64,000 nucleotides of DNA, from assembly GCA_019239915.1 (NCBI GenBank), contig JAFAZF010000036.1:62001-126000 (forward strand). The letters are read 5' to 3'. Each line of letters opens with the position of its first letter. Within the stretch, counting starts at the first letter, position 1. Below the pieces are notes generated by a model. The model saw only the letters and a program-made list of their open reading frames with translations. It made no database searches and had not been told where the DNA came from. Below are positions 1-64,000 of the stretch, in pieces. Source of the DNA: Sphingomonadaceae bacterium (GTDB lineage: Bacteria > Pseudomonadota > Alphaproteobacteria > Sphingomonadales > Sphingomonadaceae). Both the position numbers and the translations under genes were made by a program.

Positions 1-99
1 GACCGCGGCGATCGCGAGCGTGGCGATCGTGACCGCGGCGACCGCGGCGACCGTGGCCCCCGTCGCGACGACCGCGACGCCGCCGGCATGGGAGCTTAA
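1..99 (+). CDS. rpsF: 30S ribosomal protein S6, C-terminal tail only (truncated by window edge)
   Basis: Frame 1 reads DRGDRERGDRDRGDRGDRGPRRDDRDAAGMGA* immediately upstream of rpsR; rpsF-rpsR-rplI is a conserved order. Confidence 0.85.
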   Translation, partial: DRGDRERGDRDRGDRGDRGPRRDDRDAAGMGA

Positions 100-102
100 C
101 CG

Positions 103-327
103 ATGGCCCGCCCCTTCTTCCGCCGCCGCAAGTCCTGCCCCTTCTCGGCCAAGGACGCGCCCCGGATCGATTATAAGGACGTGCGCCTGCTCCAGGGCTT
201 CGTGTCCGAGCGCGGCAAGATCGTGCCGAGCCGCATCACCGCGGTTTCCGCCAAGAAGCAGCGCGAGCTCGCCCAGGCGATCAAGCGCGCGCGCCATCTG
301 GGCTTGCTGCCCTACATCGTGAAATAA
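103..327 (+). CDS. rpsR: 30S ribosomal protein S18
   Basis: [74 protein letters not shown]. Confidence 0.98.
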
Positions 328-340
328 GGAGGGCTCGGAC

Positions 341-931
341 ATGGACGTGATCCTGCTCGAGCGCGTCGAGAAGCTCGGCGCCATCGGCGACGTCGTCTCC
401 GTCAAGGACGGCTTCGCGCGCAACTATCTCCTGCCCCGCAAGAAGGCGCTTCGCGCCAACGACGCGAACAAGAAGGTCTTCGAGGCCAATCGCGCGCAGA
501 TCGAGGCGGATAACGCCAAGCGCCGCGCCGATGCCGAGAAGGATTCGAAGACGGTCGACGGCAAGACCATCATCCTCATCCGCCAGGCTTCGAACACCGG
601 CCAGCTCTATGGCTCGGTCTCGGCCCGGGACCTCGTCGAGGCGCTCGAATCGGACGGCGCCAAGGCCACCAAGAGCCAGATCGTCCTCGGTAAGCCGATC
701 AAGGCGCTTGGCCTGCACGAGGTGAAGATCGCGCTTCACCCGGAGGTGTCGGTCACCGTCACCGTCAACGTCGCGCGTTCGCCTGAGGAAGCGGAACTAC
801 AGGCCCAGGGAGTCGATGTGACCGCCGACCTGTTCGAGCGCGAGGAAGCGGGCTTCACCGAAGCCTATGATCCGAACCTCGAGCCGGGCGAGATCGCGGC
901 CGAACCCGCGGCGGACGCGGACCCGGCCTGA
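341..931 (+). CDS. rplI: 50S ribosomal protein L9
   Basis: MDVILLERVEKLGAIGDVVSVKDGFARNYLLPRKKA L9 signature, follows rpsR. Confidence 0.98.
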   Translation: MDVILLERVEKLGAIGDVVSVKDGFARNYLLPRKKALRANDANKKVFEANRAQIEADNAKRRADAEKDSKTVDGKTIILIRQASNTGQLYGSVSARDLVEALESDGAKATKSQIVLGKPIKALGLHEVKIALHPEVSVTVTVNVARSPEEAELQAQGVDVTADLFEREEAGFTEAYDPNLEPGEIAAEPAADADPA

Positions 932-983
932 ACTGCGTAGCCGGGCCCTGTGCTCGGCTTCGCTCGCTTTTTAGACTATCCCG

Positions 984-1059
984 TCATCCGGAGCTGGGTC
1001 CGGGGTTCCGCCACCCTCGAAATCGGGATGAGCGGAACCCCGGCTAAGCGCCGGGGTGA
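984..1059. repeat. Palindromic intergenic element (family D-like)
   Basis: Contains perfect inverted repeat GGGGTTCCGC (1002-1011) / GCGGAACCCC (1032-1041); lies between convergent rplI and the PAS gene. Confidence 0.7.
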
Positions 1060-1101
1060 TGCGCGTTCTAGGGTCGCGATCGGCGCTGGATCGCCTTTCG
1101 T

Positions 1102-2016
1102 TCAGCCTTCCTCCGCGGTGAGCAGCAGCACCGCGCCGGTGATGCCGAAGCCCTCCCGGATCGGCGCGAGCGCCATGCAGATCCGGAGCTCGTTCCCGCC
1201 GTTGACGAGCATCGTCGTGTGCACGGTGCGCGCCTCGCCGCGTGCGAGCACCGATTCAAGCTCCTCCTGCACAAGCGCCCGCTGGTTGAGCACGAGCAGG
1301 TCAGTGATCCGCACCCCCTTCAGCCGATCGGGCGTGAAACCGGCGAGCTTGGCCAGGCCGGGCTCGACATGTTCGAAGGTCGCGCGCAGCGTCAGCCGAC
1401 CGACGCCGACGCGGCCGTGTGCCTCGCGCGCCGCCTGCAGCGCGATCCGCTCCTGCGCCTCATGCTCGGAGCGCACCTCGTTGGTGACGTTGCGGAACAT
1501 CACCGCGACCCCTTCGGGCAGGGGGAAGATACGTGCCCGCCAATGCTGGCCGCGCCCGAAATCGGGCGGCATATCGAGCGCCATCGGCTCGCCGCCCTGG
1601 GCTACGCGCCGCATCGCATCGCCAAGCGGGCCGTCCGCGATGCGCGGATAGAGCACCTCGATCGAATGGCCGAGCAGCGCGGAAGCCGGGCTGCCGAAAT
1701 GGACAACGGCCTCCGCATTCACCCGCGTGAAGCAGAGATCGCGATCGAGGATCATCACGCTGCCGCCGACCTGCTCGATCAGCATGTCGAAGCGGATGCG
1801 ATCCTCGCCATCATCGCCGCGAGACTGCGAACCCCGGCCGACGCCACTCTCGCCGGCGGTCAATTCCTCGAAGGCTTCGACGCTGAGCATCACGACACGC
1901 GGCCGGCCATGATGGGTGACGACCAGCGGCCCCTGGCTCACCTTGTCCTGCCACATGCCAAAATTGCGCGTGATGTCCGCAGCGGAAACGAAACGCGGCG
2001 CCTGCCCCTCAAGCAT
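1102..2016 (-). CDS. Phd/YefM antitoxin-like N-terminal domain fused to PAS domain(s)
   Basis: Start MLEGQ preceded by GGGGAGAGGG; N-term FVSAADITRNFGMWQDKVSQGPLVVTHHGRPRVVMLSVEAFEEL is Phd/YefM-like; remainder PAS-like. Confidence 0.75.
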   Translation of the reverse strand: MLEGQAPRFVSAADITRNFGMWQDKVSQGPLVVTHHGRPRVVMLSVEAFEELTAGESGVGRGSQSRGDDGEDRIRFDMLIEQVGGSVMILDRDLCFTRVNAEAVVHFGSPASALLGHSIEVLYPRIADGPLGDAMRRVAQGGEPMALDMPPDFGRGQHWRARIFPLPEGVAVMFRNVTNEVRSEHEAQERIALQAAREAHGRVGVGRLTLRATFEHVEPGLAKLAGFTPDRLKGVRITDLLVLNQRALVQEELESVLARGEARTVHTTMLVNGGNELRICMALAPIREGFGITGAVLLLTAEEG

Positions 2017-2059
2017 GTTTACCCTCTCCCCAGAGGATTCTCTCCTAATGGATATTAGT

Positions 2060-2099
2060 ATGCAACGGTTCAAAGGAGCAAACGTTCACGTCGTTGCAT
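2060..2099. promoter_or_regulatory. Inverted repeat upstream of the Phd-PAS gene
   Basis: ATGCAACG (2060-2067) ... CGTTGCAT (2092-2099), perfect 8-bp arms; TGCAACG recurs at 2151. Confidence 0.45.
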
Positions 2100-2179
2100 C
2101 TGAAACGACGTAAATTGCGCATTCGCCGAATTTTGCGTTTCCAATCAACCTGCAACGCTTCGCCCTCATAGTCCTTGCA

Positions 2180-2608
2180 ATGGGAAACGGGGCCTCCATC
2201 GGCATGCGCAATCTGATCCGCGATCAGCGCGGCACAGCGGTGATCGAACTCGCGATCGTCGCGCCGCTGCTCTTGATGATCCTCACCGGCATCACCGCCT
2301 ATGGCGGATATTTCTGGATGGCGCACAGCATCCAGCAGGCCGCCAATGACGGCGCGCGCGCCAGCCTCGCCGGGCTGACCTCGGGCGAGCGCAGCACGCT
2401 GGCGACGAGCACCGTCTCTTCCGAGCTCGCGCGGATCAACGGCATCAGCCCCGCCAACGCCGCGACGACGGTGGAGGACGACGGGACCACGCTCAGCGTC
2501 TCGGTCCGCTACGATGCCTCGTCGAGCAACTTCCTGCGCCTAAGCATCATGCCGCTGCCGAACCGCCTGATCAGCCGGAGCGCCGTGGTCAGGCTCGGGG
2601 GGCTCTGA
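2180..2608 (+). CDS. TadE-like pilus assembly protein
   Basis: LIRDQRGTAVIELAIVAPLLLMILTGITAYGGYF: TadE N-terminal TM motif. Confidence 0.85.
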   Translation: MGNGASIGMRNLIRDQRGTAVIELAIVAPLLLMILTGITAYGGYFWMAHSIQQAANDGARASLAGLTSGERSTLATSTVSSELARINGISPANAATTVEDDGTTLSVSVRYDASSSNFLRLSIMPLPNRLISRSAVVRLGGL

Positions 2609-4280
2609 TGCGGTGGATAGGCTGCCTCCGGCAGCTGTGGGACGATCGCCGCGCGGCGGTGACCCTGCTCACCGCCGGCTCGCTGACCGCGCTGCTCGGT
2701 TTCCTGGCGCTCGCCGTCGATATGGGTTCGGTCTATCTCGACAGCCGCCGGCTGCAGGGGATCGCCGATGCCGCCGCGCTCGCCGCGGCCGGCACCAGCG
2801 GCGATCCGCGCGCCGCCGCCGTCGCGGCGATCAGCGCCAGCGGCTGGGCGCACCCCTACACGCTGGCGCTCACCACCGGGAGCTACGCTCCCAACCCCGC
2901 CGTCGCCCCCGCCGCGCGCTATACCGCCGGCAGCGGCAGCGGTGCGGCGAGGGTCACGCTCACGAGCGGCGTGCCGCTGTTCTTCGCGACGGCGCTGGTC
3001 GGCCGGCATCAGGCGATGGTCGCGCGCACCGCCACCGCCGCACGGCTCGACGAGGCGGCGTTCTCGATCGGATCGCGACTTGCCGCGCTCAACGGCGGCA
3101 TCGCCAACGCACTGCTCTCGGGGCTTACCGGATCCACGGTGAACCTCTCCGTTTCGGACTATGATGCGCTGCTCAGTGCCAATGTCGACGCCTTCTCCTA
3201 TGTCAGCGCGCTGCGCACGGAGCTGCATCTCACCGGCGCGAGCTACGACCAGACGCTCGATACCACGGTGACCATGCCGCAGGCGCTGAGCGCGCTGGCG
3301 AGCGCATTGACCGGAGCGGGCAACAGCGCCGCCGCGCGCGCCGTCACGCAGATCGCCGCGCAGGCGGGCAGCGTCGCCAACGTCCAGCTTTCCAACATGA
3401 TCGATCTCGGCCCGGCCGGCGTACAGGATGCGGTGAGCGGCGGCACGACCGCCGCGGTGAACGCCTTCGATCTCACGCGCACCGCGCTGGCGCTCGCCAA
3501 TGGCGGTCACCAGATCCAGCTAACCTCGGCGCCAACATCCCCGGCCTGCTGTCGACGACGGTCAGCCTCGCGGTCGGAGAACCGGACGAGCATTCGCCCT
3601 GGCTGACGATGACCGACCGGGGCTCGCCGATCATCCACACCGCGCAGACGCGGCTCTACATCAACACCAGTATCGGCGCGAACGCGGCGCTCGCGGCACT
3701 CGGCTTCGGCCCGATCCAGCTCCCGGTCTATGTCGAACTCGCCGAGGCGCAGGCCAAGCTCGATTCGATCTCCTGCGTCGGTGGCGCCGCCAACGCCCGC
3801 GTCGCGCTCGACGTGCTGCCGAGCATCGGCCACGCTTCGATCGCGACGATCGGCACCAGCAACCTCAACAATTTCGCGACGCCGGTGACCGAGGGGCCGG
3901 TGACGATCATCCGTGCCCCGCTCGCCAGCGTCACCGGGCAGGCCCGCGCCGACATCGGCGGCGGCAGCGCAAGCTGGCAGACGGCCTCGTTCAGCGCCAG
4001 CGACATCGCCGACGGCACCACCCGCACGGTCTCGACCGGCGACACCGTGAGCGCCCTGTCCGCCTCGCTGGTCCAGAATATGAACCTGAACGTCAGCCTG
4101 CTCGGGCTCGGCCTCAACCTCTCGACCGTAACCTCGCTCGTCGGCGGCGCACTGCAGACGGTCGCGCCCACCCTCGACGGCGTGCTCAACGGCGTTACCG
4201 ACCTGCTCGGCATCCATCTCGGCCAGGCCGATACGCGCGTGAACGGCGTCCGCTGCGGCATCCCGGCACTGGTCGGCTGA
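2608..4280 (+). pseudogene. TadG-like protein split by a one-base frameshift
   Basis: ORF 2608-3606 (DDRRAAVTLLTAGSLTALLGFLALAVDMG...) loses frame at about 3520-3523; the other frame continues NLGANIPGLLSTTVSLAVGEPDEHSPWLTMTDRGSPIIHTAQTRLY into ORF 3609-4280. Confidence 0.75.
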
Positions 4281-4381
4281 CCGGAATTTCTCCTTCCTCG
4301 AGGTGGGCTCTGGCTGAAGGCGGAACGATTTCCCGCGCCCCTCATTGAATCTGCCCGGTCCGGCAGAAGGAATCGGAGACG

Positions 4382-5308
4382 ATGGCGGCGCGCGCCTATT
4401 GGCAGGGACAGATCAGGCTGGCGCTGGTCTCGATCCCGGTGGAGATCTATTCGGCGACCAAATCGGGCGCGCAGGTCAGCTTCCATCAGGTCCACGAACC
4501 TTCGGGCAAGCGGATCAAATATGAGAAGGTGGTGCCCGGTCTCGGCCCGGTCGACCCCGACGAGATCAAGAAGGGGTTCGAGGTCTCGAAGGGTAATTAC
4601 GTCCTGCTCGATCAGGAGGAGATCGAGGGCGTCAAGCTCGAATCGAAGAAGACGCTCGATCTGATCGAGTTCGTCGACGTCGGCGAGATCGACGCGATCT
4701 ACTATGACAAGCCCTATTACGTCGTGCCCGCCGACGACCTCGCCGAGGAGGCCTTCGTCGTACTGCGCGAAGCGTTACGCAAAACGCGCAAGATCGGCAT
4801 CGGTCAGCTCGCATTGCGCGGCCGCGAATATGTCGTGAGCCTGAAGCCGTGCGGGCGCGGCATGGTGCTGGAGACGCTGCGCTATTCGGATGAGGTCAAC
4901 AAGGCCGCCGCCTATTTCCGCGAGATCGGCGAGGCCAAGCCCGATGAGGACCTGCTCGATCTCGCCACCACGCTTATCGAGAAGAAAGCCGGCGACTTTG
5001 AGCCGCAGGAGTTCCACGATCGCTACGTCGATGCACTCAAGGCTCTGATCGAGCGCAAGAAGAAGGCGAAGGGCGAGACGATCATCGAGGACGAGGGTGA
5101 AGCCCAGCCCTCGCGCGGCTCCAATGTTGTCGATCTCATGGCCGCGCTCAAGAAGTCGCTCGAGAAGCCCGGTGCCGCGGCGGCGAACGACGACAAGCCC
5201 GCCCCGGCCCGCAAGGCGGCGGCCAAGAAGCCGGCGGCAAAGCCGGCCGCACGCAAGCCTCCGGCCAAGCCGCCGGCGCGACGCACGACGACGCGCAAGA
5301 GCGCCTGA
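4382..5308 (+). CDS. ku: Non-homologous end joining protein Ku
   Basis: MAARAYWQGQIRLALVSIPVEIYSATKSGAQVSFHQVHEPSGKRIKYEKVVPG; Lys/Ala/Pro-rich tail; adjacent to ligD. Confidence 0.96.
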   Translation: MAARAYWQGQIRLALVSIPVEIYSATKSGAQVSFHQVHEPSGKRIKYEKVVPGLGPVDPDEIKKGFEVSKGNYVLLDQEEIEGVKLESKKTLDLIEFVDVGEIDAIYYDKPYYVVPADDLAEEAFVVLREALRKTRKIGIGQLALRGREYVVSLKPCGRGMVLETLRYSDEVNKAAAYFREIGEAKPDEDLLDLATTLIEKKAGDFEPQEFHDRYVDALKALIERKKKAKGETIIEDEGEAQPSRGSNVVDLMAALKKSLEKPGAAAANDDKPAPARKAAAKKPAAKPAARKPPAKPPARRTTTRKSA

Positions 5309-5334
5309 CGTTGGCGAAGAACTCCCTACCTACA

Positions 5335-5418
5335 CCGTTCGTCCTGAGCGCAGTCGAAGGACGGGCTGCGAGCGCCACCATCTGCCGCACGTGCTTCGAT
5401 TGCGCTCAGCACGAACGG
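5335..5418. repeat. Family A two-arm palindromic repeat
   Basis: CCGTTCGTCCTGAGCGCAGTCGAAGGACG ... CGTGCTTCGATTGCGCTCAGCACGAACGG. Confidence 0.85.
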
Positions 5419-5438
5419 GAGCAGGAGGCTGACCGCCG

Positions 5439-8063
5439 GTGACCGCCATCGATCCGCTCGCCCGCTACAACGCCAAGCGCGACTTCAAGAAGACCGCCGA
5501 GCCCGCCGGCCAGAGCAGCGATCGGCGCACCGCGAACGGCGGCCACCGCTTCCTCGTCCAGAAGCATGACGCGACCCGGCTTCATTACGACTTCCGGCTG
5601 GAGCTCGACGGCGTGCTCAAGAGCTGGGCGGTGACGCGCGGCCCCAGTCCCAATCCGGAGGACAAGCGCCTCGCGGTGCGCACCGAGGATCATCCCCTCG
5701 CTTATGCCGATTTCGAGGGCACGATCCCCAAGGGCGAATATGGCGGCGGCACCGTCATGCTGTGGGACGAAGGCACCTGGGAGCCCGCGCCCGGCAAGGA
5801 CCCCTCTAAGACGATCGAGGAGGGCCATCTCCACTTTACGCTGCATGGGCGACGGATGAAGGGCGAGTGGATCCTGATCCGCCTGAAGCCCCGCGCCGGC
5901 GAGCGCGGCGAGAATTGGCTGCTCCGCAAGGTCGAGGACGACCATGCCGGCGCGAGCGGCGATCTCGTCGACAAGGCGCTGACGAGCGTGCGTTCGGAGC
6001 GCACGATGGTCCAGATCGCCGAGGGCAAGAGCGTGTGGCATTCGAACCGCAAGGCCGACGATCAGCCGGAGGCAAAGCCTGCACCTTCTTCGTCATCCCG
6101 GCGAAGGCCGGGATCCAGCCGCGCTACGTCTGCAAGAACCGCGACGGCGGAACTGGATTCCGGCCTACGCCGGAATGACGGAAAGGAGAAGCGCGGCGCC
6201 CGATCCAACGCCCCCCTTCCCGCCTTCCGCCCGCCGCAGCTCGCGACGCTTGTCGACCAGCCGCCGACCGGCACCGGCTGGATCCACGAAGTCAAATACG
6301 ACGGCTATCGCTGCCTGCTCGCGGTCGCGCCCGGCACGGCCAAGGCTTATACCCGCTCGGGGCAGGACTGGTCAGATCGCTTTGCGACGATCGTCGCTGC
6401 CGCCGCGCACGCGAACATCGGCCCGGCGCTGATCGACGGCGAGGTCGTCGCGCTCGGCGCCGACGGCAAGCCGAACTTCCAGGCGCTGCAGGCGAGCATC
6501 AAGGAAGGCAGCGGCGACTTCGCTTATTTCGCGTTCGATCTGATCGAGGAGGATGGCGAGGATCTCGCCGCGCTTCCGAACATCGAGCGCAAGCGACGGC
6601 TACAGGCGCTGCTCGACGGCGTTTCCGCGCCGATCCGCTACGCCGAGCATGTCGAGACCTCAGGCGAGACGATGCTCAAGGCGCTGTGCGGCGAAGGCTA
6701 TGAGGGCATCGTCTCGAAGCGCGCGGACGCGCCTTATCGCGGCCGACGCACGCAGGCCTGGCTCAAGATCAAATGCACGCGCCGGCAGGAGTTCGTGATC
6801 GTCGGCTGGACGCCCAGCGACAAGAGCGGGCGACGCTTCCGCTCGCTGCTGCTCGGCGTCCACGATAGCGGCGGCCTGCGTTATGCCGGCAAGGTCGGCA
6901 CAGGCTTCAACGCCGACACCGCCGAGATGCTGATGGAGCGCATGCGTCCGCTGGCGCGTGATACCGCGACGGTCGAGGCGCCGCGCGCGGCGGTTCGCGG
7001 CGCGCAGTGGATCAGCCCCAAGCTCGTCGCCGAAATCGCCTTCACCGAGACGACCGACGACGGCGTGCTCAGGCATCCGAGCTTTCTCGGCCTGCGCGAG
7101 GACAAGCCGGCTACGGAAGTCGTGGTCGAGACGCCCGAACCGGTCGCCGAGGCGAAGAAGGCTGCTCCCTCACGTGCGAAGAAGGCTGGCGACGACAAGC
7201 CCTTCGGCGTCGCGATCAGCAATCGCGATCGCGTCGTCTATCCGGAGAGCGGCATCACCAAGGGCCAGCTCGCGGACTATTACGCCGCCGTCGCCGCGCC
7301 GATGCTCGAATGGCTGGCGCACCGCCCGGTGAGTCTCGTCCGCTGCCCGCAGGGTCGCGCCAAGCACTGCTTCTTCCAGAAGCACGATGCCGGCAGCTTC
7401 GGCGACGCGGTCAAGCACGTGCCCATCCGCGAGAAGGACGGGCATGAGGAGCCCTATCTCTACGTCGACGACGGCACCGGGCTGATGACCTGCGTGCAGA
7501 TGGGCACGATCGAGTTCCACGGCTGGGGCAGCCTCGCCGACGATGTCGAGGCGGTCGACCGCCTCGTTTTCGATCTCGATCCCGACGAGGGGCTCGGCTT
7601 CGAGGAGGTCAAGCGCGCGGCCGTGCAGCTACGCGACGTGCTCGGCGAGATGGGGCTCGTCAGCGATCCGATGCTCTCCGGCGGCAAGGGCGTCCACGTC
7701 GTCGTGCCGCTCGATCGCTCAAAGCGCTGGCCGGAGGTCAAGGATTTCGCGCATCGCTTTGCCGAGGCGATGGCGTCCGCGCATCCCGAGCGGTTCACCG
7801 CGAACATGAAGAAGGTGCAGCGAACGGGCCGCATCTTCCTCGATTGGCTGCGCAACCAGCGCGGCGCGACCGCCGTCCTCCCTTACTCGGCCCGCGCCCG
7901 CCCGAAGGCGACCGTCGCGGCGCCGATCACCTGGGACGAACTCGACGGCCTCGACGCGCCGGGCCGCTACACCATCGCCGACGCGGAGGAGCTGGTGAAG
8001 CGCGCGGGATCGAAGGCGCTCAAGAGCTGGGCCCGAACGAAGCAGGCGCTCCCGGACTTTTAA
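5439..8063 (+). CDS. ligD: ATP-dependent DNA ligase D (phosphoesterase-ligase-polymerase order)
   Basis: PE domain HRFLVQKHDATRLHYDFRLELDGVLKSWAV; ligase KYDGYR; primase-polymerase domain VVYPESGITKGQLADYYAAVA. Confidence 0.96.
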   Translation: MTAIDPLARYNAKRDFKKTAEPAGQSSDRRTANGGHRFLVQKHDATRLHYDFRLELDGVLKSWAVTRGPSPNPEDKRLAVRTEDHPLAYADFEGTIPKGEYGGGTVMLWDEGTWEPAPGKDPSKTIEEGHLHFTLHGRRMKGEWILIRLKPRAGERGENWLLRKVEDDHAGASGDLVDKALTSVRSERTMVQIAEGKSVWHSNRKADDQPEAKPAPSSSSRRRPGSSRATSARTATAELDSGLRRNDGKEKRGARSNAPLPAFRPPQLATLVDQPPTGTGWIHEVKYDGYRCLLAVAPGTAKAYTRSGQDWSDRFATIVAAAAHANIGPALIDGEVVALGADGKPNFQALQASIKEGSGDFAYFAFDLIEEDGEDLAALPNIERKRRLQALLDGVSAPIRYAEHVETSGETMLKALCGEGYEGIVSKRADAPYRGRRTQAWLKIKCTRRQEFVIVGWTPSDKSGRRFRSLLLGVHDSGGLRYAGKVGTGFNADTAEMLMERMRPLARDTATVEAPRAAVRGAQWISPKLVAEIAFTETTDDGVLRHPSFLGLREDKPATEVVVETPEPVAEAKKAAPSRAKKAGDDKPFGVAISNRDRVVYPESGITKGQLADYYAAVAAPMLEWLAHRPVSLVRCPQGRAKHCFFQKHDAGSFGDAVKHVPIREKDGHEEPYLYVDDGTGLMTCVQMGTIEFHGWGSLADDVEAVDRLVFDLDPDEGLGFEEVKRAAVQLRDVLGEMGLVSDPMLSGGKGVHVVVPLDRSKRWPEVKDFAHRFAEAMASAHPERFTANMKKVQRTGRIFLDWLRNQRGATAVLPYSARARPKATVAAPITWDELDGLDAPGRYTIADAEELVKRAGSKALKSWARTKQALPDF
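6091..6180. repeat. Family D palindromic repeat inserted in frame in ligD
   Basis: CGTCATCCCGGCGAAGGCCGGGATCCAG (6091-6118) vs reverse complement of 6153-6180 CGTCATTCCGGCGTAGGCCGGAATCCAG, 25/28 identity; total 90 bp. Confidence 0.9.
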
Positions 8064-8183
8064 CGCCGCGTTCCAGTCTTTCGCCGCGCTCCGGCCGGCT
8101 AGGTGGAGAGCCGCTGCTCATCCTCCTCAAGCGAGCTTGGGGCGGATGAAGTCGGCTGCCGAGCGTCTTCGGGACTCGCGCTC

Positions 8184-8927
8184 TTAGAGAGCGCCGTCCG
8201 CTGCCAGCGCCGCCCTCGCTTCCTGATAGCGCCGCGCCGGTTTGATCCGCAGCCGCGCTCGTGCCGTGTCGATCGGCTCGGCGAACAGGCGCTCGTAATC
8301 CTCGCCGGCGAGCCAGGCGGCGGCGCGGCCGTTGCGATAGCCTTCCCAGAGCGCGCGCCCCACCTTCAGCGTGTGCGGTCGCGCGATCGCCTTGAGCGCG
8401 ATGCCGATCGCGATCAGCGCCCAGCCCGGGCCGCCGGTCTGCGCATAGGTGAAGGCGACGAGGCAGGCTTCGCCGAGCGGCGCGTTGGCGGCATAGCCGG
8501 TGAGCACGTGCCAGACGTCGTGGGTGTCGCGCTGGCGGCGCCCGAACCACGCATAGGGATGCTCGATCCGCTCGGGATGGACAACACGGCCGACCTCGGC
8601 CAGCCCCTGGGCCGAGAAGCCGGTGGCGCGCAGGAACTCCGCATAGGCCGCGCCGACGCTGCCCGCGCCGAATTCCGCGAGCCACGCCGGATCACCGAAA
8701 CGCTCGGCGAGCTCGACATGCTCGAACGCGATGCGCCCGCCCTCGCGCGTGCGGATGAGGCGATCATAGTTGCGCTGGATGACGCCGCCGTTGAGCGCCT
8801 GCATGATCCGGAACACCTGGGCCGTATCGCCGGCATCCGACAGCAGGCGGAGCAACGCTGGCAGCGCCGTCCGCCAGTCGGCGCGGCGGGCCATCGGCAG
8901 GTCGGCAGCGCGGGAGGCCATGTTCAC
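8184..8927 (-). CDS. Coq4 family protein (ubiquinone biosynthesis)
   Basis: HDVWH metal-binding motif in DTHDVWHVLTGYAANAPLGEACLVAFTYAQTG. Confidence 0.85.
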   Translation of the reverse strand: MNMASRAADLPMARRADWRTALPALLRLLSDAGDTAQVFRIMQALNGGVIQRNYDRLIRTREGGRIAFEHVELAERFGDPAWLAEFGAGSVGAAYAEFLRATGFSAQGLAEVGRVVHPERIEHPYAWFGRRQRDTHDVWHVLTGYAANAPLGEACLVAFTYAQTGGPGWALIAIGIALKAIARPHTLKVGRALWEGYRNGRAAAWLAGEDYERLFAEPIDTARARLRIKPARRYQEARAALAADGAL

Positions 8928-8938
8928 AATCCTTATCT

Positions 8939-8954
8939 GACAATCTTGATTGTC
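8939..8954. promoter_or_regulatory. Candidate TetR operator
   Basis: GACAATC-TT-GATTGTC perfect dyad in the divergent coq4/tetR intergenic region. Confidence 0.6.
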
Positions 8955-8992
8955 TGTTTGTCAGTTGGCGCGGCATGTGTCAACACGCCGCG

Positions 8993-9559
8993 ATGACCAT
9001 GAGCGCCGAACGCCGCTATGGCGGCCAAAGCCAGGAAGCCCGCATCGCCGAGCGGCGCGAGAAGCTGATGCGCGCCGCACTGGCGCTTTACGGCCGCGTC
9101 GGGCCCGCCGACGCCTCGGTGGCGATGATCTGCGCCGAGGCCGGGCTGACGGCGCGCTACTTTTACGAATCCTTCGCCAACCGCGATGCGCTGTTCCTCG
9201 CGGTGTTCGAGGCGGTATGCGCGCGGCTGCTCGAAGGCGTGCGCGAGCGCGCGAACGGCGACGGCGGCGCGGCACTCGGCGCGCTGTTCACTGCGCTGGC
9301 GGAGCATCCGGGGCTGGCGCGGATGTTCGTAGTCGATCTCCATCACGATTCGGATGAGATCCGCGCGGTCGCGAAGCATTTCGGCGTCGCGCTCGCTGCG
9401 CTGATCGCGCCCGGCGTCGACGATCCGCTGCTCCGCGCCGGCGTGATGGGCGCGACGATGCGGATCGCGCGCGCCTGGATCGAGGCGGACTATGCCGCGC
9501 CGATCGAGACCGTCGCGGCCGCCGCCGCGCGTTTCACGCTGGCCGCCCGCTCCGCCTGA
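8993..9559 (+). CDS. TetR/AcrR family transcriptional regulator
   Basis: AERREKLMRAALALYGRVGPADASVAMICAEAGLTARYFYESFANRDALFLAVFEAV HTH; start 8975 also possible. Confidence 0.85.
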   Translation: MTMSAERRYGGQSQEARIAERREKLMRAALALYGRVGPADASVAMICAEAGLTARYFYESFANRDALFLAVFEAVCARLLEGVRERANGDGGAALGALFTALAEHPGLARMFVVDLHHDSDEIRAVAKHFGVALAALIAPGVDDPLLRAGVMGATMRIARAWIEADYAAPIETVAAAAARFTLAARSA

Positions 9560-9677
9560 TTGGCGCGGACGCCTCGCCCCGCCTGCTCGCCAACATGGAT
9601 TAGCCGCACGTCCGGCACGCCTTGACGCATCCGCCAACCCGCGCGACCTAAGGCCGACAGGCATGAAAGGAGAGGCT

Positions 9678-10919
9678 ATGGACCTGGCCAGCCTGATCGG
9701 TCGCATCGTCAAGCAGGGCTCGCTGACGATCACCGGACCCGGCGGGCGCGTGCGCCGCTTCGGCGATGGCAGCGGCTCGGACATCGCAATCCGCGTCGGC
9801 TCGCACTGGACCGGGCTGCGCATGGCGCTCCGCCCCGATCTCGCCGTCGGTGAAGCCTATATGGACGGCCGCCTCGTGATGGAGCGCGGCACGATCTACG
9901 ATCTGCTGCTGCTCGCGGGGCAGAACCAGTCGCTCGGCTATGGCCACGACAATCGCGCCTGGCCGGTGCGCGTCTGGCGCTGGGTCCATCGTCACCTCAG
10001 CCAGTGGAACGGCCGCGTCGCCGCGCGTCGCAACGTCGCCCGCCATTACGACATCTCGAACGCGCTCTACCGCCGCTTCCTCGATGCCGACATGCAGTAT
10101 AGCTGCGCCTATTTCGCCGACCCTGCGATGACCATCGATCAGGCGCAGGCCGCGAAGAAGGCGCACATCGCCGCCAAGCTCGATCTCCGCCCCGGCGCCC
10201 GCGTGCTCGACATCGGCTGCGGCTGGGGCGGCATGGGTCTCACCCTTGCGGGCGATTGGGGCGCCGACGTCACCGGCGTGACGCTCTCGACCGCGCAGCA
10301 TCTGCTCGCCAACGAGCGTGCGCGGGAGGCCGGCCTCGCCGATCACGCCCGCTTCCAACTCGTCGATTATCGCGACGTCACGGGCAGCTTCGATCGCATC
10401 GTCTCGGTCGGCATGTTCGAGCATGTCGGCGTGCCCAACTACCAAAACTATTTCGACGCGATCGCGCGGCTTCTCGAGGAAGACGGCGTCGCGGTCGTCC
10501 ATGCGATCGGCCGCCACGGCGAGCCGGCGGTCACCAACGCCTGGCTGGCGAAGTACATCTTCCCCGGCGGCTACATCCCCGCGCTTTCGGAGGTGATCCC
10601 GCGCATCGAGCGGGCCGGCCTCTGGATCACCGACATGGAGATCCTCCGGCTGCACTATGCCGAGACGCTGCGGCGGTGGCGCGCGCGCTTCGTCGCGCAG
10701 CAGGAAGCGATCCTCGCCGAATATGACGAACGCTTCTTCCGCATGTTCGAATTCTATCTCGCCGGCGCCGAGGTGGCGTTCCGCGAGGGCGGGCTGATGG
10801 TGTTCCAGCTTCAGCTCGCCAAGCGCATCGATGCGCTACCGATCACGCGCGACTATATGGCCGAAGCCGAACGGTCACGCTCGGGCGGCGCGGGCGCGCT
10901 GCGGCTCGCCGCCGAATAG
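9678..10919 (+). CDS. cfa: Cyclopropane-fatty-acyl-phospholipid synthase family
   Basis: RPGARVLDIGCGWGGMGLTLAGDWGADVTGVTLSTAQ SAM motif; CFA C-term; SD AAAGGAGAGG before ATG. Confidence 0.9.
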   Translation: MDLASLIGRIVKQGSLTITGPGGRVRRFGDGSGSDIAIRVGSHWTGLRMALRPDLAVGEAYMDGRLVMERGTIYDLLLLAGQNQSLGYGHDNRAWPVRVWRWVHRHLSQWNGRVAARRNVARHYDISNALYRRFLDADMQYSCAYFADPAMTIDQAQAAKKAHIAAKLDLRPGARVLDIGCGWGGMGLTLAGDWGADVTGVTLSTAQHLLANERAREAGLADHARFQLVDYRDVTGSFDRIVSVGMFEHVGVPNYQNYFDAIARLLEEDGVAVVHAIGRHGEPAVTNAWLAKYIFPGGYIPALSEVIPRIERAGLWITDMEILRLHYAETLRRWRARFVAQQEAILAEYDERFFRMFEFYLAGAEVAFREGGLMVFQLQLAKRIDALPITRDYMAEAERSRSGGAGALRLAAE

Positions 10920-11888
10920 TCATGCCGCCGCCGCGAACGCCGCCGCCGCGCCAAGCAGCCCGGGCTGCGGATGCGTCGCGAGCCGGACCGGGATCGCACC
11001 CATATAGCCGCTGTGCCGCCCCTTGGCGGTGAAGCGCGCGGCAAAGCCGGACGCGCGTAGCGGCGCTATCATGCGCTGGGTCAGGCTGCCGACGAGCACG
11101 ACCCCGGCGGCACCGTGGGCGAGCGCGAGATCGCCGACGACCGCGCCGTAGCTCAGGCAGAAGCGATCGAGCGCGGCGCGCGCGTGCGGATCATCGCCGC
11201 CGAGCGCGGCCGCCCAGAGATCGGCGTCGGCGAGGGGCGCGGCCTTCTGCCCCTCCTCGGCCCGCAGCGCTTCATGGATCGCGACCAGCCCTGCCCCGCA
11301 CACCACGCGCTCGTTCGAAACGCGGCCATGCCGCCGCAGCAGCCGCGCGTGCAGTGCCTGCTCGAATGCGTCGAGCGGCGCGAACGCGGTATGGCCGCCC
11401 TCCGTCTCGATCACCTGCGCGCCGGCAGCGCCGCGCAGCACGATCGCGACGCCGAGCCCGGTGCCGGGGCCGACGATGCTGATCGCGCCGTGGGTCGGCA
11501 GCGGTCCCTCGGGTCCGCAAACCCGCGCGAAATCACCCTCCGGCAGCACCGCAACGGCATGGCCGACCGCGCCGAAATCGTTGATCAGCAGCACCCGCTC
11601 CAACCCGAGCGCTTCGGCGAGCCCGTCCCGCGCGATCCGCCACGGGCTGTTCGTGAAGCTGATCGTCGCGCCGCGCACCGGCCCCGCCACGGCGAAAGCG
11701 GCGGCCTCCGGCAGCGGCCGGCCGAGCCGCTCGCCATAGCAGCGCAGCGCGGCGGCGAGATCGGGATAGTCGTGCGCCGGCAGGCTGACGACGTCGCGCA
11801 GCACCGGCACGCCCCCGCCCAAGCACGCGATCGCGAAGCGCGCATGGGTGCCGCCGATATCGCCGACGACGATGTCGCGTGGCGTCAC
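10920..11888 (-). CDS. glk: Glucokinase
   Basis: VVGDIGGTHARFAI ... LLINDFGAVGHAV ... GPGTGLGVA; GTG start. Confidence 0.9.
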   Translation of the reverse strand: MTPRDIVVGDIGGTHARFAIACLGGGVPVLRDVVSLPAHDYPDLAAALRCYGERLGRPLPEAAAFAVAGPVRGATISFTNSPWRIARDGLAEALGLERVLLINDFGAVGHAVAVLPEGDFARVCGPEGPLPTHGAISIVGPGTGLGVAIVLRGAAGAQVIETEGGHTAFAPLDAFEQALHARLLRRHGRVSNERVVCGAGLVAIHEALRAEEGQKAAPLADADLWAAALGGDDPHARAALDRFCLSYGAVVGDLALAHGAAGVVLVGSLTQRMIAPLRASGFAARFTAKGRHSGYMGAIPVRLATHPQPGLLGAAAAFAAAA

Positions 11889-11896
11889 GCCCGCGC

Positions 11897-12373
11897 TCAG
11901 GGCACCTGTTCGCCGGGATCGACGCCCCAGATGTCCGCGATCTCGACATAGCCGGCGCGGCCGCCGGCATCGAAGTTGCACCAACCGTTGGCGCAATGCG
12001 AAATCCGGCCGACGACGCCCGGCGCCGCCATCCAGGCGACGCGCGACTCGCGATCGGGCGAGACGCGCAGCGGCTTCGGCGCATCCTTGATCATCGCGGT
12101 GCGCTTGTCGCCGAGCAGGTGGACGAGCAGCCAGCCCTCGGCGCCGTCGGGATCCTGCACCTTGCGCCAGCTCTGGTAGATCTCGACGACCTTCAGCGGC
12201 AGCCCGGCGCGCTGATAGAGCCAGGAGGCTGGGAAGTTGCGCCCCGGACCGGTGCGCATCCGCGCCTGGCCGGCGGTGATTGAGGCCCAATAGGGCGGCT
12301 TCTTGGCGACATCGGCCTGCGCGGCACCGGCAAGCCCGATCATCAGGAGCAGTGCTCCCATCACCTTCTGCAT
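11897..12373 (-). CDS. Secreted bacterial SH3-domain protein
   Basis: Signal peptide followed by ARMRTGPGRNFPASWLYQRAGLPLKVVEIYQSWRKVQDPDGAEGWLLVHLL. Confidence 0.8.
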   Translation of the reverse strand: MQKVMGALLLMIGLAGAAQADVAKKPPYWASITAGQARMRTGPGRNFPASWLYQRAGLPLKVVEIYQSWRKVQDPDGAEGWLLVHLLGDKRTAMIKDAPKPLRVSPDRESRVAWMAAPGVVGRISHCANGWCNFDAGGRAGYVEIADIWGVDPGEQVP

Positions 12374-12404
12374 CTCGCCGGTCTCCACTCAACACGCCGA
12401 TCGA

Positions 12405-12478
12405 CCGCGCTTGTCGAAGGGCCGCTCTTTCTTCACCGCGAAAGAAGAACAGGCTTCGGCGAGCTCGGCCCGAACGGG
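12405..12478. repeat. Degenerate family A repeat
   Basis: GCTTGTCGAAGGGCCGCTCTTTCTTCACCGCGAAAGAAGAACAGGCTTCGGCGAGCTCGGCCCGAACGGG. Confidence 0.55.
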
Positions 12479-12581
12479 AAGCCCACAGGATCAATTTGCC
12501 CGCCTTAGCGCCAAGCAAAGCGCCGCATCAACCGCGCCCGTGCTTGACGCTGTGGACGGCGCGCGCCTAGCGGGGAGGCGG

Positions 12582-13583
12582 ATGCCGAGCTCGCCCTCCC
12601 GCCCCGCCCGACCGCGCGTCGTCGTGACGCAACGGCTGCCGTGCGACGTCGAGGCGCGCATGGCCGAGCTGTTCGACGTCGCCTTCGCGGCTTCGGAGGA
12701 GGCGCCGTCGCGCGATGCCCTCGCAGCGGCGATGGCGGCGTGCGACGTGCTGGTGCCGACCGTCACCGACGAACTCGACGCCGATCTGATCGCCGCCGCG
12801 CCCGACCGGCTCAAGCTGATCGCGAGCTTCGGCGCCGGCGTCGACCATATCGATCTGAAGGCGGCGCGCACGCGCGGCATCCTCGTCACCAACACTCCGG
12901 GCGTGCTCACCGAAGATACTGCCGACATGACGATCGCGCTGATCGTGTCGGTGGTGCGGCGGCTGGCCGAGGGCGAAAAGCTGGTCCGCGCCGGCCATTG
13001 GAGCGGCTGGAGCCCCTGTTTCATGCTCGGCCATCGGCTCTCCGGCAAGACGATGGGCATAATCGGCATGGGCCGCATCGGCCAGGCGGTCGCCCGCCGC
13101 GCCCGCGCCTTCGGCCTGTCGGTCCGCTATCACAACCGCCGCCGCCTGCCGGAGGTGGTGGAGCAGGAGACCAGCGCGATCTACTCCGCCGACCTCGACG
13201 AGATGCTCGCCGACGTCGACATCGTCTCGATCCATTGCCCGCACACGCCCGAGACGCATCATCTGCTTGGGCGCGAGCGGCTCGAGCTGATCGGCGCGCA
13301 GGGCTATCTGATCAACATCGCGCGTGGCGAGATCGTCGAAGAGGCCGCGCTGATCGACGCGCTCGAGAACGGCGCCATCGCCGGCGCCGGTCTCGACGTG
13401 TTCGAGCATGAGCCCGCGATCGACCGGCGCCTGCTCGCGCTCCAGAATGTCGTATTGCTGCCGCACATGGGTTCGGCGACAGTCGAGGCGCGCAGCGCGA
13501 CCGGTACCAAGGTGATCGCCAACATCCGCGCCTGGGTCGATGGCCACCGCCCGCCCGATCAGGTCATCGAGGGCTGGGCTTAG
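12582..13583 (+). CDS. D-isomer-specific 2-hydroxyacid dehydrogenase
   Basis: GKTMGIIGMGRIGQAVARRARAFGLSVRYHNRR NAD-binding motif; SD GGGGAGG before ATG. Confidence 0.92.
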   Translation: MPSSPSRPARPRVVVTQRLPCDVEARMAELFDVAFAASEEAPSRDALAAAMAACDVLVPTVTDELDADLIAAAPDRLKLIASFGAGVDHIDLKAARTRGILVTNTPGVLTEDTADMTIALIVSVVRRLAEGEKLVRAGHWSGWSPCFMLGHRLSGKTMGIIGMGRIGQAVARRARAFGLSVRYHNRRRLPEVVEQETSAIYSADLDEMLADVDIVSIHCPHTPETHHLLGRERLELIGAQGYLINIARGEIVEEAALIDALENGAIAGAGLDVFEHEPAIDRRLLALQNVVLLPHMGSATVEARSATGTKVIANIRAWVDGHRPPDQVIEGWA

Positions 13584-13629
13584 ACCTCCCGGCGGATCGG
13601 CAGCGCCCGCTTTTGGTGGAGAGTTGCCG

Positions 13630-14010
13630 CTAGCTCCCCTCCCTGGAAGGGAGGGGCTGGGGGTGGGTTGCGGCGCGGGCGATCGCCTCGTTGATAGCCC
13701 CGACCACAGCCGCAAGCGCGTTCCGCACCTCGCTGTTCCAGAACCGCAGGATGATCCATCCGCGTCGCTCGAGTTCAGCGGTGCGGTCCGCGTCCTCATC
13801 GCCGCAAACGCCGTGCTGACCACCATCGACCTCGATGGCGATCTTCAGGCTACGGCAGGCGAAGTCGAGAATGAAGCGATCGACGACGAGCTGCCGGGTG
13901 AAGCGCGGCCGCTGCTGGCAAAGGACGCTCCACAACAAACGTTCCTCGAACGTCGATCCGGAGCGTAGGCAGCGCGCGTTGCTGGTCAGCTCCGGCGGAA
14001 CGCGCTCCAT
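13630..14010 (-). CDS. DUF559 family endonuclease-like protein inside a palindrome-flanked element
   Basis: STFEERLLWSVLCQQRPRFTRQLVVDRFILDFACRSLKIAIEVDGGQHG...RRGWIILRFWNSEV; PD-(D/E)XK-like D...EVDG pattern; C-term HPQPLPSREGS* encoded by the repeat arm. Confidence 0.85.
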   Translation of the reverse strand: MERVPPELTSNARCLRSGSTFEERLLWSVLCQQRPRFTRQLVVDRFILDFACRSLKIAIEVDGGQHGVCGDEDADRTAELERRGWIILRFWNSEVRNALAAVVGAINEAIARAATHPQPLPSREGS

Positions 14011-14080
14011 CGTCGCAGCCTAGCGAGCGCTCCGAGCGCCGCAACCCACCCCCAGCCCCTCCCCTCCAGGGAGGGGAGCT
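13632..14080. mobile_element. Putative DUF559-carrying palindromic element (449 bp)
   Basis: 45-bp arms 13632-13676 and 14036-14080 in inverted orientation, 44/45 identical, flanking the DUF559 ORF. Confidence 0.6.
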
Positions 14081-14207
14081 TAAGGTCCGCTAATGGGCGA
14101 AAGCTGTCCTACCAACTACGTCACCCAGGGCTTGACCCGGGGTCCCGCCCACTGCGAATGGCGGCCACCGGGGCGAAAGCTGCCGCCGACAGTTCGCGCG
14201 CAGCTGA

Positions 14208-14909
14208 CTAGCCTAGCCCTGCTATCCACTCCGCGATGAGCGTGCGTCCCGCCGCCACTGCGCTTGGCCCTAGCGCTGCATAATCCCGCCGCAGCGTCGG
14301 CACGTCGGTCCCAGCCTGCGCAACATAGTCTTCGCCCTCCGCAAGCCACACTTCGAAGCGTTCGTCCGTTCCCATCTCGGGATGGCATTGCAGCGCGAGC
14401 AACCGGTCACCCTTGCGAAACGCCTGGTTGGGATAGGCCCGCGTCGAGGCGAGCAGCTCGGCGCCCGCGGGCAGATCGAACGTGTCGCCGTGCCAGTGCA
14501 GCACCGGCACGTCTTCCAGATGCCGCAGCGGCGAGGCGGCACCCGCCTCGTTTATCGCGACCGGCGCGAAGCCGACCTCCTTCACCGGGCCGGGATAGAC
14601 CCGCGCGCCGAGCGCGGCGGCGATCAGCTGCGATCCGAGGCAGACGCCGATCGTCGGCTTGCCCGCCGCGATGCGATGCCGCACCGCTTCGATCTCGGCG
14701 GCGAGCCAAGGGTGGCGATCGGTCTCGTAGACACCCATCGGGCCGCCCATCAGCAGGATGAGGTCTGGCCCCTCGAAATCGATCTTCGCGAAGCTCTGGC
14801 AGCTCACGTCGATCCGCTCGAGCGCATAGCCCGCTGCCTCCACCGGCTCGCGGAAGCCGGCGATGCCTTCGAACGGGGTGTGGCGGATGATGAGGCCGGT
14901 GCGGGTCAT
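14208..14909 (-). CDS. Class I glutamine amidotransferase (GMP synthase-like)
   Basis: LILLMGGPMGVYETDRHPWL ... PTIGVCLGSQLIAAALGARVYPG ... LALQCHPEM. Confidence 0.9.
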   Translation of the reverse strand: MTRTGLIIRHTPFEGIAGFREPVEAAGYALERIDVSCQSFAKIDFEGPDLILLMGGPMGVYETDRHPWLAAEIEAVRHRIAAGKPTIGVCLGSQLIAAALGARVYPGPVKEVGFAPVAINEAGAASPLRHLEDVPVLHWHGDTFDLPAGAELLASTRAYPNQAFRKGDRLLALQCHPEMGTDERFEVWLAEGEDYVAQAGTDVPTLRRDYAALGPSAVAAGRTLIAEWIAGLG

Positions 14910-14992
14910 CGGGCGCAGCGTAATGGCGGTAGCGCGCGGACGAAACCGCAGATAATCTTGAGAGCCGGAAAGCCCTCTCCCTACGACCCGTA

Positions 14993-15090
14993 GCCCTCCC
15001 TGGAAGGGAAGGGTTGGCGTGGGTGGATACGCGGCGGAGCGCTTTACATCGAAGCAACCCACCCCCGGCCCCTCCCTTCCAGGGAGGGGA
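14993..15090. repeat. Family B palindromic repeat without a gene
   Basis: CCCTCCCTGGAAGGGAAGGGTTGGCGTGGGTGG ... CAACCCACCCCCGGCCCCTCCCTTCCAGGGAGGGG. Confidence 0.85.
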
Positions 15091-15099
15091 GATGCGGGT

Positions 15100-16509
15100 T
15101 CAGTCCCCCGTCAGGATGCGATCGACGAGCTGCTTTGTGGTCGGCACGAAGCCGTTGGAATAGAAGGGGTCCTGCTTGAAGCGATAGGCGGCGTGGCCGG
15201 CGAACATCAAATTGTGGTCGATGTCGCCGCCATGCGCGATCTCCTGCAGCGTCTTCTGGATGCAGAAGCTGCGCGGATCGGCCAGCCGGCCGGTCGAGTT
15301 GGTCTCGCTGTCCGCCCAGGATGAGAACTGGCACTGGCTGAGGCAGCCCATGCAGTCGGCTTGATCGCGGCGAATGATCTTCGTCTCCTCCGGCGTGACG
15401 AAGACGAGCGTGTTGTCGGGCGTCTTGAGGCCGACGGTGTAGCCCTGCCCCACCCATTCGCGCGCGCGGATGAGGTCGCCCTTGGTCACCCAGAAGCTCT
15501 TGCCCTTCACGCCAACGTCGAGCTGATACTGGTGGTCCCCCGCCGCTTGCGTCGAGAACGGCACCTGCCGCTCGGAACGCGCCTCGAGGTTGCGCAGGAA
15601 GTCGTTGCGCACCGCGCTCGAATAGAAGCCGGTCGGCGAGAAGCGGTGCAGGAGCACGTCGCCCTCGTTCAACTCGGTCAGTCGCTGCTTCCACGCCTCC
15701 GGGATCGGGCTCTCCTGCGTGAGCAGCGGCCGCGTGCCGAACTGGAAGGCGATGCTGCCGAGCTCGACATTGTCGATCCAGTCGTCCCACTCGCGCAGGA
15801 ACCAGACGTTGCCCGCCATCACGATCGGCGTCGAATCGGGGATGCCGCCCTCGCGCATCGTCTCGCGCAGCGCCTTCACGCGCGGATAGGGATCCTCGGG
15901 GACCAGCGGATCTTCGGCGTTGGAAAGACCGTTATGGCCGCCCGCCTTCCACGGATCCTCGTAGACCACCGCCGCGAGCCACTCCGCCGCCTTCGAATAG
16001 GCGCGCTTCCACAGCGCCCGGAACGCGCGCGCGGAGCTGATGATCGGCAGGTAGCTGACCTCGTGCGAGGCGGCGATCTCGGACAGCCGATAGGGCATGC
16101 CGGCGCCGCAGGTGACGCCCGCGACGAGCCCCTTGGTGCGTTCGAGCACGCCCTGCAGCACCTGCTGCGCGCCGCCCATCTCCCACAGCACGTTGATGTT
16201 GATCGCGCCCCTGCCGCCGGCGATCTCGTAGGCGCGCTTGACCTGCTCGACCGCGCCGTCGATCGCGTAGCGGATCAGTTCCTCGTGGCGCTCGCGCCGG
16301 GTCAGCGCGTGGTAGACCTGCGGGACGATCTTGCCCTCGGGATCGTAGCTGTCGGCATTGACCGCCGAGACGGTGCCGATGCCGCCCGCAGCCGCCCAGG
16401 CGCCCGAGCTCGCATGATTGGTGGCGGACACGCCCTTGCCGCCTTCGACCAGCGGCCACACCTCGCGTCCGCCATAGAATATCGGCCGCAGACCCTTGAA
16501 CACCAGCAT
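15100..16509 (-). CDS. Nitronate monooxygenase
   Basis: NINVLWEMGGAQQVLQGV...GLVAGVTCGAGMPYRLSEIA...PIVMAGNVWFLREWDDW. Confidence 0.8.
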   Translation of the reverse strand: MLVFKGLRPIFYGGREVWPLVEGGKGVSATNHASSGAWAAAGGIGTVSAVNADSYDPEGKIVPQVYHALTRRERHEELIRYAIDGAVEQVKRAYEIAGGRGAININVLWEMGGAQQVLQGVLERTKGLVAGVTCGAGMPYRLSEIAASHEVSYLPIISSARAFRALWKRAYSKAAEWLAAVVYEDPWKAGGHNGLSNAEDPLVPEDPYPRVKALRETMREGGIPDSTPIVMAGNVWFLREWDDWIDNVELGSIAFQFGTRPLLTQESPIPEAWKQRLTELNEGDVLLHRFSPTGFYSSAVRNDFLRNLEARSERQVPFSTQAAGDHQYQLDVGVKGKSFWVTKGDLIRAREWVGQGYTVGLKTPDNTLVFVTPEETKIIRRDQADCMGCLSQCQFSSWADSETNSTGRLADPRSFCIQKTLQEIAHGGDIDHNLMFAGHAAYRFKQDPFYSNGFVPTTKQLVDRILTGD

Positions 16510-16639
16510 CTCCACACGGAAATCCGCGCGCTCATAGCAGAGCCGCAAAAACTTGCATGAAGAAACTGTAATGTTTGCAGTGAGGTTTCCGTCCTCGCCT
16601 CCCGGTCGGTTCCGTTCATCCTGAGCGAACGGATTTCTT

Positions 16640-17797
16640 TTAGCGGTTTGCCAGCGCGCCCGGCCGCCGCATCGCTTCCTCATAGAGCGCGCGATAGGCG
16701 GCGATCATCGCGCCTTCGCGATAATGCGCCTCGGCATGGGCGCGGTTGGCCGCGCCGATGCGATGACGAAGGTCGCGGCTTTCGGCCAGGCGCGCGATCG
16801 CGGCGGCAAGACCGTCCTCGTCCTCGAGCGGCACGACATAGGGCTTGTTCGGCGCCGCGACCATCGCGCGCACGTCCCCCACTTCGGTGGATACCGTCGG
16901 CAGACAGGCCGCCATCGCCTCGACGAGGCTGATCGGAAACTGCTCGCTGTCCGACGAGAGTGCGAAAATGTCGAAATGGCCCACATACTGTTCGGGATGA
17001 GCGACGAAGCCCGGCAGCAGCACGCGATCGCCGATCCCCAGTCGCTCCGCTTCGGCGACAATGGCTGCGCGCTCCGGCCCCTCGCCGACGATCACCAGCC
17101 GTGCCTTCACGCGGCTGGCGGCGAGCGCGCGCACCAGCCGCGGCAGGTTCTTGACCGCGCGCAAGCCCGCGACGGTGCCGATCACGACGTCGCCGGGCTC
17201 GCGCCGGAAGCCGGGGATCGCACCCGGCACCGGCGCCCCGACGAACCGCTCGACCGCGATCCCGTTGGCGATGCGCCGCACGCGCCGCGCCGATTGCCCC
17301 CAGCTCTTGCGCGCGATGCGCTCGAGCCGCTCGGACGGCACCACGAGCGCGTGCGCGGCGCCGAGCGCGGCGCGGCGGAAGTGCACCCGCTTGGACTTCT
17401 GGCGGACGAGTTCGTCCTCGTTGAACCCGTCCTCGTGGTGGATCAGCGGCGGCAGCTTCATCACCGGCGCGAACAGGCGGCGCGCCATCACCCCGTCCAT
17501 CGAGCCCCAATTGTAGCTCAGCACGAGATCGAAGCCGGCCATGAACCGGGCGAGCTGGCGATAGCGGCCGAGCGCCGGCCGCCCCTCGAGCGACGGTGCG
17601 CCCGGAAACGCCACCCTGACCCCCGGCGCGATCAGCGCGCGAGCGCCGAGCGCGTCGGGCACTGCGCTCAGCACGGCGTGCTCGGCGGCGGGCCCCCAGG
17701 CGTTCATCAGGCGGACCGCGCGCATCTCCTTGCCGCCGGGGGCGAAGGTGGAATGAAGATGCAGGATCCGAACGGGCACGGTCCGCTTATGCCTCAC
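16640..17797 (-). CDS. Glycosyltransferase, GT4-like
   Basis: VPVRILHLHSTFAPGGKEMRAVRLMNAWG; GDVVIGTVAGLRAVKNLPRLVRALA; FALSSDSEQFPISLVEAMA. Confidence 0.85.
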   Translation of the reverse strand: MRHKRTVPVRILHLHSTFAPGGKEMRAVRLMNAWGPAAEHAVLSAVPDALGARALIAPGVRVAFPGAPSLEGRPALGRYRQLARFMAGFDLVLSYNWGSMDGVMARRLFAPVMKLPPLIHHEDGFNEDELVRQKSKRVHFRRAALGAAHALVVPSERLERIARKSWGQSARRVRRIANGIAVERFVGAPVPGAIPGFRREPGDVVIGTVAGLRAVKNLPRLVRALAASRVKARLVIVGEGPERAAIVAEAERLGIGDRVLLPGFVAHPEQYVGHFDIFALSSDSEQFPISLVEAMAACLPTVSTEVGDVRAMVAAPNKPYVVPLEDEDGLAAAIARLAESRDLRHRIGAANRAHAEAHYREGAMIAAYRALYEEAMRRPGALANR

Positions 17798-17928
17798 GCC
17801 CGCTTAACGTGGGGTGTCGCGGATCACGTCGCGATGTGCAGCCGGTCCCGAACTGCCAACCCTCGGACCAAGTCCATGCGCTGCTAACGCCGTAGCGGGT
17901 GCGTGCGTGACCCGTGCATTCTCCGACG

Positions 17929-18798
17929 CTACGCCGCTACGCGCGTCAGCAGGCGATTGATCGCGCGCCGCGCCTCCGGCTCGTCCAGTGAGGGCGCATG
18001 GCCGACGCGCGGCAGCGTGACGAGCTCGGCGCGCGGCAGACGGCGCGCCATCTCCTCGGCGATCGAGGGCGAGAGCACGTCGGAAAGGCCGCCGCGCACG
18101 ATCAGGCCGGGCACGTCGCGCAGGCTGTCCAGCGTAGGCCACAGATCGGTCGACGGCGCCGCGCCCTGGACTTGGCGGAACGGCTCCGCGAGCCGCGCAT
18201 CATAATCGAGCACGACGCGGCCGGCAGGGGTCAGCCGGCACAGCCGCTTGGCCATGCGCAGCCAATCTTCGATGTCGTAGTCGGGGTAGGCGACGCCCTG
18301 CACCTCGGCGATCGCACGCGCGGCATGCAACCAGGTCGGCCAGCTACCGCCCTTGCCGACATAGGTACGGATTCGCGCCAGCCCCTCCTCCTCGATCACC
18401 GGGCCGATGTCATTGAGCAGCACGCCGGCGAGCCGGCCCGCGCCCGAGGCGCCGAGCAGCATCGCGAGCAGGCCGCCGAGCGAAGTTCCGAACAGCACGA
18501 AACGGCCGAGGCCGAGCTGCGTCACCAGCGCCTCGATGTCGCGCAGGTAGATCAGCGGCACATAGTTCAACGGATTCTTGTCATAGGCGCTTTCACCGCG
18601 GCCGCGCAGCTCCGCGCAGATCACACGCCAGTTGGGCGCCAGCGCCTCGGCGATGCCCTCGAAGTCGCGCACGTTGCGCGTGAGCCCGGGCAGGCAGAGG
18701 ATCGGCGGCCGGGCGTGATGCTCGCCGTCGGCATAATCGCGATAATGGAGGCGGAGGCTATCCTCTGACCACCAGAAGCCGTCCCGCCAACCCGCCAT
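17929..18798 (-). CDS. Alpha/beta hydrolase
   Basis: PPILCLPGLTRNVRDF; LFGTSLGGLLAMLLGA nucleophile elbow; LPRVGHAPSLDEPEA. Confidence 0.9.
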   Translation of the reverse strand: MAGWRDGFWWSEDSLRLHYRDYADGEHHARPPILCLPGLTRNVRDFEGIAEALAPNWRVICAELRGRGESAYDKNPLNYVPLIYLRDIEALVTQLGLGRFVLFGTSLGGLLAMLLGASGAGRLAGVLLNDIGPVIEEEGLARIRTYVGKGGSWPTWLHAARAIAEVQGVAYPDYDIEDWLRMAKRLCRLTPAGRVVLDYDARLAEPFRQVQGAAPSTDLWPTLDSLRDVPGLIVRGGLSDVLSPSIAEEMARRLPRAELVTLPRVGHAPSLDEPEARRAINRLLTRVAA

Positions 18799-18835
18799 GC
18801 TTGCGCCTCCCGCTTGGCCGCCCCCATATCGCGGC

Positions 18836-20233
18836 ATGTCGCCCGCGCCGCAACCATCCGCCTATCGGCCCGAGGCCGCTATCCTCACGCTGGGCACCGA
18901 TTTCTACGATCCGGTCCGGCCGGCGGAGTTCCCGCAGCACGTTCTCCGCTTCCGCAACCAGCGCTGGGCAGACGCGGTCGGGCTCGGCGATCTCGACGCG
19001 GTGGCATGGGTCGGGCATTTCGGGCGGTTCCGGCCGCTGCCGGGCAGCCTCGCCGAGCCGCTGGCGCTGCGCTACCACGGCCACCAGTTCCGCGTGTACA
19101 ATCCCGATATCGGCGATGGCCGCGGCTTCCTGTTCGCACAGCTGCGCGACGGACGGGAGCGACTGCTCGATCTCGGCACTAAGGGATCGGGGCAGACGCC
19201 CTACAGCCGCTTCGGCGATGGCCGGCTGACGCTCAAGGGCGGGGTCCGCGAGGTGCTCGCGACCGAGATGCTCGAGGCGCTGGGCGTCAACACCTCGAAA
19301 AGCTTCTCGCTGATCGAGACCGGCGAGGCGCTCCATCGCGGCGACGAGCCTTCGCCCACCCGCTCGGCGGTGCTGGTGCGGCTGAGCCACAGTCACATCC
19401 GCATCGGTGCTTTCCAGCGCCTTGCTTATTTCAACGACCAAGCCGGCCTGCGCCGCCTCACCGACTATTGCCTCACCGAGCTGTTCGGCGAGAAGGGCGG
19501 CGGCGCCGACGCGCCCGCGCGGCTGCTCGGCCATGTCGTGCGCGGCACCGCGCGCCTCGCCGCCTCCTACATGGCCGCCGGTTTCGTCCACGGCGTGCTC
19601 AACAGCGACAACATCAACGTCACCGCCGAGAGCTTCGACTACGGCCCCTGGCGCTGGGCGCCGAGCTTCGATCCAGGCTTCACCGCGGCTTATTTCGATC
19701 AGCAGGGCCTCTACGCCTATGGCCGCCAGGCGCAGGCGATCCACTGGGACGTCGTCCAGCTCGCGCTGTCGTTGCGCGCGACAGTCGAGGTCGAAGCGCT
19801 GGCGCCGCCGCTCGACACCTTCGCCGAGCATTATGAGGCGGCGATGGTCGCGGCGCTGCTCGGCCGACTCGGCGTCGGGCGGCGTTCGGAGCAGGAGGAT
19901 CTCGCGCTCGCCGAAGCGATCGAGACCGGCCTGCGCGAGAGCCGGGTCAGCCTCGATCGCTTCTGGTTCGATTGGCGCGGCGGCCGCCGCCGCGGCCCCT
20001 CGCCCGCCGACGGCATCTATGCGAGCCCGGCCTTCGCCCCGTTCGCCGAGCAGGTAGCGCGGTTCGAGCCTGCCGTCGCACTCGACCATCCCTACTGGTC
20101 GGACGCCGAGCCCTGTTCGATGCTCATCGACGAGGTCGAGGCGATCTGGGCGCCGATCGCGGAACGCGACGACTGGAGCCTCTTCGACGCCAAGATCGCA
20201 ACCATACGAAGATTTGGCGAGGCCATGCGATAA
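18836..20233 (+). CDS. selO: SelO/YdiU (UPF0061) family protein
   Basis: ALRYHGHQFRVYNPDIGDGRGFLFAQLRD; LDLGTKGSGQTPYSRFGDGRLTLKGGVREVLATEML; HGVLNSDNINVTAESFDYGPW. Confidence 0.95.
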   Translation: MSPAPQPSAYRPEAAILTLGTDFYDPVRPAEFPQHVLRFRNQRWADAVGLGDLDAVAWVGHFGRFRPLPGSLAEPLALRYHGHQFRVYNPDIGDGRGFLFAQLRDGRERLLDLGTKGSGQTPYSRFGDGRLTLKGGVREVLATEMLEALGVNTSKSFSLIETGEALHRGDEPSPTRSAVLVRLSHSHIRIGAFQRLAYFNDQAGLRRLTDYCLTELFGEKGGGADAPARLLGHVVRGTARLAASYMAAGFVHGVLNSDNINVTAESFDYGPWRWAPSFDPGFTAAYFDQQGLYAYGRQAQAIHWDVVQLALSLRATVEVEALAPPLDTFAEHYEAAMVAALLGRLGVGRRSEQEDLALAEAIETGLRESRVSLDRFWFDWRGGRRRGPSPADGIYASPAFAPFAEQVARFEPAVALDHPYWSDAEPCSMLIDEVEAIWAPIAERDDWSLFDAKIATIRRFGEAMR

Positions 20234-20394
20234 CTTGCGCGCGGAACCTAGCACGGAATGAACCATTCTTGATCAGACCGAGTTCACCTTGGCCTTGTTA
20301 TCGATCGTCTCGGTGTTTAGCGAGGCGGCTAGCGTGACAGCAGGGAAAGGGGAACCATGCGGTCGCTTGTACCAGCCATGTCCGTATCGTTTGC

Positions 20395-20682
20395 ATGAAC
20401 GCGAAATCCCATTTCATCACGGAGCGGCCGAGCCGCCTGCCGCTGCACGAGCCGATGCCGCCCGTCCGCACGCTTGATCTCGCGGCTCCCGCGGAGGGCG
20501 CGCGCCGCCTTTCGCTCCGACGGCCGGCGATCGCCCTCGTGATCGCACTGGTCGCGGGATATCTCCTGAGCCCGGCCTCTCCGTTGGGGCCGCAAGTGGC
20601 TTGGTACGCTCTGGTCGGTGTGATGGTCTTCGGCTTCGGCGGCCTGCTCCTCGACGCAGGGTTAAGGCGCTCGAAAGACTGA
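20395..20682 (+). CDS. Hypothetical protein with C-terminal TM segments
   Basis: ORF with PAIALVIALVAGYLL and AWYALVGVMVFGFGGLLL hydrophobic stretches. Confidence 0.5.
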   Translation: MNAKSHFITERPSRLPLHEPMPPVRTLDLAAPAEGARRLSLRRPAIALVIALVAGYLLSPASPLGPQVAWYALVGVMVFGFGGLLLDAGLRRSKD

Positions 20683-20686
20683 GGGC

Positions 20687-20980
20687 GTGACGGGGCGAGT
20701 GCTGGATGAACGCAGCGCCTTCTGGTTGCTGACGCTCTCGGCGACGATCTTCGTGGCTTCGATTTATGCGCAGCGATCGACGCCGTTCAACGCCCGCTAC
20801 TGGTCGACAGCCTTCGCGGTCGCCTCGGGTATCCTGTGGTTCGCAGCGGCAGCTTGGCCGACGATCCTCGCCTATCTGGATCGTCCCGACTCCGAGCGCA
20901 CGCCTGATATTCCGACGCTGCTCAACGCGATTGCCGCCGCCGCGACCGGCGCGGCGGCTGTCGCCGGGATCGGCGCCTGA
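20687..20980 (+). CDS. Hypothetical small membrane protein
   Basis: FWLLTLSATIFVASIYA and YWSTAFAVASGILWFAAAAWPTILA TM segments; GTG start. Confidence 0.5.
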   Translation: MTGRVLDERSAFWLLTLSATIFVASIYAQRSTPFNARYWSTAFAVASGILWFAAAAWPTILAYLDRPDSERTPDIPTLLNAIAAAATGAAAVAGIGA

Positions 20981-21087
20981 CGCCGAGACGGTGAACGTCG
21001 AGTCTTCATCTGAGCGTGATGCCCCGTTGACCCCGGTCTGCAAAAGATGCTGGTAATCTCCAAAGTTTCGAAAGCCGACCGGCACAC

Positions 21088-22497
21088 ATGGCCCAGCTGA
21101 TCTCGACCGAACCCGCGACTGGCGCGACGCTTTGGCAGGGCGAGACCGGCGACGCCGATGCCGAGGTGACGCGCGCCCGCGCCGGCTGGCCGGAATGGGC
21201 CTCCCGCCCCTCCGTCTATCGCTTCGAGACGCTGCGCCGCTTCGCCAACGTCGTGCGCGCCCGCGCCGAGCCCTTCGCCGACCTGATCGCGCGCGAGACC
21301 GGCAAGCCGCTGTGGGAAGCGCGCACCGAGATCGAGAGCGTCGTCAACAAGATCGAGATTTCGATCGGCGCCTATTCGGAACGCACTTCGCAGCGCCGGC
21401 TCGAAGGCGCGATGGGCGCGCGTAGCGCGGTGCGCCACAAGCCGCACGGCGTGCTCGCGGTGCTCGGCCCGTTCAACTTCCCCGCGCACCTGCCCAACGG
21501 CCATATCGTGCCGGCGCTGATCGCGGGCAACGCGGTGGTGTTCAAGCCGTCCGAGAAGACGCCAGCGTCGGGCGCCTTCCTGATCGACTGCTATCATGAA
21601 GCCGGCGTGCCCAAGGATTGCGCGCGGCTGCTCGTCGGCGGCCCCGCCGAGGGCGCGGCGCTCGCCGGCCATGCTGGCATCGACGGGCTGCTGTTCACAG
21701 GGTCGGCGCGCGGCGGGCTCGCGCTCCACAAGCAGTTCGCGGCGACGCCCAACAAGATCCTCGCGCTCGAAATGGGCGGCAACAACCCGCTGATCGTGTG
21801 GGACGCGCCCGACATCCACGTCGCCGCGGTGATCGTCGTGCAGTCCGCCTTCCAGACTGCGGGCCAGCGCTGCACCTGCGCGCGCCGGCTTATCGTCAGG
21901 GACGGCGCACACGAGCCGCTGCTCGCAGAGATCGGCAAGATCATCCGCCGCATGATCGTCGCCGAGCCGCATTCGACGCCGGCGCCGTTCATGGGTCCGG
22001 TAATCGACAACGCCGCCGCCGACGCGCTGCAGGAAGGCTTCCTAGATCTCATCCTCAAGGGCGGACGCCCGATCGTCCACCTCGAGCGCCCGATCGAGGG
22101 GCGCCCGTTCCTCACCGCCGCGATGATCGACGTCACGGGGATCGCCAACCGCCCCGACGAGGAGCTGTTCGGCCCGATCCTGCAGGTGATCCGCGTCGAG
22201 GATTTCGATGCCGCGCTGATCGAGGCGAACAGCACGCGCTTCGGCCTCTCGGCGGCGCTGATCGGCGGCAGCCCGCAGCTCTACGATCGCTTCTGGGCGA
22301 ACGCCCGCGCCGGCATCGTCAACTGGAACCGGCCGACCACCGGCGCGCCCTCGAACGCGCCGTTCGGCGGCATCGGCCTCTCCGGCAATCACCGCCCCGC
22401 GGCTTATTATGCGGCGGATTATTGCGCCTATCCGGTCGTCTCGTCCGAGGCCGAGCTGGTCCGCGCGAGCATCGGCATCGGCCTGCGGGATCAGTAG
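21088..22497 (+). CDS. astD: Succinylglutamate-semialdehyde dehydrogenase
   Basis: ALDH motifs GVLAVLGPFNFPAHLPNGHIVPALIAGNAVVFKPSEKTP; LEMGGNNPLIVW; FQTAGQRCTCARRL. Confidence 0.9.
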   Translation: MAQLISTEPATGATLWQGETGDADAEVTRARAGWPEWASRPSVYRFETLRRFANVVRARAEPFADLIARETGKPLWEARTEIESVVNKIEISIGAYSERTSQRRLEGAMGARSAVRHKPHGVLAVLGPFNFPAHLPNGHIVPALIAGNAVVFKPSEKTPASGAFLIDCYHEAGVPKDCARLLVGGPAEGAALAGHAGIDGLLFTGSARGGLALHKQFAATPNKILALEMGGNNPLIVWDAPDIHVAAVIVVQSAFQTAGQRCTCARRLIVRDGAHEPLLAEIGKIIRRMIVAEPHSTPAPFMGPVIDNAAADALQEGFLDLILKGGRPIVHLERPIEGRPFLTAAMIDVTGIANRPDEELFGPILQVIRVEDFDAALIEANSTRFGLSAALIGGSPQLYDRFWANARAGIVNWNRPTTGAPSNAPFGGIGLSGNHRPAAYYAADYCAYPVVSSEAELVRASIGIGLRDQ

Positions 22498-22531
22498 ACT
22501 CGCAGACCGATCGACGCTCGACCCTTTGCCG

Positions 22532-22603
22532 CCGTTCGCACTGAGCGAAGTCGAAGTGCGGCCAAGCGAGCGCGTGGGCTTCGACTGCGCTCAGCCCGAC
22601 CGG
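22532..22603. repeat. Family A palindromic repeat
   Basis: CCGTTCGCACTGAGCGAAGTCGAAGTGCG ... GGGCTTCGACTGCGCTCAGCCCGACCGG. Confidence 0.8.
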
Positions 22604-22631
22604 GCCGAGACGCACCCCTCTTGGCGTTGGT

Positions 22632-23291
22632 TCAGGCGCGCCCCAATCCCATCCGCGCCAGCTCGCGCTCGCGATCCACCATCTGGTGCTTGAGCGCGCC
22701 GGCGACGTGCAGCACCAGCAGCGCGAGCAGCACCCAGCCGCCGATCGCGTGCTTGCTCTCGAAGAACTCGTGCGCCTCGTGGAGCTTGGCCTCGCCGTCG
22801 CGGCCGTCGCCGATGCGGACGATCGGCGCGATCTTGGGCAGCGGGATCACCCCCCAAATCATCGTCGGCTTATGCGGCGGCGGCGCAGGCCTTGCCCCCG
22901 GCGGCTGATCGACCGGCGTCGGCGCGGCGGTGCCCTTCGCGACCGGCGGACTGTCGGCATGCGCGGAGATCATCGCCCAGCCGCTGAGCGGCATGCCGAG
23001 CATCGCGAGATAAAGCAGCACGTGAACGGTCTTGGCGAGTGCCTTCTCCCATGCCGCCATCGGCAGATAGGGCGGTGGCCGGTGCGTCAGCCGCCAGCCG
23101 ATGCGGATCGCGGTCAGCGCCAGCACCGTGATGCCGGAGGAAATATGTGGCGCGATCAACGCACTGCGCATCGCCTTGCCCATATCGTCGAAGAGCAGGC
23201 CGGTGGCGAGGTTGAACAGGATCAGCGCCACGATCGCCCAATGCAGCGCGATCGCGACGTTGCTGTACCGAAGTCCCCGCGCGTTCGTCAT
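22632..23291 (-). CDS. Cytochrome b561-like membrane protein
   Basis: RYSNVAIALHWAIVALILFNLATGLLF; ALLVLHVAGALKHQMVD. Confidence 0.85.
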   Translation of the reverse strand: MTNARGLRYSNVAIALHWAIVALILFNLATGLLFDDMGKAMRSALIAPHISSGITVLALTAIRIGWRLTHRPPPYLPMAAWEKALAKTVHVLLYLAMLGMPLSGWAMISAHADSPPVAKGTAAPTPVDQPPGARPAPPPHKPTMIWGVIPLPKIAPIVRIGDGRDGEAKLHEAHEFFESKHAIGGWVLLALLVLHVAGALKHQMVDRERELARMGLGRA

Positions 23292-23322
23292 CGCTCAATC
23301 CCAATCGTTTCGCTTCCAACTC

Positions 23323-23403
23323 CGTCACCCCGGACTTGATCCGGGATCCCGCTACCTCCCCCTGCAGCAAGAAGCGGGCTGCCGGATCAAGTCCGGCATG
23401 ACG
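23323..23403. repeat. Family D palindromic repeat
   Basis: CGTCACCCCGGACTTGATCCGGGATCCCGC ... GCGGGCTGCCGGATCAAGTCCGGCATGACG. Confidence 0.85.
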
Positions 23404-23502
23404 AGCTGAGGCGGGGCGCTCGCGTCAGACACAAGTATCTCTAGCCTCGCCCCAAGGATCATTCGATTGCGGCAACGAACGGAAACGCCCATCTGGCCCG
23501 GC

Positions 23503-24306
23503 ATGGCGAACCTGCTCGATCCGCACGCGCGTGGGCGCGTGATCCTCGTCGGCGCTGGCCCCGGCGATCCGGGGCTGCTGACGCTGCGCGCGGTCGATGC
23601 GTTGCGCCAGGCCGATGTCGTCATCCATGACGGGCTGATCGATCCGGCGGTGCTCGATCACGCGCCGGCGCACGCGCAGCGGATCTCGGTCGCCAAGAAG
23701 CGCGCGCGGCATACGCTGCCGCAGGAGGCGATCAACGCGCTCGTCATCGCGCATGTCCGTTCGGGCTCGATCGTGGTGCGGTTGAAGGGCGGCGATCCGT
23801 TCGTGTTCGGCCGCGGCGGCGAGGAGGTCGAGGCGGTGCGCGCCGCCGGCCTCCCCGTCGAGGTCGTGCCCGGCGTTTCCGCCGCGCTCGGCTGCGCCGC
23901 CGAGGCGATGCTGCCCTTGACGCATCGCGACTGGTCGAGCGCGGTCAGCTTCGTCGCCGGCCAGTGCAAGGGGCTGTCCGAGCAGGATTGGTCGGGCCTC
24001 GCCGGCGTCGGCCGCACGCTCGTCATCTACATGGGCGTGGCATCGGGCGGCTGCATCGCCGACAAGCTGATCGCCGACGGCCTCGCCCCCGATCTGCCGG
24101 TCGCGGTGCTCGAGCGGGGCACGCTGCCGGGCGCGCGCGCGATGCGCACCGTGCTTGCCGATCTCGGCGGCATGCTCCAGCGCGAGAAGGTCGAGAGCCC
24201 CGCGATCATCGTCGTGGGCGAGGTCGTCGCGCTCTCGGATGCGGAGGACAAGCTGCGCGTGCTGGCACGCCAGGCGGAGACGGTGTCGGTGGGGGACGGA
24301 GTTTGA
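23503..24306 (+). CDS. cobA: Uroporphyrinogen-III C-methyltransferase
   Basis: GRVILVGAGPGDPGLLTLRAVDALRQADVVIHDGLI; VRLKGGDPFVFGRGGEEVEA. Confidence 0.95.
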   Translation: MANLLDPHARGRVILVGAGPGDPGLLTLRAVDALRQADVVIHDGLIDPAVLDHAPAHAQRISVAKKRARHTLPQEAINALVIAHVRSGSIVVRLKGGDPFVFGRGGEEVEAVRAAGLPVEVVPGVSAALGCAAEAMLPLTHRDWSSAVSFVAGQCKGLSEQDWSGLAGVGRTLVIYMGVASGGCIADKLIADGLAPDLPVAVLERGTLPGARAMRTVLADLGGMLQREKVESPAIIVVGEVVALSDAEDKLRVLARQAETVSVGDGV

Positions 24307-24599
24307 AGCTGTTGACGGGGAATGATCTGCGCACCGGCGACGTGATTTGGTGGGACGGCCATGGCTGGTCGCGCCACGTCGCGCACGCTGTCGACGTCGG
24401 CGAGCATGGGGAGGCGCTGGGCGCGCAGGAGCAGGCGGCGCAGCGCGTCAACGGCGCGGTTGTGATCGACGCCGAGATGACGCCCGAAGGCCCCCGCCCC
24501 GCCCACATCAAGGATCGCATCCGCGCGCTCGGCCCGACCGTGCGCCTCGACCTCTCGCTGAAGCCCGCCGATCCGGCGGTCGGCAATTGGGTGATTTGA
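24303..24599 (+). CDS. DUF2849 family protein
   Basis: LKLLTGNDLRTGDVIWWDGHGWSRHVAHAV; TTG start overlapping cobA TGA stop; sits before cysI. Confidence 0.75.
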   Translation: MKLLTGNDLRTGDVIWWDGHGWSRHVAHAVDVGEHGEALGAQEQAAQRVNGAVVIDAEMTPEGPRPAHIKDRIRALGPTVRLDLSLKPADPAVGNWVI

Positions 24600-24616
24600 T
24601 GCGCCCGACTATCACG

Positions 24617-24744
24617 ATCCTCCCCGGAACGGGGAGGGGGACCGCGCGGAGCGCGGTGGAGGGGGATCGCCCCGAAGCGCGGCAGTGGAGGAAAGCCCCC
24701 TCCACCAGCCTTCGGCTGGTCCCCCTCCCCGTTCCGGGGAGGAT
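24617..24744. repeat. Family C palindromic repeat
   Basis: ATCCTCCCCGGAACGGGGAGGGGGACCGCGCGGAGCGCGGTGGAGGGGG ... CCCCCTCCACCAGCCTTCGGCTGGTCCCCCTCCCCGTTCCGGGGAGGAT. Confidence 0.9.
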
Positions 24745-24751
24745 TTGAAGA

Positions 24752-26386
24752 ATGTACCGCTACGACAAATATGACCAGGCGATCGTCGATGCCCGCGTCG
24801 CCGAGTTCCGCGATCAGGTCGCGCGCCGCATCGCCGGCGACATGAACGACGATCAGTTCAAGCCGCTGCGGCTCAAGAACGGCCTCTATCTGCAGCTCCA
24901 CGCCTATATGCTGCGCGTGGCGATCCCCTATGGCACGCTGAACAGCCGCCAGACGCGGATGCTCGCGCACATCGCGCGCAAATATGATCGCGGCTACGGC
25001 CACTTCACGACGCGGCAGAACATCCAGTACAACTGGATCAAGCTCGAAGAGGCGCCGGACATCCTCGCCGATCTCGCCACGGTCGAGATGCACGCGATAC
25101 AGACATCGGGCGAGAGCATCCGCAACATTTCGGCCGATCCGTTCGCCGGCGCCGCCGCCGACGAGATCGAGGATCCGCGCATCTGGGCCGAGCTGCTGCG
25201 CCAGGCGACGACCTTCCATCCCGAGTTCAGCTACCTGCCGCGCAAGTTCAAGATCGCGGTGATCGCGGCGGCCGAGGATCGCGCCGCGCTGCGCTGGCAC
25301 GATCTCGCGCTCCGCATCGTCCGCAACGAAGCAGGCGAGAGCGGCTTCGAGGTCTTTGCCGGCGGCGGCATGGGGCGCACGCCGTTCATCGCCTTCCCGA
25401 TCCGGAGCTTCTGCCCGACCGAACAGATCTTCTCCTATCTGCAGGCGGTGCTGCGCGTGTGGAACCTCCACGCGCGCCGCGACAACATCCACAAGCAGCG
25501 CATGAAGATCCTCGTCCACGAGCTCGGCGAGGAGGAGTTTCGCCGCCAGGTCGAGGAGGAGTTCGGCCGCATCCTCACGCTCGGCACCGATTTCCCGCAG
25601 GCGGAATATGATCGCATCGCGACCCATTTCGTGCCGCCGCCGTTCGAACAGGGGCTGAGCGACGAACTCGATCTCTCCGATCCCGATTTTCGTCTCTGGG
25701 TTGAGCAGAACGTCCACGCCCACAAGGCGCCGGGCTATGCGATCGCCACGATCAGCCTCAAGCCGATCGGCGGCATTCCCGGCGACATTTCGGCCGAGCA
25801 GATCGACCTCGTCGCCGATCTCGCCGAGAAGTACAGCTTCGACGAACTGCGCGCCACGCACGCGCAGAACCTCGTGCTGCCGCACGTCCGCAAGGCCGAT
25901 CTCTACACGCTCTGGCAGACGCTCGACGCGGCCGGTCTCGCCTCCGCCAACCTCGATCTGATCAGCGATCTCATCACCTGCCCGGGGCTCGATTATTGCA
26001 GCCTCGCCAATGCGCGCTCGATCCCGGTCGCGCAGAAGATCGCCGAGCGGTTCGCCGATCCCGCGCGCCAGCGCGATCTCGGCGAGTTGAAGCTCAAGAT
26101 TTCGGGCTGCATCAATGCGTGCGGCCACCATCATGCCGGCCACATCGGCATCCTCGGCGTCGATAAGAAGGGCAAGGAGAGCTACCAGCTCCTGCTCGGC
26201 GGCTCAGGCGCAGAGGATACCAGCCAGGCCAAGATCACCGGCCCCGGCTTCGACGAGGACGGCGTCGTCGACGCGGTCGAGCGGGCGGTCGAGAAGTATC
26301 GCGCGGTGCGCGAGCCTGGTGAGCGCTTCGTCGACACCTACCGCCGCGTCGGCATGGAGCCGTTCAAGGAGGCGATCTATGGGTGA
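24752..26386 (+). CDS. cysI: Nitrite/sulfite reductase (sulfite reductase hemoprotein)
   Basis: HFTTRQNIQYNWIKLEEAPDILADLATVEMHAIQTSGESIRNI; TCPGLDYCSLANARS; KISGCINACGHHH siroheme/Fe-S motifs. Confidence 0.95.
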   Translation: MYRYDKYDQAIVDARVAEFRDQVARRIAGDMNDDQFKPLRLKNGLYLQLHAYMLRVAIPYGTLNSRQTRMLAHIARKYDRGYGHFTTRQNIQYNWIKLEEAPDILADLATVEMHAIQTSGESIRNISADPFAGAAADEIEDPRIWAELLRQATTFHPEFSYLPRKFKIAVIAAAEDRAALRWHDLALRIVRNEAGESGFEVFAGGGMGRTPFIAFPIRSFCPTEQIFSYLQAVLRVWNLHARRDNIHKQRMKILVHELGEEEFRRQVEEEFGRILTLGTDFPQAEYDRIATHFVPPPFEQGLSDELDLSDPDFRLWVEQNVHAHKAPGYAIATISLKPIGGIPGDISAEQIDLVADLAEKYSFDELRATHAQNLVLPHVRKADLYTLWQTLDAAGLASANLDLISDLITCPGLDYCSLANARSIPVAQKIAERFADPARQRDLGELKLKISGCINACGHHHAGHIGILGVDKKGKESYQLLLGGSGAEDTSQAKITGPGFDEDGVVDAVERAVEKYRAVREPGERFVDTYRRVGMEPFKEAIYG

Positions 26387-26395
26387 TCGCTATTC

Positions 26396-26491
26396 GCCCC
26401 TCCCTGGAAGGGAGGGGCCGGGGGTGGGTTGCTATCGGCAGCGCACCTCGCCCATCTACCCACCCCAAACCCCTCCCTTGCAGGGAGGGGC
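26396..26491. repeat. Family B palindromic repeat
   Basis: GCCCCTCCCTGGAAGGGAGGGGCCGGGGGTGGGTTGC ... CTACCCACCCCAAACCCCTCCCTTGCAGGGAGGGGC. Confidence 0.9.
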
Positions 26492-26494
26492 CTC

Positions 26495-26923
26495 ATGATC
26501 CCCGCCGACCTTCGCTTCCGCGACGACGAGCTCGCCGACGAGCCCGCCGTCTCGCTCGATGCGTTCCTCGATCAGGATGATGCCGCCTCGGTCCGCATCG
26601 AGGGCGGCGACGACGTCCGCCGTCTGATCCCGGTGCTCGAGCGAGTGCGCCTCGTCGAGATCGACTTTCCGCGCTTCCGCGACGGGCGCGGTTATTCCTC
26701 CGCGCGCATCCTGCGCGAGGCTGGCTACACCGGTGAGCTCAAGGCGACCGGCGACGTGCTCGTCGACCAGCTCCTGTTCATGCGCCGCTGCGGGTTCGAC
26801 AGCTTCGCGCCCGATCACCCGATCGCACCCGCGGTCGCGCAGCGCGCGCTCGAGGCCTATGACCTCGTCTATCAGCAGGCCGCCGACGATGCGGTGCCGG
26901 TCTGGAAGCTGCGGCATGGCTAG
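26495..26923 (+). CDS. DUF934 family protein (sulfur assimilation operon)
   Basis: LVEIDFPRFRDGRGYSSARILREAGYTGELKATGDVLVDQLLFMRRCGFDSF; between cysI and cysH. Confidence 0.9.
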   Translation: MIPADLRFRDDELADEPAVSLDAFLDQDDAASVRIEGGDDVRRLIPVLERVRLVEIDFPRFRDGRGYSSARILREAGYTGELKATGDVLVDQLLFMRRCGFDSFAPDHPIAPAVAQRALEAYDLVYQQAADDAVPVWKLRHG

Positions 26924-27674
26924 GGCCGATCGCGCGCTCGATATCGTCGATGTCCGGCCGGCCTTCACGCAGGCCGATGCCGACGCGCTCAACGCGCGCT
27001 TCGCCGGCGTTGATGCGTTCGCGATGCTGCGCACGCTTTTCGCCGAGGGGCTGCTCGGCCGCACCGCGGTGGTCTCGTCGTTCGGCACCGAGAGCGCGGT
27101 GCTGCTCGATCTCGTCGCACGCGCCGCGCCGCACACGCCGGTGGTGTTCGTCGACACGCTCAAGATGTTTCCCGAGACGCTGGATTATCGCGACGCGCTG
27201 CTCGATCGGCTCGGCATGAGCGATCGCCGTATCATCGCCCCCGATCCGGCGGCGCTCGAGGCGAAGGACGCCACCGGGCTGCGCTGGTCCTACGATCCCG
27301 ACGGCTGCTGCGAAATCCGCAAGGTCGAGCCGCTCAAGCGCGCCAAGGACGGGCTCGACAGCTGGATCTCGGGCCGCAAGGCGTTCCAGTCGCAGACCCG
27401 CCAGAACCTGCCGCGCTTCGAGATCGAGGACGGCCGGCTCAAGGTCAACCCGCTTGGCGATTGGACCAAGGCCGATCTCGACGCCTATTTCGCGGAGCGC
27501 GACCTGCCGCGCCACCCGCTCGAGGAGCAGGGCTATCTCTCGATCGGCTGCCAGCCGTGCACGAGCGTCGTAAAGCCCGGCGAGGATCCCCGCGCCGGCC
27601 GCTGGCGCGGCTGGGACAAGGTCGAGTGCGGCATCCACGTTCCCGAGAAGCCGGGCGAAGAGCCGGTGTTCTAA
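26916..27674 (+). CDS. cysH: Phosphoadenylyl-sulfate/adenylyl-sulfate reductase
   Basis: VVSSFGTESAVLLDLVA; CCEIRKVEPL; ECGIH C-terminal motif. Confidence 0.95.
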   Translation: MARADRALDIVDVRPAFTQADADALNARFAGVDAFAMLRTLFAEGLLGRTAVVSSFGTESAVLLDLVARAAPHTPVVFVDTLKMFPETLDYRDALLDRLGMSDRRIIAPDPAALEAKDATGLRWSYDPDGCCEIRKVEPLKRAKDGLDSWISGRKAFQSQTRQNLPRFEIEDGRLKVNPLGDWTKADLDAYFAERDLPRHPLEEQGYLSIGCQPCTSVVKPGEDPRAGRWRGWDKVECGIHVPEKPGEEPVF

Positions 27675-27704
27675 CGAGTCTCGGCGCTGAACTCAGCTAT
27701 TGTA

Positions 27705-27787
27705 CGCTCGTGCTGAGCTTGTCGAAGCACTGTTCTTCTTAGCCGCGAAAAACAGAACAGCCCTTCGGCAGGCTCAGGGCGAACGGG
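27705..27787. repeat. Family A palindromic repeat
   Basis: CGCTCGTGCTGAGCTTGTCGAAGCACTGTTCTTC ... GAACAGCCCTTCGGCAGGCTCAGGGCGAACGG. Confidence 0.85.
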
Positions 27788-27818
27788 GGACTTTCATTTC
27801 CTCGTATCGGGCTTCGCG

Positions 27819-29327
27819 CTAGTTCCGGTATTCCTCGTCGGCCAGGTCGCTGAACTTGGTGATCTTGCTCTCGAACTTGAGCCGCACCTTGCCGGTAGCG
27901 CCATGGCGCTGCTTGGCGACGATCACCTCGGCGAGCCCGAACACGCCTTCCATCTCCCGCTGCCAATCCTCGTGCGCCTGGAAGATCTTGGGATCGTCGC
28001 CGGACACCGGCCGCTTCGGCTCGCGCGAGCCGACATAATAATCCTCGCGATAGATGAAGAGCACGATGTCGGCGTCCTGCTCGATCGAGCCGGATTCGCG
28101 CAGGTCCGAAAGCTGCGGCCGCTTGTCCTCGCGCTGCTCGACGGCGCGGCTGAGCTGCGAGAGTGCGAGCACCGGCACGTCGAGCTCCTTGGCGAGCGTC
28201 TTGAGGCCGCGGCTGATCTCCGAGATTTCCTGCACGCGGTTGCCGTCGCCCGATTTGCCGGTGCCCTGGAGTAGCTGGAGATAGTCGACGATGATCATGC
28301 CGATGCCGCGCTGGCGCTTGAGCCGCCGCGCGCGCGTGCGCAGCGCCGCGATCGTGAGCGCCGGCGTGTCGTCGATATAGAGCGGCAGGCTCTCGAGCTC
28401 GGCGGCGGCACGCGCGAGGTTGCGGAACTCCTGCTGGCTGATCTTGCCCATGCGGAGATTTTCGGAGCTGATCCCCGATTGCTCGGCGAGGATGCGGGTC
28501 GCGAGCTGATCGGCCGACATTTCGAGGTTGAAGATCGCGACCGGCGCGCCGACCGACTTGGCGGGATCGATCCCGTCCTCCTTGTCGCGCACGTAGCGCA
28601 TCGCGGCATTGTAGGCGATGTTGGTGGCGAGCGAGCTCTTGCCCATGCCGGGGCGCCCGGCGAGGATGATGAGGTCGGACTTGTGCATGCCGCCCATCTT
28701 GGCGTTCATGCTGTCGAGCCCGGTGGTGATGCCCGAGACGTGACCGCCGGAATTGAGCGCGCGTGCCGCCATCTCGATCGCGAGCTTGGTCGCCTCGCCG
28801 AAGCTTTTGACGCCGCCCGATGCGCCGCCTTCCTCGGCCACGCGATAGAGCGCGGCTTCCGCCTGCTCGATCTGTCCCTGCGGATCGACCGTGTCGGAGG
28901 TGTCGAGGGCGCCCTCGACCATGTCGCGGCCGACGCCGACGAGCGCGCGCAGCAGCGCCAGCTCGTAGATCTGCGCTGCGAAATCGCGCGCGCCGATCAG
29001 CGCCGCGCCCGATCCGGTGAGCTGCGCGAGATAGGCCGGCCCGCCGAGCTGGCGCATCGCCTCGTCGCCCTCGAACATCGGCCGCAACGTCACTGGATTG
29101 GCGATCATGTTCTTGTCGGCGAGCTTGCGGATCGCCTCATAGATGCGGCCGTGGACGGGCTCGTAGAAATGGTCCGCGCGGAGCTTCAGCTGCACGTCCT
29201 CGAACAGCCGGTTGTCGATCATCAGCGCGCCGAGCAGCGCGGCCTCGGCCTCAACATTGTGGGGCAGCGCGAGCGGCTCCTCGCCGGAGGGCGGCGTGGG
29301 GGCTGGGAATCGGATCGGATCGGCCAT
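27819..29327 (-). CDS. dnaB: Replicative DNA helicase
   Basis: LPHNVEAEAALLGALMIDNRLFEDV; DLIILAGRPGMGKSSLATNIAYN Walker A; MIIVDYLQLLQG. Confidence 0.98.
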   Translation of the reverse strand: MADPIRFPAPTPPSGEEPLALPHNVEAEAALLGALMIDNRLFEDVQLKLRADHFYEPVHGRIYEAIRKLADKNMIANPVTLRPMFEGDEAMRQLGGPAYLAQLTGSGAALIGARDFAAQIYELALLRALVGVGRDMVEGALDTSDTVDPQGQIEQAEAALYRVAEEGGASGGVKSFGEATKLAIEMAARALNSGGHVSGITTGLDSMNAKMGGMHKSDLIILAGRPGMGKSSLATNIAYNAAMRYVRDKEDGIDPAKSVGAPVAIFNLEMSADQLATRILAEQSGISSENLRMGKISQQEFRNLARAAAELESLPLYIDDTPALTIAALRTRARRLKRQRGIGMIIVDYLQLLQGTGKSGDGNRVQEISEISRGLKTLAKELDVPVLALSQLSRAVEQREDKRPQLSDLRESGSIEQDADIVLFIYREDYYVGSREPKRPVSGDDPKIFQAHEDWQREMEGVFGLAEVIVAKQRHGATGKVRLKFESKITKFSDLADEEYRN

Positions 29328-29438
29328 CCCGCCGTTGTCGCTTGTCGGGGCGTCGCGCTCAAGCGCCGCTCGGCGAGTTTAATCTTAACCGCGACGGTTT
29401 AGGCCTTGCCCTGCACATCATCACAGACCATAATGTAA

Positions 29439-29448
29439 GTATGCATAC
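29439..29448. promoter_or_regulatory. Palindrome overlapping the marR start codon
   Basis: GTATGCATAC perfect 10-bp palindrome spanning the ATG at 29441. Confidence 0.35.
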
Positions 29449-29902
29449 AGATGCACCCGACCACCTCGGCGTTCTCGTCCATGACGTGGCGCGCCTCATG
29501 CGGCACAATTTCGAGGTGCAGGCGCGCGCGCTCGGCACCACGCGCCAGCAGTGGCGCACGCTGATCGTCACCGCGCGTTGTGCCGAGCCGCCGACACAGG
29601 CCGAGCTTGCCGAACGGCTCGATGTCGAGCGCATCACGCTCTGCCGCATGGTCGATCGGCTCGCCGATGCCGGGCTGGTCGAACGGCGTGCGGATCCGCG
29701 CGACCGCCGCGTCTGGCGCATCCACTTGCTGCCGGCCGCGCAGCCGATCATCGAACAGGTGGGCGAACTCGCCAATCAGCTGGAGAACGAGCTGATGGCA
29801 TCCCTGGGGAGTGTGGAGGGCGCCGCGCTGCGTCGCGGGCTGGAGAAATTGCGGGATGTGCTGCGCCGGCCCCCCGGCGAGCGCGAAAGGGATGTCGCGT
29901 GA
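29441..29902 (+). CDS. MarR family transcriptional regulator
   Basis: QAELAERLDVERITLCRMVDRLADAGLVERRADPRDRRVWRIHLL winged-HTH. Confidence 0.92.
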   Translation: MHTDAPDHLGVLVHDVARLMRHNFEVQARALGTTRQQWRTLIVTARCAEPPTQAELAERLDVERITLCRMVDRLADAGLVERRADPRDRRVWRIHLLPAAQPIIEQVGELANQLENELMASLGSVEGAALRRGLEKLRDVLRRPPGERERDVA

Positions 29903-30936
29903 ACAAGATGACCGCCTTCGAAGCGGAGCTCGAGCTGCGCGAAGGCGCGCGCAAGCCGTGGCGGCGCTGGGCGCTGATGGTATCGGTGCCGCTGCTCATC
30001 CTGATCGGCGCCGCCTATGTGTGGACGACCAGCGGCCGCAGCGTCTCGACCGACGACGCGCAGGTCGGCGCGCATGTCGTCAGCATCGCGAGCGAGGTGT
30101 CGGGCCCGATCACCGAGGTCGACGTCGCCGAGAACCAGCAGGTCAAGAAGGGCGACGTGCTGTTCCGCATCAACCCGGAGCCGTTCCGCATCGCGCTGGA
30201 GCAGGCGAACGCGGCGCTCGGCAACGCGCGGCTCAGCGTCAACCAGCTTTCGAGCACCTATGACGCCAAGGTCGCCGACACTGCGCAGAACCGCGCCAAC
30301 GTGCTGCTCGCCCAGCAGAATTTCCAGCGCCAGCAGCAGCTCCTCGGCCAGGGCTTCACGACCCGCGCGAGCTTCGATGCCGCGCAGGCGGCGCTTGCTT
30401 CGGCCCAGGCGCAGGTCGCCTCCGCGCAGGCGCAGGCCGCGTCCGCCCGCGCGATGATCCAGACCCCCGGCGGCGAGCACCCGCAGGTCGAGGCCGCGCA
30501 GGCGACGCGCGATCGCGCCGCGCTGGATCTCGCGCGCACCGTCGTCCGCGCGCCGATCGACGGCCGGGTCTCGCAGAGCGACAAGGTCCTGCCGGGCTCG
30601 ATGGCGATCGCCGAATTCCCCGAGGTCAGCGTCGTCAGCGACAAGAACAGCTGGATCGAGGCCAATTTCAAGGAGACGCAGCTGCCCAAGGTGCGGGTCG
30701 GCCAGTCCGCCGAGGTCGAGATCGACGCCATCCCCGGCAAGCGCTTCCATGGCCACGTCATCGGCATCGGCTCGGGCACGGGCTCGCAATTCTCCATGCT
30801 GCCGGCGCAGAACGCGACCGGCAACTGGGTGAAGGTCACGCAGCGCGTGCCCGTCCGCATCATGCTCGACGAGGCACCGGATCGCGCGCTGGTGGCGGGC
30901 TGGAGCTGCCACGTCACGATCGACGTCACGCACTAG
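29899..30936 (+). CDS. HlyD/EmrA family membrane fusion protein
   Basis: STDDAQVGAHVVSIASEVSGPITEVDVAENQQVKKGDVLFRINP; RTVVRAPIDGRVSQSDKVLPG; GTG start overlaps marR stop. Confidence 0.92.
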   Translation: MNKMTAFEAELELREGARKPWRRWALMVSVPLLILIGAAYVWTTSGRSVSTDDAQVGAHVVSIASEVSGPITEVDVAENQQVKKGDVLFRINPEPFRIALEQANAALGNARLSVNQLSSTYDAKVADTAQNRANVLLAQQNFQRQQQLLGQGFTTRASFDAAQAALASAQAQVASAQAQAASARAMIQTPGGEHPQVEAAQATRDRAALDLARTVVRAPIDGRVSQSDKVLPGSMAIAEFPEVSVVSDKNSWIEANFKETQLPKVRVGQSAEVEIDAIPGKRFHGHVIGIGSGTGSQFSMLPAQNATGNWVKVTQRVPVRIMLDEAPDRALVAGWSCHVTIDVTH

Positions 30937-30994
30937 ATCGTCCCTCTCCGCACCCGCTCGCCTTTCGCGTGGCGGCACGATAGACGCTGAGCCG

Positions 30995-31477
30995 ATGGCC
31001 GACCCGCGCATCATCGACATCGAACTCGACGAGCGCACGATCATCTGGCGCTCGGCCGACGTCGAGCAGGAGCGCAAGGTCGCGATCTTCGATCTGCTCG
31101 AGGCCAATCGCTTCCGGCCGCTGCGCGCCTATTCCGACGGCTATGAGGGGCCCTATGCGGTCAAGCTGCGCGTCGAGGAAGGGCGCCTTGCCATCGACAT
31201 ATTGCGGCAGGACAAGTCGCTGCTCGAGACGCTGGTGCTCGGGCTCATCCGCTTCCGGCGCGCGATCAAGGATTATTTCGCGATCTGCGACAGCTATTTT
31301 CAGGCGATCCGCCAGGCGACACCGGCGCAGATCGAGACGATCGACATGGCGCGGCGGGGCGTCCACAACCAGGCCGCCGAGCTGCTGATCGAGCGGCTCG
31401 AGGGCAAGATCGAAGTCGATTTCGATACCGCGCGGCGACTGTTCACGCTCATCTGCGTGCTACACATCAAAGGCTGA
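30995..31477 (+). CDS. UPF0262 family protein
   Basis: IIDIELDERTIIWRSADVEQERKVAIFDLLEANRF; DMARRGVHNQAAELLIERLEGKIEVDFDTARRLFTLICVLHIKG. Confidence 0.88.
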   Translation: MADPRIIDIELDERTIIWRSADVEQERKVAIFDLLEANRFRPLRAYSDGYEGPYAVKLRVEEGRLAIDILRQDKSLLETLVLGLIRFRRAIKDYFAICDSYFQAIRQATPAQIETIDMARRGVHNQAAELLIERLEGKIEVDFDTARRLFTLICVLHIKG

Positions 31478-31479
31478 GT

Positions 31480-31911
31480 GTGGCGAGCGCGCCCGCCGAA
31501 CTGGTCGCCGCCGCCCGCGCCGCCGCCGCCCACGCCCACGCGCCCTATTCACGGTTTGCGGTTGGCGCCGCGCTGCTGCTCGATGGCGGCGCCGTCGTCA
31601 GCGGCGCCAACCTGGAAAATGCGAGCTACGGCCTTTCGCTGTGCGCAGAGACCGCAGCGCTGGCGGCGGCGAACAGCGCCGGGCGCCTGGCCGACGTCGT
31701 CGCGATTGCGGTCGCCGGCGGATCGATCGAGGGCAAAAGCAACGCGATCGTCCGCCCCTGCGGCCGCTGCCGCCAACTGCTCACCGAGGCGGCACAGCTC
31801 GGCGGCCGCGACATCGTCGTCCACTGCGCCGGCCTGACCGGCGACGCGCTCGAGACGCACCAGCTCTCCGCGCTGCTGCCGCTCGCCTTCGGCCCGGCCG
31901 ACCTCGCATGA
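31480..31911 (+). CDS. cdd: Cytidine deaminase
   Basis: APYSRFAVGAALLL; NLENASYGLSLCAETAALAAA; VRPCGRCRQLLTEAA zinc motifs. Confidence 0.93.
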   Translation: MASAPAELVAAARAAAAHAHAPYSRFAVGAALLLDGGAVVSGANLENASYGLSLCAETAALAAANSAGRLADVVAIAVAGGSIEGKSNAIVRPCGRCRQLLTEAAQLGGRDIVVHCAGLTGDALETHQLSALLPLAFGPADLA

Positions 31912-32006
31912 CCGCGCTCGCGAAGCGGGTTCGCGCCGAGAATACCGATCGGCTGAGCGGCCTCAGCAAACGCGAGGCGATGAAGCGTATCGGTTCGGAC
32001 CGCTAA
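31908..32006 (+). CDS. Possible 32-aa small protein coupled to cdd
   Basis: MTALAKRVRAENTDRLSGLSKREAMKRIGSDR; ATGA overlap with cdd stop. Confidence 0.25.
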   Translation: MTALAKRVRAENTDRLSGLSKREAMKRIGSDR

Positions 32007-32095
32007 ATCCGTAAGGCTGGAACCTGCTCGAAAACTGAGCCTGCCGAAGTGCTGCTCTGATCAAAGCACCTTTCGAAGACCTTAGTCAGCAACAT

Positions 32096-32164
32096 CCGTT
32101 CGGGCTGAGCGCAGTCGAAGCCCAGCCGCAGCGCATGCCCTTCGACTTCGCTCAGGGCGAACGG
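32096..32164. repeat. Family A palindromic repeat
   Basis: CCGTTCGGGCTGAGCGCAGTCGAAGCCC ... GCCCTTCGACTTCGCTCAGGGCGAACGG. Confidence 0.85.
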
Positions 32165-32205
32165 ATGCTACCGATTAAGGGTAATCCCAGCCGTCGGATC
32201 GCCGC

Positions 32206-32895
32206 CTATTTCCACCCGGTCCCGCGTGCCGCCTGCTCCTGCGTCGCGTCGAACGGAGCGCCGGCGATCATCGCCTGGATGACTTGCGCGGTGGCGGGGT
32301 CGCTGCCGGCCTGGCGGTAATCGCCAGCCTGCGCCGCCGCCGGCGCAGCATAGCGCAGCTGCCAGCCATCGGGCACGCGACAGGCGACGCCGGAGAGCGC
32401 GCGGCCCGCGAAGCTGCGGCAGACCTCGCCGTCATGATCGCGGAAGCTGAGCGCGACGCGCACCGGCCTGGCCTCGCTCGCCAGCTGCACGTCGAGCGCA
32501 TGCGCGATCGGCGCCGCAAGCGCGAGCGCGTCCCGCCTGTCCTCGATCCCCGCGACCTGGGCGAGCTGGGTGCCGCCGAACAGCCCGACGACGAGGCTCG
32601 CGGCGGCCGCGCCCGGTAGCGCCCAACGCCGCCCGGCCTGCGCGCGGCGCGCCTTCGCCGCCCGCGCTTGCCGCGCGACGGCGAGCGAGATCACCTCCGC
32701 CTCGGGGCGCGGCATCACCGTCACCGGCTGACGCGCAGTCGGCCCGAAGGCGGCGGCGAGCCGCGCCTTCAGGCGGCGATGCGCCTCGGCGCGGGCCTGC
32801 AGCGCGGGATCGGCGGCGACGGCGCGCGCCACCTCCTCCGCTTCGATCGGATCGAGCTCGCCGTCCAGCCAGGCGATGATCCGTTGCTCATCCAT
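32206..32895 (-). CDS. Anti-sigma factor
   Basis: MDEQRIIAWLDGELDPIEAEEVARAVAADPALQARAEAHRRL, one TM; next to ECF sigma gene. Confidence 0.85.
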   Translation of the reverse strand: MDEQRIIAWLDGELDPIEAEEVARAVAADPALQARAEAHRRLKARLAAAFGPTARQPVTVMPRPEAEVISLAVARQARAAKARRAQAGRRWALPGAAAASLVVGLFGGTQLAQVAGIEDRRDALALAAPIAHALDVQLASEARPVRVALSFRDHDGEVCRSFAGRALSGVACRVPDGWQLRYAAPAAAQAGDYRQAGSDPATAQVIQAMIAGAPFDATQEQAARGTGWK

Positions 32896-32898
32896 GGT

Positions 32899-33378
32899 TC
32901 AATCCTCCAGCAGCGCGAGAAGCGCCTGCCGTCCGCGCACCAGCCGACTCGTCAGGGTGCCGATCGGTATATCCAAAACCGCGGCTGCCTCGCGATAGGA
33001 AAGCTCCTCGATCATCACGAGCGCGACCGCTTCGCGCTGCTCGTCCGGCAGGAGGTCGAGCGCGCGCATGAGGAAATGGAGCTCGGCCTTGCCCTCGGCA
33101 TCGCCCGCCACGCCGACGCTCTCGCCCGCCTCCGCCGGCGCCAGCACCTTGTCGCGCCGCTGGCGGCTGCGCGCGGTATCGATCCAGATGTTGCGCATGA
33201 TGCGATAGGCCCAGGCGTCGAGACTGGTTCCTTGCTGCCACTGCGCGCGTGCCTGCAGTGCGCGCTCCGCCGTCGCCTGCGTCAGATCGTCCGCCGCGGC
33301 GGGATCGCGCGCGAGGCCGTGCGCGAAGCGGCGCAGGCGCGGCAACAGCGCCGTCAACGCGGTTTCGAACGCATCCAA
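32899..33378 (-). CDS. ECF-type RNA polymerase sigma factor
   Basis: DAWAYRIMRNIWIDTARSRQRR; LDLLPDEQREAVALVMIEELSYREAAAVLDIPIGTLTSRLVRGRQAL. Confidence 0.95.
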   Translation of the reverse strand: MDAFETALTALLPRLRRFAHGLARDPAAADDLTQATAERALQARAQWQQGTSLDAWAYRIMRNIWIDTARSRQRRDKVLAPAEAGESVGVAGDAEGKAELHFLMRALDLLPDEQREAVALVMIEELSYREAAAVLDIPIGTLTSRLVRGRQALLALLED

Positions 33379-33399
33379 TCTCGTGCCTCTCCGTCATGC

Positions 33400-33425
33400 G
33401 GATTAAACGTCGCGCCCGCGTCGTT
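33400..33425 (+). promoter_or_regulatory. Candidate ECF sigma-dependent promoter (divergent sigma/subtilase region)
   Basis: GGATTAAACG-N9-CGTCGTT; same motif at 34844-34869; near-palindromic, with GGATGAAACG on the opposite strand. Confidence 0.6.
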
Positions 33426-33459
33426 TCATCCGTCGAGGGATGGAAAAAAGGAAGAGGCG

Positions 33460-34830
33460 ATGAAGAGGGCGAAACGGAACCGGATGAAGCGGACTGGCGC
33501 GATCCTGCTGGCGATGCTGGCGATGCCGGCCAGCGCGCAGCTGCTGCGCGGCGGCTCCGGCGGTCTCGGTGGCCTCGGCAGCGGACTGGGCAGCGGGCTC
33601 GGCGGGCTGACGAGCGGCCTCTCCGGGCAAGGCGAGAGCGGCGGAACGATCGGCAACGGGCTCGCGTCCAGCATCGGCGGGCTCGACGGCGCGCTCGCCG
33701 GCGGGCTGCGGGCGCTCGACCCGATCGACCTGCTCGCCGCGCGTCGGGAGCGGCTGCACGCGCTGGTGTCGTCGAACCGCGCCGTGCTCGACAGCGACGC
33801 GGCCGGGAACCCGATCCGCCGCGACGAGATCCTCGCCACCGATCCCGCGCCCGACGCACTGGCCAAGGCGACCGCCGCGGGCTTCGCCATCAAGCGCCGC
33901 GAAACGGTCGACGGACTCGGCATCGCGATCGTCGTGCTCGCGACACCCAAGCACCTTGCCGCGCGTAAGGCGCTCGCGACGCTGCAGACGCTCGATCCGC
34001 ACGGCGCCTACGCGCTGAACCATGTCTACGAGCCGGCGCATGCGAAGCTCGCGCCGGCGAACGGCTCGGTTGCGGGCGGCGCGGCAGCCGGCGGCGCGGG
34101 CGCGGCGGTGCTCGGCCTGATCGACGGCGGCGTCGGCGCACACCCCGCCTTCGCGCACGCGCCCATCGAGCAGCGCGGCTTCGCGGGCAATCCGCGCCCG
34201 AGCGGTCATGGCACCGCCGTCGCCTCGTTGATGGTGGGGGAAAGCGGCCCTTTCCGCGGCGCCGCCCCGGGCGCGCGCCTGCTCGCGGCGGACATCTACG
34301 GCGGCGATGCGGCGAACGGCTCGGCCGAGGCGATCGTGCGCGCGATCGGCTGGCTGGTCTCGCGCGATGTGCGCGTGATCAACATCAGCCTCGTCGGCGC
34401 GGCCAACCCGCTGCTCGCGGCGGCGGTCACGGCGGCGCAGGCGAAAGGCGTGCTGATCGTCGCGGCGGTGGGCAATGACGGCCCCGCCGCTCCGCCGCAA
34501 TATCCTGCCTCCTATGACGGCGTGATCGCGGTGACGGGTATCGATGCCAAGGGCCGCGTTCTGCTCGAGGCCGGCAAGGCAACGCATCTCGATTTCGCCG
34601 CGCCGGGCGCCGACATGGCCGGCGCGGTGCCCGGCGGCGGCTGGGAAGCGCTGCGCGGCACGTCCTTCGCGGCGCCGCTCGTCGCCGCCAGTCTCGCACG
34701 CGCCGACCGTGGCGATCCTGCACAGGCGATCCGCGCGGTCGCCGCCGATGCCCGGCCCGGCGCCAAGGTCGGCCGCGGCATCGTCTGCGGCAGCTGCGCG
34801 ACGCCGCTGCGCGCCGTCGGCCTCAAATAA
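33460..34830 (+). CDS. Secreted S8 (subtilisin-like) serine peptidase with Gly-rich N-terminal segment
   Basis: Signal peptide; VLGLIDGGVGAHPAF (Asp), PSGHGTAVASLMVG (His), GTSFAAPLVAASLA (Ser). Confidence 0.9.
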   Translation: MKRAKRNRMKRTGAILLAMLAMPASAQLLRGGSGGLGGLGSGLGSGLGGLTSGLSGQGESGGTIGNGLASSIGGLDGALAGGLRALDPIDLLAARRERLHALVSSNRAVLDSDAAGNPIRRDEILATDPAPDALAKATAAGFAIKRRETVDGLGIAIVVLATPKHLAARKALATLQTLDPHGAYALNHVYEPAHAKLAPANGSVAGGAAAGGAGAAVLGLIDGGVGAHPAFAHAPIEQRGFAGNPRPSGHGTAVASLMVGESGPFRGAAPGARLLAADIYGGDAANGSAEAIVRAIGWLVSRDVRVINISLVGAANPLLAAAVTAAQAKGVLIVAAVGNDGPAAPPQYPASYDGVIAVTGIDAKGRVLLEAGKATHLDFAAPGADMAGAVPGGGWEALRGTSFAAPLVAASLARADRGDPAQAIRAVAADARPGAKVGRGIVCGSCATPLRAVGLK

Positions 34831-34843
34831 ATTCGAGGCGCCG

Positions 34844-34869
34844 GGATTAAACGCGGAATCGCCGTCGTT
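34844..34869 (+). promoter_or_regulatory. Candidate ECF sigma-dependent promoter
   Basis: GGATTAAACG-N9-CGTCGTT, matching 33400-33425 at all 17 motif positions. Confidence 0.6.
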
Positions 34870-34917
34870 GCCATCATGCAGGCCGGCCTTTCGCTGGCGA
34901 CAGGATGGAGAAAGACG

Positions 34918-35733
34918 ATGATCAAGGGGCGTCATTTCCGCAGCCATATCCTCGCCGCGGCGGCGATCGCCGCGTTCGCGGCGCTGCCGGCGCAGGCGGG
35001 TCCGCTTGGCGGCGCGCTGGGCGGCGCAGGCGGCCTTGGCGGTAATTTGGGCGGCGGCCTCACCGGCGGCATCGGCGGCACGATCGGCGGGGTCGGCGCG
35101 GGAACCGGTAGCCTCGGCGGCGGCGCGGGTTCGCTCGGCTCCGCGACCGGCAGCCTCAGCCACAGCGTCGCCGGCTCGGGCAGCGCCAATGTCGACAAAT
35201 CGGTGAACACCCGCACCGGCCGCGCCAGCGCCGACGCCGGGCTCGCCGGCACCGTCAGCGGCACGGCGAGCAGCGCCGCCAACCTCGCCGGCCCGTCCGG
35301 CACCTCGCTCGGCGGCGCCACGACGGCGAGCGGCTCGGGCAGCGTCGCGAAGTCGGCGGGCGTGAACGCACAGGCGATCGGCTCCGATCGGCTTGCCGAC
35401 ACCGCCGGCACCGTCCGCGACCGCGCGACGACCGCCGCGACGAACACCACCGACCGCGCGCGTGGGGCGGCGACCAGCACCACCGACCGCGTCCGCACCA
35501 CTGCGGCCAACACCACGGGTCGCGTCCGCAACCATGTCGCCGTCGCGCGCGATCGCGTCGCCACCACCGGGTCGAACGGCGTCAGCCGCGTGAAGACCAC
35601 CACCTCGGGCGCAGGCAATGCCGCCACAAGCGGCGCCGGCGCGCTCGCCGGTACGATCGCGAACAGCGGCGTCTCGGGCTCGGTGACGGGGTCCGGTTCA
35701 GCCAACGGCAGCGGCTCGCTCGGCAGCAACTGA
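34918..35733 (+). CDS. Secreted Gly/Ser/Thr-rich low-complexity protein with 11-residue repeats
   Basis: Signal peptide then GPLGGALGGAGGLGGNLGGGLTGGIGGTIGG; repeats DRATTAATNTT/DRARGAATSTT/DRVRTTAANTT. Confidence 0.7.
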   Translation: MIKGRHFRSHILAAAAIAAFAALPAQAGPLGGALGGAGGLGGNLGGGLTGGIGGTIGGVGAGTGSLGGGAGSLGSATGSLSHSVAGSGSANVDKSVNTRTGRASADAGLAGTVSGTASSAANLAGPSGTSLGGATTASGSGSVAKSAGVNAQAIGSDRLADTAGTVRDRATTAATNTTDRARGAATSTTDRVRTTAANTTGRVRNHVAVARDRVATTGSNGVSRVKTTTSGAGNAATSGAGALAGTIANSGVSGSVTGSGSANGSGSLGSN

Positions 35734-35846
35734 GCGCCCGCTCCCCGCGGAGCGGCGGCGTGTCTCCAAGCCGCCGTCATCCCGGAGGCCGGTGTCTTCC
35801 GCCCACTCGGCGGAGGCATCGGCCTCTTTGGCGATCACGCCCGTTT

Positions 35847-35932
35847 CCGTTCGCACTGAGCCTGTCGAAGTGCTGTTCTTTCTCTCTACGTCGTCGAGAC
35901 GGTCAGTGCTTCGACAAGCTCAGCACGAACGG
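35847..35932. repeat. Family A palindromic repeat
   Basis: CCGTTCGCACTGAGCCTGTCGAAGTGC ... GTGCTTCGACAAGCTCAGCACGAACGG. Confidence 0.9.
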
Positions 35933-36015
35933 GTTTCGACCGGAGGCAAGCCCCTTCCCATCCCGCACCCCGCGCGCGATAGACCCGGCACCGGCCCGGG
36001 AGAATCGCGCAACCC

Positions 36016-36570
36016 ATGTCCATCCAATCCGATCGCTGGATCCGCGAGCAGGCGGAACGGCACGCCATGATCGAGCCGTTCGTCGAGGCGCAGCGCCGCG
36101 ACGGGTGTATCAGCTACGGCCTATCGAGCTACGGTTACGACGCGCGCGTCTCGGACGAATTCAAGATCTTCACCAATGTCGACAACGCGATCGTCGACCC
36201 CAAGGATTTCGCGCACAACAGCTTCGTCGACCGCAAGACCGACGTCTGCATCATCCCGCCCAACTCGTTCGCGCTCGCCCGCACGGTCGAATATTTTCGC
36301 GTGCCGCGCGACGTGTTGGTGATCTGCCTCGGCAAGTCGACCTATGCGCGCTGCGGCATCATCGTGAACGTCACCCCGCTCGAGCCCGGCTGGGAGGGCC
36401 ATGTCACGCTCGAATTCTCGAACACGACGCCGCTGCCGGCAAAGATCTACGCCAACGAAGGCGCCTGCCAGTTCCTCTTCCTCAAGGGCAACGAGCCCTG
36501 CGAAGTCAGCTACGCCGACCGCGCCGGCAAATATATGGCGCAGACCGGCGTGACGCTGCCGAGGCTGTAG
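36016..36570 (+). CDS. dcd: dCTP deaminase
   Basis: [68 protein letters not shown]. Confidence 0.97.
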
Positions 36571-36622
36571 GCGACTGCGAGTCGGCGAGCAGCGGCAGCT
36601 TACGCACGATTGTGGACGTTCT

Positions 36623-36759
36623 GATCCTCCCCGCTTGCGGGGAGGGGGACCAGCCGCAGGCTGGTGGAGGGGGCGTCCCGCAAACGCCGCGCCTCGCCTT
36701 GCTCTCCCTCCACCACGCCGCTGCACGTCGCGGTCCCCCTCCCCGTGCCGGGGAGGATC
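36623..36759. repeat. Family C palindromic repeat
   Basis: GATCCTCCCCGCTTGCGGGGAGGGGGACCAGCCGCAGGCTGGTGGAGGGGG ... CGGTCCCCCTCCCCGTGCCGGGGAGGATC. Confidence 0.9.
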
Positions 36760-36821
36760 GAGAACGGCCGCGGACCACCAATGCCAGCCATCCGACAGAC
36801 GCGAACGAAGCAAGAACATTC

Positions 36822-36850
36822 TTGACTCTACGCAGCTATTCCGCTATAAG
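36822..36850 (+). promoter_or_regulatory. Consensus sigma70-type promoter
   Basis: TTGACT (36822-36827)-17 bp-TATAAG (36845-36850). Confidence 0.7.
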
Positions 36851-36855
36851 CCCCG

Positions 36856-36990
36856 CTGTCGCGCGAGGCTCCTGATCAGGGCCGACGCGCGGCGGGATGG
36901 GACGACGCGGTGCACTCGCGTCGCGATCGTCCGGACGGCCGGCGCGCCAGGGCTTTCGGGGTCGAAAACCCTGACGCAACGATCATCAAC
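36856..36990 (+). ncRNA. Candidate structured RNA or leader of unknown family
   Basis: Three consecutive hairpins after the promoter (36852-36896, 36900-36932, 36948-36973); no convincing ORF; 3' end unknown. Confidence 0.4.
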
Positions 36991-37281
36991 CAGGCCAGCG
37001 CCAGGCTGTCATGCTCGTGCTCTATGTGCATGGCCCGCGGCGTCCGCCACAACGAGCCAGTTCCCGCCGCCGGCCCGACGCGCCCGCGGAAATGGGCGAG
37101 GTGCTCCCGCCGGAAAACTGGGACACCGGCAAAGCCCCGATCGCCGCGAGGCACGCGAGGGGCGCCGGCCGTTTCTCGCGCTCTGTGCCGAGCTACGGGA
37201 TCGGTGCGCGCGCATTTCCAACAGGCCGCCACGACGGGCGCGAGATAGCGAGCGCTTTCCGATCGGCTCGCCGCCAGCCGT

Positions 37282-37350
37282 GCTCCTGCGAAAGCAGGAG
37301 CCAGCAGCGATGCGCTCGAACGCCCGGGGTTCCTGCTTTCGCAGGAACAC
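37282..37350. repeat. Two-arm palindromic repeat (GCTCCTGCGAAAGCAGGAGC / TTCCTGCTTTCGCAGGAA)
   Basis: Two short hairpins in inverted arrangement, intergenic. Confidence 0.7.
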
Positions 37351-37485
37351 GGATGCGCCATTCGAAACCGTGCGCTCCGGCGCAGGGGCACCCCGAAGGC
37401 CGGAGCACTGGGGCCTCAAGTGCACCGCCCGCCGTCCGCGCTCGGCCTTCGCCGGAGCACAGGTTCGACAACCGCCGCGCAAGCC

Positions 37486-38586
37486 TCACCGCGCCGGCGG
37501 CATCTCCGCGCCGCGCGTGCCCGCCGCCACCCATTCGCGCCACAGCATCACCAGCACCGCCATCACCGCCGGGCCGACGAACAGGCCGAGCAGGCCGAAC
37601 GTCTCGACGCCGCCGAGGATGCCGAGCAGCACCCACAGGAAGGGAAGTCGCGTCGCGCCGCCGATCAGCACCGGGCGCACGACATGATCGGCGACGAACA
37701 CCACCGCGAAGCCGAACGCCACCACCGCGATCGCCGCCACCACCTGCTGCTGGGTGATGAGCAGCAGGCCCGCGATGCAGTACATCGCCGCCGCGCCGAA
37801 CGGGATCATCGCCGCGATCGCCGTCGCCGCCCCGAGCAGCAGCGGGTGGGTCACGCCGGAGAAGACGTAGGCGACGGCCATCAGCAGCCCTTCGGCGAGA
37901 CCGACCAGCACCAGCCCGTCGATCGTGCCGCGGACCGACTGGACGACGTGGTTGGCGATGCGGTCGCCCGAGGCGCCGATCAGCCGCCGCGCCGCCAGCC
38001 GGATCTGCGCCGCGATGAACGCACCGTCGCGGAGCAGGAAGAACAGCGCGAACAGCGTGAAGCCAAAGGTGATGCTGCGCTTGATGATGCCCGAGCCGAC
38101 CATCCGGCTGTGGTAGAGGATGGTCTGCGCGCTCAGCACGCGGAACTGCTCGTCCGCCGCCTCGGGCGTCGCGAGGTGCTGCTGCCACCAGGCGGAGACC
38201 GTCTTGGCGCCGAACGGCAGGTGCGCCACCCACTCGGGGACGGGCACGCCCTGATGCCGCGCCGCGATCAGCCAGCGCGCGACGTCCTGCGCCTCCGCCG
38301 CTGCGCGCACGATCCCGAAGCCGACCGGCACGAGTACGAGCAGCGCGACCGCCGCGGTGAGCAGAAACGGAAGGACCCAGCCGCGCGAGAGGCTCGGCCA
38401 GCGCCGGATGACGCGATGGCGCAGCGGCGAGATCGCGATCGCGATCACGCCGGCCCAGAGCAGCGCGGGCAGGAAGTTGCGGATCGTCCACAGCCCCAGC
38501 CCGAGGACGATGAACACGAACACCAGCCGCGCGATGCGCTGGTGCGCGGAGAGCTCGCCCGGCTGCGGCGGCAGCGGCGCGCTCAT
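37486..38586 (-). CDS. AI-2E family transporter
   Basis: Multiple TM; FFLLRDGAFIAAQIRLAARRLIG; VRGTIDGLVLVGLAEGLLMAVAYVFSGVTHPLLLGAATAIAAMIPFGAA. Confidence 0.88.
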   Translation of the reverse strand: MSAPLPPQPGELSAHQRIARLVFVFIVLGLGLWTIRNFLPALLWAGVIAIAISPLRHRVIRRWPSLSRGWVLPFLLTAAVALLVLVPVGFGIVRAAAEAQDVARWLIAARHQGVPVPEWVAHLPFGAKTVSAWWQQHLATPEAADEQFRVLSAQTILYHSRMVGSGIIKRSITFGFTLFALFFLLRDGAFIAAQIRLAARRLIGASGDRIANHVVQSVRGTIDGLVLVGLAEGLLMAVAYVFSGVTHPLLLGAATAIAAMIPFGAAAMYCIAGLLLITQQQVVAAIAVVAFGFAVVFVADHVVRPVLIGGATRLPFLWVLLGILGGVETFGLLGLFVGPAVMAVLVMLWREWVAAGTRGAEMPPAR

Positions 38587-41111
38587 CGCCGCCCGCCCCG
38601 CGAACCACCCTTGTGGCGGATGTTGGCGGGCCGGCCGCGGCGCCCCATCGGCCGGCGCTCACGCGAGACCGGCCGATCGCGCGGCCGCGGCTCGGCATCG
38701 GGCAGCTCGAAGCGCAGCGACGCCGAGATCGGGCTCGCTTCGACCAGCCGCAGCTTGAGCCGCTGGCCGGGCACGAAGGCGGTGCCGCTCTCCTCGCCGA
38801 CGAGCGACTGCGCGCGCTCGTCATAATGGAAGCGTTCGGCGCCGAGCGTCGAGACCGGCACGAGGCCGTCCCCGCCGAGCCCCTCGACGGTCGCGAAGAA
38901 GCCGAACGACTGCACGCCGGTGATCCGCGTATCGACGAGCTCGCCGACTCGCTCGGAGAGGTAGGCGGCGACATAGCGGTCGATCGTCTCGCGTTCGGCC
39001 TCCATCGCGCGGCGCTCGGCGCGGCTGATGCCCTCGCCGATCCGCTCCATCTGCTCGGCCTCGGACGACGGCAGCTTGGTCTCCGCCGGCAGCGATCCCA
39101 GCGCCGCCTTCGCCACCGGCGCCTCGAGCCCGTAGGCGCCGACCAGCGCGCGGTGGACGAGCAGATCGGCATAGCGCCGGATCGGCGAGGTGAAATGCGC
39201 ATAGCTGCCGAGCGCGAGCCCGAAATGGCCCGCATTGGCCGGCGCGTAATAGGCCTGGGTCTGGCTGCGGAGGATCTGCTCCATCACCTGCGGACGATAA
39301 TCCGCCTCGCCCAGCCTTGCTATGAGATGGTTGAAGGTCGCCGGCCGGACCACCTGCCCAAGCGCGAATTCGATCCCGAACGTCTTGAGATAGTCCTTGA
39401 GTGCGACGAGCTTCTCGCGGCTCGGCGGCTCGTGGACGCGGTACATCACCGGCGCCTTCCTCGCTTCGAGCGCCTTGGCGGCGGCGACGTTCGCCGCGAT
39501 CATATAATCCTCGATCAGCCGGTGCGCATCCAGCCGCTCGCGCGGCGCGACCGAGAGGATGCGGCCCTTCTCGTCGAGCATCACGCGGCGCTCGGGCAGG
39601 TCGAGCTCCAGCGGCGCGCGCTTTTCCCGCGCCCTCGCCAGCGCCCGCCAGCACGCCCACAGCGGCCGCAGCGCATCCAATAGCCCCTCCCCTTCAGGGG
39701 AGGGGTTGGGGTGGGGTGGATGCTGGGCGAGCGCTCGATCGCTGTCCACCCACCCCAACCCCTCCCTTCCAGGGAGGGGCTCAGTGGGCTCCAACTCCGG
39801 CATCGAACAGGGCGAGGAGGCAAGTTCTATCTCCCCTCCCGCTTGCGGGAGGGGTCGGGGGTGGGCGCCCGGCTCATGGCCAGGCTCCGCGCTCGAAAGC
39901 GCGAGCCCACCCCCCGGCCCGCTCCCGCTCGCGGGAGGGGAAGCGGCCCCGTCGATCATCGCCTGCGCGTCCTCATAGGCGATGTTGGCGGCGACGCGGA
40001 TCACCGCGCGGGCGAAGCGCCAGCTCTTCAGCGCGCCGTCCTTGCCGATCGTGAGGTGGCAGACCAGCGCGCCGCGGTCTTCGCCGGCTCTCAGCGAGCA
40101 GACGTCCGCCGAGAGGATCTCGGGCAGCATCGGCACGGCGCGATCGGGGAAATAGACGCTGTTGCCGCGCTTCCTCGCCTCGCGATCGAGCGCGCCGCCG
40201 GGCCGCACGTAGAAGCTGACGTCGGCGATCGCGACGATCGCCTTGAAGCCGCCGACATTGGCGGGATCGTCGTCGGGCGCGGCCCACACCGCATCGTCAT
40301 GATCGCGCGCGTCGGCCGGGTCGATCGCGACGATGGGGAGATCGCGGAGATCCTCGCGCGCGCCCTCCCCTATGGCTCCCAGCGGCAGCTTCGCCGCCTT
40401 CACCGCTTCCTCCAGTACCGGCTCGCCGAAGACATCGGGAATGCCGAACTTGTGGATCGCGACGAGGCTGAAGCTGCGCGGCGCGAATGGATCGCCGAGC
40501 CGTTCCGAAACCTTCGCCGAAATGCGTGGTGGCCGCCCAACCTTCTCCGCCAGCACGAGATCGCCGACGTCCGCCTCGCCCGCATCGGAGACCGGCAGCT
40601 CGCGCCGCTCGCGCTTGTCGACCGGCTTGAGCCACAGCCGGTCTCCCTCCTTGTGGAGCACGCCCAGCACCATCTCCTCGCTCTTGGCGAGCTTCTTCAT
40701 CGGATGCGCGACGAGGCCGCGCTCGGTCTCCTCGGTGCGCGCGAGGATGCGATCGCCCGGGCCGAGCGCGGAGGATTTCGGGCCGCGCCGCTCCATCACG
40801 CGCAGCCGCGGCGGCGGCCCCTCGCCCTGCCAGTTCTCCGGAACGGCGGTGGTGCGATCGCCATCGGCGTCGATCACGCGCAGCACCGTCACGCGCGGCA
40901 CCCCGCCCGATTTGTGGAAGGCGCGACCGGGGGCGCTGTCGATCAGCCCCTCGTCGGCCATGTCCTTGAGCAGCGCCTTCAGCAGGATCTTGTCGTGCGC
41001 GGAAAGCTGGAAGGCGCGCGCGATCTCGCGCTTGCCCGCGGGCTGGGTGCTCTCCTCGATGAAGCGGAGGATCTGCTCGCGGCTCGGAAGGCCCTGGCTG
41101 GGATTGCGCAT
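38583..41111 (-). CDS. rnr: Ribonuclease R carrying an 86-codon repeat-derived insertion in the RNB domain
   Basis: RDLPIVAIDPADARDHDDAVWA RNB motif; HFTSPIRRYADLLVHRAL; C-terminal S1 and basic tail. Confidence 0.95.
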   Translation of the reverse strand: MRNPSQGLPSREQILRFIEESTQPAGKREIARAFQLSAHDKILLKALLKDMADEGLIDSAPGRAFHKSGGVPRVTVLRVIDADGDRTTAVPENWQGEGPPPRLRVMERRGPKSSALGPGDRILARTEETERGLVAHPMKKLAKSEEMVLGVLHKEGDRLWLKPVDKRERRELPVSDAGEADVGDLVLAEKVGRPPRISAKVSERLGDPFAPRSFSLVAIHKFGIPDVFGEPVLEEAVKAAKLPLGAIGEGAREDLRDLPIVAIDPADARDHDDAVWAAPDDDPANVGGFKAIVAIADVSFYVRPGGALDREARKRGNSVYFPDRAVPMLPEILSADVCSLRAGEDRGALVCHLTIGKDGALKSWRFARAVIRVAANIAYEDAQAMIDGAASPPASGSGPGGGLALSSAEPGHEPGAHPRPLPQAGGEIELASSPCSMPELEPTEPLPGREGLGWVDSDRALAQHPPHPNPSPEGEGLLDALRPLWACWRALARAREKRAPLELDLPERRVMLDEKGRILSVAPRERLDAHRLIEDYMIAANVAAAKALEARKAPVMYRVHEPPSREKLVALKDYLKTFGIEFALGQVVRPATFNHLIARLGEADYRPQVMEQILRSQTQAYYAPANAGHFGLALGSYAHFTSPIRRYADLLVHRALVGAYGLEAPVAKAALGSLPAETKLPSSEAEQMERIGEGISRAERRAMEAERETIDRYVAAYLSERVGELVDTRITGVQSFGFFATVEGLGGDGLVPVSTLGAERFHYDERAQSLVGEESGTAFVPGQRLKLRLVEASPISASLRFELPDAEPRPRDRPVSRERRPMGRRGRPANIRHKGGSRGGRR
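39683..39780. repeat. Family B palindromic repeat inside rnr
   Basis: GCCCCTCCCCTTCAGGGGAGGGGTTGGGGTGGGGTGGATGC ... CCACCCACCCCAACCCCTCCCTTCCAGGGAGGGGC. Confidence 0.92.
39831..39940. repeat. Family B-variant palindromic repeat inside rnr
   Basis: CTCCCCTCCCGCTTGCGGGAGGGGTCGGGGGTGGGC ... GCCCACCCCCCGGCCCGCTCCCGCTCGCGGGAGGGG. Confidence 0.9.
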
Positions 41112-41235
41112 CGCCCTCTAGGTAGGCGCGATCGGTCGATGCGTCACCCCGCCACGGCGCAGGAAACCGTTACGGCCATGGCCGGTTAAGCTTGGCGATT
41201 GGCTTCTACGGCCGCTCAACGAGAGGACGACCGCA

Positions 41236-41481
41236 ATGCGCACCCCATCGCTCATTCTCGCCGCCGCGCTGGCGCTCGGCACCGCCAGCGCAGCCGAGGC
41301 GCAACATTATCACGGTGGCCACGGCGGCGGCGGATGGCATGGCGGTGGTGGCGGCTGGCACGGCGGCGGTGGCTGGCACGGTGGCGGCTATGGCTGGCAT
41401 CGTCGCTGGCACCGCGGTTGGTACGGCCCGCGCCGCGTTTGCGTCGTCCACCGCTGGGGCACGCGCTGCTGGTGGCGCTAG
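41236..41481 (+). CDS. Small secreted His/Gly/Trp-rich protein
   Basis: Signal peptide then HYHGGHGGGGWHGGGGGWHGGGGWHGGGYGWHRRWHRGWYG. Confidence 0.65.
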   Translation: MRTPSLILAAALALGTASAAEAQHYHGGHGGGGWHGGGGGWHGGGGWHGGGYGWHRRWHRGWYGPRRVCVVHRWGTRCWWR

Positions 41482-41522
41482 GCTGAAGCTAAGCATGTTT
41501 CGAGTTGACTGTTCCGCCATCC

Positions 41523-41634
41523 CCTGTTCGCCCTGAGCGAAGTCGAAGGGCAGCCGCAGCACCTGGGCTTCGACTTCGATCCGCAGGATCGAAGCCTATC
41601 CTGCGCCTGCCTTGGCGGGCTCAGTCGGAACGGG
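41523..41634. repeat. Degenerate/expanded family A repeat
   Basis: GTTCGCCCTGAGCGAAGTCGAAGGGCAG ... CTGGGCTTCGACTTCGATCCGCAGGATCG ... GGCTCAGTCGGAACGGG. Confidence 0.6.
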
Positions 41635-41753
41635 TGAAGCTGATCGAGATCGATCGAATTGCGCTCCAGCTCGTCATCGCGAGCTGCGGAATTGCCGCGC
41701 GCGGCAATTCCGTTCCACGCTCGCTTCACCGCGCTCGCAAGCACTGCGAGACA

Positions 41754-42860
41754 TTACGCGGCCTGCTGCAATCCCGCACGGGCGCGCAGATCGGCGAGGC
41801 AGCGCGCGGCGGTCTTGCCGTCCCATAGCGCCGGTCGGCTGCAGGCGCCGGCAGGGCGCGCCAGCGCCGCATCCAGCGCGCCGATCAGGTTGCCGGCGCC
41901 GACCAGCCGGTTGGTGCCCTCACTGATCGTGATCGGCCGCTCGGTATTCTCACGCAGCGTGAGGCAGGGGATGCCGAGATAAGTCGTCTCCTCCTGGATG
42001 CCGCCCGAATCGGTGATCGCGACCGCCGCGCCCGACACCAGCGACATGAACCGCACATAGGATTGCGGCTCGGTGAGCCGCACGCCGGCGCGCTCCAGTC
42101 GCTCGATCAGCCCGAATTGGACGAGCTTGGCGCGCGTACGCGGATGGACGGGGAAAACCAGCGGCAGGCGCTGCTGCGCCGCCTCCAGCGCCGCCACCAG
42201 CCGCCCGAGCTGGCGGGGATCGTCGACGTTGGAGGGGCGATGCAGCGTCACCACGCCATAGCGCCGCCCCGCCAGCGCGAGCGTGCCGGGCACGTCCGCC
42301 GCCGCGATCGCTGGGCGCACGAGCTCGTAGCTGTCCATCATGATGTTGCCGACCGCGCTCACCCGATGCGCGGCGACGCCCTCCGCCGCGAGATTGGCGT
42401 CGGCATCCGGCGACGGCGTCCACAGCACGTCGCAGATCGCGTCGACCGCGAGCCGGTTGATCTCCTCGGGCATCGTCCGGTCGCCCGAGCGCAGCCCCGC
42501 CTCGAGGTGGACGACGGGCACGCCGAGCTTGGTGCCGACCAGGGCGCAGGCCAGCGTCGAATTGACGTCGCCGACGACGATCAGCCAATCCGGTCGGTCG
42601 CTTAGCGCGATCCGCTCATAGGCGATCATCACGCGCCCGGTCTGCTCCGCATGGCTCCCCGATCCGACGCCGAGATGATGATCCGGCGCCGGCAGCCCGA
42701 GATCGGCGAAGATCGCATCGGACATGTTCGGATCGTAGTGCTGCCCGGTATGGACGAGCACCGGCGTGAAATCGGGCGCCGTGTCGAGCGCATGCCAGAG
42801 CGGTGCGACCTTCATGAAGTTGGGTCGCGCGGCGGCGACGAGGTGCACGCGTGTCGTCAT
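41754..42860 (-). CDS. wecB: UDP-N-acetylglucosamine 2-epimerase (non-hydrolysing)
   Basis: VHLVAAARPNFMKVAPLWHAL; VHTGQHYDPNMSD; VVHLEAGLRSGDRTMPEEINR; DSGGIQEETTYLGIPCLTLRENTERP. Confidence 0.95.
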   Translation of the reverse strand: MTTRVHLVAAARPNFMKVAPLWHALDTAPDFTPVLVHTGQHYDPNMSDAIFADLGLPAPDHHLGVGSGSHAEQTGRVMIAYERIALSDRPDWLIVVGDVNSTLACALVGTKLGVPVVHLEAGLRSGDRTMPEEINRLAVDAICDVLWTPSPDADANLAAEGVAAHRVSAVGNIMMDSYELVRPAIAAADVPGTLALAGRRYGVVTLHRPSNVDDPRQLGRLVAALEAAQQRLPLVFPVHPRTRAKLVQFGLIERLERAGVRLTEPQSYVRFMSLVSGAAVAITDSGGIQEETTYLGIPCLTLRENTERPITISEGTNRLVGAGNLIGALDAALARPAGACSRPALWDGKTAARCLADLRARAGLQQAA

Positions 42861-42915
42861 GGCGCCCGCCTTACGCGCGCAGCGGTTGACGAGCGGTCAA
42901 TGCCAGCACCTTGCC

Positions 42916-42998
42916 CCGTTCATCCTGAGCGTGGTCGAAGGACGTGCCACGAACGCGGCGCTCGCCTCACGTGCTTCGACTTCGCTCAGCACGAACGG
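42916..42998. repeat. Family A palindromic repeat
   Basis: CCGTTCATCCTGAGCGTGGTCGAAGGACG ... GTGCTTCGACTTCGCTCAGCACGAACGG. Confidence 0.88.
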
Positions 42999-43019
42999 GT
43001 TTCTCACACCAATCTGAGC

Positions 43020-45002
<1,983 letters not shown>

Positions 45003-45034
45003 CAGCCCCTCGTCAGTGGCTGTAACACGCTTGG

Positions 45035-45055
45035 CATGTCACAGGTATCATGTCA
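45035..45055. promoter_or_regulatory. CATGTCA direct repeats upstream of higB
   Basis: CATGTCA at 45035-45041 and 45049-45055, 14-bp period. Confidence 0.3.
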
Positions 45056-45065
45056 TAACCATCAG

Positions 45066-45344
45066 GTGATCGTCAGCTTCGCCAACCGTGCGACGGAACG
45101 CTTCGCACGCGAGGGGAAGTCGAAGTTCAGGGGCCTCGACGCGGCCAAGGCGATGGCGCGGCTTCAGGTGCTCCATGGCGTCGCCTCGCTCGACGACATT
45201 CCGCCGCTCAAGTCGGTCGGGCTTCACGCGCTGAGCGGCGATCGGCAGGGCCAATGGGCGATGACGATTAACGGACCGTGGCGCCTCGTCTTCCGCTTTC
45301 GCGAGGGCAACGCCGAGGATGTCGAGATCGTCGACTATCATTGA
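45066..45344 (+). CDS. higB: HigB-like (RelE superfamily) toxin
   Basis: VIVSFANRATERFAREGKSKFRGLDAAKAMARLQVLHGVASLDDIPPLKSVGLHALSGDRQGQWAMTINGPWRLVFRF; GTG start inferred (ATG 45036 possible). Confidence 0.9.
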   Translation: MIVSFANRATERFAREGKSKFRGLDAAKAMARLQVLHGVASLDDIPPLKSVGLHALSGDRQGQWAMTINGPWRLVFRFREGNAEDVEIVDYH

Positions 45345-45351
45345 GGAACCG

Positions 45352-45642
45352 ATGACGCAGTTCGCCTTCCAGCAAGTCCATCCCGGCGCCATCCTCAAGG
45401 AGGAGCTCGACGCACGCGGCCTGTCCGCCAACGCCTTCGCACTGAAGCTGCGCGTCCCGCCGCAGCGCATCCAGGACATCGTCGCAGGCCGACGCGGCAT
45501 CAGCCCCGAGACCGCGTTGCGGTTGGAGGCGAGCCTGGGCACGCCCGCGCGACTATGGCTCAGCATGCAGGCGAGCTACGATCTGCACCAAGCCGAAGCG
45601 AAGTTCGGCGCAGCGGTGAAGAGCGAGGTGATCGCGGCGTAG
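45352..45642 (+). CDS. higA: HigA family antitoxin
   Basis: VHPGAILKEELDARGLSANAFALKLRVPPQRIQDIVAGRRGISPETALRLEASLGTPARLWLSMQASYDL. Confidence 0.93.
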   Translation: MTQFAFQQVHPGAILKEELDARGLSANAFALKLRVPPQRIQDIVAGRRGISPETALRLEASLGTPARLWLSMQASYDLHQAEAKFGAAVKSEVIAA

Positions 45643-45664
45643 TCCCTCAAGGCGCAGGCCACAC

Positions 45665-46753
45665 TCATTCGGCCGCGACCGCCTGCGCGATTTCGGCGCG
45701 CATCGCCGCGATCCCCAGCTTCGCGAACAGCGCGGCGTCCTTGTCGTCGCCGGCGTTGCCCGTCGTCAGCAGCTTGTCGCCGGTGAAGATCGAGTTGGCG
45801 CCGGCGAGGAAGCAGAGCGCCTGGGTCGAGTCGCTCATGCTCTCGCGGCCTGCGGAGAGGCGGACCATGCTGAGGGGCATCAGGATGCGCGCCACCGCGA
45901 CGGTGCGGACGAACTCGATCTCGTCGATCTTCGCCATCGGCGTGTCCGCGAGCATGTCGCCGAGCACGGTGCCCTTGACCGGCACCAGCGCGTTGATCGG
46001 GACGCTGTCCGGGTGCGCCATCGTCGCGAGCGCGTGGAGGAAGCCGATACGGTCGGCGCGGGTCTCGCCCATGCCGACGATGCCGCCCGAGCAGACGTTG
46101 ATGCCCGCCGAGCGGACATGCTCCAGCGTGTCGATCCGTTCCTGGAAGGTCCGCGTGGTGATGACGTTCGCGTAGTTCTCGGGGCTCGTGTCGATGTTGT
46201 GGTTGTAATAATCGAGCCCGGCCTCGGCGAGCTGCGCGGCCTGGCTTTCGCTCAGCATGCCAAGCGTCATGCAGGTCTCGAGGCCCATCTCGCGGACGCC
46301 CTTCACCATCGCGACGATGGCGGGCATGTCGCGCTCCTTGGGGCTGCGCCACGCCGCACCCATGCAGAAGCGCGAAGAGCCGTTGTCTTTCGCCTGCGCC
46401 GCCGCCTGGAGGACGGCGCGGACGTCCATCAGCTTCGTCGCCTTGAGGCCGGTCTCGTGATGCGCGGACTGCGAGCAATAGCCGCAATCCTCGACGCAGC
46501 CGCCGGTCTTGATCGACAGCAAAGTCGAGAGCTGCACCGAGTTCCTCGGATGATGCGCGCGATGCACGGCGGCCGCCTCGAAGACGAGATCGAGGAACGG
46601 CCGATCGAACAGCACCGCGATCTCCTCGCGGGTCCAGTCGGTCTTTACGGTTCGGGCTGAGCCTGTCGAAGCCCTGTTCTTCTCTTCGACCGAAGAACAG
46701 GGCAGCCCTTCGACAAGCTCAGGGCGAACGGGTGTGGGTGTATCCAAACTCAC
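45665..46753 (-). CDS. bioB: Biotin synthase with repeat-encoded N-terminal extension
   Basis: [14 protein letters not shown] radical SAM motif; GTG start overlaps upstream mutase TGA; N-term [27 protein letters not shown] comes from a family A repeat. Confidence 0.93.
46648..46732. repeat. Family A palindromic repeat at the bioB 5' end
   Basis: ACGGTTCGGGCTGAGCCTGTCGAAGCCCTGTTCTTCTCTTCGACCGAAGAACAGGGCAGCCCTTCGACAAGCTCAGGGCGAACGGG. Confidence 0.92.
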
Positions 46754-48954
46754 GCCGCTTCCTCCGCCGGGGGCATGTTGTGGCCGAGGAGCTGGAGCAC
46801 CTCGGTCGCGGCGCTGACGAGGTTGGTGCCGGGCCCGAAGATGCCCTGCACGCCCGCGTCGCGCAGGAACTGATAGTCCTGCGCCGGGATGACGCCGCCC
46901 GCTATCACCTTGATGTCGCTACGGCCGGCATCGCGAAGATAACCGATCAGCTCGGGGATCAGCGTCTTGTGGCCGGCGGCGAGGCTTGAGGCGCCGACCA
47001 CGTCGACATCGGCCTTGATCGCCATGTCCGCGGCTTCCTTGGGGGTCTGGAACAGCGGCCCGGCGAGCACGTCGAAGCCGAGATCGCCGAACGCCGAGCT
47101 CACCAGATTGGCGCCGCGATCATGCCCGTCCTGCCCCATCTTGGCGACGAACAATTTCGGCTTACGCCCCTTGCGCCGACCGATCGCCTCGACCCCGTCG
47201 ACGAGGCCGGTCCAGCGCGCATCGTCCTGATAGGCGCCGCCATAGATGCCCTTCACCGGCGTCGGGTTGGTACCGTAGCGGCCGAACACATCCTCCATGG
47301 CGAGGCTGATCTCGCCGAGCGTCGCGCGCTTGCGGGCGCATTCGACCGCCAGTTCAAGCAGATTGCCCTTACTCTTCGCGCCCTCGCGCAGCGCGTCGAG
47401 CGCGGCGCGGCAGGCGGCCTCGTCCCGCTCCGCCTTCACCTTCGCGATGCGACGGACCTGCGCCTCGCGCACCGCGACGTTGTCGACGTCGAGGATGTCG
47501 ATCGGGTCTTCCTTGTCCTTGGCATATTTGTTGACGCCGACGACGATCTCCTCGCGGCGATCGACGCGTGCCGCGCGCGCCGCGGATGCTTCCTCGATCA
47601 TCGCCTTCGGCCAGCCCGCCGCCACGGCCTTCGCCATGCCGCCCTCCGCCTCGACCTTCTCGATAATCTCCCAGGCGCGATCGACCAGCTCCTTGGTCAG
47701 GCTCTCGACATAATAGCTGCCGCCGAGCGGATCGACGACGTTGCACATGCCGGTCTCCTCCTGGATCACCAGCTGCGTGTTGCGGGCGATGCGCGCGGAG
47801 AAATCCGTCGGCAGCGCAATGGCTTCGTCGAGCGCGTTGGTATGGAGGCTCTGGGTGCCGCCGAGCATCGCCGCCATCGCCTCGATCGTCGTGCGCATGA
47901 CGTTGTTGTAGGGATCCTTCTCGGTGAGGCTGACGCCCGACGTCTGGCAGTGCGTGCGCAGCATCTTCGAGCGCTCGTCCCTGGCGCCGAGCCTGGTCAT
48001 CACGCGATGCCAGAGCACGCGCGCGGCACGCAGCTTCGCGACCTCCATGAAGAAGTTCATGCCGATCGCGAAGAAGAAGCTCAGCCGCCCCGCGAACTTG
48101 TCGATGTCGAGCCCGCTGGCGACGCCGTATTTCACATATTCGGCGCCGTCGGCGATCGTGAAGGCGAGCTCCTGCACCTGCGTCGCGCCGGCTTCCTGCA
48201 TATGATAGCCGGAGATCGAAATGCTGTTGAATTTCGGCATGTTGGCCGAGGTGAATGCGAAGATGTCCGAGATGATCCGCATGCTCGGCTCGGGTGGGTA
48301 GATATAGGTGTTGCGGACCATGAACTCCTTGAGGATGTCGTTCTGGATGGTCCCGTCGAGCTGCGCCTGGCTGACGCCCTGCTCCTCGCCGGCGACGATG
48401 AAGAAGGCGAGGATCGGGATCACCGCGCCGTTCATCGTCATCGAGACCGACATTTGATCGAGCGGGATGCCGTCGAACAGGATCTTCATGTCGTCGATCG
48501 TGTCGATCGCAACGCCGGCCTTGCCCACGTCGCCCGTGACGCGGGGATGGTCGCTGTCGTAGCCGCGGTGGGTGGCGAGATCGAACGCGACCGACAGGCC
48601 CTTCTGCCCGGCCTTGAGGTTGCGGTGATAGAAGGCGTTCGATTCCTCGGCGGTCGAGAAGCCGGCATATTGCCGGATCGTCCATGGCCGGCCGGCGTAC
48701 ATCGAGGCTCGCACGCCCCGCGTGAACGGCGCGAAGCCCGGCAGCCCCGGCTCCCAGCCTTCGAGATCGTCGGCCGTGTACAGCGGCTTGACGTCGATCC
48801 CTTCGGGCGTGTGCCAGGTCAGGTCCTTGCCCTTCACCTCCTTGGCGGCGGCCGCGGACCAGTTGTCGAGCGTGGGCTTGGCGGAAGGCTCGGGCAGAGG
48901 CTGCGGCTTCGGCGCGGCGCCGGCGTCCTCGCCTAGGTTCGTTTCGATCGTCAT
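46750..48954 (-). CDS. scpA: Methylmalonyl-CoA mutase
   Basis: [26 protein letters not shown]12 domain [25 protein letters not shown]. Confidence 0.97.
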
Positions 48955-48963
48955 CGCTTTACC

Positions 48964-49034
48964 TCGTCATACCGGCGCAGGCCGGTATCCAGGCCCGGCG
49001 GAAGGACTGGACCCCGGCCTGCGCCGGGGTGACG
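48964..49034. repeat. Family D palindromic repeat
   Basis: CGTCATACCGGCGCAGGCCGGTATCCAG ... CTGGACCCCGGCCTGCGCCGGGGTGACG. Confidence 0.88.
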
Positions 49035-49040
49035 AAAAGA

Positions 49041-49478
49041 TCAGTGATCGCCACGCGGCGTTTCCATGATCTCGGTGAGCTGGCCGCCCATGTCCTTGGG
49101 ATGGACGAAGAAGATCATCGTTCCATGCGCGCCGATGCGCGGTTCGCCGAGCACGCGCTTGCCGAGTCCCTCGAACCACGCCTTCGCCGCCTGAATGTCG
49201 GGCACTTCGTAGCAGATGTGATGCTGGCCCCCGAGCGGGTTCTTTTCCAGCCACTTGCCGACGGCGCTGTCCGGCGCGGTCGGCTGGAGCAGCTCGATCT
49301 GCGTTCCGGCGCTGCCATGCTCGCCGGGCGTGTTGACGAAGCAGACGCGCACCTGCTGGCTCTCGAGCACGAACGGCGCGGTGATGTCGGTCGCCCCCAT
49401 CACGTCGCGATAGAAGGCGATCGACGCGTCGAGATCGGGTGTCGCGACGCCGATGTGGTTCAATCGTCCCAGCTTCAT
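49041..49478 (-). CDS. mce: Methylmalonyl-CoA epimerase
   Basis: LGRLNHIGVATPDLDASIAFYRDVMGA; LGGQHHICYEVPDI; GTMIFFVHPKDMGGQLTEIME. Confidence 0.95.
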   Translation of the reverse strand: MKLGRLNHIGVATPDLDASIAFYRDVMGATDITAPFVLESQQVRVCFVNTPGEHGSAGTQIELLQPTAPDSAVGKWLEKNPLGGQHHICYEVPDIQAAKAWFEGLGKRVLGEPRIGAHGTMIFFVHPKDMGGQLTEIMETPRGDH

Positions 49479-49726
49479 TTAGCCCAACCCAGCATCTGTG
49501 ACCCAAAAACGATCATGAAGGCGGCAACGGCTACACCGGCTAACCGCGGCGCCACAGCCATCCAAAACTCAAACGGTTGTTCTGCCCGGCTATACTCTGA
49601 GCCGCTCCAAAGGCCCGTTCTGCTCGTTCCCACCCGGATATCGTGAATGGCCCAGATCAGATGGTAGCCGCCGATGAATGTCACGACCGCCAGCCAGAAG
49701 TACGGAAAGTAGTCGATCTGGGCCAC
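49475..49726 (-). CDS. Small hypothetical membrane protein in the propionate cluster
   Basis: AQIDYFPYFWLAVVTFIGGYHLIWAIHDI ... MAVAPRLAGVAVAAFMIVFG; ATGA overlap with mce. Confidence 0.55.
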   Translation of the reverse strand: MAQIDYFPYFWLAVVTFIGGYHLIWAIHDIRVGTSRTGLWSGSEYSRAEQPFEFWMAVAPRLAGVAVAAFMIVFGSQMLGWAK

Positions 49727-49730
49727 CCCC

Positions 49731-50930
49731 TCACACCAGCTCGACCGCGACGGCGGTCGCTTCGCCGCCACCGATGCAGAGCGAGGCGACGCCCTTCTTG
49801 AGGCCGCGCTTCTGGAGCGCCGCGACCAGCGTCGCGATGATCCGCGCGCCCGAGGCGCCGATCGGGTGGCCGAGCGCGGTGGCGCCGCCGTTGACGTTGA
49901 TCTTGTCGTGCGGGATGCCGAGATCCTTCATCGCGATCATCGCGACGACGGCGAACGCCTCGTTGACCTCGAACAGATCGACGTCGGCGACCGACCAGCC
50001 GACCTTCTCGAGCAGCTTCTCGACCGCACCGACCGGTGCCGTGGTGAACAGCGCCGGCTCCTGCGCGATCGCGGTATGGGCGAGGATCCGCGCGACCGGC
50101 TTCAGCCCCTTGGCCTCGGCAGCCGATTCGCGCGCCAGCACCAGCGCGGCGGCGCCGTCGGAGATCGACGAGGCGTTGGCGGCGGTGACGGTCCCGTCCT
50201 TGTTGAACGCGGGCTTCATCGAGGGGATCTTGGCGGCGTCGCCCTTCGGCGGCTGCTCGTCGGCATCGACGACCACGTCGCCCTTGCGCGTCGCGACGGT
50301 GACCGGGACGATCTCGAGATCGAAGGCGCCGCTCTTCTGCGCCGCCTGCGCGCGGGTCAGTGAGGCGATCGCGTAATCGTCCTGCGCGGCGCGGGTGAAC
50401 TGATATTTCTCGGCGATGTCGTCGGCGAAGGTGCCCATCGCCCGGCCCGGCTCATAGGCATCCTCGAGCCCGTCGAGCATCATGTGATCGTAGATCACGT
50501 CATGGCCGAGGCGCGCGCCAGCGCGATGCTTCTTCATCAGGAAGGGCGCGTTGGTCATGCTCTCCATGCCGCCCGCGACGATGATGTCGGCCGATCCCGC
50601 GGCGATCGCGTCGGCGGCCATCATCGCGGTCATCATGCCCGAGCCGCACATCTTGTTGACCGTCACCGCCTCGGTCGAGGTCGGCAGACCCGCCTTGATC
50701 GCGGCCTGGCGCGCGGGCGCCTGGCCGAGGCCGGCCGGCAGCACGCAGCCCATATAGGCGCGATCGACCTGCTCCGGCGCGACGCCGGCGCGCTCGACCG
50801 CGGCCTTGATCGAGGCCGCGCCGAGATCGACCGCGGTCGCGCCCGAAAGCGCGCCCTGGAAGCTGCCCATCGGCGTGCGGGCATAGGAGAGGATGACGAC
50901 GGGGTCCTTGGTATCGAGTGCGGTTGCCAT
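49731..50930 (-). CDS. Acetyl-CoA C-acetyltransferase (thiolase)
   Basis: VNKMCGSGMMTAMMAADAI; NVNGGATALGHPIGASGARI; CIGGGEATAVAVE. Confidence 0.96.
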   Translation of the reverse strand: MATALDTKDPVVILSYARTPMGSFQGALSGATAVDLGAASIKAAVERAGVAPEQVDRAYMGCVLPAGLGQAPARQAAIKAGLPTSTEAVTVNKMCGSGMMTAMMAADAIAAGSADIIVAGGMESMTNAPFLMKKHRAGARLGHDVIYDHMMLDGLEDAYEPGRAMGTFADDIAEKYQFTRAAQDDYAIASLTRAQAAQKSGAFDLEIVPVTVATRKGDVVVDADEQPPKGDAAKIPSMKPAFNKDGTVTAANASSISDGAAALVLARESAAEAKGLKPVARILAHTAIAQEPALFTTAPVGAVEKLLEKVGWSVADVDLFEVNEAFAVVAMIAMKDLGIPHDKINVNGGATALGHPIGASGARIIATLVAALQKRGLKKGVASLCIGGGEATAVAVELV

Positions 50931-51007
50931 GAACTTTTTCCTCAGTTCCCGCGCCCTGCGCGGGTCCGGTTGCGACGGCGATCGGCCCTCTGGCGGGGCG
51001 CTGATCC

Positions 51008-52534
<1,527 letters not shown>

Positions 52535-52600
52535 CAATGTCCCTTCGGCAGATTGCCCCGCGCGCTTCATATACTGCAGTGCGGCAAGGGCAAATGTGGA

Positions 52601-52631
52601 CTTGCGAAATTGCGAAGCAGAACTTTGCGGA
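52601..52631. promoter_or_regulatory. Candidate operator for ScfR/PccR-like regulator
   Basis: CTTGCGAAATTGCGAAGCAGAACTTTGCGGA: TTGCGAA, TTGCGAA and TTTGCGGA in the divergent pccB/regulator gap. Confidence 0.4.
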
Positions 52632-52659
52632 ATATAGGATCGTCGTGCCGAACTTGAAC

Positions 52660-54057
52660 ATGCAGCCGCCGCGCAAGCGCGCGTTCGCCGGTCCGCGCGT
52701 GCGGGCGCTGCGCCACCGCGCCCGCCTCGGCCAGCAGGAGATGGCGACGCGCCTCGGCATCTCGGTGAGCTATCTGTCGCAGATCGAGACCAACGACCGG
52801 CCGCTTACGCCGGCGGTGATCGCCGCGCTCGGCCGCGCCTTCCCGCACGACTGGGCGGAGGTCGGCGAGGACGAGCAGGCGCGCCTTCTCGCCGCCTTCG
52901 CCGAGGCGGCTGCGGACAGCCTCGCGCTCGATCCCGACGACGAGACGCTGCGCCGCGCCGTCACGCAGCAGCCCGCACTCGCCGAGCGCTATCTTGCTTT
53001 GCATGCGGCGTGGCGGCGCGCGGAAAACCAGCTCCAGCGCCTCGACGATGCCTATGAGGCCGGCGCCGCCGGCGAGCGCCGCCTGCCGTGGGACGAGGTG
53101 CGCGACTGGTTTCACGATGCCGGCAACTATATCGACGCGCTCGATCGCGGTGCCGAAGCGCTCGCGGAGCGCATCGCGGGCCCGGAGGCGCTCGCCGCCG
53201 CGCTCGCCCGACACGGCATCGGCGTCCGCTTCGCCGACCCGGACCGGCCGGCGCCGCTGCGCGCCTTCGATGCCGAGCGCGGCGTGCTCCACGTCGACCG
53301 CACGCTGCCCGAAGCGAGCCGCACCTTCCAGCTCGCGCACCAGCTCGCCCGTGTTGCGCTCGCCACAGAGATCGCGGCGGTGCGTGGCGGCGCCGGGCTG
53401 CGCACGCCGGAAGCCTCGGCGCTGCTCGAGGTCGGGCTCGCCAACTACGCTGCCGGCGCGCTGCTGATGCCCTATGCCGCGTTCCGCGAAGAAGCGCGCC
53501 GCACGCGGCACGACATCGACAGGCTGCGGCTGCGCTTCGGCGTCAGCTTCGAGCAGGCCTGCCACCGGCTCTCGACGCTGCAGCGGCCCGGCGAGCGCGG
53601 CACGCCCTTCTTCTTCTGCCGCGTCGACATGGCCGGCAACATCACCAAGCGCCACTCCGCCACCCGGCTGCAGTTCGCGCGTTTCGGCGGCGCCTGCCCG
53701 CTCTGGATCATGCACGAGGCGGTCGCGATTCCCGATCGCATCCTCGTCCAGCTCGCCGAGATGCCCGACGGCGTGCGCTACGTCGTGATGGCCAAGGGGC
53801 TCGTCAAGGAAAGCGCGAGCTATGCCCGCAGCCCGCGCCGCTACGCCGTCGCGCTCGGCTGCGAGACCGAGCAGGCGCGCGATTTCGTCTATGCCGACCA
53901 GCTCGACCTCAAGGGCGCGCAGACCGCGACGCCTATCGGCATCTCCTGCCGGCTGTGCGTGCGCGCGGATTGCGACCAGCGCGCCTTCCCGCCCTCGGGC
54001 CGCGCGATCCATGTCGATCCCGATCGCCGCGCGGTGGTGCCTTATCGGCTGGGCTGA
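52660..54057 (+). CDS. XRE-family short-chain fatty acyl-CoA regulator (ScfR; PccR/RamB/PrpR-like)
   Basis: [40 protein letters not shown]; ImmA/IrrE-like middle; Cys-containing C-term ([17 protein letters not shown]). Confidence 0.9.
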
Positions 54058-54069
54058 TAGGGTCGGAAC

Positions 54070-54513
54070 ATGCCGATCCCGCTTCTCCTCGCCACGAGCG
54101 CTGCCGCCGCGCAAGCCTGTGCGCTGCCGCCCAACCCGCCGCCGATCGCCTGCGCCACGCCGGTCGCCCCACCGCCCGGATTCGCCGGCAACCAGAGCTG
54201 GCCGGTTACGCCGCAGCTTCGCGCCGGCGGAGCGGCCGAGATCGCGCTTATCCAGGCGTCAGACGCCGGCTGCACCGGCACCACCCAACTCGAAGTGGTG
54301 ACCGCCGGCACCTATGCGATCGCGATGTCCGGCGCCGGCTGGATCGACGTGATCGGACCGCGCGGTCCGGTCGCATCGGTCGCGCACGCGCATGGTGACA
54401 TTTGCAGCGGTGTCGCTAAGGCCGTCGACTTCCCGCTGCAGCCGGGAAGCTACAGGATCAATCTCAGCCGCGTCGGCGGCCGCGCCGTCCGGCTTTCCGC
54501 CATCCGCCGCTAG
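54070..54513 (+). CDS. Hypothetical secreted protein
   Basis: Signal-like N-term MPIPLLLATSAAAAQACALP; no recognised domain. Confidence 0.5.
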   Translation: MPIPLLLATSAAAAQACALPPNPPPIACATPVAPPPGFAGNQSWPVTPQLRAGGAAEIALIQASDAGCTGTTQLEVVTAGTYAIAMSGAGWIDVIGPRGPVASVAHAHGDICSGVAKAVDFPLQPGSYRINLSRVGGRAVRLSAIRR

Positions 54514-54524
54514 CCTAGCAGGCG

Positions 54525-55544
54525 TCACTCGACCGGATCGAACACCAGCACGTGCAGGCTGCTGGGCACGATGCGGGATGCGCCGTCGGCGTCCGCGCCG
54601 GGCCTGGGATCGGCGGCGACGACGAACAGCCGCCCGCTCGCCGGATCGACCGTCATCGTGCGCGCGCTGACGGCGGTGCGCAGCGGCGCGAGCGCGCGAT
54701 AGTGATCGGGCGAGAACTGCTGATAGACGGTGACGCTGCCATCCTTGCCGTTCGCGCTGAAGATGCGCTTGCGTCTAGGGTCGAATGCGATCGCGTCGCT
54801 CCCGCGCCCGATCGGCAACGTCGTGACGACGTGGCCGTCGCCGGCATCGACGGCCATCATCACGCCGTTGACACAGCCCATGAACAGCCGCCGCCCGCCG
54901 CGGTCATAGGCGAGCCCATGCGGGTTGGCGCAACCGCGCATCGGCCAGTGTCGCACGATGCGGTTCGTGCGCGTGTCGATCGCGAGCAGATCGTTCCTGC
55001 CGGCGCCGGCGACGTAAAGCGTGCCGTCCGCCCCCGCGGCGGCATATTCCATCGCCTCGTCGGCGCGGACCGTGGCGACGATCGCGAGCGTCTTCGGATC
55101 GATGACGGCGATCGTCCGCGGATCGCCCGCCACGATGAAGACGTGGCCGGTCAGCGGGTCGGCAGCGACGGCGTCGGCATCCTTCGGGGCCGGGATCGCC
55201 TTCACCAGCTTCAGCGTCCGGCGATCGAAGGCGAGCGCGCGGCCCCGATCGCCGTCGTCCGTGAAGCCGAGCGCCGTGTCGGCCGGGAAGGCGACGCCGT
55301 GCATGCCCGCGCCGGGCACACGGATCGTACCGATTACCTTGACCGCGCGCGCGTCGATCACCGCGAGGCTGTCGCCATGCGCGACATAGACGCGGCCCGC
55401 GGCAGGCTCGGCCACCGCATAATCCCACCGGTCGGGCGCGCCGAGCGGCAGGTTGGCCGCGAACCGGTAGCTTGGCCGTACCGGCGCGGCGGCGGTCAGC
55501 ACCAGCACGGCGAGCGCCAGGATCGGCTTGATCGAGAGGGTCAT
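54525..55544 (-). CDS. YncE-like beta-propeller protein
   Basis: Repeats such as DSLAVIDARAVKVIGTIRVPG; RTIAVIDPKTLAIVATVRADEAMEYAAAG; DLLAIDTRTNRIVRHWPM. Confidence 0.82.
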   Translation of the reverse strand: MTLSIKPILALAVLVLTAAAPVRPSYRFAANLPLGAPDRWDYAVAEPAAGRVYVAHGDSLAVIDARAVKVIGTIRVPGAGMHGVAFPADTALGFTDDGDRGRALAFDRRTLKLVKAIPAPKDADAVAADPLTGHVFIVAGDPRTIAVIDPKTLAIVATVRADEAMEYAAAGADGTLYVAGAGRNDLLAIDTRTNRIVRHWPMRGCANPHGLAYDRGGRRLFMGCVNGVMMAVDAGDGHVVTTLPIGRGSDAIAFDPRRKRIFSANGKDGSVTVYQQFSPDHYRALAPLRTAVSARTMTVDPASGRLFVVAADPRPGADADGASRIVPSSLHVLVFDPVE

Positions 55545-55616
55545 GAGTCCTGTTCCGCCATCGCCCGCAAAGGCCTTGGCACTGCGCAAGCTGCGCCGCG
55601 AACGCAACATCCGCGC

Positions 55617-56234
55617 TCAGTCGCCGATCGCGATCCGTGCCGCGCCGAGCCGCTCGACCTCGCGCTCGTCGTGCGTCACCAGCAGGATCGGCACGCGCAA
55701 CGCGTCGCGGATGCGCAGGATGAGCGCGCCGATCTCGTCGCGCCGCGCATTGTCCAGCGCGGAGAGCGGCTCGTCCATCAGCAGGAAGCGCGGCCCTGAG
55801 AGCAGCGCGCGGCCGATCGCGACGCGCTGCGCCTCCCCGCCCGAAAGCGTGCGCGGCCAGCGATCGAGCAGGCGGCCGACGCCGAGCAGCGCGACGACAT
55901 CGTCGAAGCCGATCCAGCCGCCGCCGCGGCCCGCGCCATAGAGCAGGTTGGCGCGCACCCGCTTGTGCGGAAACAGGCGATGATCCTGGAAGACATAGCC
56001 CGCGCGCCGGGTCTCGGGCGCGAGGTTGATCCGCGTCGCCGCGTCGAACAGCGTCTCGCCTGCCACCGCGATCCGGCCCCTGTCGGGCCGGGACAGCCCG
56101 GCGATCATGTTGAGGATGCTGGTCTTGCCCGCACCCGAGCGACCGACCAGCGCGGTCAGCGGCGCATCCGATGCGAAGTCGGTTGCGATCTCGGCGTCGC
56201 CGAGCGCCTTCGTGACCCGCACCTCAAAGGACAT
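55617..56234 (-). CDS. modC: Molybdate ABC transporter ATP-binding protein
   Basis: LVGRSGAGKTSILNMIAGL Walker A; LSGGEAQRVAIGRALL; next to modB/modA. Confidence 0.9.
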   Translation of the reverse strand: MSFEVRVTKALGDAEIATDFASDAPLTALVGRSGAGKTSILNMIAGLSRPDRGRIAVAGETLFDAATRINLAPETRRAGYVFQDHRLFPHKRVRANLLYGAGRGGGWIGFDDVVALLGVGRLLDRWPRTLSGGEAQRVAIGRALLSGPRFLLMDEPLSALDNARRDEIGALILRIRDALRVPILLVTHDEREVERLGAARIAIGD

Positions 56235-56937
56235 GGCCGCCCTGCCCCGCGCCCATGCGCCGCGCGAGCCACTCGGAGGCGATCAGCGCGCCGAGCGACA
56301 GCGTGACCGAGATCGCGGCCAGGCGAAACACCTGCGCGTCGGTGCCCGGCACCTGCAGCGCGGCATAGATGGCGAGCGGCAGCGTGCGCGTTTCGCCTGG
56401 GATGTTCGAGACGAAGCTGATCGTCGCGCCGAACTCGCCGATCGAGCGCGCGAAGCCCAGCACCAGCCCGGCGCAGACCCCCGGCAGGCTCAACGGCAGC
56501 GTCACCGTGGCGAACGTCCGCCATCGCCCGGCCCCGAGCGTCCGCGCCGCGCTTTCGAGCCGGCGGTCCACCGCCTCGATGGAAAGCCGCATCGCGCGCA
56601 CCATCAGCGGCAACGCCATCACCGCCGCCGCGAGCGCCGCGCCTGTCCAGCGGAACATGAAGCTGAGCCCGAGATGGGCGTTCAGCCAGCCGCCGATCGG
56701 GCCGTTGTTGCCGAAGCCGAGCAGCAGCAGCCAGCCCGTCACCACCGGCGGCAGCACCAGCGGCAGGTGGACGAGCGCGTCGATCAGCAGCTTGCCCGGC
56801 ACCCGTGCGCGCGCAAGGAAATAGGCGATCGCGAACGCGACGGGCGTGACCGCCGCGACGGCGACGAGGCTGACCTTGAGCGAGAGGCGCACCACCTCCC
56901 ATTCGTCGGGCGTCAGCGCGATCATCGCCCTGAACAC
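56224..56937 (-). CDS. modB: Molybdate ABC transporter permease
   Basis: LPLVLPPVVTGWLLLLGFG; RTLGAGRWRTFATVTLPLSLPGVCAGLVLGFARSIGEFGATI EAA-like loop. Confidence 0.93.
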   Translation of the reverse strand: MFRAMIALTPDEWEVVRLSLKVSLVAVAAVTPVAFAIAYFLARARVPGKLLIDALVHLPLVLPPVVTGWLLLLGFGNNGPIGGWLNAHLGLSFMFRWTGAALAAAVMALPLMVRAMRLSIEAVDRRLESAARTLGAGRWRTFATVTLPLSLPGVCAGLVLGFARSIGEFGATISFVSNIPGETRTLPLAIYAALQVPGTDAQVFRLAAISVTLSLGALIASEWLARRMGAGQGGHVL

Positions 56938-57017
56938 CGTTCGTTCCGAGCGTGTCGAAACACTGTTCTTCTCTTCGAATGCGAAGAAGGACGGCGCTTC
57001 ACGCGCGGGGTGAACGG
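56938..57017. repeat. Degenerate family A repeat between modB and modA
   Basis: CCGTTCGTTCCGAGCGTGTCGAAACACTGTTCTTCTCTTCG ... TGAACGGG. Confidence 0.7.
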
Positions 57018-57032
57018 GCGGATATCAGGCTG

Positions 57033-57797
57033 TCATCTCGCCGCGAAGCCGTAGCGCTTGAAGATCGCCTTGCCCGCCGGGCTCGTCAGGAAGGCTTCGA
57101 AGCTCTTGTCGTCGCCGCTCGTGCCCGCCTTCAGGATCGCGATCGGGTAGGTGATCGGCGCGTGGCTGTCGTCCGGGAAGGTCGCGACGACGCGGACCTG
57201 CTTCGAGGCGAGCGCGTCGGTCGCGTAGACGATGCCGAACGGCGCCTCGCCGCGCTCGACCAGCGCCAGCGCGGCGCGGACGTTCTCGGCGCTCGCCACC
57301 TGGGCGCTCACCTTGTCCCACACGCCCAGCTTGGTGAGCGCCTCCTTGCCATATTTGCCGGCGGGCACGGCGGCGGGATCGGCCATGGCGAGCCGCCCCT
57401 GCCCCAGCGCGCCGGCGAGATCGAAGCCGGGCTTGATCGCGATCGACGCCTTGCTTGCGGCGGGCGCGATCAGCACGAGATGATTGGCGAGGAAGGAGGT
57501 GCGGCTGGCGGGATCGATCAGTCCCTTCGACTGGACCTCGTCCATCCACGGCTCGTCCGCCGAGATGAAGATGTCGGCCGGCGCGCCCGCCTCGATCTGC
57601 TTGGCGAGCGCGGAGGAGCCCGCAAAGGAGATCACCGGCTTGTCGTGGCCCTTCGACGCCCACGCATCGGCGGCGGCGTTGAGCGACTCCTGCAGGCTTG
57701 CGGCGGCGAGGACCAGCGGCGGCTTCGCATCCGCGGCGGCGCCGGCGCCCAACATGCTCGCCGTCCCCGCCAGCCCGATCAACGTCTCCCTAAACAT
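57033..57797 (-). CDS. modA: Molybdate ABC transporter substrate-binding protein
   Basis: LVLAAASLQESLNAAADAWASKGHDKPVISFAGSSALAKQIEAGAPADIFISADEPWMD. Confidence 0.95.
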   Translation of the reverse strand: MFRETLIGLAGTASMLGAGAAADAKPPLVLAAASLQESLNAAADAWASKGHDKPVISFAGSSALAKQIEAGAPADIFISADEPWMDEVQSKGLIDPASRTSFLANHLVLIAPAASKASIAIKPGFDLAGALGQGRLAMADPAAVPAGKYGKEALTKLGVWDKVSAQVASAENVRAALALVERGEAPFGIVYATDALASKQVRVVATFPDDSHAPITYPIAILKAGTSGDDKSFEAFLTSPAGKAIFKRYGFAAR

Positions 57798-57846
57798 GCC
57801 CGATCTCCTCCCTGCCCCACGGGCATAGCGGAGGTGGCGCGGAACG

Positions 57847-58107
57847 TCATCCCGCCGGGTGGCGGACATCGGGAACGAGCGCCCGGAATACCATTCTCTC
57901 CCAGATGTTCGCGGCGTCGCGCGGCAGATCGCGGCGCTTGCCCTCGGCGACCATCTCATCAGTCGGCACGAGCATCGCCGCCACGATCCGGCGCGCGGCG
58001 TTCCGATAAGGGCGGCGCTCGCTTTCCGGCATCATATCCCAATCGTCGATAGCCGCGTCCGTCTTGGCGGCATGGACCGCGCGGGCAACCCGCTCCAGCA
58101 TAGACAT
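57847..58107 (-). CDS. Hypothetical protein
   Basis: ORF MSMLERVARAVHAAKTDAAIDDWDMMPESERRPYRNAARRIVAAML. Confidence 0.5.
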   Translation of the reverse strand: MSMLERVARAVHAAKTDAAIDDWDMMPESERRPYRNAARRIVAAMLVPTDEMVAEGKRRDLPRDAANIWERMVFRALVPDVRHPAG

Positions 58108-58329
58108 CGAGGTTTCCCTATCTGCGACGCCATTCTGCTCAAGTCAGTTCAGTTCATCAACCAGAACTGAAGCAGCAATCGGGAAAGCCTGCAAGAGTGT
58201 TACAGTCATATGTCGCTTAGCGATGCTATAAGTGATTAGAAATACTGCCTGCTTTTTCTATTTGCCTGCTTCGGGCCGCGTCAAACTAAGCAATATTTAA
58301 TGGTTGTGCTTGGCGACGGCACGTTGTGA

Positions 58330-59109
58330 TCAGCGCGGCAGCGCGCGTTCGGCCCGTTCGCGGAGCCGTACGACGGCGGCGGCGTGGATACCAGGCGCGG
58401 TCGCGAGCACGCCGAACGCCTCGCCGGTCGGCGTGTTGAAGCGAAGCGGCGCGCCCAGCGCATCGCTCACGGTCGCGCCCGCCTCCGCCGCGATGAGCGC
58501 GGCGGCGGCGATGTCCCATTCGTTGCCCCAGCGCAGGCTGGCGCAGAGATCGGCCTCACCGGCGGCGACCTTGGCGATCCGCAACGCGATCGAATTGGGC
58601 TTGGCGACCGTGACGAGATCGGCGTCAGCGCGCGGGATCTGATCGGCGGGGACGCGCGCACCCGCCAGATCGGTGCGGGGCGAGGCCTTCAGCGGGACGC
58701 CGTTGCGCCACGCCCCTTGCCCTACCGCCGCCATCCAGACCTCCCCGACCGCGGGCGCATCGAGCACCCCCAGCACCGGCCTGAAGCTATCGACCAGCGC
58801 CACCGATACCGACCAGCCGCTCCGCCCGCGCACATAATCGCGCGTTCCATCGATCGGATCGACCACCCAGACGCGGTCGCATTCGAGCCGGATCGGATCG
58901 TCGGCGGTTTCCTCGGAAAGCCAGCCCGCCTGCGGATCGATCGCGGCGAGCCGCGCGCGCAGGAACGCATCGACGGCGAGGTCGACCTCGCAGACCGGAT
59001 CGCCGGACCCCTTCTGCCATTGCCGGAACTCGCCGCGCCACGTCGTCATCGCCAGCCGCCCGGCCTCGGCGGCAACGGCGGCAACCGCCTGCAGTCGTTC
59101 GTCAGCCAC
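58330..59109 (-). CDS. Inositol monophosphatase/CysQ-like family protein
   Basis: VWVVDPIDGTRDYVRG; GWLSEETADD; NEWDIAAAALIAAEAGATVSD. Confidence 0.92.
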   Translation of the reverse strand: MADERLQAVAAVAAEAGRLAMTTWRGEFRQWQKGSGDPVCEVDLAVDAFLRARLAAIDPQAGWLSEETADDPIRLECDRVWVVDPIDGTRDYVRGRSGWSVSVALVDSFRPVLGVLDAPAVGEVWMAAVGQGAWRNGVPLKASPRTDLAGARVPADQIPRADADLVTVAKPNSIALRIAKVAAGEADLCASLRWGNEWDIAAAALIAAEAGATVSDALGAPLRFNTPTGEAFGVLATAPGIHAAAVVRLRERAERALPR

Positions 59110-60457
59110 CGGCGGCGGTCATCCCCTCGACGCGCAGCGTCGGCACGTCGGTCGCGCGACGGAATTCGAGGTCGTTGGCGGGCGTCAGGTTCAGGAACAT
59201 GTCCTTCAGATTGGAAGCGATCGTCATCTCCGCAACCGGCTCGGCGAGCTTGCCGTCGCGGATCGCGAAGCCCATCGCGCCGCGGCTATAGTCGCCGGTA
59301 ACGCCGTTGACGCCCTGGCCGATCAGTTCGGTGACGAAGAAGCCGAGCTTGATGTCGGCGATCAGTTCGTCGGGCGTCAGCGTGCCGGGCAGCATGTAGA
59401 GGTTGCTCGCGCCGGCGCCGGGCGGGCCACCGACGCCGCGCGTGGCGTGGCCGGTCGGCTGCAGGCCGAGCTGACGCGCGGCGGCGGAATCGAGCAGCCA
59501 GCCGCCAAGCACGCCGTCGGCGATGATGTCGCGTGGCGCCACAGGCAGCCCCTCGCCGTCGAACGGCCGCGAGCGCAGCCCGCGCGGCCGCAGCGGATCG
59601 TCGCGGACCGTGACGCCTGGTGCGAACACGCGCTCCCCCAGCTTGTCGAGCAGGAAGCTCGTGCGTCGCGTCACCGCCGAGCCGGCGATCGCGCCCATCA
59701 GGTGGCCGAGCAGGCTGGAACCGACACGTGGATCGAACACCACCGGCATCTGCCCGCCCGGCAGCCGCTTCGGATGGAGGCGCGCCACCGCCCGTTCGCC
59801 GGCACGGCGGCCGATCGTCGCGCTGTCCTCGAGGTCGGTGGCGTGGCGGGCGCTGTGGTAACCATGATCGCGTTGCATGTCGGCGCCGCTGCCCGCGATC
59901 ACCACCGCCGAGCAGCCGTGGCTGCTCGCGGCATAGCCACCGGTGAAGCCGTGGCTGGTGGCGAGCGCGATCACCGTGCGCCCCGCACTCGCGCCCGCGC
60001 CGTCCGAATTGGTGACGCCCGCGATGCCGCGCGCCGCCGCCTCGGCGTCGAGCGCGCGGGCGCGCAGCGCGGCGGGCTCGATCTCGCCGCCATCGTCACC
60101 ATCGACTGCGGGGGCTTCGCCGCGGAACAGCAGCTCCTCGGGCGCGAGCCCGGCATAGGCATCGTCGGGCGCCTCGCGCGCCATCGCGATCGCGCGCTCC
60201 ACGAGCGCCGCCAGCGCGTCGCCCGACAAGTCGGAGGAAGAGACGCTCGCCGAACGCTTGCCGACGAAGGCGCGCAGCCCGATCTCCTCGCCTTCGGAGC
60301 GCTCGACGCCCTCGAGTGCGCCCAGCCGCACCTCGACTTGAGTGGCGGCGTTGCAGACGTAGACGGCATCGCTCGCGTCGGCGCCCGCGCGCTTGGCGGC
60401 CGCGACGAGATCGGCGACGCGCGCCTCGGCTTCCGAAATGCTCAGCATGGGCGGCAC
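59102..60457 (-). CDS. pmbA: TldD/PmbA family metalloprotease component
   Basis: FDPRVGSSLLGHLMGAIAGSAVTRRTSFL; GVNGVTGDYSRGAMGFAIRDGKLAEPVAEMTIASNLKDMFLNL. Confidence 0.94.
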   Translation of the reverse strand: MPPMLSISEAEARVADLVAAAKRAGADASDAVYVCNAATQVEVRLGALEGVERSEGEEIGLRAFVGKRSASVSSSDLSGDALAALVERAIAMAREAPDDAYAGLAPEELLFRGEAPAVDGDDGGEIEPAALRARALDAEAAARGIAGVTNSDGAGASAGRTVIALATSHGFTGGYAASSHGCSAVVIAGSGADMQRDHGYHSARHATDLEDSATIGRRAGERAVARLHPKRLPGGQMPVVFDPRVGSSLLGHLMGAIAGSAVTRRTSFLLDKLGERVFAPGVTVRDDPLRPRGLRSRPFDGEGLPVAPRDIIADGVLGGWLLDSAAARQLGLQPTGHATRGVGGPPGAGASNLYMLPGTLTPDELIADIKLGFFVTELIGQGVNGVTGDYSRGAMGFAIRDGKLAEPVAEMTIASNLKDMFLNLTPANDLEFRRATDVPTLRVEGMTAAGG

Positions 60458-60480
60458 TTAGGGAGGCGGGTCGCTCCGGT

Positions 60481-61395
60481 CTAGCCCGCGCTCCCCACAA
60501 CCATGCAAGCGAGGAAGACGAGCGCGCCGGCGCCGCGGTTCGAGCGGAACAGCGCGAGCGCCGACGCACCGTCGTCGCGCCGCAGCCGCGCCACCTGCGC
60601 CGCGAGGTGCAGCATCGCGGGCAACAACGCCAGCAATGCGAGCCATTGCGGCCGCACCGTCCACAGAGCGGCGCCCCAGCAGCCGAGCGCGACGGCATAG
60701 GCAATGCCGACCCCGAGCCGCACCCTGCGGCCCAGCGCGCGCGCCGAGGACTTGACGCCGGCGAGCGCGTCGTCCTCGATGTCCTGGATCGCATAGATGG
60801 TGTCGTAGCCGATCACCCAGGCGACCGACCCGGCGTAGAGCCAGAAGCCCGCCGGCGCGAACCCGCCCGCCGCGGCCGGCCAGCCGACCGTCGCCCCCCA
60901 GGAGAAGACGAGGCCGAGCCACGCTTGCGGCCACCAGGTGATCCGCTTCATGAACGGATAGGCGGCGACCAGCGCGAGGCTCGCGAGCGCGGTGAGCTGC
61001 GCCACCCGGTTCAGCCGCAGCAGCACGATGAGCCCGACGAGGCAGAGCGCGACCAGCCACGCCCACGCAGCCTTGAGCGACACCGCGCCGCTCGCCAGCG
61101 GCCGCATCCGGGTGCGTGCGACGCGGGCATCGAGATCACGGTCGACGATGTCGTTATAGACGCAGCCCGCCGCGCGCATCGCGACGCTGCCGAGCGCGAA
61201 CCAGCCGATCAGCCACAGCCGCGCCGCCGGCCCGCCGGCGAGCGCGATCGCCCAGGCGCCGGGCCAGAACAGCAGCCAGGCGCCGATCGGCCGGTCGAAG
61301 CGCGCGAGCAGCAGATAGGGCCGCCACGCCCGCGGCGCGTGCGCGACCAGCCCGCGCGCCTCGCTATCGGGAACGATCTGATCGGCGACGGCCAT
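60481..61395 (-). CDS. ubiA: 4-hydroxybenzoate polyprenyltransferase
   Basis: RFDRPIGAWLLFWPGAWAIAL; CVYNDIVDRDLDARVARTRMRPLASG; DTIYAIQDIEDDALAGVKSSA. Confidence 0.95.
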   Translation of the reverse strand: MAVADQIVPDSEARGLVAHAPRAWRPYLLLARFDRPIGAWLLFWPGAWAIALAGGPAARLWLIGWFALGSVAMRAAGCVYNDIVDRDLDARVARTRMRPLASGAVSLKAAWAWLVALCLVGLIVLLRLNRVAQLTALASLALVAAYPFMKRITWWPQAWLGLVFSWGATVGWPAAAGGFAPAGFWLYAGSVAWVIGYDTIYAIQDIEDDALAGVKSSARALGRRVRLGVGIAYAVALGCWGAALWTVRPQWLALLALLPAMLHLAAQVARLRRDDGASALALFRSNRGAGALVFLACMVVGSAG

Positions 61396-61568
61396 GACCG
61401 CCCTCACAGCACAGGCCGCTCGTCGAACGCCAGCGGCTTTTCGTCGGGAGCCGCGCCGTCCGCAGAAGCCCGACGCCGCGCGGACGAAGCGCGCGTGGCG
61501 AGCCGCACGCCACGGCCCACAAGAGCGCCGACGGCGCCACCACGGCTGCCGGAAACGGGAGACAGACG

Positions 61569-61925
61569 ATGATCGCCTTCAAGATTGTTCGGCTCGCGGC
61601 CGCCGCGGGCATCGCGGGCGGGATGATCGTGGCGACCGCCGCCTCCGCACAGGACGCGGCCGCGCCGACGCTGAGCTTCAAGGTCAGCGACGCCGAGCTG
61701 CTCAGCCCCTCCGGCCGCGCCGCGATCCAGCAGCGCATCCGGTTCGCCGCGGCGAACGTCTGCAGCGACTACGACGCGCGCGATCTCGGCCGCGCGGCGC
61801 AGGCCGACGCCTGCCGGACGCACGCGATCACCGCGGCGAACCAGCAGCTCGACGTCGCCGTGGCCCGCGCCGAGAGCGGCACCAAGGTCGCCGTGGTGAC
61901 GCGCGGTGGCGCGGCGGTGAATTAA
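61569..61925 (+). CDS. UrcA family protein
   Basis: Signal peptide; FKVSDAELLSPSGRAAIQQRIRFAAANVCSDYDARDL...CRTHAI. Confidence 0.82.
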   Translation: MIAFKIVRLAAAAGIAGGMIVATAASAQDAAAPTLSFKVSDAELLSPSGRAAIQQRIRFAAANVCSDYDARDLGRAAQADACRTHAITAANQQLDVAVARAESGTKVAVVTRGGAAVN

Positions 61926-61929
61926 GTTC

Positions 61930-62046
61930 ATCCTCCCCTGCGGGGGGAGGGGGACTGCGCGAAGCATGGTGGAGGGGACGCGGCTGGGCGAGCACCCCTC
62001 CACCGCTCGCTGCGCGAGCGGTCCCCCTCCCCGTGCCGGGGAGGAG
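61930..62046. repeat. Family C palindromic repeat
   Basis: TCCTCCCCTGCGGGGGGAGGGGGACTGCGCGAAGCATGGTGGAGGGGA ... CCCCTCCACCGCTCGCTGCGCGAGCGGTCCCCCTCCCCGTGCCGGGGAGGA. Confidence 0.88.
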
Positions 62047-62054
62047 CTCGGTTG

Positions 62055-62816
62055 CTATCGCCCCGCGATCGCCTTCACCTTGGCGACGTGGCTGCGGCCC
62101 ACGCGATGCGCGCTTCCGTCCGAGAGACGCGCCCGCCAGCCGCCGCTCTCATCATGCTCGAGCGCGGCGATCAGGTCGCGGCGCAGGATCACCGAGCGAT
62201 GGATGCGGATGAAGAGCTCGGGATCGAGCTCCTCCTCCAGTCCGCCGATGGTGTGGTAGATCAGCCAGCTCCGCCCGCCCGCGTGCAGCCGCATATAGTC
62301 GCGCTCGGCGGTGATCTTCTCGACGTCGCGCGCGTCGACGCGGACCAGCCCGCCTTTCTGCGACACCCAGAATTCCTGCACGAAGCGCGACGGCGCGGCC
62401 GCCGGCGGCGCTGCGCTCATGTGCGTCCCGACCGTAGCACGCGCCCGATCGAGCGCCCGCGCCAGCCGCTCCTCCTCCACCGGCTTCAGCAGATAGTCGA
62501 CTGCCGCGACGTCGAACGCGGCGAGCGCGAAATTGTCGAACGCGGTCACGAAGATGATCGCGCGCCGCGCCGCCAGCCGGCCGACCGCGCGCGCGACCTC
62601 GATGCCGTCCATTCCCGGCATCGCGATGTCGAGCAGCAGCACGTCGGGCCGAACCGCCTCGATCAGCCGCAGCGCCGACTCGCCATCGAGCGCGGTGCCG
62701 ACGAGCATGACGTCCGCGCGCCGCGCCAGCAGCAGCTGCAGCCGCTCGATCGCGAGCGGCTCGTCGTCGACGACGAAGACGCGGAGCGGCCCGGCGCCGC
62801 TGGTTGCCTCAGCCAT
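62055..62816 (-). CDS. LytTR family response regulator
   Basis: RVFVVDDEPLAIERLQLLLARR; VLLLDIAMPGMDGIEVA; LytTR C-term ITAERDYMRLHAGGRSWLIYHTIGGLEEEL..FIRIHRSVILRRDLIAAL. Confidence 0.95.
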   Translation of the reverse strand: MAEATSGAGPLRVFVVDDEPLAIERLQLLLARRADVMLVGTALDGESALRLIEAVRPDVLLLDIAMPGMDGIEVARAVGRLAARRAIIFVTAFDNFALAAFDVAAVDYLLKPVEEERLARALDRARATVGTHMSAAPPAAAPSRFVQEFWVSQKGGLVRVDARDVEKITAERDYMRLHAGGRSWLIYHTIGGLEEELDPELFIRIHRSVILRRDLIAALEHDESGGWRARLSDGSAHRVGRSHVAKVKAIAGR

Positions 62817-63990
62817 GCCTCTCGATAGGCATGGAAAGCGAAACCGTGAAGCCATGACCGTCGGCCGGGCCGTAATGGCAGGACGCCGCCTCGCCCCACC
62901 GCGCCGCCAGCCGATCGCAGACGTTGCGCAGGCCCACGCCCTCGCCGTCGACCGTGCCGGCCGCCGCGCCGCCGCCGGCGTCGTCCGACACCGTCAGCGT
63001 CAGCCGGCCGGCGTCGGCATGCGCGGAGAGCGCGACCGTCACCGGTTCGCGCGAACGCGCGACGCCATATTTGATCGCATTCTCCATGATCGGCTGCAGG
63101 ATCAGCGCTGGCACCCGCGCGTCCCGCGCCGCCTCGTCGACCGCGATCGCGACCTTCAGCCGATCGGGAAAGCGCACCTGCTCGATATCGAGATAGAGCC
63201 GCTGCAGCGCGATCTCCTCCTCCAGCGTGAGGTCGCTGGCCGGATCGGCCGAGAGGCTGGCGCGGAAGAAGCGCGAGAGGTTGATGATCATCCGCTCGGC
63301 GACTTCGGTCTTCTCGCGCAGGATCAGGGAGGAAAGTGAGTTCAGCGTGTTGAACAGGAAGTGCGGGTTGATCTGGTAGCGCAGCGCGCGCAGCTGCGCC
63401 TCCTGCGCCTCGCGGGCGAGCGTGGCGGATCGCCGGTCGGCGGCGCGCAGCTGCGCGGCATAGCTCGTCGCGACATAGAAGGCGGCCCAGGCGGCGAACA
63501 GGAAATACCAGGAGAAGATGCCGTCGCCGATCATGTTCATCGCCATGTCGTGCGCGGTCTTGACGTGCTCTTCGTGCATCTCGTCGAGCACGGAGTGGAG
63601 CGGCGAGATCACGTAGAAGATCGCGTAATTCGTCGCCGCGAAGGCGATGGCGACCGGCAGACAGACGACCGCCGCCACCGCCGCCTTCCATTCGAGGCTC
63701 GCGTCCCGGACGATGCGCAGCGCGTGATACACGATCAGCGTCAGCAGGATGCCGACCATCGTCGCGACGATCCGCCGCTCGAGCAGACCCACGAAATTCG
63801 GCATGCCGAGTACGACACTGCGCAGCGTGTTGAGCGCCATGTAGCCGATCCAGATGCCGACGATCGATCGCAGCGCGCGGCCGAGCTCGCCCGTCACCGC
63901 GCGCGGCGATCGGCGGTCGGCAACGGCTTGGATCTGCTCGGTCAATCGGGTCTGCGCTGCGGCCTGCGGGAGCGTCAGACCTAGCTCCAT
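62809..63990 (-). CDS. LytS-like sensor histidine kinase
   Basis: LRYQINPHFLFNTLNSLSSLI His-kinase motif; multiple TM segments; overlaps response regulator. Confidence 0.93.
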   Translation of the reverse strand: MELGLTLPQAAAQTRLTEQIQAVADRRSPRAVTGELGRALRSIVGIWIGYMALNTLRSVVLGMPNFVGLLERRIVATMVGILLTLIVYHALRIVRDASLEWKAAVAAVVCLPVAIAFAATNYAIFYVISPLHSVLDEMHEEHVKTAHDMAMNMIGDGIFSWYFLFAAWAAFYVATSYAAQLRAADRRSATLAREAQEAQLRALRYQINPHFLFNTLNSLSSLILREKTEVAERMIINLSRFFRASLSADPASDLTLEEEIALQRLYLDIEQVRFPDRLKVAIAVDEAARDARVPALILQPIMENAIKYGVARSREPVTVALSAHADAGRLTLTVSDDAGGGAAAGTVDGEGVGLRNVCDRLAARWGEAASCHYGPADGHGFTVSLSMPIERHG

Positions 63991-64000
63991 CGCGCGCGCC

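Follow-up and report, generated by a model that had tools for sequence, protein, structure and literature searches.

In-frame palindromic repeats in an inter-helix loop of RNase R in Sphingomonadaceae

Two palindromic repeats, denoted here families A and B, lie within one loop of the ribonuclease R (RNase R) encoded in a 64,000-nucleotide stretch of DNA from a Sphingomonadaceae bacterium, probably a member of the genus Sphingomonas (contig JAFAZF010000036.1, positions 62,001 to 126,000; the whole stretch is called the window below). At the corresponding loop of relatives at least five palindrome families are found, in frame and stop-free. We consider it quite probable that dispersed palindromes landed separately in this disordered loop, that copies preserving the reading frame survived while broken ones were purged, and that the insert has no evident role in the protein. 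In-frame palindromes as such are already known, from the Rickettsia palindromic elements (RPEs) and from the repetitive extragenic palindromes (REPs) in uvrA, including that of sphingomonads; what is new here is the recurrent capture of one loop by several families in many lineages, together with near-identical empty sites.

The rnr gene and its two palindromes

The rnr gene occupies positions 38583..41111 of the window on the minus strand and is an uninterrupted open reading frame (ORF) of 842 aa, with the RNB domain, the catalytic aspartates and the FTSPIRRY motif. It matches TIGR02063, the RNase R family, at 1.3e-169 and the Pfam RNB domain at 2.3e-89, the latter match spanning the insert. 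The remainder of the ORF is complete, as a sequence-only reading of this DNA had suggested. With 566, the TIGR02063 score falls short of the curated cut-off of 598, the insert dividing the match into two parts, and the assignment to RNase R is based on the presence of the RNB catalytic motifs and of an RNase R fold. The catalytic aspartates 264, 270, 272 and 273, assigned through the conserved RNB motif, are invariant across 46 sequences, as is FTSPIRRY. The gene is single-copy, being the only RNB-type match at 1e-60 in the 3.6-Mb genome, which is a draft in 85 contigs. For G010, a genome assigned to the same genus, the rnr sequence entered into the tree is identical to that of S. oligoaromativorans.

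Both palindromes were found at the coordinates given by the sequence-only reading. The family B element (110 bp, 39831..39940, minus strand) is the upstream one in the protein, covering approximately residues 391-427, and its inverted repeat is 78% complementary; the family A element (98 bp, 39683..39780, minus strand) covers approximately residues 444-477 and is 84% complementary. Folded as RNA, the family A element (98 nt) reached -75.4 kcal/mol (z -7.0) and the family B element (110 nt) -95.0 kcal/mol (z -8.1), and since no shuffled sequence folded as well in either case, both folds are far beyond chance. Counting both strands, family A gave 63 matches, which correspond to about 40 places in the genome, whereas family B is present at four places, the other copies being at C61:30945, C81:207774 and C42:51803; it also occurs in the rnr gene of locus L066.

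The two elements are separated by 50 bp (39781..39830, minus strand, approximately residues 427-444) with the sequence IELASSPCSMPELEPTEP, which had initially been counted as part of the insert. The spacer is native, because relatives that are free of elements contain the same segment: a conserved SSPCSMPELEP stretch is present in the loop, without elements, in L041, L072, L073 and L078, the loop of L073 reading VGEQVVEVASSPCSMPDLEGPVPKELVDKAL and that of L078 LGEEPIEIASSPCSMPPLDPS. In L048 and L077 a different element stands upstream of the same native segment. It follows that rnr of the window holds two separate insertions, one on either side of the native segment, and that the inserted DNA amounts to about 208 bp in two pieces. 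On translation these would add about 70 disordered residues to the protein.

Elements and spacer together make 258 bp, exactly 86 codons in phase, so that the earlier statement of a preserved frame holds. Since neither 98 nor 110 is divisible by three, small changes in the flanks must have kept the frame. The residues immediately after MIDG read AASPPASG, and not PPASG as had been proposed for the flank of the insert.

An assembly error around the repeats is barely conceivable. The genome is a draft in many contigs, and palindromes are hard to assemble; against this, the reading frame runs on through both elements and through the spacer, and an element is present in the rnr loop in many independent assemblies, including the complete chromosome L082.

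Structure of the loop

The AlphaFold2 model, computed with 46 sequences, showed a confident core with a mean pLDDT of 82, and the closest solved structure was that of Escherichia coli RNase R (5xgu). Residues 397-471 had pLDDT values below 50 and are located between two helices. The first (residues 379-390; 39942..39977, minus strand) carries the motif YEDAQAMID with the conserved residues Y379, A382 and Q383; the second (residues 474-498; 39618..39692, minus strand), LLDALRPLWACWRALARAR, contains the conserved residues L481, L484 and W485, its first residues being encoded by the end of the family A element. The very low confidence of the model in this region suggests a disordered loop attached to a core that is predicted to be intact. 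The site had been described as lying inside the catalytic region; it is indeed within the RNB domain, but in an inter-helix loop and not at the catalytic centre.

Occupation of the loop in relatives

The alignment with rnr of relatives, as proposed with the sequence-only reading, revealed empty sites and allowed the native segment to be recognized. The palindromes found at the loop include families A and B, family C, whose stems are of the CCCCTCCC type, family D (CGTTCGTCCTGAGCGAAGTCGAAGGACG) and family E, a dimer of CCCCAGCGAAAGCTGGGG with a CGTC tag; in addition there are a D-like variant and several palindromes of single occurrence. Families A to E are each multicopy in genomes that bear them, family D with 65-74 matches per genome, family C with 5-42 and family E with 10-20 matches. 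No stop codon was found in any loop, and in a frame-blind comparison of about 110 rnr loci the frame was shifted in only two, neither of which carries an element. In L115 (S. echinoides) and L012 the frame differs between the halves of rnr and no palindrome is present, which points to a sequencing error or a pseudogene. Two further genes showed peculiarities elsewhere: L048 (Allosphingosinicella vermicomposti) carries an additional palindrome (VRPEPVEG...ASTSSARTG) in a different loop of RNase R, close to residue 247 of the window protein, and in L109 (Sphingomonas sp. ERG5) the RNase R match is longer than that of relatives by about 1.2 kb, although its loop at the present site is short.

The best 80 matches of the protein search lean to long loops, and frequencies were therefore determined in 139 genomes sampled evenly across the family. 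A clear element was present in 10 of these (G000, G125, G161, G067, G156, G150, G032, G114, G063 and G116), and an uncertain one in G160. Loop length ranged from 4 to 99 aa and was mostly 13-20 aa; an unrelated native loop of equal length in all relatives, which had been named as the case that would speak against an insertion, is thus not what the family shows. Outside the family no element was seen in the order-level genomes, where the gap that separates the two parts of the rnr match does not exceed about 45 nt. A different palindrome was found at the same place of rnr on a distant alphaproteobacterial contig (L099).

As to the direction of change, the occupied locus L091 (Sphingomonas sp. 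NFR04) can be compared with the empty loci L105 and L108, whose proteins are nearly identical to it. The comparison suggests an insertion, which would have replaced about 8 nt of the loop and lengthened it by 99 nt net. It makes it extremely improbable that such loops are ancient native sequence, GC-rich and self-complementary by chance, as does the repetition of the elements elsewhere in the genome; the wide variation of loop length across the family is the one observation that would fit an ancient loop.

A FastTree phylogeny of 107 RNase R sequences, calculated with the loop left out, implied no fewer than 39 changes in the type of element and at least 24 in its mere presence, although this is a quick method and many forks of the tree are weak. 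Sister pairs with support of at least 97 that bear different families (L066 with B and L087 with D; L051 with B and L064 with C; L058 with C and L096 with A; L067 with A and L075 with E) are firmer evidence for independent events than the counts of changes. Horizontal exchange of rnr segments could be the source of some changes of element type.

Family D is read in two frames, as clustering of the DNA showed, giving PFVLSEVEG (VLSEVEG) in one and SSRAKSRD in the other; hence it is the DNA that recurs, and the peptide is incidental. This bears on the proposal that the insert is selected at the level of the protein, as a disordered segment that is of use to it, such as a binding site or a degradation tag. 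The repeated gain of Pro/Gly-rich sequence would agree with it, and the conserved native SSPCSMPELEP suggests that the loop has a function in some lineages, but the peptides differ between families, and within family D with the frame, and close relatives are empty, which renders selection for the peptide very unlikely.

Folding as RNA was computed for 81 distinct loops with 26 aa or more; 46 of them reached z values between -3.5 and -12 and were judged by inspection to be element-bearing. Native loops of the SSPCSMPE type were mostly between -3 and +1.5, the native-looking L043 reaching -4.0, and in some occupied loops (L021 and L118) the fold was hardly stronger than that of native loops. Structured RNA is degraded by RNase R, and a regulatory role of the palindromes at the level of the mRNA is therefore attractive: a hairpin in the coding region could slow translation or steer the decay of rnr, possibly as autoregulation. 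The great stability of the two RNA folds of the window and the repeated capture of the same place in rnr speak for such a role. We nevertheless regard it as very unlikely, for the same elements are also found in uvrA, mfd and metH, the loop is short in most relatives and hence dispensable, the families and their positions vary, and the weakly folding occupied loops just mentioned do not fit. It is tempting to speculate further that capture was adaptive, the hairpin making the rnr message a target of its own RNase R and lineages rebuilding this device again and again, but this must be rated as very improbable.

In-frame copies in other genes

About 43 sites of families A and B were examined in the genome. 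Five of them fall within four conserved genes, two in rnr and one each in mfd, uvrA and metH, and all five are in frame; at nearly all the remaining sites no ORF spanning the element is credible as coding sequence, as judged from ORFs, codon score and Pfam matches rather than from annotation. Family A is inserted in frame in Mfd (L129, G000 C73:57388-57485), where it is read as SSPLPERQGLGVG...SLAGRGAGS, and a family A-like palindrome, KPLPFRGGVGVEQPHLPISSPEGEEEV, in the activation domain of MetH (L278, approximately 1200-1280, G000 C42:49741). Family B is in frame in UvrA (L002, G000 C61:30945-31054). In other Sphingomonas the same UvrA loop, compared in L282-L296, holds other palindromes, some of them D-like, in G001, G004, G006, G007, G008 and G015, the site of G001 giving a family D match; in G002 and G010 it is short. 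Further copies of family A are covered by long ORFs (L131, L126 and L274), and antisense ORFs are present in L129 and L002, but none of these matched a Pfam family, and they were rejected as spurious. In the window itself, repeat-like translated stretches at 36876-37482 (CSCESRNP, AFAGARLA) look like a further, intergenic palindrome family.

Mobility and relation to known elements

Target-site duplication was sought at 31 copies, and the mean longest word shared by the flanks was 3.26, compared with 3.33 for shuffled pairs (P 0.72). The two genes of RAYT-type transposases found in the genome (Y1_Tnp, 148 aa; L139 and L140) are flanked by the palindrome AACCCCTCCGACTTCAGTCGGA, which is unlike families A and B; as the flanking palindrome differs at both genes, these RAYTs were ruled out as mobilizers of A and B. 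The absence of target-site duplication above chance and the different flanks of the RAYT genes count against calling transposition of families A and B established. The window gave no match in Rfam. No CGTC tag was found at the ends of families A and B, nor does family C have one; family E, found at the same rnr site in relatives, fits the CGTC-tagged REPs (CGTC-ACCCCAGCGAAAGCTGGGG).

RPEs and the Wolbachia palindromic elements are about 100 bp long, lie in frame in conserved protein genes, where they are presumed to be tolerated, and occur outside genes as well; the RPEs were reportedly described by Ogata, Claverie and co-workers. The palindromes of the window resemble them in size (98 and 110 bp), in being multicopy (about 40 and 4 places), in their in-frame position within conserved protein genes, the sites being empty in some relatives, and in having extragenic copies. 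RPEs differ in belonging to other bacteria with another base composition, whereas here several families re-enter one loop, and the likeness is one of behaviour and not of compared sequence, so that the window elements were not classified as RPEs. Like miniature inverted-repeat elements (MITEs) and BIMEs, they are short, non-autonomous inverted repeats, multicopy and mostly intergenic, with the paired hairpins of BIMEs; they differ in the lack of a detected target-site duplication or a matching transposase.

Di Nocera, De Gregorio and Rocco (2013, PMC3733652) described, according to the main text of their paper, in-frame dimers of GTAG/CGTC-tagged REPs in repair and RNA-processing genes including uvrA, among others in Sphingopyxis alaskensis and Erythrobacter litoralis; in recB of two Xanthomonas species different REPs stand at about the same site, and most REPs are intergenic. 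The main text mentions neither RNase R nor Mfd, and our literature search on palindromes in RNase R or in sphingomonads gave nothing beyond this paper. From those REPs the present elements differ in that families A, B and C lack the CGTC tag, which E has, and in that a single site is occupied in many lineages, by at least five families, near-identical genes being empty there. The suggestion of an independent analogue of the RPEs is borne out as regards the in-frame repeats and the empty sites, but the case is not an isolated one, considering the repeated entry of unrelated families into the loop, the copies in other genes and the REPs of 2013 (PMC3733652).

Proposed origin and implications

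The elements may be described as non-coding repeats of REP/BIME or MITE type, about 100 bp long, with a small hairpin at either end. Copies of families A and B would have arrived separately, on both sides of the native segment, and would have been kept because the net change in length preserves the frame, the GC-rich elements are free of stops there and the inter-helix loop tolerates extra residues. Different lineages would have gained different families at the rnr loop independently, frame-breaking copies being removed by purifying selection. The insert is probably neutral; the rnr and uvrA sites are, however, occupied so often that tolerance alone may be insufficient.

One loop of one enzyme with many entries and with empty sites represents a replicated natural experiment. 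It bears on how repeats move without a visible transposase or target-site duplication, and on whether in-frame palindromes make useful protein segments or are just tolerated. It also means that in sphingomonads residues annotated as part of RNase R, UvrA, Mfd or MetH can be translated repeats.
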